Assembly (NCBI GenBank): GCA_903916195.1
Contig: CAIWVP010000177.1
Coordinates: forward strand, 1 to 36,263
Origin: an uncultured Verrucomicrobiota bacterium
Lineage (GTDB): Bacteria; Verrucomicrobiota; Verrucomicrobiia; Limisphaerales; UBA9464
Reading direction: 5' to 3'
Length of the DNA stretch: 36,263 nt
Shown piece by piece: positions 1 through 36,263 of this stretch (its first letter is position 1; the number at the start of each line of letters is the position of its first letter). The notes beneath the pieces were generated by a model. That model was given only the letters and a program-made list of their open reading frames with translations, was not told where the DNA came from and made no database searches. A program made the position numbers and the translations under genes.

Positions 1-244
1 CCACCCCCTTGTGCGGGCCGTGGGGCTTGCCATCGATGACCAGCGAGCACGTGCCGCAGATGCCCTCGCGGCAGTCGTGGTCGAAGGCGATGGGCTCCTC
101 GCCGCCCCCCGCGAGCTGCTCGTTCATGACGTCGAGCATCTCGAGGAACGACATGCTCGGGTTCAGCTCGGGAGATTGGTACGTCTTGAACTCGCCGGAC
201 GCGTCCCGGTTCTTCTGCCGCCAGACCTTCAGCTTGACCTTCAT
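1..244 (-). CDS. sdhB: Succinate dehydrogenase/fumarate reductase iron-sulfur subunit, N-terminal part (cut by window edge)
   Basis: This is the start of the iron-sulfur subunit that passes electrons from the SdhA flavin to the quinone site of complex II at the inner face of the membrane. Only about 81 residues are in the window; the rest lies beyond the left edge. The plant-type 2Fe-2S motif is visible as C58-x4-C63-x2-C66 within [11 protein letters not shown], followed by the usual [12 protein letters not shown] stretch. The start ATG is at 244-242, 31 bp after the sdhA stop, so it is the third gene of the sdhC-sdhA-sdhB operon. The 3Fe-4S and 4Fe-4S motifs cannot be seen. The family assignment is secure because of the motif and the operon. 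Confidence 0.93.
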
Positions 245-275
245 TGTGTCGGGGAAATCAGGTTGGGTTTGAGGC

Positions 276-2234
<1,959 letters not shown>

Positions 2235-2235
2235 G

Positions 2236-3015
2236 TTACTTCGCGCCTCCTTTCAGGGCCTTCACGGCGCCCGGGGCGTCCGGGACGATCCCGGCCTTCA
2301 CGCGGTCCGCGTAGGCTTTGCCGTGTCGGAAGACGAGCACCGAGACCGGGATCGACGCGTATCCGATGAAGATCGCGAGGCTCGCGGCCTTGGCGAACGC
2401 CCCGATGCGCGGGCCCCAGACGTGGTCCTTCAGGCCGAGCGATTGGAACATCGCCGCGAGCCCGTGGCCGAGGTGGACGCTGAGCAGGCCCACCGCCACG
2501 AGGTAGAACAGAGCGACATACCACACACTGAACCCGCAGACGATCATCGCGTAGATGTCCGGATGGCCGCTGTTCGGCTCATAGAGCTCGTCGAAGTCGA
2601 AGCCCGCGCCGTTGATGGAATCGACGACCGCGGTGAAGTGGAGAAGGTGGTAGACGATGAAGGCGAGGACGATCAGGCCCGACATCAGCATCGTCCGCGA
2701 CGCGATGGAGGCCCCGAGGTCCTTGGTCTTCCCGGCATAAGGCTGCGGCCGGGCGGCCTTGTTCTGCGCGCTGAGCGTCACCGCGGAGGCGACGTGCAAC
2801 ACCACCATCGCGAGCAGCCCGATCCGCGCCGGCCAGAGGATCTCCGGCGTGGTCTTCAAGAAGTGGCCGTACCGGTTGATCGCCTCCGGCGGCAGGAAGA
2901 ACTGGAGGTTGCCGACCATGTGCCCGGTCACGAAGAGGAAGAGGCCCGCTCCCGTGAGGGCCATGATGTACTTCTTCCCCAGGGAAGATCGCCAGATGCT
3001 TTGCAACAGGTTCAT
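2236..3015 (-). CDS. sdhC: Succinate dehydrogenase cytochrome b subunit (type B, single membrane anchor)
   Basis: The 259-residue membrane anchor of complex II has about five hydrophobic segments and candidate haem-b histidines in [23 protein letters not shown] and VHLGHG. This is the di-haem, single-subunit arrangement of type-B succinate:quinone reductases, where one protein replaces SdhC plus SdhD. I chose ATG 3015 ([18 protein letters not shown]), where family similarity normally begins. The reading frame continues upstream to 3057, but the extra 14 residues look unlike the family. First gene of the sdhCAB operon; a possible promoter lies 46 bp upstream. No separate fourth subunit gene is present. 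Confidence 0.93.
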
Positions 3016-3060
3016 GGACACGTGCCCGGGAGCATCACTGGACGCCCTCCGAGTCAAACC

Positions 3061-3089
3061 ATCTAATGGGCGAAAAGGACGAACGTCAA
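3061..3089 (-). promoter_or_regulatory. Candidate sigma-70-type promoter of the sdhCAB operon
   Basis: On the minus strand TTGACG (complement of 3084-3089) is followed after 17 bp by TTAGAT (complement of 3061-3066), 45 bp before the sdhC ATG. The -35 hexamer matches consensus at five of six bases; the -10 is weak. It is the best promoter-like pair in the 97-bp gap between sdhC and the HAD gene. This is pattern matching only. Confidence 0.35.
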
Positions 3090-3112
3090 CGCATGAGCGG
3101 AAATTTGAGGCG

Positions 3113-3829
3113 TCATCCCGGAGAAGTTCCGCTAATGCCGGTCATCAGCAGACGCCCAGGCAACTCGGTGAGCGCGGCCATCCGGTCCGGTCCCGAGGCC
3201 TCGCGACGGTCGACCAACAGCGCCTGCCAGCCCGCCGATCGGGCGCCGTCGAGGTCTTCGCGGAAGCTGTCCCCGACATGCATCAAGGCCGACGACGGCA
3301 ACCCGAGCCGGTCGGCGGCATGGACGAAGATCTCCCGCGACGGCTTGTGGGCACCGATCTCGGCGGAGGCGACCACGAACTCGAAGCGGTCGGCCAAGCC
3401 GAGGCGGCCGAGCAGCGGCCGCAAACGCCCGTCCCAGTTCGACACGACCGCGATCCGCAGTCCGCGGGCGGCGAGGACCTCCAGGCACGGCACCACATCG
3501 GGGAAGACCCTCCACGCATCCGGTTCGGTGAACCGATGCCACAGCGCCCCGAACAGATCCGGATCCGCGGCCCGCCCGGTCAGTCCGGAGAACGTCGCCC
3601 GCACCAGGTCCATCCAAGCGCGGCGGGAATAGTCGAAGCCGTCTCCTTGATGAGCCGTCCGCCACGCGGCACGAAAACGCGCGTCGAGCCCATCGGCGTC
3701 CAGGGCACCGACCCCGAGACGGCCCGCGACCTCGGCGTAGACACCGCCCACCGAAGGCCACGGCTCGATGAGCGTGCCGCCGACATCGAAGGTCACTGCG
3801 CGGACCTCGGTGCCTGCGGTCCGGCTCAT
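3113..3829 (-). CDS. HAD-superfamily hydrolase (subfamily IA, HDHD3/DREG-2-like)
   Basis: A 238-residue HAD-like protein, probably a small-molecule phosphatase of unknown substrate. Motif I is AVTFDVGGTLIEP with the nucleophile D15, but the usual second Asp (DxD) is Gly17, as in DREG-2/HDHD3-type members. Motif II is VVSNWDGRL (S130, N131), motif III is the Lys in AHKPSREIF (K162) and motif IV is HVGDSFREDLDGA (D187, D192). A helical cap domain occupies roughly residues 22-105. The open frame extends upstream to 4441, but that part is antisense-like sequence inside the next gene. The real ATG at 3829 overlaps the upstream stop by 4 bp (ATGA), so it is translationally coupled to the secreted CAP protein. 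The loss of the acid/base Asp leaves activity uncertain. Confidence 0.88.
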   Translation of the reverse strand: MSRTAGTEVRAVTFDVGGTLIEPWPSVGGVYAEVAGRLGVGALDADGLDARFRAAWRTAHQGDGFDYSRRAWMDLVRATFSGLTGRAADPDLFGALWHRFTEPDAWRVFPDVVPCLEVLAARGLRIAVVSNWDGRLRPLLGRLGLADRFEFVVASAEIGAHKPSREIFVHAADRLGLPSSALMHVGDSFREDLDGARSAGWQALLVDRREASGPDRMAALTELPGRLLMTGISGTSPG

Positions 3830-5841
3830 CGCACGCTCACCCGCAGATAGCCCGCCGCATCCGACACCGGGACCTGCTTGAAGCTGAACTTCCCGGGCGA
3901 ATTGGTCGCGAACGTCGCGGCGACCGCCGCCCACGGCCCCGTGGGGGAGACGGAGCGCTCCAGGCCCACGAGCACCGGCACGCCCGTCACCTGGAAATCG
4001 AGGCGAAGGTTGCCGTTCGGCCCGAGCACGACCGCGCTGGGCCCGACCGTCACCGCGATGGGCGGGACGGTCGTGGTGGTGGCCAGGACCCACGGACCGG
4101 CGGCGTAGGTGTGGGCACCGACCTTCGGCGCGACCCGCAGCGCAAAATCGCCGGCGACCAGGGGTGTCAGCTCGAAAACCGGTTCCGGGACCGTCGAGGC
4201 CTTGATGTCGGTGAGTTGCTCGACCCCCGTGAACCGCACGTCGTCGAAATAGAAACCGCTCGCGAAGTTCGTCCCGGGGAAATAGGTCGATCCGTTGCCC
4301 TTCACCACGGAATAGACGAACCGCACGCTCATCTCCTGGCCTGCGAAGGGCGCGAGCGCGACGTAACGGGCGGAAAACCGGTCCTCGATGGTCCCCCCGT
4401 TGTTCACGACGCGGCCGAACTGCTCCCAGACCGTGACCCACGACGTCCCGTAGTTGGTCGAGACCTGGACGCTGGCGACCTGGTTCGTGGTCGCGGACCC
4501 GAGGCGGGTCGCGAAGCTCAACGTCCCGCCGGGCGTCGAGCGGATACGGGGGACGAACGTGAGCGACTCAGGCTCGGGCGTCTGGGTCGCCAGATGATAG
4601 CTCGCGAGACCGGTCGCCCGGCTTTCTGTCGAGACCACCCGATAGCCCGGGGTGACCGACGCGACAAAATCGTCCGCGCCCGATTCCGCGCCGAACACCG
4701 CCGTCAGCGGCACACGCCGCGCATATTCCCAGACATAGGCCGTGGCGCCCGGCACGGACGTCGCCGCGTAGGTGTTCGGCCCGCCGAGAAACGCCGCGCC
4801 CGGGCCGGCCACGACCGGAGGCACGTAGGCCATCCGGAGGTCCAGCTTCACGTTGGCACCGCCGGCCACCGTGACCTCCTTCGGAGCCGGCGAGAACCCC
4901 GTGCCGCTGAATCGGACGAGGTGCGGACCGTCCCCGGACGGCACCGCGTAGCCGCCGGACGCCGTGGTGACGGCGAACGAATCGCCGTCCGACACCTCGA
5001 CCGTGATCCCGCCCACGCCTTCGCCGATGTCGTAGAACTGGTTCCCGTTCAAGTCATAGTACGCCACGCCCGTGACCAGCGGCGGCAGATCCGAGCGCGA
5101 GCCGAAATCGAGCGTGACCACCTGCGGACCGACCGTGTTCGTCTCGCCGGGCCGGACCACCGTGCGGGAACCCTCGATGACGCCGATGCCGACCTCGCGG
5201 AACACCGGGTTGTGGTTGCTGACGCGGTGGCCGACACCGACCTGGACGCCACCGGGGCCGAAGCCCCAGTCCACCTCGAACCCGGCGTGTCCGTAGTCGA
5301 CCGACCTCGCGTAGGCGAAAACGCTCTCTCCGCCCGCGGCCGCGGGATACCCGGACCGCTGGAAACGATCCCCCGTCGTGTTCACGATGTTCGTCGAACC
5401 GGCCGGATCCGTCTCCTCGTGGGCCTGGATCGCGTTGTTGAACATCCACGCGGTGTGGCCGCGGGCCATCTCGGACAAGCGCGGCTCAAATGCGAGCGGT
5501 TGCGCCGGCACCAAGGCCGCGAGATCCGTGCGCAGCTTCGCGAGGTCGACGCCGAAGATCCCGTAGGTCTCGACGATGTCCGGGTCCTTCGTCGCGGCAA
5601 GGCGTTCGCCTTCCGCCTTCGGATCGGCCCGCGTGCGGTTGACGAGCTCCAGATACATCTGCTCCTCATCGGTCGGGTCGCCGATCAGGTACCGGTCGCC
5701 ACCCGAAGCCGGCGCGGCATGTCCGTTCGCGGTGGGGGCCATCTGGAGAAAGACCGGCGGCAAAGGCGGCGCGTGGAGATCGGCGAGCGCGCCCGGGGCC
5801 CCGGCGACGGCAAAAGCGAAGAGGATATGACGGATCTTCAT
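3826..5841 (-). CDS. Secreted CAP (SCP/PR-1) domain protein with SdrD-B-like and beta-rich modules
   Basis: A 671-residue exported protein. ATG 5841 begins a typical signal peptide, MKIRHILFAFAVAGAPGALA, with cleavage likely near residue 20. Residues about 58-215 form a CAP domain (EEQMYLELVNRTRADP, then ARGHTAWMFNNAIQAHE and a Gly-rich VGVGHRVSNHN region). Residues about 245-330 look like an SdrD-B/Cna-B domain with an acidic YYDLNGNQFYDIGEG loop that may bind calcium. The remainder is predicted beta-rich, ending in a short module (LDFQVTG...LERSVSPTGPW) of a type common at the C-termini of verrucomicrobial secreted proteins. The open frame starts 11 codons earlier, but that extension does not look like a signal peptide. 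No PEP-CTERM tag is seen. Function unknown; a cell-surface or matrix protein is the likeliest reading. Confidence 0.85.
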   Translation of the reverse strand: MKIRHILFAFAVAGAPGALADLHAPPLPPVFLQMAPTANGHAAPASGGDRYLIGDPTDEEQMYLELVNRTRADPKAEGERLAATKDPDIVETYGIFGVDLAKLRTDLAALVPAQPLAFEPRLSEMARGHTAWMFNNAIQAHEETDPAGSTNIVNTTGDRFQRSGYPAAAGGESVFAYARSVDYGHAGFEVDWGFGPGGVQVGVGHRVSNHNPVFREVGIGVIEGSRTVVRPGETNTVGPQVVTLDFGSRSDLPPLVTGVAYYDLNGNQFYDIGEGVGGITVEVSDGDSFAVTTASGGYAVPSGDGPHLVRFSGTGFSPAPKEVTVAGGANVKLDLRMAYVPPVVAGPGAAFLGGPNTYAATSVPGATAYVWEYARRVPLTAVFGAESGADDFVASVTPGYRVVSTESRATGLASYHLATQTPEPESLTFVPRIRSTPGGTLSFATRLGSATTNQVASVQVSTNYGTSWVTVWEQFGRVVNNGGTIEDRFSARYVALAPFAGQEMSVRFVYSVVKGNGSTYFPGTNFASGFYFDDVRFTGVEQLTDIKASTVPEPVFELTPLVAGDFALRVAPKVGAHTYAAGPWVLATTTTVPPIAVTVGPSAVVLGPNGNLRLDFQVTGVPVLVGLERSVSPTGPWAAVAATFATNSPGKFSFKQVPVSDAAGYLRVSVR

Positions 5842-5903
5842 CGTCCCGCATCTCTTAGACGAACGCCCGGCCACCGGGCGAGCGCAAAGACCCGGCCCCG
5901 GGA

Positions 5904-7361
5904 TCAGCGAGGCGTTTCGCCGACCACCGCCGCAAGGTCCTCGGAGGTCCAGTTCTGCCGGACCGCCTCGAGCGCATCGGCCGCCCGGCCATGTTGCCAG
6001 ACCGCGTAACGGATCGCGAGGAGCGGATCACGGAGGCACGACGGTTGCGCCAAGAGTCCGGCGAGGAAGCCGGCGAGCACGTCGCCGCTCCCGCCTTGTG
6101 CCAAGCCGGGATTGCCGCTCGGGTTCACGAAGACGGGGTCCTCCTGCCCGGGACCGGCGACGAGGGTCTGGTGACCCTTCAGCACGACATGGCATCCGCC
6201 CACCGCGGCCGCGGCAGCCCGGAGAACCTCCGGACGCCCTGCCGCAGCCGGACCGTCCCCGATGATCCGCTTCGCCTCGCCGGGATGCGGCGTGATGACA
6301 CGGAGGGCGCCCGTCAGAACGGGGCCGTTGCGCCGCACGTCCTCCGCCAACCAATCGAGAGCGCTCGCATCCGCGACCATCGGGACCGGCAGATCCCGCC
6401 ACCAGGCGACCACCTGGGCGCGTAGCCACGCCGGGACATCGGCTCCGGCGAGACCGGGCCCGACCAGCAACGCCGAGATCTTTTCCGGCAACGCGACCGA
6501 CCCGCTCCAAGCCTTCACCATCGGAGCGCACATCTGCGATGCGACCGGCACATAGGCATCCGGCGACGTCACCACGGTCACCAAGCCGGGACGGGTGCCG
6601 CCGGCACCGCGCGCAGCGAGCACCGCGGATCCGTGGTGGCCGGAGCTGCCCGCGATGATCACGAGATGCCCGAAACTGCCTTTGTGCGAGACCACCGACC
6701 GGGCAGGAGGGAATCCCGCGAAATCCTCCGGCATCGTCCACATCGTGCCGGACCCGGGACCGGCCCCCGGGAGGGCTTCCGGCCAGGCCGACAACCCGAT
6801 GTCCGTCGCGACCTCCAACCGGCCGACATGCTCCCACGCCCCTTCTCGCAGGAGGCCTTGCTTCGGCGCACCGATGGTGAGCGTCACTGTCGCACGGACC
6901 GCGCCACCGCGCGGCCTCCCGGTGTCGGCATCCAGACCGGACGGGATGTCGACCGCAAGGACCGGGACATCGGAGGCATTGACGGCGGCGAACAACTGGA
7001 TCCACTCGGGCGAAAGGTCGCGGTCGAGGCCGGTGCCGAAGAGCCCGTCCACGATGAGGACGGGGCGCCGGGGGGAAGCGATCTGGGCGGCGAGGTCCGA
7101 AAAGGCGTGGGCCGGGTTGAAGACGTTGATCGGCTTGAGGTCGCGGTCGGCGACCAGGGGTGCCGCGGCACGGACATCGTCTCCGTTGTGCCCGCGGCCG
7201 GCGAGCATCACCACGCGGTCGCCGGCGCGCGACATCGCGCGGATCTTCGACGCGACGCGTTCACCGACGCGTGCGATCACGTCCTTTTCCCGGGCACCCG
7301 CGGCCCAGGAGGCGTTCTCCCAAGCGCGCATCTGTCCGGCGGTGAGGACGGGGACGGGCAT
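5904..7361 (-). CDS. nnr: Bifunctional NAD(P)H-hydrate epimerase / ADP-dependent NAD(P)H-hydrate dehydratase
   Basis: This 485-residue enzyme repairs damaged nicotinamide cofactors: the N-terminal half epimerises R- to S-NAD(P)HX and the C-terminal half dehydrates it with ADP. The YjeF_N domain covers about residues 1-215, with GRGHNGDD near residue 55, DGLFGTGL near 105 and AVDIPSGLDADTG near 135. The ribokinase-like YjeF_C domain covers about 225-480, with KGSFGHLVIIAGS and the signature GNPGLAQGGSGDVLAG near residues 415-432. The fused architecture is the usual bacterial one. Transcribed in the same direction as the CAP gene 62 bp downstream. The start ATG 7361 gives the expected N-terminus (VLTAGQMRAWE). 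Confidence 0.95.
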   Translation of the reverse strand: MPVPVLTAGQMRAWENASWAAGAREKDVIARVGERVASKIRAMSRAGDRVVMLAGRGHNGDDVRAAAPLVADRDLKPINVFNPAHAFSDLAAQIASPRRPVLIVDGLFGTGLDRDLSPEWIQLFAAVNASDVPVLAVDIPSGLDADTGRPRGGAVRATVTLTIGAPKQGLLREGAWEHVGRLEVATDIGLSAWPEALPGAGPGSGTMWTMPEDFAGFPPARSVVSHKGSFGHLVIIAGSSGHHGSAVLAARGAGGTRPGLVTVVTSPDAYVPVASQMCAPMVKAWSGSVALPEKISALLVGPGLAGADVPAWLRAQVVAWWRDLPVPMVADASALDWLAEDVRRNGPVLTGALRVITPHPGEAKRIIGDGPAAAGRPEVLRAAAAAVGGCHVVLKGHQTLVAGPGQEDPVFVNPSGNPGLAQGGSGDVLAGFLAGLLAQPSCLRDPLLAIRYAVWQHGRAADALEAVRQNWTSEDLAAVVGETPR

Positions 7362-7470
7362 GTTCTTCTATGGGTGCGGATGAGGACCGGTGCGCGGGCA
7401 ACCTTGATGCGCCGAGGCGGCCCCGACAGGACCGTTTTCGCGGCAGCGCACGTGGAGCGCAAGCAACGGT

Positions 7471-8937
7471 TCAGTGGACGGCGAGCTCCTGCCGGATGCC
7501 GAACTTGTCGACGCGTTTGCGCAACGTGGCGCGGGTGATGCCGAGCAGCTTGGCCGCCTGGACCTGGTTGCCCTTCGTCTCCTTGAGCGCCTCGATCACC
7601 AGTTCTCGTTCGACCGCCGGGAGGACCTTGAGCTTGGGGTCGGCGCGGGCGAAGCGGAAGAGCGCCCGGGCGATCCCGGGAAGATCGAGCGGGGCCGACG
7701 GGGTCGAGGACGCTGCCGGCGCCGGTGCCGATGGCGATGTCTCCATGGCGGCGGGGCGGGCTGCCAGCGTCGCGGCCATCACCTCCATCGGAAGGTCGGC
7801 GGGAAGGATCGCCGCCCCCTTGGCCACCACCATCGCGCGGCGAAGGACGTTCTCGAGCTCCCGGACGTTTCCCGGCCAATGGTAGGCCTCCAGCGAAGAG
7901 AGCGTGGCTTGCCCCATGGACTTCGGCTTGCCGCCCGGCCCGGCGAGCTTGCGCAGGAAATAATCCACCAGGAGCCGGATGTCGTCCCGCCGTTCGCGGA
8001 GCGGAGGCAGTTGGATGCGGACGACGTTCAACCGGTAGAAGAGGTCCTCGCGGAACTGCTTCGCGGCGACGGCCTCCTCGAGCGGTTTGTTGGTCGCGGC
8101 GATCACCCGGACATCGGCCTTGATGGTCTCGTTGCCGCCGACGCGCTCGAACGTGCCGTTCTGCAGCACCCGGAGGATCTTCGTCTGCGTGGTCGGCGAC
8201 ATGTCGCCGATCTCGTCCAGGAAAAGCGTGCCCTTGTCGCACTGCTCGAACTTGCCGATCCGCTGCATCGCGGCACCGGTGAAAGCCCCCTTCTCGTGGC
8301 CGAAGAGCTCGGATTCGAGCAGGTTCTCGGGGATCGCGGCGCAGTTGATCGCGAGGAACGCCCGGTCCACCCGGCGACTGTGATGGTAGATCGCGCGGGC
8401 CACCAGCTCCTTGCCCGTGCCGCTCTCACCGGTGATGAGCACCGTCGCGTCCGTCGCCGCGGTCTGGCCGACGAGCTTGAAGACCTCCTGCATGCGCTCG
8501 CTGCGACCGATGACACCGACGTCGTAGTCCTCCGCCTCGAGCATCGGCTGGAGCGAGACCGCCTGCTTCATGTCGCGGGCGGCCTTGAGCGCGTTGGCGA
8601 CGAGCACCTTGAGCTTCGGCACGTCGAACGGCTTCAGCAGATAGTCGTAGGCGCCGAGCTTCATCGCCTCGATGGCGGTCTGCGTCGTGCCATAGGCCGT
8701 CATGAGGATGACGGGGAGCTTCGGGTCGAGCTGCCGGATGCGACGGAGCGTCTCGAGCCCGTTGAGCCCGGCCATGCGGATGTCGGACAGCACCAGGTCG
8801 GGCTTGATCTTGGGGATGAGCCGGAGGCCCTCTTCGCCGCTCGAGGCCGTGTGGAGCTCCAGCTCCGGGGAATCGAAGATGCGGCGGAAGGAATATTGGA
8901 CGTCGACCTCGTCGTCGATCAGCAGGAGTTTGTCCAT
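7471..8937 (-). CDS. NtrC-family sigma-54-dependent response regulator
   Basis: A 488-residue transcription activator. The receiver domain (residues 1-120) has the acidic pocket D8/E10 region, phospho-acceptor D52 (VLSDIRM), T80 and K102. The AAA+ domain has Walker A GESGTGKE (170-177), the sigma-54 contact loop GAFTGA (217-222) and Walker B GTLFLDEIGD (236-245). A linker rich in Ala/Pro/Ser leads to a Fis-type helix-turn-helix near residues 445-480 (GNQVQAAKLLGITRATLRKRV). All motifs needed for activity are intact. ATG 8937 has a GGGAG ribosome-binding site about 6 nt upstream; the open frame to 9045 is upstream non-coding sequence. No histidine kinase is adjacent, so partner and regulon are unknown. 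It is divergent from the dksA-like gene. Confidence 0.93.
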   Translation of the reverse strand: MDKLLLIDDEVDVQYSFRRIFDSPELELHTASSGEEGLRLIPKIKPDLVLSDIRMAGLNGLETLRRIRQLDPKLPVILMTAYGTTQTAIEAMKLGAYDYLLKPFDVPKLKVLVANALKAARDMKQAVSLQPMLEAEDYDVGVIGRSERMQEVFKLVGQTAATDATVLITGESGTGKELVARAIYHHSRRVDRAFLAINCAAIPENLLESELFGHEKGAFTGAAMQRIGKFEQCDKGTLFLDEIGDMSPTTQTKILRVLQNGTFERVGGNETIKADVRVIAATNKPLEEAVAAKQFREDLFYRLNVVRIQLPPLRERRDDIRLLVDYFLRKLAGPGGKPKSMGQATLSSLEAYHWPGNVRELENVLRRAMVVAKGAAILPADLPMEVMAATLAARPAAMETSPSAPAPAASSTPSAPLDLPGIARALFRFARADPKLKVLPAVERELVIEALKETKGNQVQAAKLLGITRATLRKRVDKFGIRQELAVH

Positions 8938-9135
8938 CGTTCGCTCCCATTGTAGTGCCGGACCGGGGTCTTGCCAACACCCCCGATGGCTCCGGGATGC
9001 GGGCCGGGCCGTCGCAGAAGATTTTTGTGGCAATGGAAGGCTCATTTGCTACTTTGCGCGGCCTTCGTTCCGGCCGGACATCCTCGGGGATGTGCTGTCG
9101 GCCAAGAAAACCAGCATCCGGCTCGGGAAAACACT

Positions 9136-9759
9136 GTGAGCGCCAACAAAAATTCGGCCAAGAAACCGGCCCCGAAGACCCCCTTGGTCCACGGCAAGAG
9201 CGTGGGCTCGGCGAGCGCTGCATCCATCTTGGGCCGCCCGCTGGCGAAGAACTCGAAGACCGGGGCCAACAACATGAGTTGGATGCCGGTCAACAAGATC
9301 AAGCCCGAGTGGCAGAAGTTCTACCAGAACCTGCTCGACTTGCACGGCCGCCTCCGCGACCAGATGAGCGGGCTGGCCAAGGAATCCCAGTCCCAGATGG
9401 AGAGCTATAGCCTCCACATGGGCGATTCCGGCACCGACAATTTCGACCGCGATTTCGCCCTCAGCATGCTCTCGTCCGACCAGGACGCGGTGTATGAGAT
9501 CGAGGAGGCGTTGAAACGCATCGAGAAGGACACCTACGGCGTCTGCGAGCTCACGCAGAAGGTCATCCCGAAAGCTCGGCTCGAAGCGATCCCCTGGGCC
9601 CGCTTCACAGTCGAGGCCCAAGCCCAGCTGGAGAAGGAAGGTGCCCTCAAGCAACGTCGTCTCGGTGCCCTCGGCACCGTGGATGCCGCCGGCGGCTCGG
9701 AAGCCGACGATGGCGACGACGAGCCGGACGAGAAGCCCTCAGCCAAAGAGAAGGAATAA
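9136..9759 (+). CDS. TraR/DksA-family transcription factor with degenerate zinc finger
   Basis: A DksA-like protein of about 207 residues that would bind the RNA polymerase secondary channel and modulate initiation. The coiled-coil region spans about residues 55-130 with an acidic tip-like DNFDRD (101-106). The finger region YGVCELT..IPKARLEAIPWARFTVEAQ aligns with the family signature. Only one of the four zinc ligands remains: C137, T140, T158, A161 at the canonical x2-x17-x2 spacing. This resembles zinc-independent DksA2. A Lys/Ala-rich N-terminus and an acidic tail are extra. The start is uncertain: GTG 9136 is taken because similarity and a reasonable length begin there, and ATG 9274 is the alternative. 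It lies 6 bp before rpmG, likely in one operon. Confidence 0.85.
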   Translation: MSANKNSAKKPAPKTPLVHGKSVGSASAASILGRPLAKNSKTGANNMSWMPVNKIKPEWQKFYQNLLDLHGRLRDQMSGLAKESQSQMESYSLHMGDSGTDNFDRDFALSMLSSDQDAVYEIEEALKRIEKDTYGVCELTQKVIPKARLEAIPWARFTVEAQAQLEKEGALKQRRLGALGTVDAAGGSEADDGDDEPDEKPSAKEKE

Positions 9760-9765
9760 GGATTT

Positions 9766-9933
9766 ATGCCCCGCGAAGTCGTTACCATCGAGTGCACGGA
9801 AGCGCGCAAGGAAGGCAAGCCGCCCTCCCGCTACCAGACCACCCGCAACAAGAAGCTGCAGACCGAGAAGGTCGAGAAGAAGAAGTTCAATCCCTTCCTC
9901 CGCCGTCACACCCTGCACCGCGAAATCAAGTAA
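9766..9933 (+). CDS. rpmG: 50S ribosomal protein L33 (cysteine-poor form)
   Basis: This 55-residue protein reads [17 protein letters not shown] and ends [15 protein letters not shown], which is unmistakably bL33 of the large ribosomal subunit near the E site. The two CxxC pairs of zinc-binding L33 forms are absent; a single C10 remains, so this is the 'C-minus' type. AAGGA lies 6 nt before ATG 9766. It sits between the dksA-like gene and rpsR with 6 bp and 3 bp gaps, so the three are almost certainly co-transcribed. Confidence 0.95.
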
Positions 9934-9936
9934 GCC

Positions 9937-10185
9937 ATGCCCCGCAAGACCAAACTCGAGGACAAGAAGAAGCGCCGCAATTCGTCCTCGCGCACCCCGC
10001 GCCCGAGGCCGAAAGTCGATTTCACGATCGACGCCATCGACTACAAGAACGTCACGATGCTCAAGCAGTACGTGACGGAGAACGGTCGAATGCTGCCGCG
10101 CAAGTACACCGGCCTTCCCGCCCACTATCAGCGCCGTTTGTCCGTCGCCATCAAGCGCGCCCGGCAGATGTTGTTGATGAAGTGA
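9937..10185 (+). CDS. rpsR: 30S ribosomal protein S18
   Basis: This 82-residue protein carries the bS18 core [26 protein letters not shown] and the C-terminal [15 protein letters not shown] helix. bS18 binds the platform of the small subunit next to S6. The N-terminus is unusually Lys/Arg/Ser-rich, and the protein has no cysteine at all; zinc-type S18 proteins carry a CxxC before IDYK and a Cys after the TG turn. It starts 3 bp after rpmG and is followed by a strong terminator, so it ends the operon. Confidence 0.95.
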
Positions 10186-10207
10186 GGTAGCCTCGTCGGT
10201 GCCGTCG

Positions 10208-10239
10208 AAAACCCGCTGGCTGACGCCAGCGGTTTTTTC
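10208..10239 (+). terminator. Rho-independent terminator after rpsR
   Basis: An 8-bp perfect stem CCGCTGGC (10213-10220) / GCCAGCGG (10225-10232) with a TGAC loop is followed by six T residues (10233-10238) and preceded by AAAAC. It lies 22 bp after the rpsR stop and separates the ribosomal-protein operon from the zinc operon. Confidence 0.92.
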
Positions 10240-10246
10240 TCGCACC

Positions 10247-10271
10247 ATGGATGCAATCGATTTGCATCCAT
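10247..10271. promoter_or_regulatory. Perfect inverted repeat before znuA: candidate Zur operator
   Basis: Two 10-bp arms, ATGGATGCAA (10247-10256) and TTGCATCCAT (10262-10271), are exact reverse complements around the spacer TCGAT. The element ends 24 bp before the znuA ATG in the only promoter-sized gap of a zinc-uptake operon that also encodes a Fur-family repressor. Size and symmetry suit a Fur/Zur dimer site. That Zur is the binder is inferred from position. The sequence is not the enterobacterial Zur consensus, and the core TGCAAT/TTTGCA recalls other Fur-family boxes. Confidence 0.6.
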
Positions 10272-10295
10272 AAAACGGGCCGTTAGGTTCCAGCC

Positions 10296-11252
10296 ATGCT
10301 TTACCATCGGTGGTTCATCGCCCTGCTGGCCTTGTTCGGCTTCGCGTCCGGGGTGGCGTCGGGTGCCGAGGTGATCCGACTCCGGGTCCTCACCTCGATC
10401 CCGCCGCTGTATTGCTGGACGGCCAACGTCGCCGGCCCGTTGGCCACGGTGGAGAACCTCCTGCCGGCGGACGTCAGCCCGCACGATTACCAGTTCCGAC
10501 CGCGCGACCTGAAACGCATCGGGGCGGCCGACGTGATCGTCCTGAACGGCCTCGGACTCGAGGATTGGTTCGCCCGCGCGATCCGCGCCGATTCCAAGGA
10601 TGCGAAGAAGAAGGTCGTCCGCATCGCCGACGGCCTGCCCGAAGCTGTCCTGGTCCGTCACCTCCCTACGATCGAGGTCGGTGCCGGGAAAGGCACAACG
10701 TCTGCCCACGATCACACCCACGACCATGACGACGCGGGCGGGCAAGCGAACCCGCACCTGTGGCTCGATCCGCAGATCGCCCGGCACGGTGTGAGCAACA
10801 TCCTGCACGCGCTGCAGACCGCGGATCCCGCCAACGCTGCCGGCTACGCGATGAACGCGACGGCCTATCTCGCGAAGCTCGACGTGCTCGACGCGGAGAT
10901 CCGCGCGGAGACCACCACGATCCGCGGACGCCCGGTGGTCACTTTCCACGACGCGTTCCCCTACTTCTGCCGCCGCTACGGCTTGGACCTGGTCGGCATC
11001 ATCGAAGAAGTCCCTGGCACCGATCCTTCGCCGCGATATCTCGCCGCTCTCCTCAAGGTCGTCCGGGCCAAGGGCGTTAAAGTCCTCTTCACCGAACCCA
11101 GCTCCAATCCGCGTCTCGCGAAACGCCTCGCCGACGACCTCGGCATCGCGGTCGCGGAACTCGATGTGCTCGAGACCGGGGCGTTGACGCCGACCAGCTA
11201 CGAGGACGGCATGCGACGGAACCTCGCCGTGCTGCGGCAGGCCTTGAGGTGA
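10296..11252 (+). CDS. znuA: Zinc ABC transporter substrate-binding protein
   Basis: A 318-residue periplasmic cluster A-I metal-binding protein that would capture Zn(II) and deliver it to ZnuB. The N-terminus (LLALFGFASGVASG) is a signal peptide with cleavage near residue 23. Metal-ligand positions of the family are visible: H63 in VSPHDYQF, a His in ANPHLWLDP, H in VTFHDAFPYF, and an acidic residue near the C-terminus. Just before NPHLW lies a His/Asp-rich loop (HDHTHDHDD, about residues 137-145), a trait of zinc rather than manganese binders. An AGG lies 8 nt before ATG 10296. First gene of znuA-znuC-znuB-zur, behind the inverted repeat at 10247-10271. Confidence 0.92.
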   Translation: MLYHRWFIALLALFGFASGVASGAEVIRLRVLTSIPPLYCWTANVAGPLATVENLLPADVSPHDYQFRPRDLKRIGAADVIVLNGLGLEDWFARAIRADSKDAKKKVVRIADGLPEAVLVRHLPTIEVGAGKGTTSAHDHTHDHDDAGGQANPHLWLDPQIARHGVSNILHALQTADPANAAGYAMNATAYLAKLDVLDAEIRAETTTIRGRPVVTFHDAFPYFCRRYGLDLVGIIEEVPGTDPSPRYLAALLKVVRAKGVKVLFTEPSSNPRLAKRLADDLGIAVAELDVLETGALTPTSYEDGMRRNLAVLRQALR

Positions 11253-11254
11253 CC

Positions 11255-12043
11255 ATGGCCGAGATCCGCTTCCATCCTGGCGGGTTGGCCATCGAATCGC
11301 GCGGCGTCCGCGTCACCCTCGGGGACACGCAGGTGCTACGGGGCGTCGACCTCCATGTGCCGCGCGGGAAGATCGTCGCGCTCATCGGCCCGAACGGATC
11401 CGGCAAGACCACCCTGCTCCGCTGCCTGCTCGGTCTGCAAAAGCCCGATGCCGGGGAGATCCGCCTTTTCGGCGAGCACATCGGGCCGAAGGTCCTGAAG
11501 CGGGTCGGCTACGTGCCTCAACGGCTCCCGCTCGACCGCAGCTTCATATTGAGCGTCCGCGAATTCCTGGCTCTGCGCCTGCCGGGCACCGCCGGATGGT
11601 TCTGGCAAAGCCATCGCCGCACCGACGCGCTTCTCCGCGACGCGCTCGAAGGATTGGACCTCGAGGGGATCCTCGGCCGGCCGCTCTCCGGCCTCAGCGG
11701 CGGACAGCTCCAGCGGGTCCTCATCGCCTCCAGCCTGCTCACGAAACCCGAGCTCTTGCTGCTCGACGAGCCGACCGCCGGCGTGGACCGCCCCGGCGAG
11801 CAAAGCTTCTACGAGCTCATCACCGAGGTGCACCGGCGCCACAAGCTCACCGTCGTGCTCGTCTCACACGACCTGTCGATGGTCTACCGGCACGCCTCCC
11901 GCGTGTACGCGCTCAACGGGGTCATCTGCTGCGAAGGCACGCCGGAAGAGGTGATGAGCGCCGATTCGCTCAAGCAGGCCTACGGCATCCACGTGACGCC
12001 CTACCACCACGACCACGGCCCTGGGCACCACCATGTTCACTGA
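11255..12043 (+). CDS. znuC: Zinc ABC transporter ATP-binding protein
   Basis: A 262-residue ABC ATPase that powers zinc import. It shows Walker A GPNGSGKTT, Q-loop GYVPQR, signature LSGGQLQRV, Walker B LLLLDEPTAGVD and the switch His in VSHDLSMVYRH. The last residues (HHDHGPGHHHVH) are His-rich, as often in zinc-family ATPases, and may sense or buffer metal. ATG 11255 is preceded by GAGG at a good distance. A GTG at 11249 overlapping the znuA stop (GTGA) is the alternative and would add two residues. Its 3' end overlaps znuB by 11 bp. Confidence 0.93.
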   Translation: MAEIRFHPGGLAIESRGVRVTLGDTQVLRGVDLHVPRGKIVALIGPNGSGKTTLLRCLLGLQKPDAGEIRLFGEHIGPKVLKRVGYVPQRLPLDRSFILSVREFLALRLPGTAGWFWQSHRRTDALLRDALEGLDLEGILGRPLSGLSGGQLQRVLIASSLLTKPELLLLDEPTAGVDRPGEQSFYELITEVHRRHKLTVVLVSHDLSMVYRHASRVYALNGVICCEGTPEEVMSADSLKQAYGIHVTPYHHDHGPGHHHVH

Positions 12044-12860
12044 AGCCTACATGCAGCGCGCCTTGGTCACGGCCCTGCTGCTCGGGCCGCTGTGCGGGCT
12101 CATCGGCGTGTTCGTCACCGCGCGCCGCATGGCCTTCTTCAGCGACACCATCTCCCATGCGGCGCTCGCCGGCATCGCGGTCGGGTTCTGGCTCGGGTTC
12201 GCCGATCCGACGCTGCCGATGGTCGCGGTGGGCCTCGGCGTCGCCGCGCTGATGCTCTGGCTCAAGGAGAAGACCGACCTGCTCACCGACACGATCATGG
12301 CGTTGCTGCTCAGCGGATCGGTCGCGTTCGGCATCGTGGTGATCAGCCTTCTCAAGGGCTTCCGCGGCGAGCTGCACCGGTATCTGTTCGGGGACATCCT
12401 CAGCGTCGGTCCGCAGGAGGTCTGGCTCGCGTTCGCCGTGTCGGCGGTCGTCGCCGTGGCGGTGGCCGTGCGGCTGAACGCGCTCACGCTGCTCACCGCC
12501 AGCGAGGACCTCGCCCACGTCTCAGGCATCCCGGTGCGACGGCTGAACTACGCCTTCGTGCTCGTCCTCACCGTCGTCGTGGCCCTGAGCATCCGGCTTC
12601 TCGGGATCATCCTCGTCACCTCGCTGCTGGTCATCCCGCCGGCAGCGGCGCGCAACATCGCCCGCAACCTCCGCCAGCAGATCGTGCTCGCGGTCCTCGC
12701 CGGTGCGCTCGGCGGCGGCGGCGGGGTCGCCCTGAGCTACCGCTTCGACCTGCCCTGCGGCCCGTCGATCGTGCTGACCAGCGTCGCCCTGTTCCTCGCG
12801 ACGCTCGCCGCCAGCCGACTTCGCCAGGCCTCCGGCCGGGCGCTCCGCTCCGCGCCATGA
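12033..12860 (+). CDS. znuB: Zinc ABC transporter permease
   Basis: A 275-residue ABC-3 family permease with about seven to eight hydrophobic segments. It carries the family's early RRMAFFSDTISHAALAG motif, which couples to the ATPase, and the late LLGIILVTSLLVIPPAAAR segment typical of ZnuB/MntB/TroC. It overlaps znuC by 11 bp at its start and zur by 4 bp (ATGA) at its end, so the three are translationally coupled. Specificity for zinc is inferred from ZnuA's His loop and the downstream Fur-family gene. Confidence 0.92.
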   Translation: MFTEAYMQRALVTALLLGPLCGLIGVFVTARRMAFFSDTISHAALAGIAVGFWLGFADPTLPMVAVGLGVAALMLWLKEKTDLLTDTIMALLLSGSVAFGIVVISLLKGFRGELHRYLFGDILSVGPQEVWLAFAVSAVVAVAVAVRLNALTLLTASEDLAHVSGIPVRRLNYAFVLVLTVVVALSIRLLGIILVTSLLVIPPAAARNIARNLRQQIVLAVLAGALGGGGGVALSYRFDLPCGPSIVLTSVALFLATLAASRLRQASGRALRSAP

Positions 12861-13345
12861 GCTCTCCCTGCTCCCGCCATCCGCATCCGCACCGGCTCAT
12901 CCAGCAGCCGCTGACGGAGCTGACCGAGAAGCTGCGCAGCAAGTCGCGGAAGATCACCGCGCCGCGCCAGGCCATCCTCGAGGTGCTCCGCCGGCACCAG
13001 CATCCCATCACCAACAAGGAGATCCATGCCGCGCTCGGCACGGCTGATTGCGATCTCGCGACCGTCTACCGGAACCTGCACACGCTCGAGGACATGGGCA
13101 TGGTGCGGCGCTTCGATTTCGGCGACGGCGTCGCGCGATTCGAGCTGCTCGAGGAAGGCGACGACGGCCACCACCACCACCTCGTCTGCACCGACTGTTC
13201 CGCGGTCGTGGAGGTGGAGGGCTGTTTCCCGACCGAACTGGAGCAGGCCCTCGCCCGACGGCACGGCTTCACCCGCGTCACCCACAAGCTCGAGTTCTTC
13301 GGCCTCTGCCCGAAGTGCGCTCCGGCCGCGCCGGCATCTGCCTGA
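12857..13345 (+). CDS. zur: Fur-family metal-dependent repressor, probably Zur
   Basis: A 162-residue Fur-family regulator. The winged helix covers about residues 20-95, with TAPRQAILEVL and the recognition region DLATVYRNLHTLEDMGMV. The dimerisation domain has the metal-site histidines GHHHHLVC (105-108) and two structural-zinc pairs, C111-x2-C114 and C151-x2-C154. ATG 12857 overlaps the znuB stop. Being last in a znuACB operon behind a perfect palindrome, it most likely represses its own operon when zinc is sufficient. Fur or another metal specificity cannot be excluded from sequence alone. Confidence 0.88.
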   Translation: MSSPCSRHPHPHRLIQQPLTELTEKLRSKSRKITAPRQAILEVLRRHQHPITNKEIHAALGTADCDLATVYRNLHTLEDMGMVRRFDFGDGVARFELLEEGDDGHHHHLVCTDCSAVVEVEGCFPTELEQALARRHGFTRVTHKLEFFGLCPKCAPAAPASA

Positions 13346-13355
13346 ACCCACCGCC

Positions 13356-13718
13356 ATGCGACTCGACCAATGGCTCTGGGCGGTGCGCGCCCACAAGACA
13401 CGGACGCTCGCGGTCGAGGCCATCAAGTCCGGCCAAGTGGAGATCGGCGGCGTGCCGACGAAACCCGCGCGTGAAGTCCATCCCGGTGAGATCGTCACCG
13501 TGCGGTCCGGCCCGCTGCTGAGGACGCTGAAGGTGATCGGGGCTCCGGCCGCCCGCGTCGGCGCGCCACTGGTGCCCCGGTACGCCGAGGACCTGACGCC
13601 GCCTGAGGAGCACGCCAAGGCTCGCGAACAAGCGGTCCTCTCGCGATCGCTCCGCCCGAAAGGCACCGGTCGTCCCACCAAACGCGACCGCCGGGCGTTC
13701 GACCAGTGGCATCTCTGA
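13356..13718 (+). CDS. S4-domain RNA-binding protein, Hsp15 (HslR)-like
   Basis: A 120-residue protein beginning MRLDQWLWAVRAHKTRTLA, the standard opening of Hsp15-type S4 domains (about residues 1-60). It includes VEIGGVPTKPAREVHPGE and has a basic C-terminal tail (RPKGTGRPTKRDRRAFDQW). In the known family it binds free 50S subunits carrying nascent chains and helps recycle stalled ribosomes. It begins 10 bp after zur and could be read through from the zinc operon. Family assignment is strong; the ribosome-rescue role is by family only. Confidence 0.9.
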   Translation: MRLDQWLWAVRAHKTRTLAVEAIKSGQVEIGGVPTKPAREVHPGEIVTVRSGPLLRTLKVIGAPAARVGAPLVPRYAEDLTPPEEHAKAREQAVLSRSLRPKGTGRPTKRDRRAFDQWHL

Positions 13719-13746
13719 CGGCTCCGCGGCCGACCCCGATGATCAG

Positions 13747-13775
13747 CTCGTCACGTCCCTCGGTCGTGACCTGAG
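13747..13775. terminator. Possible hairpin terminator between convergent genes
   Basis: GTCACG (13750-13755) and CGTGAC (13765-13770) form a 6-bp stem around a 9-nt loop. CTC (13747-13749) and GAG (13773-13775) can extend the stem past a 2-nt bulge. It lies between the converging ends of the S4 gene and the carB-like gene. There is no T-run on either side, so intrinsic termination is doubtful. The rest of the 158-bp gap shows nothing. Confidence 0.3.
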
Positions 13776-13876
13776 GTGAGGGCCGGACGGTGTCGGTGTA
13801 GGTGCGGCCTGCGATGGAACCCCGATCGCGATGGGCTCGATGGCGGACCCGTCGGACCGGTCGCTCTACGGGTTCT

Positions 13877-15379
<1,503 letters not shown>

Positions 15380-15515
15380 CGGATGGACCTTCGTTGAACG
15401 AGGGCGATGGAACAGGGCGGCAGAGGGGAAGGCGAAGGAAAAATCCGTCACATCGCGCAGCACCACGTCGGACAAGCCGGGCGCGGAGTCCGAAACGGCG
15501 AAAAGATGGCGCTCT

Positions 15516-15535
15516 CCGGCCGGCGGATCGGCCGG
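15516..15535. repeat. GC-only inverted repeat in the carB1/exosortase divergent gap
   Basis: CCGGCCG (15516-15522) and CGGCCGG (15529-15535) form a 7-bp inverted repeat around GCGGAT. It is in the middle of the 250-bp gap between the divergent carB1 and exosortase genes. The gap must hold both promoters, but I see no convincing -35/-10 pair. Function unknown; it could simply reflect high GC. Confidence 0.3.
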
Positions 15536-15629
15536 CCGGCGATCTTGACCCACGTGTCCGCCGCGTCCGATCGAGCCCGGTCCCGCCGGGCGCATTGACC
15601 CGAAGTCCGGCGCTTGCACATTGTCCGAG

Positions 15630-17264
15630 ATGTCCGCGGCCCCGCTTGCCCCCCCCCCTGCGCCTCCGGCCGCATCGGTGCCGGCGGTGCGCTGGGATCG
15701 GCCGTTCTTGGCGCTGCTCGCGGCGCTCTGGACGTGGGCGATCGGCATCGATGCTCCCTTCTGGCAGACCAATCCGGACTACTCGTACGGCTTCATCGTG
15801 CCGGTCCTGACGGTTTTCTACCTCTGGAAGCGGCTCGGCCAAGCAGACCCGCCGGCATGGCAGGTCGCCACAGGCGGAGCGGTTGGCCGACGTCGGTTGA
15901 ACCCCTGGCTGTTGGCGATCCCGGCGCTCGGGCTGTTCCCGCTGGAGGTCTACCGCATCGAATATTTCCAGTCCGGCATCGTGCTCTGGGTGATCAACCT
16001 CGCAACGGTCGGCTTCACCTTGGCCGGGGCGTGGTGGTTGGGTGGACGACGGTTCGTCGCGACGGTGGCGTTCCCGGTCCTGTTCTTCCTCACCGCGGTC
16101 CCGTGGCCCGCGAAGATCGCCACGCCGGTGCAGCAGGCCTTGATGACGAACGTCGCACAGGTCGTGTCGGAGATGCTCCTGTGGCTCGGTGTGCCGGTGC
16201 AGCTCGACGGCGCGGTGCTGCACCTCACCAAAGGCCCGGTCGGGATCGTCGAAGCGTGCAGCGGCATCCGGTCGCTCCAGTCGGGCCTCATGGTGAGCCT
16301 GGCGGTCGGCGAGCTTCTGTGGCTGACGCGGCGGCGGCGGATCGGGTTGGTCGCCTTCGCGGTGTTGCTGGCCCTGACCAGCAACCTCGTCCGGACCTTC
16401 ACGCTCTGCTGGATCATGGAGAAGAGCGGCGGCGACGCGATGCACAAGGCCCACGACGTGGTGGGCAACATCGCGATGTATTCGCTCTACGCGCTCATCT
16501 ACGGGGTCGGGAAACTGCTCGAGCCGCGCGGCGGCGCCCCTTGGCCGGAAGGCGCGGGAGGGCCGTGGAAGGCGCGTCTCGCCGGGCTGCGCTGGACCAC
16601 GGTGCCGGAACTGCGGCCGCTCCTCGCCGCCAGCGCGCTGATGTTCGCCGTCGTGCACGGTTGGTACCACCTGCTCACCCTCCAGGTGAGACCGCAGACG
16701 ACCCCCTACTTCATCGCGAAGATCGACAAGGCCTCGGGCACCGAGAAGCAACCGTTCGACGAGCAGGTCTGGGGACGTCTCGGCGCCACCGAAGGCGAAC
16801 AGGTCCGGCACCGGACGCCGATGGCACCGGCGGGTTTCGTGGACGCCTACCACCTCTTCTGGCGGCCATCGCCGATGAGCAAGACGGCGCTGCACCACCG
16901 ACCGGACATCTGCATGCCCGGTTCCGGTTGGAAGCAGGTCGGTGAGGTCGAGACCGTCGAGGCATCGCTCGATGGACGCCCTTTGCGATGGCTGCTCTTC
17001 CGCTTCGAGAAAAGCGATCTGAAGGCGCTCCAACTCTGGGGCGTCTGGCGAAACGGCGAGCCGGTGGAGATGGATTATTCCGCCCGGATCTCCGTCCTGC
17101 CGGAGAGGTACCACCCCTTCCCCAGCGCCCGCCATCTGATGGGCGTCGAGCTGGTATCGGTCTTCCTGCCCTACCGCGGCGACGCGGCCCCGAAGACATC
17201 GACCCTCACCGCGATGCTCCCGCGGCTCTTCACCTATCGCCCGCCCGAGACGCCGGCGAAGTGA
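15630..17264 (+). CDS. Exosortase fused to an EpsI-like (DUF3485) domain
   Basis: A 544-residue polytopic membrane protein. Residues about 25-300 are an exosortase/archaeosortase domain with an entry motif [11 protein letters not shown] and the catalytic triad C210 ([12 protein letters not shown]), R255 (SNLVRTF) and H275 (HDVVGN). Such enzymes are thought to process PEP-CTERM-like sorting tags on exported proteins. After a further hydrophobic segment near 330-350, residues about 360-540 resemble EpsI, with [12 protein letters not shown] around C428. A Pro/Ala-rich cytoplasmic tail opens the protein. ATG 15630 is taken; TTG 15621 is possible. It is followed after 9 bp by a TPR membrane protein, probably co-transcribed. 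No sorting-tag substrate is recognised in the window. Confidence 0.9.
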
Positions 17265-17273
17265 CCCCCAGCC

Positions 17274-19022
17274 ATGTCGAAGACACCGGACACGGACCCT
17301 CCGAGACCAGGCGTCGTGCGGGTCGGTGGTTGGCGGAGGAATCCGCACAGGGGGCGGAACGCCCTGGTGACTTGGAGCGGTGCGCTGCTGCTGCTCGCGA
17401 TCGCTGCGATCGTCGCGTCCAAGGCGGTCTATCCGGCGATCAAGGTCGGACGCGGACGCGACCACGCGCTGGACGTCGAGCGGCTCCTTCGCCGGGGCGA
17501 ACCCAAGAAAGCATCTGACCAACTCAAGTTGGCGCTCTATTTCGCACCGGAGGACCCCGGGGTGCTCCGCACAGCCGCCCGTTACTGCTCCCTCCTGCGC
17601 CTGCCCCAAGGCCTGACCTACAACGAGATGCTGTTCGGCACCGGTCAAGCGACCGATGCCGACCGCCGCGGCTATGTCGAGTTGGCGGTGGTCCTGGGGC
17701 GCGTCGACCTGGCCGCCCGGCAACTGCGCGCGCTGCTGCAAGAGAACCCTGAGGACATCGGATTGCTCCACCTCCTGGTCCGCCAACAGCGCGCCGCCCG
17801 CGATCTGGCTTCCGCGACCAGGACCGCGCGTTTCGCCCTGTCGCTCCGGCCCGAGGAGGAGCGCAGCCAACTCGTGCTCGGACGGTTGCTCATGGACAGG
17901 CGCGACTCCCCTGCGCTCCGCTCGGAAGGACGCCGCCTGCTCTGGGGCCTCGCGGTCGGGGACGGCGCAGGCCACGACGATGCCACCGATCTCCTCAGCG
18001 GCGATCCGGACCTGTCCCGCAGCGAGCGGGACCTTCTCGCCAGGGCCGTGGCCGCCCGTCCCGGCAAGCGGCTGCGCGACCAACTGCTCCTCGCCGAGCT
18101 GCGCTTGCCGAGCGAACCTGGCCGCAGCAACGCGGCGGTCGCCGAGACCCTCCGCTCGCTCTGGCCGCAGGCGGACACGGACACGCTGCCCGTCATCGGC
18201 GATTGGGCCAGCCGCCACGGCGGATCGGGTGTCCTGCTGGAGCTGATCCCCGTCGATGCTGCCCACACCAACCGGATGTTGGCGCCGATGCGCGCTCTGG
18301 CGCTGGCCGATGCGCGGCGATGGGACGAGCTCGGGAAGGTGCTCAGCGAGGCCGCCGGCCCGCTGAGCTCCTTTGTCTCGACCAGCCTCAAGGGCCGCCT
18401 TGCCCTTGCCCGTGACCGCCGCGCCGAGGCCGAAGGGCATCTCCTCGCGGCCATCGAGCTGCCCGGCCTGTCGGTCAGCCAGTGCCGCTTCATCGCGCGC
18501 GGATCGGAGCGCGCCGGCTTCACCCGCCTCGCCATCCGGGCCTGGCAACGGATCCAGACGGACCCCGAGGAATCGGTCGGTGCCTGCCTGCAGGTGCTGC
18601 GGCTCGCGCGCCCGTTGGACGACACGCCGCTGGTGTTCGACACCGTCAAACGTCTGAACGACTTCATCCCGGGCGACGATCTGGTGGCAGGCGAGCGCGC
18701 CTGGTTCGAGCTGTTGCTCAAGCAAGGGATCGAACACGGCAAGGACACCGCGGCGATGCTGGCGAAGAAGTACCCGGGAGAACCGCGCTGGCGTTATCTC
18801 GCGGCCTTGGCAGAGCTGCGCGGAGGACGGCCGGAGACGGCGCTTTCGATGGTCGAGGCAGACCTTGGCCGCTGGACCGAGCTGGAACCCCGGTGGCAGT
18901 TGGTCGGCGTTCTCGCCCTCGCGGAAAATCAGCGACGCGAGGCCGCGCGCGGTCTGGCCCGGCGCATCGACCCGAAGAAACTCCGTTCCGCCGAGCTCCA
19001 GTTGCTCACGCCTTGGCTGTGA
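17274..19022 (+). CDS. Membrane-anchored TPR-type repeat protein
   Basis: A 582-residue protein with a basic, Pro-rich N-terminus, one membrane segment at about residues 30-52 (ALVTWSGALLLLAIAAIVAS) and then a long helical repeat region. The repeats have degenerate TPR character: Leu/Ala/Arg-rich pairs such as GEPKKASDQLKLALYFAPEDPGVL and ARDLASATRTARFALSLRPEEERSQLVLGRLL. No catalytic motif is visible. The orientation suggests a periplasmic scaffold. It follows the exosortase gene by 9 bp, so a role in exosortase-linked export or polysaccharide assembly is plausible but only inferred. It converges on the decaheme cytochrome gene with a 15-bp gap. Confidence 0.75.
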   Translation: MSKTPDTDPPRPGVVRVGGWRRNPHRGRNALVTWSGALLLLAIAAIVASKAVYPAIKVGRGRDHALDVERLLRRGEPKKASDQLKLALYFAPEDPGVLRTAARYCSLLRLPQGLTYNEMLFGTGQATDADRRGYVELAVVLGRVDLAARQLRALLQENPEDIGLLHLLVRQQRAARDLASATRTARFALSLRPEEERSQLVLGRLLMDRRDSPALRSEGRRLLWGLAVGDGAGHDDATDLLSGDPDLSRSERDLLARAVAARPGKRLRDQLLLAELRLPSEPGRSNAAVAETLRSLWPQADTDTLPVIGDWASRHGGSGVLLELIPVDAAHTNRMLAPMRALALADARRWDELGKVLSEAAGPLSSFVSTSLKGRLALARDRRAEAEGHLLAAIELPGLSVSQCRFIARGSERAGFTRLAIRAWQRIQTDPEESVGACLQVLRLARPLDDTPLVFDTVKRLNDFIPGDDLVAGERAWFELLLKQGIEHGKDTAAMLAKKYPGEPRWRYLAALAELRGGRPETALSMVEADLGRWTELEPRWQLVGVLALAENQRREAARGLARRIDPKKLRSAELQLLTPWL

Positions 19023-19037
19023 AAAGGTCGCGGCGGA

Positions 19038-20714
19038 TCACCGCGAGCGGAGCAGATGGTAGGTGTGGCAAGAGGTGCATTCCGAGCGGGCGCTGCCGCC
19101 CGGCTTGTGGCACCCGGCGCACGAGGCCTGCGACGGCAGATTGATGTCGGAAGTCGTGCGGCTCTCGTGGACCGCGTGGCATCCGACGCAACTCATCTGG
19201 CCGTGCTTCGCATGGGTGAAGCGTCCGCCCAGGAGCCAACGATCCGGGATCACCGGGCGCGTCACCTTCGCGAGCGAGGCGGTATCGGGAAGGACCTCGT
19301 GGCAGTAGGCGCAACCGGCGTAGTGGGCCCGCCGTTCGGCGCTGATCCCGAGCTGGGCCTGCCGCGGATCGCCGGTGAAGAACACCAGCTTCTCCAGCGA
19401 TTCACCGCCGCCGAAGGTCTGCCGCATCCGGGCGACGTTCTGCTGCGCGAACGCATCGACTTCGTCCCGGCGAGGCGGACTTCCTGCCGCGACCAACTCC
19501 TTCGTCTTGATCTCGGCGTAGAGCAATGGTAGGCCGCGCAGCTTCGCCCGGACGGCGGCGACCTCACCATGCGGGAGCTTAAGCTCCGGATGCACGGGGT
19601 CGAACTGCAGGTCGTGGCAGGCTGCGCAATGCTGGTCGTAGCGGATCCGCGCCATGTACGAGCCCGTGGCGTCCGGCACGTGGCAATCGACGCACCCGAG
19701 CGGATTCCCGCCCAAGCGGACGGTCCCGCTGAGATGCAGGGCGTGGTTGAACTTCAAGGTGTCCGGGTCCTTCAGGCCGCCCGCGCGAACGCCGAAATCC
19801 GGATGCCCCTGCCCGAACGAAGCGATCAAGTTCGTGCGACCGCCCGGCGGGCGCGGGGTCCGGAAGGCGATCAAGCCCGCTTGGACCGGCGGGTCGAACC
19901 GCTCTGACCCGATGCCCCGCCCTTTGGCGGACGACTGCTGCATCACGTCCGCGTGGTCATGGCAATGTGCGCACTGCACATCTTCCGGCGCGACCATCGC
20001 GAGCCCTTGGTGCTCGACGTGGCAGACCGAGCACGAATGACCTTGGACCACGTTGGGCTGATGGAACTCATGCTGGTCGTGGCAGACGGCGCACGATTGT
20101 CGGTCGATGGCGCTCATCGGGACCACCCCGTCCGGGACCTTCGCGAACTGGTCCTTCCCGAAAGGCGCCGGATGCGAGCGCAACGCCATCTGGGGCCAAG
20201 AAGCGATGTCCGAAGCGGCCGCACCATGGCAGGCGGCACAACTGTTCGGCGCATCGAGCCTTTCTTTGGCAACGCGGGCGAAGGAATCGCCCTGGTGAGG
20301 TCTCGACACGGGCCGAGGCGAGAGGATCCGCCAACGCCATCCGCTTCCGAGCCCGATGAGCAGGCACGCGACGGTCACAACGACCACCACAAGGGTGGTC
20401 CGGCCGCGGAGATTCCGGAGCGTCCGCTGCGGTGCGCAGACCAAGGCCGGGCATCCGCACGAACCATCCGGCCGGGGGCCATCGGCGCACGGCCCGCCGT
20501 GTTCCTTGGCCCGGGTGCAGCGCCATGAGCCCTTGTCTTCGCCCGGAAGTTTGTCCAGGACCGGACGGCAATCGGCGGTCGCCCGGCAAACACCTCCCGT
20601 GGTCGGGCCCATGCGGCACGGTTTCCCGTCGCAAGCATGACCGCAGACCCACGCATCGGACGGTCGTTCGTAGCGCGCAGGATCAGATCCAGGCGATGGC
20701 AGATTGTCGGTCAT
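19038..20714 (-). CDS. Membrane-anchored decaheme c-type cytochrome with Cys-rich N-terminal segment
   Basis: This 558-residue protein has ten CxxCH haem c motifs: CAACH, CAVCH, CSVCH, CAHCH, CVDCH, CAACH, CAYCH, CVGCH, CAGCH and CTSCH. All follow a single membrane segment at about residues 106-124, so the haem domain is presumably periplasmic. Before the membrane segment is a roughly 95-residue part with ten cysteines (C24, C28, C33, C43, C49, C66, C76, C86, C88, C93) and no CxxCH, presumably cytoplasmic, which could bind metal. ATG 20714 overlaps the stop of the cytochrome b gene by 1 bp (TGATG). It is the last gene of the operon and would be the terminal electron carrier. The longer open frame to 20990 lies inside the upstream gene. 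Confidence 0.88.
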   Translation of the reverse strand: MTDNLPSPGSDPARYERPSDAWVCGHACDGKPCRMGPTTGGVCRATADCRPVLDKLPGEDKGSWRCTRAKEHGGPCADGPRPDGSCGCPALVCAPQRTLRNLRGRTTLVVVVVTVACLLIGLGSGWRWRILSPRPVSRPHQGDSFARVAKERLDAPNSCAACHGAAASDIASWPQMALRSHPAPFGKDQFAKVPDGVVPMSAIDRQSCAVCHDQHEFHQPNVVQGHSCSVCHVEHQGLAMVAPEDVQCAHCHDHADVMQQSSAKGRGIGSERFDPPVQAGLIAFRTPRPPGGRTNLIASFGQGHPDFGVRAGGLKDPDTLKFNHALHLSGTVRLGGNPLGCVDCHVPDATGSYMARIRYDQHCAACHDLQFDPVHPELKLPHGEVAAVRAKLRGLPLLYAEIKTKELVAAGSPPRRDEVDAFAQQNVARMRQTFGGGESLEKLVFFTGDPRQAQLGISAERRAHYAGCAYCHEVLPDTASLAKVTRPVIPDRWLLGGRFTHAKHGQMSCVGCHAVHESRTTSDINLPSQASCAGCHKPGGSARSECTSCHTYHLLRSR

Positions 20715-21547
20715 CAGTTGGCCCCTGCCCCTCCCGAGAACGCGAAGACGATCACGACGTGGAGGAAGGTCAGGATGAGCAGGCTGTAGGTGAGCGGGAT
20801 GTGCACGAACAGCCAGAGCTTCAGGCTCAACTGCAAGGATCGCTGGTAATCCAGGCCATCCTTCTGCGCGACCATCACCGCGAGTTCTCCGAGCACCTTG
20901 CGCTGATCCGGGGCGAGGAACCGGTCGAGGTCGGCGATGAGGGCTTTGATCCGCATCAAAGGGCTCCGCACCTCGGCAAGATGCCTCCATCCGTTCATCG
21001 GCCGCCCGAGGAACCCGGCCAAGTGGAGCTTGTAGAAATCCGCGACCGCGGTGGACCGGGTCGTCGCGACGGACGCCAAAGCCAGCGCCTCGGCATCCTC
21101 GGCCAGCTTGCGGCGGATCATAGGGATGCGCTCGTAGAGCGCCTCACATCCGCGGGCCGTCAGCCGACGCGGCACGATCCGCGACCAGACGAGCCCGACC
21201 ACCCCGCTCGCGGCGACCGCCAGGTAGAGCGAAGCCAACACCGCTTCGAATGCTCCGGACGGCCAACGCCAACCGGTGTGGACGAAGAAGAGAGCGAGCG
21301 AGAAGTAGCCGACGTAGGCATGGATCTGGAGCCAGGTCCTGGAGTTCCCGAGGGGAAGGAACGGGAGCTTCTTCCGCGCGTTGTAGGCCGTGAGGAACAA
21401 GCAGACGGCAAGCAGGAACCAACCGGTTAGGTAGGCGAGATGCCGCATCACCGGGACCAGCTGCCGGTGTCCCCAGAACAAAGCGACCACGGCCGCGAGC
21501 AGCAGCACCACCCCGGAAAGACGACGTTTTATGGTGGTGCGCATCAT
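20714..21547 (-). CDS. b-type membrane cytochrome (probable quinone/haem b subunit)
   Basis: A 277-residue membrane protein with about five hydrophobic segments (roughly 11-27, 37-55, 73-92, 103-122 and 243-270). H76 and H90 lie in one helix and H249 and H263 in another, each pair 14 residues apart, which is the spacing that ligates two stacked b haems in cytochrome b-type bundles. A soluble helical loop occupies about 128-240. It resembles no single named family closely to my eye; a di-haem b561 or ferric-reductase-like fold is the best guess. ATG 21547 overlaps the upstream ferredoxin gene's stop by 4 bp. It could link the cytoplasmic Fe-S subunit to the periplasmic decaheme cytochrome. Confidence 0.75.
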   Translation of the reverse strand: MMRTTIKRRLSGVVLLLAAVVALFWGHRQLVPVMRHLAYLTGWFLLAVCLFLTAYNARKKLPFLPLGNSRTWLQIHAYVGYFSLALFFVHTGWRWPSGAFEAVLASLYLAVAASGVVGLVWSRIVPRRLTARGCEALYERIPMIRRKLAEDAEALALASVATTRSTAVADFYKLHLAGFLGRPMNGWRHLAEVRSPLMRIKALIADLDRFLAPDQRKVLGELAVMVAQKDGLDYQRSLQLSLKLWLFVHIPLTYSLLILTFLHVVIVFAFSGGAGAN

Positions 21548-23286
21548 CGGTTCAACCAGGTGGCGAAGGTGTCGAGCCGGGTCATGTCCATGCGCTTCAA
21601 AGCATCATGAGGACAGGCCCGTTCACAAGCGGGCCCGCCGTACTGGTCGATGCAATGGTCGCACTTGGTCGCCTTGAGGATGGGTCTGTACTCCTTGTCC
21701 GTCACGAAGTCCCCGCCTGGATCACGCGCCTCGACCATGCGGATGGCGTCGTACGGGCAGTTGTTCGCGCAGCTCGTGCAACCGATGCACGTCGCCTGGT
21801 TGATCACCACGTCGCCGGCCGAGGCGTCGCGGTGGATCGCCCCGGTCGGGCAACCGATCATGCAGACGGGGTCCACGCAATGCATGCAGGACTGCGCCAC
21901 CTGGATGCCGGAACTGACCGGCCCTTGGCGGAGGAACCGGGGGTTGTTGTCATGGGTCGCCGCGCAGGCACGGACGCAGTCATCGCACCGCGTGCAGCGG
22001 GCGAGATCGATGACCATCGTCGCCGTGCCGTTGAAGATCCGGCGGCCCGTCAGGAACTCCATGAGCTCCGGTCCGATCCGTTGCGCGAAGCCGCCCTGCT
22101 CCTTCAGCGGGTCGTCATCGTCGACATCGAGCTCGTCCGGGGTGAGCGGCCTGGGCAGAAGCGAGTTCGGCGCACCGGGCAGCACGACCTGCTCCATGAC
22201 CCGGGTCGGAACGAAGAGCGTGTGGGTATACCCGATGACGCGGAGCGAGTACTGGAAGGGGACCGCTGAACCGGGGTCCCGCCAATTGTGGGTGATCTCC
22301 CGCAGGCCGAACCACCGCCCCGCCCCGAGGTAGTTCAAGGTGCGCTGGCCGCTGCCGAAGCGCTTGGAGAGGCGCCCGAACCCGGACCGGATGAAGATCA
22401 CCCCGTCCGGATAATCGCCCTCTTGGGCGATGACCGTTTCTTTGTCGATCGAGTTCGTTCCGGCCTTCGCGAGCTTCTTGTAGTCCCCGGACCAGTCGTA
22501 TTCGCCGTAGGTCCCGAACTGGGTCTGGGCGGCCACCTGGGCGAGCTGCTCCTCGTCGAGATGCTGGAAGATGGGGAACGAACGAAGGGCGTTCGAAAGG
22601 GTGTTCTTTCGATAGAGCGCGTCGATGTGCGCCCGGAGCGCAGGGTCGTGCTTCAGGATGTCGCGGAGCCCCTGCCACCGGATCTCCAGCAGCTCCGCGT
22701 CGTCGGAATCGCACAGGATGGTCGCGGTCCGCGGCATGCGGCTGAGGGCCGCGATCTCGCCGAAGAACTCGCCCGGGCCGAGGGTCACCGTCTTGCTCTT
22801 CCCGATCAGCCGGGGCACATCCTGCAAAAAGACCCTCGAACCGCTCTCCGCGTCCGCGCTTCCTCCGCCGCCCAGTTCCTCAGGGGTACGGACCTCGGGG
22901 TTCCGATGGTTCGCCCAAAGCTGCGCGACCGCGCGGAAGACCGACCGCTTCGCCGGTTCGCGACGGCCGAGCACCCTGTCCGGGAGGCCGGGAGGCAACA
23001 CGACGCGGACGTCCCCGCTCACGATCATGAACGCGGAGGACCCGTAGTCGCCGGCGCGGACGATGATCTCCCCGCGCTTGAAGCGGCGGAGCCGGGTATC
23101 GCTCTGGAGGATCATCCGGAGCGGTTGCTTCTTCGAGAAGCTCGCCGGGTCCATGTCCTTGAACGGCGCGAGCGCAGCGATGCGATCGAGATCCGTCTCC
23201 GGGAACTCCGGGTCGAACGGATTATCCTGACGTCCGAGGCGCTCGACCTGGTTCCTTGGCGTGTCCATAGGTTCGGAAGCAGACAC
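21544..23286 (-). CDS. Double cyclic-nucleotide-binding-domain protein fused to a four-cluster ferredoxin
   Basis: A 580-residue cytoplasmic protein. CNB domain 1 (about 40-225) has GEIIVRAGDYGSSAFMIVSGDVRVV and a phosphate-binding cassette FGEIAALSRMPRTAT (175-189) with the cyclic-nucleotide Arg at R186; it is interrupted by a roughly 65-residue insert. CNB domain 2 (about 236-365) keeps the fold pattern but lacks a recognisable cassette Arg. Residues 430-560 carry sixteen cysteines in four groups: C431/434/437/441, C467/470/475/479, C500/503/506/510 and C542/545/554/558, like DmsB/NrfC-type electron-transfer subunits. GTG 23286 directly follows the upstream TAG; ATG 23268 is the alternative start. 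Electron flow gated by cyclic nucleotide is an inference. Confidence 0.85.
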   Translation of the reverse strand: MSASEPMDTPRNQVERLGRQDNPFDPEFPETDLDRIAALAPFKDMDPASFSKKQPLRMILQSDTRLRRFKRGEIIVRAGDYGSSAFMIVSGDVRVVLPPGLPDRVLGRREPAKRSVFRAVAQLWANHRNPEVRTPEELGGGGSADAESGSRVFLQDVPRLIGKSKTVTLGPGEFFGEIAALSRMPRTATILCDSDDAELLEIRWQGLRDILKHDPALRAHIDALYRKNTLSNALRSFPIFQHLDEEQLAQVAAQTQFGTYGEYDWSGDYKKLAKAGTNSIDKETVIAQEGDYPDGVIFIRSGFGRLSKRFGSGQRTLNYLGAGRWFGLREITHNWRDPGSAVPFQYSLRVIGYTHTLFVPTRVMEQVVLPGAPNSLLPRPLTPDELDVDDDDPLKEQGGFAQRIGPELMEFLTGRRIFNGTATMVIDLARCTRCDDCVRACAATHDNNPRFLRQGPVSSGIQVAQSCMHCVDPVCMIGCPTGAIHRDASAGDVVINQATCIGCTSCANNCPYDAIRMVEARDPGGDFVTDKEYRPILKATKCDHCIDQYGGPACERACPHDALKRMDMTRLDTFATWLNR

Positions 23287-24591
23287 CTAGGCGTCGAGCA
23301 CGAGATCGCCCTTCGGCCGGCAGACGCAGGTGAGGCAAGACCCGGCCTCTCCCGGATCAGCCTTGGACAGATACTCCACCTCGCCTTCCTTCACGGCCAC
23401 CGAACAGGAACCGCAGCTGCCGGCGCAGCAGCCGGAATCGATCCGGACCTCGTTGGCGCGAGCGAAGTCGAGAAGGTTCAAGAGCGACGGATCCCAGCGC
23501 ACGACCTTCCCGGATTTTCCGAAGGTGACGTTGACCACCTTGCCACCGGCCTCGGCCTTGGAGAGGGCCGGCGTATCGCTCGTCTTCTTGATGGTCGCGG
23601 GGCCGAACGCCTCGTAGTGGATCTTCGCATCGGGCACGCCCCAACCGATCAACCCTTCGTACATCGACTTCATGAACGACCCGTTGCCGCACATGTAGTA
23701 GTCGTAGTTGCTGGACGGCAGGACCGCCTTGAGCACGTCGGCCGTGAGCCGGCCCGCCGTGTGGAAATCCTTGCCCTGGACGTCCGCGGGGCCGGGCTTC
23801 GAGTAGCAGACGTGGAGCCGGATGTTGTCGCACCGGGCCGCGAGTTGCTCGACCTCGGCCTTGAGCATGTGGTCGGCCCGGCTGCGACAGACGAAGAAGA
23901 ACCAGGTCTCGCGCTCCGACCCGATGGCGGCGATCTCGCGGGCCATCGACAGGACGGGCGTGACGCCGACGCCGGCGCTGATCAATACGACGGGCGTCTG
24001 CTTCTCCGTCTCGAGGAAGAAGTGGCCGCCGGGCGCCTTGACGTTGAGGATGTCGCCGTCCTTGACCCCATCAGCGAAGAAGCTGGACCCGACTCCGGGC
24101 GGTACGCCGGGTTTATCGGACGGGGCTTTCTCCTTCTTGATGGTGACGCGGTAGAAATCGCGGTCCGAAGGTGCCGAGCTCAGCGAGTAGCAGCGCACCA
24201 CCTGTTTGTCCCGTCCGGGGATATCAAGACCGAAGGTGAGATACTGGCCGGGCTTGAAGGCCGGGATCGCCTTCCCGTCGTGCGGCTTGAGCACGAAAGA
24301 GAAGACATCCTCGCATTCATGGAGCTTCTCGGCGACCCGGAACTTGCGCCACCCGTTCCAAGAAGATTTCTCCTGCTCCGTCTGGTCCCACCGGCTCTTC
24401 GCGAGCCGGACCTCGTACGCGAGCCGCTCGCTCTCGAGCGCGAACTGCCTCCGCTGCTGCGCCAACCTCCGTACGGAGCTGACGACCGCCAGGCCTGTCT
24501 GGGCAGCCACGGCAGCGAGCAGCCCGAAGCCGATCGCCAGCCCCGGGTTTGCCCGCGCACTTTCCGCCGAGATCAGTAGAAGGGTTTGCAT
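23287..24591 (-). CDS. Membrane-anchored FAD/NAD(P)H oxidoreductase with C-terminal 2Fe-2S ferredoxin domain
   Basis: A 434-residue reductase. A hydrophobic segment (about 15-40) and a charged helical linker (42-75) precede a ferredoxin-reductase-type FAD domain with RCYSLSSAP (133-141). The NAD(P)-binding domain follows, with ISAGVGVTPVLSM (204-216) and MCGNGSFM (300-307). The C-terminal plant-type ferredoxin domain has C388-x4-C393-x2-C396 and C422. The order FNR then 2Fe-2S is that of phenol-hydroxylase or Hmp/NqrF-like reductases, but the operon context differs. It is the first gene of the four-gene operon and would accept electrons from NAD(P)H. ATG 24591 lies 60 bp from the divergent tetraheme cytochrome gene. 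Confidence 0.9.
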   Translation of the reverse strand: MQTLLLISAESARANPGLAIGFGLLAAVAAQTGLAVVSSVRRLAQQRRQFALESERLAYEVRLAKSRWDQTEQEKSSWNGWRKFRVAEKLHECEDVFSFVLKPHDGKAIPAFKPGQYLTFGLDIPGRDKQVVRCYSLSSAPSDRDFYRVTIKKEKAPSDKPGVPPGVGSSFFADGVKDGDILNVKAPGGHFFLETEKQTPVVLISAGVGVTPVLSMAREIAAIGSERETWFFFVCRSRADHMLKAEVEQLAARCDNIRLHVCYSKPGPADVQGKDFHTAGRLTADVLKAVLPSSNYDYYMCGNGSFMKSMYEGLIGWGVPDAKIHYEAFGPATIKKTSDTPALSKAEAGGKVVNVTFGKSGKVVRWDPSLLNLLDFARANEVRIDSGCCAGSCGSCSVAVKEGEVEYLSKADPGEAGSCLTCVCRPKGDLVLDA

Positions 24592-24651
24592 CGCGCTGCC
24601 AAATTAAGTATCAATCGAGGTGTGCGAAGTAAACTTCTTTGCTGGACCCGG

Positions 24652-25779
24652 ATGAGTTTCTTTGCCCGCCTCCGCGCGATTTCTTTCGGTGCGGTCCTTT
24701 CCCTCGCGGTGACACCTTCGCGCGCGGAATCGGCGCTGGCCCGCTACATCGGCGCCAGCTCCTGCGCCACGGCTTCGTGCCACGGCGGAGCCGGGGACCA
24801 GCGCGACCAATGGGTCCGCTGGAACGCCAAGGACGTCCACCGCCGCTCAGGCGCGACGCTGACCATGGCGAGATCGGTGCAGATCGGCGCTGCCGCCGGC
24901 ATCCGCGACGTGGCGGACGACGCCCGCTGCACGGTCTGCCATGCGCCTTTCGCCGGCGTCCCGACCGCACAGCGCATCGGTCCGCTCGACCGCGGCGACG
25001 GCGTCTCCTGCGAGACCTGCCACGGACCGGCCGAACCCTGGATCCGGGCGCACACCCGCACCGCGAAGGACGGCTACACGCACAGCGACAAGGTCGCCGC
25101 CGGCCTCCGCGACCTGCGCAACCCGTACGTTCGCGCCAACACCTGCGTCTCCTGCCACGAGAACGTCGACCGCGAACTCCTGAAGGCCGGACATCCGGAG
25201 CTCATCTTCGAGCTCGACGGCCAGACGGCAGCGGAACCTCGGCACTGGATGGAACGCACCGGTTGGGACGGCGGCCGCGCGTGGCTCGTCGGCCAGGCGG
25301 TCGCGCTCCGCGAAGTGAGCTGGCAGCTCGCCCGTCCGGGACAATCCGACAGTCGCTTGGTCGCCCGCCAAGCCGGCCTGCTCTGGGTGGTCCAACGCGC
25401 TTCGCGGGCCATCGGCCTGGACACCTTCGCATCCCTCGCCGTGCAGTCCTCGGCCGACAAGATCCGCGTCGCCGCCGACGACCTCGCAAAAGACGTCGCC
25501 TCCCGACCTTGGGCTCCCGGGCTGACCGCCGCCGTGCTCAAGCAGCTCGCTTCGGCCGCCGAGGAATTCCGGGACGCCGGGACGCCCTCGGAGATCCAAG
25601 CCCGTCGGGGCGAACGTCTCGTGCTGGCGCTCGACCGGTTGCTCGCCGCCTCCGACCGTGCCTTGGAGACCCGCCTCGATGCCGAGATGAAAGAGCTCTT
25701 CCGACTCGCCCAATCGTTGCCCGATTTCGATCCGGCCAAATTCGCCGCCGCATTGGAGAAGTTCGCCGCGAAGCTCTGA
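24652..25779 (+). CDS. Exported tetraheme cytochrome c (cytochrome c554-like)
   Basis: A 375-residue periplasmic protein with a signal peptide (RLRAISFGAVLSLAVTPSRA). Its four haem sites are C38-x4-C43-H44 (CATASCH, an unusual four-residue gap), CTVCH (93-97), CETCHGP (120-124) and CVSCH (165-169). Distal His residues are visible (DVHRRSGAT, RAHTRT, GHPEL), and GVSCETCHGPAEPW is typical of cytochrome c554-type multihaem proteins. The C-terminal half (about 215-375) is helical and haem-free. The open frame starts earlier, but ATG 24652 fits the signal peptide. It is divergent from the flavin/Fe-S/cytochrome operon across only 60 bp, so a shared control region and redox partnership are likely. 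Confidence 0.88.
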   Translation: MSFFARLRAISFGAVLSLAVTPSRAESALARYIGASSCATASCHGGAGDQRDQWVRWNAKDVHRRSGATLTMARSVQIGAAAGIRDVADDARCTVCHAPFAGVPTAQRIGPLDRGDGVSCETCHGPAEPWIRAHTRTAKDGYTHSDKVAAGLRDLRNPYVRANTCVSCHENVDRELLKAGHPELIFELDGQTAAEPRHWMERTGWDGGRAWLVGQAVALREVSWQLARPGQSDSRLVARQAGLLWVVQRASRAIGLDTFASLAVQSSADKIRVAADDLAKDVASRPWAPGLTAAVLKQLASAAEEFRDAGTPSEIQARRGERLVLALDRLLAASDRALETRLDAEMKELFRLAQSLPDFDPAKFAAALEKFAAKL

Positions 25780-25844
25780 AGAACCGCCACAGGGCCTCCC
25801 GGTCGACGAGCCCGTCGTGAAAACGCATCGACCAAGCCGCCGCC

Positions 25845-26423
25845 ATGCCCGTGCCCGCACCTGAGGGCACCTCCCTCCGGCCATCCGGGATGGGACGGTA
25901 CGACGTGTGGCCTTGGTTGGCCTGCCTGTTGTTCGGCCTGTTGATGTCGACGTTGCCGCACTGGATCCGTCCCCGGCCCGGTCAAGGTGCGGGCTGGATC
26001 GCCAGCAAAGGCGAGCTGGGCTGTTATCTGTCGGTCGGCGCCCAGGCCTACCACAACCATCCGTGGAGACTCACCGACCCGGTGCTCGCGGACGGAGGCC
26101 ACAGCATGTATCCCGCTCTGCAGCTGGTCCCCGGGATCTGGATCGCGAAGTTCTTCGGTCTCGGGCCGCTGGGGATCACCCTCGGATGGCGCATCTGGGC
26201 GCAGGTCCCCGGAGTCCGCGCCCGCAGCCTGGCCCGTGGCTTGGCCATCTATCGCAGCGTGGCATCGCATGTCCCCGGCGCGCTCCGACGATACGGCGTC
26301 CGGTACGTGGCGCTGCCCGCGGCGACGCCGACGCCGCGCTATCTGGCCGAAGGTTGGAAACGCCTCCAAGCGGGGCCGCACTGGCAGTTGTGGGAACGCG
26401 TCCCGTCCGCGCTGACGAAGTGA
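25845..26423 (+). CDS. Small membrane protein, possible internally deleted remnant
   Basis: A 192-residue protein I do not recognise as an intact family member. One clear membrane segment is near residues 20-40, then a soluble loop (GCYLSVGAQAYHNHPWRLTDPVLADGG) and a second hydrophobic part (QLVPGIWIAKFFGLGPLGITLGW). The last 70 residues (LARGLAIYRSVASHVPGALRRYGVRYVALP) read like the extracytoplasmic tail of large polytopic membrane proteins. The loop also recalls the first periplasmic loop of such proteins, so the middle helices seem missing. The frame is open throughout. It lies between the tetraheme cytochrome (65 bp) and the TPR/PLDc_N gene (73 bp). Function unknown. Confidence 0.55.
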   Translation: MPVPAPEGTSLRPSGMGRYDVWPWLACLLFGLLMSTLPHWIRPRPGQGAGWIASKGELGCYLSVGAQAYHNHPWRLTDPVLADGGHSMYPALQLVPGIWIAKFFGLGPLGITLGWRIWAQVPGVRARSLARGLAIYRSVASHVPGALRRYGVRYVALPAATPTPRYLAEGWKRLQAGPHWQLWERVPSALTK

Positions 26424-26496
26424 CGGCGGCGGGCCTTTGCGCACCGCCTTCGCGCACCGCTTGAAAAGCGGAGGTCGCCCCGCCAGCCTGCCGCCC

Positions 26497-27276
26497 ATGC
26501 TCGCGCTGTTCACGGAGATGCTGTCCCCCGGCTATCTGCTCACCAACCCGGTGATGTGGGTCGTCGCCGCGTTCCAGCTGTGGATGTTCATCGACGCGCT
26601 GCGCCGGCAGGAGTGGATCTGGGCCGCCTGCATCTTCTTCTTCTCGATGATCAGCGCGCTGCTCTACTTCTTCATGGTCTATCGCCAAGCAGGCCCGGCG
26701 TCCGGCGGCGGACCGACCCGCGGTTTCGAGCTGCCCGGGGCGAAAGAACGCCGCCGCATCAAAGATCTGGAAGGCCGCATCCATCACCTCGACAACGCCC
26801 GCGACCACCTCGATCTGGCGGACATCTACTTCAGCCAAGGCAAGCTCGCGAAGGCCGAGGCCAGCTACCGCGCTTCGCTCCAACGTGACCCGTCCGACCT
26901 GGACGCCGTCGCCCACCTGGGACAGTGCCTTCTCCGCGCCGGCCGCGCCAGCGAGGCGGAACCGCTTCTCTCGCGCGTCGTGGCGGCCGATGCCAAACAC
27001 GATTACGGCCACACGCTGATGGCGCTCGCGGAGACTCAGACCGCGCTCGGGAACGACGACGGCGCTGCCGCCTCGTGGCGACGGGTGCTGGACAACAACG
27101 CCTACGCCCGCGCCAAGGTCCAGTTCGCCGAACTGTTGGCGAAGCGCGGTGAACGGGCCCGGGCCCGGGCGGAACTGGAGGAGGTCGTCAGCGACGACCA
27201 GCACGCGCCGAAGTTCCAGCGCGACCGCGACAAGGTCTGGGTCCGCCGCGCGCGATCGCAGCTCGCTTCGCTGTGA
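26497..27276 (+). CDS. PLDc_N-like membrane segment fused to TPR repeats
   Basis: A 259-residue protein. Residues about 12-65 have two hydrophobic helices (NPVMWVVAAFQLWMFIDAL, IWAACIFFFSMISALLYFFMVYR) with the look of the PLDc_N segment that normally begins cardiolipin synthases. From about residue 100 there are three to four TPR-like repeats (DIYFSQGKLAKAEASYRASLQRDP, HLGQCLLRAGRASEAEPLLSRVV, ALAETQTALGNDDGAAASWRRVL). ATG 26497 is taken; the frame is open from 26437 but the extra residues do not fit. It overlaps the next gene, a cardiolipin-synthase-like enzyme lacking its own membrane segment, by 4 bp (GTGA). The pair probably works together at the membrane. Confidence 0.75.
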   Translation: MLALFTEMLSPGYLLTNPVMWVVAAFQLWMFIDALRRQEWIWAACIFFFSMISALLYFFMVYRQAGPASGGGPTRGFELPGAKERRRIKDLEGRIHHLDNARDHLDLADIYFSQGKLAKAEASYRASLQRDPSDLDAVAHLGQCLLRAGRASEAEPLLSRVVAADAKHDYGHTLMALAETQTALGNDDGAAASWRRVLDNNAYARAKVQFAELLAKRGERARARAELEEVVSDDQHAPKFQRDRDKVWVRRARSQLASL

Positions 27277-28415
27277 CGACGAAGCTTCCTGCCGACCGCC
27301 GCTGGCTCCGCTCGGGCACGGAGTTCATGGCGACATTGCATGGATCCATCGCCGCGGCCCGCGGATCGGTGCGGCTCGAGTTCTACATCGTCGAGCCCGA
27401 TGCCACCGGAACGGCCGTCCGCGATGCTTTGGCGGATGCCGCCGACCGCGGCGTCGCCGTCCGGGTGCTCGTCGACGCACTGGGGACGACGGCCCTGCCG
27501 TCGGGTTTCTGGCGGCCGGTCACCGCTTCCGGCGGCGAGGTCAAGATCTTCAACCCGCTCACGTCGCGCCGGCTTCCGGTGCGGGACCACCGCAAGCTCG
27601 TGGTGGTGGATGACGAGCTCGCGATTGTCGGTGGGTTCAACCTCAGCGACGACTACGCGGGCGACGGCGTCGCGAGCGGCTGGGCAGACTGCGGGCTCGT
27701 GATGCGGGGGACGGCCGTCGCGGGGTTGGCCCGTTCGTTCGACCTGATGTCCGCGCTCTGCGACACGACCCAGCCGCGTGCGATGATGGCGCGGCTCGGC
27801 AAGGGCCAACGCCCGCCGGCGGAGACGATCGCGCCGGGAACGCAACTGCTGCTCAGCGGCCCCGGCCGCAAACCGAACGCGTTCCAGAGACTCCTCCGGG
27901 ACGACGTCGCCCGGGCTCAGGCGGTCCGTTTCGTCTCCGCGTATTTCTTGCCGGGGTTCCAGATGCGCCGCCTCCTGCGCCGGGCTGCCAAGCGCGGCGC
28001 GCAGGTGCAGGTGATCGTCCCCGGCAAGTCGGACGTCGCGCTCTCGCAGCGCGCGGCGCGGCATCTGTACACGGGATTGCTCCGCGCCGGCGTGGAGATA
28101 TGGGAGTACGAACCGCAGGTGCTCCACACGAAGCTGTTCCTCGTGGACGGAGCGGTGTACGTCGGCTCGTCGAACCTCGACACCCGCAGCCTTCACATCA
28201 ACCACGAGCTGATGATCCGGCTCACCGATCCGGAGGTCGTCGCCGGAGGCGAGGCGCTGTTCGCCGACCTGCTGGGCCGCTCCCGGCGCATCGATCCCGC
28301 GAACTGGCGGGCATCGCGGTCGTGGTGGGAGAAGCTCCGCGAGCGTTGGGCCTTCTGGATCCTCTCGCAGGTCGATCCCTACGTGACACGTTGGCTGGTG
28401 CTCGGCCCGCGCTGA
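27273..28415 (+). CDS. Cardiolipin synthase-like phospholipase D family protein
   Basis: A 380-residue protein with two HKD half-sites. The first is RDHRKLVVVDDELAIVGGFNLSDDYAG near residue 107, and the second is LHTKLFLVDGAVYVGSSNLDTRSLHINHE near residue 287. The 'GGFN' and 'SSNLDTRS' forms and the opening LEFYIVEPDATG are those of bacterial cardiolipin synthases (ClsA/ClsB type), which join two phosphatidylglycerols. It lacks an N-terminal membrane domain, which seems to be supplied by the preceding gene. GTG 27273 overlaps that gene's stop. Other phosphatidyl-transfer reactions are possible. Confidence 0.85.
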   Translation: MTTKLPADRRWLRSGTEFMATLHGSIAAARGSVRLEFYIVEPDATGTAVRDALADAADRGVAVRVLVDALGTTALPSGFWRPVTASGGEVKIFNPLTSRRLPVRDHRKLVVVDDELAIVGGFNLSDDYAGDGVASGWADCGLVMRGTAVAGLARSFDLMSALCDTTQPRAMMARLGKGQRPPAETIAPGTQLLLSGPGRKPNAFQRLLRDDVARAQAVRFVSAYFLPGFQMRRLLRRAAKRGAQVQVIVPGKSDVALSQRAARHLYTGLLRAGVEIWEYEPQVLHTKLFLVDGAVYVGSSNLDTRSLHINHELMIRLTDPEVVAGGEALFADLLGRSRRIDPANWRASRSWWEKLRERWAFWILSQVDPYVTRWLVLGPR

Positions 28416-28479
28416 GCCCCGCGACACCGCCGAGAATTTTCCTCTCCCCGTTTCCCGTCGCCGGGTCTTTGCTGTCGTC

Positions 28480-29883
28480 GTGCAGCCCCGGCAGATCCTC
28501 CGCACGGACCGACGTGATTTCCTCCGGCTCGCCGCCGGCGCGGCCATGACCTCGGGCCTCGGCGCCTTCGGCACGTCGTCCGCGCAGGTTCCAGGTCAAC
28601 GACCATCACGCGCGGTCGGCGTCTCCGTGCTCGGACCGCGGTCGCGCGTCCCGGTGGGCCTGATCATCGACGACTCGACCTGCCTGGTGAACCTGAACCG
28701 CTTCGCCATGCCGCAGTTCGATGCGGCCTTTTCCGGCGCGGCCGCGGTCTACCACCGGCCGTGGCGCGAGTGGCCGGTGGAGATCCCCGACGCCTTCGTG
28801 CGCAAGTTCGGCGAGTGGTGCGCCGGCGCCGGGGTGAAGGGCAAGTACAGCATCGTCCCCTTCCCCGCTTGCGTGGGCCGGATCGACCGCATGCTCCCGG
28901 GCTGGACACCGCAGGAGCTCCGGGACTCGATCGCGCTCGTCCGGTCGGTGATGGCGCCGAACTGGGACATCCATCCGGAGATGACCACCCACACCCGGGT
29001 GATCGACCTCAAGACCGGGCATCCTTTCGAAGAATCGTCGCCCAAGTTCATGGAGAACTGGGAGTGGACCACCGGCCGCAGCGCCGACGAGATCGCTGCG
29101 TACATGGCGCACGCGCTGAGGATCCTCAAGGAGGTCGGCCTCCACTGCGACGGCATCACCACACCGGGAAGCTTCGGCAACAAGGCCCTGCCCCAGCTGG
29201 CGCAGGCGACCTTGGACGCCATCCGGGACGTGTCGAAGTCGGAGGTGCCGCACTACTTCCGGCACCTCTTCGACAAAGGCGAGGAGAGCGTCGCTCCCAG
29301 GGTCGAGCTCGCCGCGGGGCTCGACGGACCGGACCCGCGCTGCGTCGTGAGCATCATCGGTTGCACCGGCGATTGGACGGGCGGCTGGGACTGCACCACG
29401 CCCGGCGGTGCCGACAAGTTCATCACCGCCGACGGCCGTCACGGCCGCTTGGTCGACGTGATCACCCGGGGCGAACCGGCGTTGATGGTGGCGCACTGGA
29501 CCGGCATCTACTTCAACGGCTACGAGGTCGGCTTCGAGATCTTCAAGCAGGTCGTCGGCCGGCTGCACGCGCGGTTCGACAACCTCCTCTGGATGAAGCT
29601 CAGCGAGGTCTCCCGCTACTGGGCGGCGAAGGAACTGACCCGCATCGGGCGCGACGAGCACGCGCTGGATCTTCATGCGCCGTTCGCCTGCGCGGATTTC
29701 ACGGTGCGCTTCGATGCGATGCCGGGCCGGGCTCCGGTCCTGCGCGCCGGCGCCGAGGAGACAGGCCTCAAGGAGGTCGCGGGACCGCTCGGTCTGTCAT
29801 CCGGCACCTGGTGCCGCGCGGGAAACCAGGTCACCGCTTGCTTCGCCCTGTCGCGCGGGGTGTCGCGTCTGTCCTTCGCCTGA
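28480..29883 (+). CDS. Tat-exported protein of unknown function (possible NodB-like fold)
   Basis: A 467-residue protein starting at GTG 28480. The twin-arginine signal TDRRDFLRLAAGAAMTSGLGAFG occupies residues 9-31. The body has features reminiscent of polysaccharide-deacetylase folds: VGLIIDDST early on, WDIHPEMTTHTRVID in the middle, and DGITTPGSFGNK. The conserved acidic and His residues in these segments could be catalytic or metal-binding, but I do not recognise a characterised family. It precedes a planctomycete-type cytochrome/DUF1501 pair. A secreted role in sugar or cell-wall metabolism is a guess. Confidence 0.7.
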   Translation: MQPRQILRTDRRDFLRLAAGAAMTSGLGAFGTSSAQVPGQRPSRAVGVSVLGPRSRVPVGLIIDDSTCLVNLNRFAMPQFDAAFSGAAAVYHRPWREWPVEIPDAFVRKFGEWCAGAGVKGKYSIVPFPACVGRIDRMLPGWTPQELRDSIALVRSVMAPNWDIHPEMTTHTRVIDLKTGHPFEESSPKFMENWEWTTGRSADEIAAYMAHALRILKEVGLHCDGITTPGSFGNKALPQLAQATLDAIRDVSKSEVPHYFRHLFDKGEESVAPRVELAAGLDGPDPRCVVSIIGCTGDWTGGWDCTTPGGADKFITADGRHGRLVDVITRGEPALMVAHWTGIYFNGYEVGFEIFKQVVGRLHARFDNLLWMKLSEVSRYWAAKELTRIGRDEHALDLHAPFACADFTVRFDAMPGRAPVLRAGAEETGLKEVAGPLGLSSGTWCRAGNQVTACFALSRGVSRLSFA

Positions 29884-29981
29884 CCTCGTCGCCAAGGACC
29901 CGAAGCCGCGCGTGGCGGCAATTGCCGGATCCAGCGTGAAGAATCGCTCGCCTCGGTCCGTCATTGCACGCCAGCTTACCG

Positions 29982-32900
29982 ATGATGCGACACGGCCATC
30001 CGATCCGCTGGGCAACGACGCTCCTGGGAGCCGCCGCTTTCGTCGCGTGCGGCGCGGCGGGGCCGGAGACGGCGGAGTTCTTCGAGAAGCGCATCCGGCC
30101 CGTCCTCGCCGAGCACTGCTTCGAGTGCCATTCCGCTGATAGCAAGAAGCTGAAGGGCGGCCTTCGCGCGGATTCCCGCGCGGGATTGCTCACGGGCGGC
30201 GACACCCGGTCCGCCATCGTGCCCGGATCCGCGGAGAAGAGCCTGCTCATCGAGGCCGTCCGCTATCGCGATGCGAACCTCCAGATGCCTCCGAAAGGCC
30301 GCCTGCCGGACAGCGTCGTGGCCGATCTCGCCGCGTGGATCGACCAAGGGGCGATGTTCCCGGAAGCGGAGACCGGAACCGTCCAAGCACGGCCCGGAGC
30401 GGAGCCGGACAAGAAGCCGGACCACTGGGCCTTCCAACCGGTCCGCGCGGTCCGGCCGCCCTCCGGGTCCGGCAACGATCCCGACCCCAAGAACCCGATC
30501 GACCGCTTCATCGCGGCGAAGCTCGCCGAACACGGACTCGTCCCGGCCCCGCCCGCCGACCGGCGCACCTTCATCCGCCGCGTCGCGTACGATCTCACCG
30601 GGCTGCCCCCCGGACCGGGCGAGGTCGAAGCCTTCGAGGCGGACCGCGCACCGGACGCGGCCGGACGCCTCGTGGAGCGTCTGCTCGCGTCGCCGGGCTA
30701 TGGCGAGCGATGGGGGCGGTGGTGGCTCGACGTGGCGCGCTACGCCGACACGAACGGGCAGGACGAGAACAAAGTGATGGCCAACGCGTGGCGTTATCGC
30801 GACTGGGTCATCCGCGCCTTCAACGAGGACAAACCGTTCGACCAGTTCACCACCGAACAGCTCGCCGGCGACCTCATGCCGACCGAAGGAGTGCCCGAGG
30901 GGAAGGTGTTCGACCGCTGGACGGCCACCGGCCTGCTGGTGATGGGCCCGAAGATGCTGGCCGAACAGGACAAGCCCAAGCTGGTGATGGACCTCGTCGA
31001 CGAGCAGATCGACGTCGTGAGCCGCGCGTTCCTCGGCCTGACCGTCGGGTGCGCGCGCTGCCACGACCACAAGTTCGACCCCATCGCGGCACGCGACTAC
31101 TACGCCTTGGCCGGCATCTTCAAGAGCACGCGCTCGATGGAGAACCTAGATTTCGTCTCCAAGTTCAACGAGCGACGGATCGCCTCGCGCGACCAGCTTG
31201 CCGCCATCGAAGCGCACGAGCAATCGACCGCCGCGAATGCGAAAGCCTTGGGATCTGCGGTCCACGCGGCCGATGTCGCGCTGGTCGCCGGCCGCCGATC
31301 CGGGTTCGGCGGCTATCTCGCCGCCGCCACCAAAGGATCCTCGGAGACCGCCGCGGCGGACCCGGAGATCGTCGGACGCCTCCGATCCTTGCTCTCGGCC
31401 GATCCGGCGACCAACACCGTCAGCCGGACCCTGCGGGCTGCGGCGGGGTCGCCGGACCGCCTCGCGATATTGCTCGGTGCGGCGGATGCCGATGCCGGAG
31501 CCGCGACCGGTCTGCGGCTCGGCCCCGGCAAGGTCGGCGCCGGATTCGTCGCGACCGGATCGAACCATCTCGAACTGCCGCACTCGGCTGCGTTCGACCC
31601 GGCGAAGCTGACGGTCGAGACCTGGGTCCGGGCCAAAGAGTTCGAGAAAGGCGGCGACACGCGGCGTTGGCTGGTCGACAAGAACGCCAATGAATGGACC
31701 GAGGGCCACTACGCCCTGGTCCTCGACCGCGATCGTGCCGGCGCCTACCTCAACATCGGCGGCGGCAAGGAGAACGTCTTCGCGGTCTGGAGCACAGGTC
31801 CCGCGCTCAAGCCCGGGCAGTGGCATCATCTCGCTTTCACCTACGACGGCTCCAAGCTACGGCTCTTCGTGGACGGAAATCCTTCCGGTGATCTGGCGGT
31901 CGATCGATCGCGGGTCCCAGGCACGACACCGCTCGCGCTCGCGAAGCGCCAGGACGGCTACATCCACTTCAAAGGCGAGCTCGACGAGGTCCGCGTCTTC
32001 GACCACGCCCTGGATGCGGCGCGGATCAAGGACCATTTCATCCATCCCGGGGATGCGCCCGGCGAAGGCGTCGTCGCCCGATGGGGATTCGATGATCTCA
32101 CCGACGCGCAGCGCGACGCCGTCGCCGTCGCCGAGACGCGCGAGGTGTTGTCCGCTCCCGACGGGATCCTGGCCTTGCCCAAGGACGCCCGGTCCCTCTA
32201 TCCGCCCGCGACCCGCGATGCCCTCACCGCATTGGACCGCGAGCGCGACGCCCTCAAGGCCGCGGCGCCGGAACCCGCCGCGTTCGCGCTCGCCGTCGCT
32301 GAGGACAAACCCGTCGAGTTGCCGATCCACATCCGAGGCAGCCACCTCAACCTGGCAAAGGACCCGGTCCCCCGGGGATTTATCCGTGCCGCGGAGACCG
32401 GCGCTTCGCCGAAGATCCCGGCGGACCGCAGCGGACGCCTAGAACTGGCCGGTTGGCTCACAAACCCAGAGAATCCTCTCACGTCCCGGGTCATCGTGAA
32501 CCGGATCTGGCAGGCGCACTTCGGCGAGGGCCTCGTCCGCACGCCGGACAATTTCGGCGTCCGCGGCGAGACCCCGAGCCATCCAGAACTGCTCGATTGG
32601 CTCGCCGTCGAATTCATCCGGTCCGGTTGGAGCGTCAAGGCGATGCACCGGTTGATCATCGGTTCGAAGACCTACCAGCGATCGGCGATCGCGCCGCAAC
32701 CGGCCGGTTCTGCGGACCCCGACAACCGCCTGCTCAGCCGGTTCCCGCGCCAGAGGCTCGAAGCGGAGATGGTGCGGGACGCGCTCCTCGCGGTCTCCGG
32801 CCGGCTCGACCGCACGACGGGCGGTTCGCTCACGAGATGGAAGAACGACGACTACGTCCCTGGCGACGAACCGACCGCAGGATCGCAGCGCCGGTCCGTC

Positions 32901-33278
32901 TACCTTCCCATCGTGCGCGACCGCGTCTACGACGTCTTCACCATCTTCGACTTCGCCAATCCGAGCGTCGGGATGTCGAAGCGGACCCCGACGGTCGTCT
33001 CCCACCAGGCGTTGTTCTTCCTCAACAGCCCGCTGGTGAAAGACTGCGCCCGCGCTCTGGCGGAGACCGTCCTCGCGACACCATCACGGGATGAGGCCGC
33101 GCGGGTCGGCCTGGCCTTTCGTCGTGCCTTCGACCGGGCCCCGACCTCGCAAGAAACCGACCTCGCGCTCCGGTTCCTCGTCGTCGCCGCTCGCGGGGAC
33201 GGTCGACGGCAGAAGGCCGCCTGGTCGGCCCTCTGCCAGACCTTGTTCGCGGCGAACGAGTTCGTTTATCGCGACTGA
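29982..33278 (+). CDS. PSCyt1-DUF1549-LamG-DUF1553 protein (planctomycete-type cytochrome)
   Basis: A 1,098-residue exported protein. An N-terminal signal (ATTLLGAAAFVACG) could be a lipoprotein signal with Cys in FVAC. PSCyt1 follows with EHCFECHSADSKKLKGGLRAD (haem motif C46-x2-C49-H50). DUF1549/PSCyt2 covers roughly 150-370 and has a second haem-like CARCHDHKFDPI near residue 357. A LamG/concanavalin-like domain is inserted at about 507-706 (LTVETWVRA, WHHLAFTYDGSKLRLFVDG, GELDEVRVFDHAL). DUF1553 is at about 817-1090 (NPLTSRVIVNRIWQAHFG, GVRGETPSHPELLDWLA, RRSVYLPIVRD). The family is abundant in PVC bacteria, often with sulfatases and sugar degradation, but its biochemistry is unknown. ATG 29982 is taken over the upstream TTG. 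It is 4 bp before its usual DUF1501 partner. Confidence 0.9.
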   Translation: MMRHGHPIRWATTLLGAAAFVACGAAGPETAEFFEKRIRPVLAEHCFECHSADSKKLKGGLRADSRAGLLTGGDTRSAIVPGSAEKSLLIEAVRYRDANLQMPPKGRLPDSVVADLAAWIDQGAMFPEAETGTVQARPGAEPDKKPDHWAFQPVRAVRPPSGSGNDPDPKNPIDRFIAAKLAEHGLVPAPPADRRTFIRRVAYDLTGLPPGPGEVEAFEADRAPDAAGRLVERLLASPGYGERWGRWWLDVARYADTNGQDENKVMANAWRYRDWVIRAFNEDKPFDQFTTEQLAGDLMPTEGVPEGKVFDRWTATGLLVMGPKMLAEQDKPKLVMDLVDEQIDVVSRAFLGLTVGCARCHDHKFDPIAARDYYALAGIFKSTRSMENLDFVSKFNERRIASRDQLAAIEAHEQSTAANAKALGSAVHAADVALVAGRRSGFGGYLAAATKGSSETAAADPEIVGRLRSLLSADPATNTVSRTLRAAAGSPDRLAILLGAADADAGAATGLRLGPGKVGAGFVATGSNHLELPHSAAFDPAKLTVETWVRAKEFEKGGDTRRWLVDKNANEWTEGHYALVLDRDRAGAYLNIGGGKENVFAVWSTGPALKPGQWHHLAFTYDGSKLRLFVDGNPSGDLAVDRSRVPGTTPLALAKRQDGYIHFKGELDEVRVFDHALDAARIKDHFIHPGDAPGEGVVARWGFDDLTDAQRDAVAVAETREVLSAPDGILALPKDARSLYPPATRDALTALDRERDALKAAAPEPAAFALAVAEDKPVELPIHIRGSHLNLAKDPVPRGFIRAAETGASPKIPADRSGRLELAGWLTNPENPLTSRVIVNRIWQAHFGEGLVRTPDNFGVRGETPSHPELLDWLAVEFIRSGWSVKAMHRLIIGSKTYQRSAIAPQPAGSADPDNRLLSRFPRQRLEAEMVRDALLAVSGRLDRTTGGSLTRWKNDDYVPGDEPTAGSQRRSVYLPIVRDRVYDVFTIFDFANPSVGMSKRTPTVVSHQALFFLNSPLVKDCARALAETVLATPSRDEAARVGLAFRRAFDRAPTSQETDLALRFLVVAARGDGRRQKAAWSALCQTLFAANEFVYRD

Positions 33279-33282
33279 CCCC

Positions 33283-34692
33283 ATGCCACACGACCTTCCT
33301 CCTCCCGTCTCGCGACGGCAGATGCTCCGGCAATGCAGCGCCGGGTTCGGCAACCTCGCGCTGCTTGGGATGTTGTCGTCGATGGACCGTGCGACGGCAG
33401 CGCCGTTGTCCGGGCCGTTGGCGGCCCGTCCGCCGCGGATCCGGCCGCGAGCCAAGCGGGTCATCTTCCTCTTCATGCACGGCGGCCCGTCGCACGTGGA
33501 CACCTTCGACCACAAGCCGCTCCTCATACGGGATTCCGGGAAACCCCTTCCCTTCGCCAAGCCCCGGGTCCAGTTCGCGAAGACCGCGAACTTGTATGGA
33601 TCGCCCTGGGAGTTCCGTCCGTACGGCCGATGCGGGGCGATGGTCAGCGATCTGTTCCCGCTCGTCGGCTCGTGCGCGGACGACCTGTGCATGGTCAAAT
33701 CCATCCACGGCACCAACGAGGCGCACGGCGGCGCGCTCCTCAAATTGCACACGGGATCCGATACCTTCGTCCGCCCCAGCATGGGTTCCTGGATCTCGTA
33801 CGGCCTCGGCACCGAGAACCAGAACCTGCCGAGCTTCATCACGGTCAATCCGACGCTCGGCCATGGCGGCGTCGGGAACTATTCCAGCGGCTTCCTTCCG
33901 GCGGTCCATCACGGCACGCGGATCGGCGGCGGCGAACCGATCGAGAAGGCCACGATCAAGTATCTGCACGACCCCGACGAAGACGCACCGCTCCAACGGG
34001 CGCAGCTCGATCTCCTCGGGGAGATGAACCGCGGTCACCTCACGCAGGCGGGTGCCGACCCGGCGCTCGAAGCCCGCATCGAATCTTTCGAACTCGCCTT
34101 CCGCATGCAGACCGAGGCACCGGAAGTCCTCGACCTGCGCGGCGAGACCGATGCCACGAAAGCCCTCTACGGTCTCGACGACCCGAAGACCGCCTCGTTC
34201 GCGAGGCAGTGCATGCTCGCCCGACGATTCAGCGAACGCGGGGTCCGCTTCGTCCAGGTCACGCACGGCTACTGGGACCAGCACGGAGACCTCACCAAGG
34301 ACCACGGACGTCTGGCGCACGAAGTGGACCGACCGATCGCCGGCCTGTTGAAGGACCTGAAATCGAGGGGACTGCTGGACGAAACCTTGGTCTTATGGGG
34401 GGGCGAGTTCGGCCGGACACCTACCCTCCAAGGGAACGACGGGCGGGACCACCATCCTCATGCGTTCACGATGTGGATGGCCGGCGGCGGGGTGAAGGCC
34501 GGCTCAAGCTACGGCATCACCGACGACTACGGTTTCTACTGCTCGGACCAAAAAGTCCACGTCCACGACCTGCACGCGACGATGTTGGCGTTGCTCGGGA
34601 TGGACCATGAGGCGCTCACCTATCGCCATGCCGGACGCGACTTCCGGTTGACCGACGTCCACGGAAGGGTCGTGTCCGAGATCTTTGCTTGA
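33283..34692 (+). CDS. DUF1501 family exported protein
   Basis: A 469-residue protein with a twin-arginine-like signal (SRRQMLRQCSAGFGNLALLGML). Signature stretches of DUF1501 are clear: AKRVIFLFMHGGPSHVDTFDHKP, GTNEAHGGALLKLHTG, VTHGYWDQHGDLTKDHG, LVLWGGEFGRTPTLQGNDGRDHHPHAF and HVHDLHATMLALLGMDH. These Asp/His clusters place it in the alkaline-phosphatase/sulfatase-like superfamily, so a metal-dependent hydrolase is plausible, but no substrate is established. It begins 4 bp after the DUF1553 gene, the typical PVC pair, and the two are surely co-transcribed. Confidence 0.92.
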   Translation: MPHDLPPPVSRRQMLRQCSAGFGNLALLGMLSSMDRATAAPLSGPLAARPPRIRPRAKRVIFLFMHGGPSHVDTFDHKPLLIRDSGKPLPFAKPRVQFAKTANLYGSPWEFRPYGRCGAMVSDLFPLVGSCADDLCMVKSIHGTNEAHGGALLKLHTGSDTFVRPSMGSWISYGLGTENQNLPSFITVNPTLGHGGVGNYSSGFLPAVHHGTRIGGGEPIEKATIKYLHDPDEDAPLQRAQLDLLGEMNRGHLTQAGADPALEARIESFELAFRMQTEAPEVLDLRGETDATKALYGLDDPKTASFARQCMLARRFSERGVRFVQVTHGYWDQHGDLTKDHGRLAHEVDRPIAGLLKDLKSRGLLDETLVLWGGEFGRTPTLQGNDGRDHHPHAFTMWMAGGGVKAGSSYGITDDYGFYCSDQKVHVHDLHATMLALLGMDHEALTYRHAGRDFRLTDVHGRVVSEIFA

Positions 34693-34722
34693 GGCACAGA
34701 CCGGCCGACGATACCCGAGGGG

Positions 34723-36027
34723 TCACTTCTCAATGCGATAAAAGTGGGTCTTCGTCCGAAGAATCAAGGCCTTCCCGCTCACCGCGGGAGACGCCATGAA
34801 TCCTTCGTCCAGGCTGTTCTCGGCGAGTTTTTTGAACTCACGCCCCGCGGCCAGGACAACGGTCTTGCCCTCTTCGCTAAAGCAATAGAGTCGCCCCTCG
34901 GCGGCCAGCGGCGACGCAGAATAATTCCCGCCGAGTCGTTCGTTCCACACGACATCACCGGTCTTGGCCTCCCAGCAGGTCGCCACGCCACCGTCTTCGA
35001 TACCAAACAAGAGGTCTCCGACCAACGTCAGCGACGGCTTCTTCGGTGTGGCCCTTTTTGATCTCCAGGCGACCGCCAAGCCGCCAGCCGCATTGGTCGC
35101 AGAATTGACGTCCAAAACGTCGCCCTTCTTGCCGGGGCGGACGGCCAGAGTCTGCCCCTGCGACCACCCGCTCGGGAAAAATACCAAGCCCTGCCCGACG
35201 ACCGGCCGGGTGCCTCCTGAATGGCTCGTCCTCTCCTCGATCCGCCACAACTCCTCTCCGGTCGAGGGCACATACGCATAGAAAGCTTTGGCACCTTGGC
35301 TGAGCAGTGTCAGGCCACCGTCCAACGACGCGATCTGGCAGGTTGCGAACGCCTTGCGCCAATCCCCTTCCGATTCTGGTTTCCCATCGGGAGCCAAGTC
35401 CTTGTAATTGATGGATCTCTCCTTCCGCCAGACGGTCTTTCCTGTGTTCTTGTCGAGGGCGACGATGAATTGATGGTCACTCCCGTCAAAATCAAGGAAC
35501 AACAACCCTCCCGAAAGGATCGGCGATGATCCGGCCCCTCGGTAATGGTTGCAGATAAAATCGCGCCTCTCCCAAACCGTCCGGCCCGTGCCCGTGTCAA
35601 GGCACGCGATTCCAGGTGAACCGAACGCGATATAGACGCGCCCGGCCTCGATGGCAGGAGTCGGTGACCCGTAGCTGTTGAACTTGTGGGCGAACTGGGG
35701 CTTCTCGACCTCGAAAAGTTTGATGTCGCGGACCACTTTTCCGGAAACGAGGTCTAGGCAGAGGGCCGACAGTTCCTGTCCGTCTTCAGTCGCAGTCGTG
35801 GCCCAGATCTGGCCGCCAAAGACCACCGGTGAAGACCATGCCTTGCCATGGACCAGAGTCCGCCATTTGACGTTCTCGGCCGGACTCCATTTCAACGGAA
35901 GACCGGTTGATCCCGAAGTGCCATCGCCCCTAGGACCTCGGAACTCGGGCCATGAGAGGTCATCGCCGACAGCGACCCGCAGCGTCAAAATGATTGCCGC
36001 TCCCGCGACCCCAAGAATGTGCTTCAT
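34723..36027 (-). CDS. Exported PQQ-type beta-propeller repeat protein
   Basis: A 434-residue protein with a signal peptide (MKHILGVAGAAIILTLRVAVG), then WPEFRGPRGDGTS and at least six PQQ-like blades, seen as repeats of the type LDTGTGRTVWERR, LDKNTGKTVWRKE, PSTGEELWRIEE and EAKTGDVVWNERLGG. Such PVC proteins are secreted 'outer membrane protein assembly/PQQ' propellers of unknown function; true PQQ-enzyme residues are not evident. ATG 36027 begins the signal peptide; the frame is open 12 codons further. By eye its base composition is clearly lower in GC than its neighbours. It converges on the DUF1501 gene with 30 bp between stops. Confidence 0.85.
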   Translation of the reverse strand: MKHILGVAGAAIILTLRVAVGDDLSWPEFRGPRGDGTSGSTGLPLKWSPAENVKWRTLVHGKAWSSPVVFGGQIWATTATEDGQELSALCLDLVSGKVVRDIKLFEVEKPQFAHKFNSYGSPTPAIEAGRVYIAFGSPGIACLDTGTGRTVWERRDFICNHYRGAGSSPILSGGLLFLDFDGSDHQFIVALDKNTGKTVWRKERSINYKDLAPDGKPESEGDWRKAFATCQIASLDGGLTLLSQGAKAFYAYVPSTGEELWRIEERTSHSGGTRPVVGQGLVFFPSGWSQGQTLAVRPGKKGDVLDVNSATNAAGGLAVAWRSKRATPKKPSLTLVGDLLFGIEDGGVATCWEAKTGDVVWNERLGGNYSASPLAAEGRLYCFSEEGKTVVLAAGREFKKLAENSLDEGFMASPAVSGKALILRTKTHFYRIEK

Positions 36028-36083
36028 CGCTACGTAGCCTACCCCGGAACAGGAAGCGGCCACAACACCTTGGATCGGAGCCT

Positions 36084-36124
36084 GGATGATTGCTGGGATG
36101 AGGGACCGGATGAGGGGCGGATGA
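36084..36124. repeat. Four phased GGATGA direct repeats
   Basis: GGATGA occurs at 36084, 36096, 36108 and 36119, so the period is 12, 12 and 11 bp with unrelated spacers. It lies between the PQQ-propeller gene start (36027) and the rrn terminator. On the minus strand these are TCATCC repeats upstream of that gene. They could be a regulator-binding array; this is only suggested by the regular spacing. Confidence 0.55.
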
Positions 36125-36130
36125 AAAGAA

Positions 36131-36161
36131 AAGGGCCGGACCTTTATGGGGTCCGGCCCTT
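36131..36161 (-). terminator. Rho-independent terminator of the rRNA operon
   Basis: A perfect 12-bp stem, AAGGGCCGGACC (36131-36142) and GGTCCGGCCCTT (36150-36161), has a 7-nt loop. Read on the minus strand it is followed by TTTTCTTTTC. It begins about 10 nt after the 3' end of the 5S rRNA and would end the rrn transcript. Confidence 0.9.
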
Positions 36162-36170
36162 AGAAAAGAA

Positions 36171-36263
36171 GGCGGCTACCTACTCTCGCGCAAGCTATAC
36201 ATGCACTACCATCGGCAACGTTGCGTTTGACGGTCGAGTTCGGGATGGGATCGAGTCGGACCG
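36171..36263 (-). rRNA. rrf: 5S ribosomal RNA, 3' part (cut by window edge)
   Basis: The minus strand reads CGATCCCATCCCGAACTCGA, then GCCGATGGTAGTGCATG and CGAGAGTAGGTAGCCGCC, which are the conserved 5S rRNA landmarks. About 93 nt are present; the 5' end and the rest of the rrn operon lie beyond the right edge. The exact 3' end is estimated from the last conserved bases, a few nucleotides before the terminator. Confidence 0.9.

Follow-up and report, generated by a model that had tools for sequence, protein, structure and literature searches.

Candidate inner-membrane half of an NAD(P)H-linked trans-envelope electron conduit in Verrucomicrobiota

Here we describe a locus of an uncultured Verrucomicrobiota bacterium whose products probably serve as the inner-membrane half of an electron conduit, linked to NAD(P)H and perhaps under cyclic-nucleotide control, that spans the cell envelope. 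Its four genes encode a flavoprotein, a ferredoxin with two cyclic-nucleotide-binding (CNB) domains, a membrane cytochrome b-like protein and a membrane-anchored decaheme cytochrome c. A literature search found no description of this gene set, and neither that search nor curated families over their cut-offs yielded a characterized complex with the same set, as a sequence-only reading of this DNA had held.

Gene content and conservation of the locus

All five genes read earlier are present in the window, the whole 36,263-nucleotide stretch analysed: four on the minus strand and a divergent tetraheme cytochrome gene. The sequence-only reading had placed them correctly, and domains, coordinates and conserved order bear it out, with the decaheme start corrected. 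The features are as follows.

23287..24591, minus strand: gene 1, NAD(P)H flavoprotein, 434 residues; PF00970, PF00175 and PF00111 above cut-off
21544..23286, minus strand: gene 2, CNB-ferredoxin, 580 residues, GTG start; PF00027 and Fer4 families above cut-off
22723..22764, minus strand: CNB-A phosphate-binding cassette FGEIAALSRMPRTA, with E177 and R186
22186..22452, minus strand: CNB-B domain without the Glu/Arg pair (WFGLREITHNW); best Pfam stretch, residues 279-367
21613..21996, minus strand: 4x[4Fe-4S] domain, residues 431-558, with 16 invariant cysteines
20714..21547, minus strand: gene 3, membrane cytochrome b-like protein, DUF4405-like, 277 residues; His76/90 and His249/263; model pLDDT 91.4
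19038..20714, minus strand: gene 4, membrane-anchored decaheme cytochrome c, 558 residues, 10 CXXCH
20430..20651, minus strand: cytoplasmic Cys-rich domain of the decaheme, a duplicated W-C..C..GP..G.C..C unit with eight invariant cysteines
24652..25779, plus strand: gene 5, divergent secreted tetraheme cytochrome, C554-like; PF13435 above cut-off; neighbour of the flavoprotein gene in 19/24 loci

The decaheme start is set at 20714 instead of 20990, as given in the list of open reading frames, because of conservation and the TGATG overlap. The junctions TAG-GTG, ATGA and TGATG had been read correctly in the window; the fixed stoichiometry deduced from them is rejected, as gene overlap does not imply it. 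Gene order is the basis for proposing a physical complex of the subunits.

Of 24 canonical Verrucomicrobiota loci from 22 genomes, 20 preserve the order of the four genes, far more than chance would give, and the remaining four are cut by contig ends. The divergent C554 gene, separated from the flavoprotein gene by 60 bp in the window, was located in the 19 canonical loci by tblastn; an ORF-based script flagged it in just 14 of the 24, because some open reading frames run long in open frames. The earlier expectation that the genes co-occur in other genomes was borne out: both gene order and gene content prove conserved, and the core is met again in Pseudomonadota. Two Nitrospirota genomes gave no match to the set. 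With the window's CNB-ferredoxin as query, plasmids yielded nothing, and a contig pattern search with that single protein returned one close relative (L023, apparently the same record as L044) and four further matches. These four, L024-L027, were rejected as relatives, their neighbours pointing to Fe-S subunits of hydrogenase/molybdoenzyme-type clusters.

Subunits and predicted cofactors

The flavoprotein carries FAD_binding_6, NAD_binding_1 and Fer2 domains, all over Pfam cut-offs, with 2Fe-2S cysteines conserved in the alignment and a hydrophobic stretch, seen by eye, at its N-terminus. Its score against the NqrF model of Nqr/Rnf-type NADH complexes was 99 bits, below the cut-off of 295. The NAD(P)H flavoprotein of the set is one of two unrelated kinds, separate in the 20 complete canonical loci or fused in type B (Pfam assignment for L119). 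On the 8.9-kb contig of L063 no flavoprotein was found, and the CNB-ferredoxin, heme b protein and decaheme are all present.

No Pfam family lies above cut-off for the cytochrome b-like protein; DUF4405 (PF14358) reaches 15.9 bits, with a cut-off of 26.7, and weak DUF4405 matches (E up to 1) occur in 18 of 26 members, the best at E = 3.2e-5. Residues H76, H90, H249 and H263 are kept in 31/31 Verrucomicrobiota and 19/19 Pseudomonadota rows. Because these four invariant histidines show the 14+14 spacing of a two-heme pattern, two hemes b are suggested; the earlier call of a haem-b membrane protein had overlooked the pair. Foldseek found no PDB relative of the model at E ≤ 0.001, and a likeness to cytochrome b561 (4o6y; VIA-align Z 7.2, rmsd 3.5, 137 aligned) was rejected as not above helical-bundle background. 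A sequence search of the 26 members (E up to 1) gave no NrfD-like Pfam family. DUF4405 cytochromes likewise have four central conserved histidines, with transmembrane electron transfer proposed for the group and heme b shown for one protein (PMC11334425). The members described in that paper accompany flavinylated proteins, whereas ours accompany multiheme cytochromes, and the term 'cyclic nucleotide' is absent from its main text.

Ten CXXCH motifs occur in the window's decaheme and in every listed Verrucomicrobiota homologue but the broken L075, in agreement with the membrane-anchored decaheme first reported; the cytoplasmic Cys-rich domain had been missed. Its eight cysteines are invariant in 22/22 canonical and 8/8 variant rows, and the domain matches nothing in the PDB and no Pfam family above its cut-off. 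We considered it as an electron relay: its absence from L063, where the flavoprotein was not found, fits such a role, whereas the two type-B proteins tested have an FHA-like domain in its place, so that a relay here can hardly be indispensable. A structural model of the decaheme is of low confidence (pLDDT 70.2, pTM 0.49) and gave no Foldseek hit in the PDB at E ≤ 0.001; the best profile match is to solved high-molecular-weight cytochromes c (2e84, E 4e-15). The C554 gene encodes three CXXCH motifs and one CX4CH, and scores 37 bits for Cytochrome_C554 (cut-off 20.8) and 15.5 bits for the OmcA/MtrC model TIGR03507 (cut-off 209).

The adjoining F1, F2 and F3 families

The four genes seem to supply the inner-membrane portion of a larger set that spans the envelope and includes three often adjoining families, F1 (barrel-like), F2 (HbpS-like) and F3 (a decaheme cytochrome of about 1,300 residues with ten CXXCH motifs and LVIVD repeats). 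F1, F2 and F3 had escaped the sequence-only reading; in the window's genome they lie on another contig than the four-gene locus. With F3 called at E ≤ 1e-40 and complex-positive genomes defined by a CNB-ferredoxin at E ≤ 1e-20, F3 was present in 16/16 complex-positive relatives versus 2/42 others (Fisher p = 1.9e-12, inflated by relatedness); G052, a positive row with a NuoG-like fusion and without F3, had been moved to the others before the count. At genus level the figures are 9/9 versus 1/23 (p = 3.6e-7). The two carriers among the others are G006, where F3 adjoins the flavoprotein and C554 genes near the end of a contig, and G042, a genome 57% complete.

A phylum sample (n = 387) had F3 in 8/8 canonical carriers and 0/6 A' carriers. 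Among 299 Pseudomonadota genomes, F3 occurred in four, each of them one of the five type-B genomes (p = 1.5e-8, again inflated by relatedness). As a marker of every carrier F3 failed, being missing from all six A' carriers in the phylum sample as well as from the 12 A' carriers of Pseudomonadota; A' loci have other cytochromes instead and, in some, another barrel-like protein. Conversely, G070, G223 and G314 have F3 without the complex beside it, and at E ≤ 1e-40 none of them matched the CNB-ferredoxin.

F1 ends in LTY or FTY in 15/15 Verrucomicrobiota and type-B proteins printed, and in LSY in Sphingobium herbicidovorans. An aromatic C-terminal end occurs in many barrels, and F1 is a putative barrel; none of four F1 proteins tested had a Pfam family over cut-off, one showing an Alginate_exp match under it. 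TIGR03507 does not appear among the matches listed for the two F3 homologues examined. The Ext selenite/tellurite operon (ExtM, ExtO; NCBIfam names) also has, by name, a multiheme cytochrome c, a b-type cytochrome and Fe-S subunits, but the likeness of F3 to ExtM is far below cut-off (53-64 versus 800 bits, 51 residues aligned).

All seven non-flavin families occur in S. herbicidovorans, where the sensor subunit is fused to an unrelated flavoprotein: the flavoprotein has been exchanged while the seven other families stay. Its pMSHV carries C554-F2-F1-F3 and phosphoesterase-decaheme-hemeb-CNB fusion as neighbours, and its C554 homologue matches at E = 8.7e-51. The wires of Verrucomicrobiota and Pseudomonadota look related, with parts partly swapped. 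The type-B genes of L119 have a gene for NADP-specific glutamate dehydrogenase nearby, as do, judged by eye, those of L115.

Cyclic-nucleotide control and the path of electrons

The CNB-ferredoxin scores 91.1 bits for PF00027 (cut-off 27.5), and its 16 cysteines, enough for four [4Fe-4S] clusters, are invariant in the Verrucomicrobiota and Pseudomonadota alignments. A phosphate-binding cassette with Glu and Arg is the signature of PKA-type CNB domains. In CNB-A, G176, E177 and R186 are invariant (22 rows of A1), and Glu and Arg are both retained in 15 of 16 Pseudomonadota relatives; in L114 the Glu is lost. CNB-B has no GE in type A and A' rows and is degenerate in the window, and a motif scan found it canonical in L063 and 4/5 type-B proteins. 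The two CNB domains proposed earlier as a cAMP/cGMP site are thus present, with a canonical cassette in CNB-A and a degenerate one in CNB-B here. Since CNB-B is degenerate and L114 has lost the CNB-A Glu, binding is not universal; the CNB-A of the window is nonetheless likely to bind cAMP or cGMP, and gating of electron flow by the nucleotide is a credible but tentative proposal. Three matches to class III cyclases come from the window's own genome, a cyclase-domain gene adjoins F3 in G070, and a phosphodiesterase-like gene lies directly 3' of the decaheme in 3/5 type-B loci and in S. herbicidovorans. The four proteins scored fall below the NCBIfam equivalog cut-offs (CpdA 72-84 versus 225 bits, SpdA 133-140 versus 400 bits) and appear related to the CpdA (3',5') and SpdA (2',3') phosphodiesterases.

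The wire might instead be real and ungated, the CNB domains being docking modules without a ligand, a reading we hold to be a serious one, somewhat short of even. The Glu/Arg pair is gone from CNB-B in types A and A', and FHA domains elsewhere in the set (the CNB subunit and flavoprotein of L069, the decaheme of L119) indicate that exchangeable interaction domains occur here; its retention in CNB-A, in the rows counted above, and the phosphodiesterase-like and cyclase genes adjoining some loci argue the other way.

In the conduit that we favour, cytoplasmic NAD(P)H would reduce the FAD and [2Fe-2S] cluster of the membrane-anchored flavoprotein, which would pass electrons to the four [4Fe-4S] clusters of the CNB-ferredoxin. 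Two hemes b, at His76/249 on the cytoplasmic and His90/263 on the periplasmic side, would carry them across the membrane to the ten hemes of the decaheme, from which a tetraheme shuttle (C554) could deliver them to the outer-membrane barrel and large decaheme cytochrome (F1/F3), and on to an acceptor outside or at the surface of the cell. Binding of cAMP or cGMP to CNB-A would be the likely control input. Cofactor occupancy, sidedness and electron path are predictions from sequence; the flow is probably outward.

That C554 or F3 instead hands the electrons to a soluble acceptor in the periplasm seems unlikely: C554-like cytochromes are periplasmic carriers or enzymes elsewhere, and F3 weakly resembles ExtM, but the gene for the barrel-like F1 adjoins that for F3. 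Still less probable is inward flow through the same conduit, in which periplasmic or extracellular donors reduce cytoplasmic NAD(P)+, so that electrons are taken up much as in the Hmc/Tmc-type links that sulfate reducers have. The profile match of the decaheme to high-molecular-weight cytochromes c and the glutamate dehydrogenase gene near type B agree with it, and the proposed cofactors could run either way; however, no donor enzyme was noticed in the loci listed, whose flanking genes are partly identified, and c-type hemes usually have higher potentials than NAD(P)H. We similarly give little credence to a quinone/cytochrome oxidoreductase whose cytochrome b exchanges with the menaquinone pool and whose flavoprotein is a side entry: many four-helix cytochromes b have quinone sites, and L063 has the other three subunits with no flavoprotein found, but an NAD(P)H flavoprotein of one or the other kind accompanies the set.

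Anammox Rieske/cytochrome b complexes share a cytochrome b and a proposed link to NAD(P)H, in that case a role in making it (PMC12954380). They contain a Rieske protein and are not known to include a CNB-ferredoxin. In sulfate reducers, the membrane complexes Hmc, Tmc and DsrMKJOP, and QrcABCD (PMC13059093, PMC6303296), join a multiheme cytochrome c, an Fe-S subunit with several [4Fe-4S] clusters and a membrane subunit linking periplasm to membrane or cytoplasm; our set differs by adding the NAD(P)H flavoprotein and CNB domains and by having no NrfD-like match. Curated subunit models score below cut-off (HmcB 34 versus 420, DsrO 47 versus 200, QrcA 15 versus 180 bits).

For freshwater members of the same phylum, porin-multiheme cytochrome clusters (barrel plus cytochrome) have been proposed to perform extracellular electron transfer, the inner-membrane partner being left as 'ET in IM'; the main text of that work has no match for NADH, ferredoxin or cytochrome b (PMC5615132). 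The window locus is a concrete candidate for such a step, but with another outer-membrane cytochrome, since the adjacent cytochromes there have eight heme sites and F3, set apart by description, has ten CXXCH motifs and LVIVD repeats.

As a cultured soil bacterium with the type-B set, S. herbicidovorans makes electron export, its direction and its control by cAMP or cGMP testable genetically. Most known outer-membrane cytochrome conduits draw their electrons from the quinone pool, whereas this one appears to be supplied directly by NAD(P)H, by way of an Fe-S subunit that bears a sensor. A bolder and rather speculative proposal is that a second messenger binds the Fe-S wire and allosterically opens or closes NAD(P)H-to-exterior flow, in a wire common to Verrucomicrobiota and Pseudomonadota whose flavoprotein heads can be exchanged, as can its sensor or docking domains (CNB, FHA, 8-Cys). 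If the CNB domain does gate the flow, second-messenger signalling would be linked straight to a redox wire, without transcription.

The window locus and its gene order in Verrucomicrobiota

The window is the complete contig C177 of its genome (G000), a 4.39-Mb Verrucomicrobiota draft that is 96% complete. The five genes described in the sequence-only reading were all found at their coordinates, with one correction, the start of the decaheme gene, which moves to 20714. On the minus strand, the first gene encodes a flavoprotein with FAD, NAD(P) and 2Fe-2S domains, and the second a CNB-ferredoxin, in which two cyclic-nucleotide-binding domains (CNB-A and CNB-B) are joined to four [4Fe-4S] sites and which matches PF00027 and Fer4 families over cut-off. 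The third encodes a cytochrome b, for which no curated family passed its cut-off (DUF4405, 15.9 versus 26.7 bits), and the fourth a decaheme cytochrome with ten CXXCH motifs. The divergent fifth gene, a C554-like tetraheme cytochrome, carries three CXXCH motifs and one CX4CH motif.

Convergent with the decaheme gene, window positions 15621–19022 encode a TPR protein and an exosortase (PF09721) whose tail weakly resembles DUF3485, neighbours that are conserved in part of the genus only. At positions 29964–34692, a DUF1501 protein gene comes after one for a PSCyt1/PSCyt2/PSD1 protein that includes a laminin-G-like domain, a pairing typical for planctomycete-type cytochrome genes.

CNB-ferredoxin searches returned 17 positives at E ≤ 1e-20 among 58 genomes (the window's own and relatives) and 14 positives at E ≤ 1e-40 among 387 genomes sampled across the phylum, and 34 neighbourhoods were fetched. 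The canonical, window-like set (type A) comprises 24 loci from 22 genomes, the window counted in; locus L044 (95% identical) is included in these counts and is not independent. Among named records, the nearest is a MAG of Verrucomicrobia, with a CNB-ferredoxin 95% identical to that of the window. The expected recurrence of the genes in the same order was borne out, with flavoprotein, CNB-ferredoxin, cytochrome b and decaheme on one strand in 20 of the 24 canonical loci. Contig ends interrupt the run in the other four, among them L059 and L060, which probably form a single locus split in two; the run of L053 contains a gap of 1.1 kb. By tblastn, the C554 gene is divergent and adjoins the flavoprotein gene in 19/24 loci; the remaining five comprise three that meet contig ends, L053, which shows none, and L070, where it lies on the opposite side. 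A second copy in genome G178 (L077, 8355–10857), in which the CNB-ferredoxin and cytochrome b reading frames are broken, is perhaps a decaying paralogue.

Predicted electron-carrying and cyclic-nucleotide-binding subunits

Residues His76, His90, His249 and His263 of the cytochrome b are present in all 31 rows of the Verrucomicrobiota alignment and in 19/19 Pseudomonadota rows; a 14-residue histidine spacing in two helices is characteristic of di-heme cytochromes b. The charged loops suggest that His76 and His249 face the cytoplasm. The structure model is confident (pLDDT 91.4), and no clear relative was found for it among PDB structures. The N terminus of the decaheme, which its charge would place on the cytoplasmic side of the single helix, contains a duplicated four-Cys unit, with eight cysteines in all canonical (22/22) and variant (8/8) rows. 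This 8-Cys domain, which has no PDB match and no Pfam match over cut-off, may bind zinc or Fe-S clusters.

All 16 cluster cysteines of the CNB-ferredoxin are conserved in the 22 canonical and 8 variant rows, fragments counted in. The FGE...R motif of CNB-A, with the spacing of PKA regulatory subunits, is invariant across the 22 rows of alignment A1, and its Glu and Arg are both present in 15 of 16 Pseudomonadota relatives (the Glu is gone in L114). In CNB-B, this pair is missing from type A and from A′, the variant without the large decaheme F3; in type B, in which a flavoprotein of another family is fused to the CNB-ferredoxin, the pair is found in 4/5 by motif scan and GE in 5/5 by alignment. 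CNB-B of locus L063 has it too.

L063 (836–6108, genome G056) is a shorter set: both cassettes of its CNB-ferredoxin are canonical, its decaheme lacks the 8-Cys domain, and cytochrome b, C554 and the HbpS-like protein F2 are present; no flavoprotein was found on its 8.9-kb contig. In L062 (300–2873, genome G052), the CNB-CNB-4x[4Fe-4S] segment stands behind NuoG-like 2Fe-2S and Fe-S domains in one 857-aa fusion, and the fragment upstream reads like NuoF. This arrangement would be a second way to attach a CNB-ferredoxin to an NADH-linked enzyme.

Neighbour families F1, F2 and F3

Comparison of flanking genes between loci yielded three recurring families. F1 (600–840 aa), which ends in LTY or FTY in all 15 proteins examined and gave a single, under-cut-off Alginate_exp match among four tested, is probably an outer-membrane barrel. 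F2 matches PF03928 over cut-off in 4/4 tested, and F3, of about 1,300 aa, has ten CXXCH motifs in 14/14 examined and LVIVD repeats in 3/3 tested. One complete order, seen in L065, L066 and L068, is F2, C554 divergent from the four-gene run, then F1 and F3. F3 lies in the flanks of ten Verrucomicrobiota loci, many fetched stretches being too short to tell; in the window's genome, F3, F1 and F2 are grouped on contig C85, away from the window locus.

F3 is present in 18 of the 58 genomes. With G052 reassigned to the negatives before testing, its match being the NuoG-like fusion, F3 occurs in 16/16 carriers of the complex versus 2/42 others (Fisher p = 1.9e-12) and, by genus, in 9/9 versus 1/23 (p = 3.6e-7), both significances being overstated as phylogeny was ignored. 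Of the two F3 genomes counted as non-carriers, G006 has flavoprotein and C554 genes next to F3 where a contig ends, and G042 has a completeness of 57%. F3 is found in 11/387 genomes of the phylum sample, with 8/8 canonical and 0/6 A′ carriers; G070, G223 and G314 contain F1-F2-F3 with no complex beside them.

Five A′ loci encode another barrel-like protein with a C-terminal KF or RF, accompanied by a pentaheme cytochrome in all except L104, whose contig starts there. This pair is perhaps an alternative outer-membrane exit.

Alternative barrel-like set in A′ loci (locus, positions)
L057, 3037–6472
L058, 2063–5601
L069, 14702–18364
L103, 2353–5966
L104, 2–1447

Pseudomonadota relatives, possible signalling neighbours and proposed function

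The cytochrome b profile matches 18/299 Pseudomonadota genomes, with 12 A′-like, five type-B and one more distant neighbourhood (L118); L082 is a further distant locus. Within the limits of the stretches, the A′-like loci contain the flavoprotein (11/12, not L113), the CNB-ferredoxin (11/12, not L112), the 8-Cys domain (11/12, not L109) and the tetraheme (10/12, not L112 or L113). In type B, the CNB-ferredoxin is fused to a YpdA/thioredoxin-reductase-type pyridine-nucleotide oxidoreductase, as identified by family search on L119 and assigned in the others by length and likeness, and an FHA-like domain replaces the 8-Cys domain at the start of the decaheme (tested in L119 and Sphingobium herbicidovorans). 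F3 occurs in 4/299 genomes, each of them one of the five with type B (p = 1.5e-8, a value inflated by relatedness); in the fifth, G601, F2 and F1 adjoin the complex, followed by the contig end. In the cytochrome b tree, type B forms one group (100/100), and A′ rows of the two phyla intermingle, which suggests transfer between phyla; support for the mixed forks is only moderate (84/90, 91/81), and long branches come together in the tree.

Among plasmids, the type-B fusion as query matched 12 Sphingobium records. On S. herbicidovorans pMSHV, annotation and profiles agree on C554-like (E = 8.7e-51), F2, F1 and F3 genes on one strand and metallophosphoesterase, decaheme, cytochrome b and CNB fusion genes on the other. 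In S. herbicidovorans MH, a strain from soil, B6S01_RS18455 is the CNB fusion gene, RS18450 encodes the cytochrome b, RS18440 the metallophosphoesterase and RS18425 F3. S. herbicidovorans thus has seven families in common with Verrucomicrobiota, and a flavoprotein from another family. The same place being filled by a second, non-homologous NAD(P)H flavoprotein argues that NAD(P)H exchange belongs to the function. Plasmid pMSHV (L133; 959 kb) is typed conjugative, and the remaining 11 Sphingobium plasmids with the fusion gene are typed non-mobilizable.

In the window's genome, the cyclase family PF00211 is matched three times, once within a frame of 89 aa. A phosphodiesterase-like gene, under the CpdA and SpdA cut-offs, directly follows the decaheme gene in L116, L117, L119 and S. 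herbicidovorans; L115 has a relative of it almost 5 kb off, and none was found in locus L120. In G070, which has no CNB-ferredoxin match at E ≤ 1e-40, a cyclase-domain gene adjoins F3; this gene (L126, 6738–9173) combines a class III cyclase domain with TPR. L069 has FHA domains in both the CNB subunit and the flavoprotein. These neighbours and domains support a possible regulation of the set.

Literature searches, which touched few subscription journals and no preprints, found no published description of the set, and the term 'cyclic nucleotide-binding domain' was absent from all papers returned by one of them. The set is real and widespread and, within the reach of these searches, undescribed, and we lean towards reading it as a trans-envelope conduit linked to NAD(P)H.
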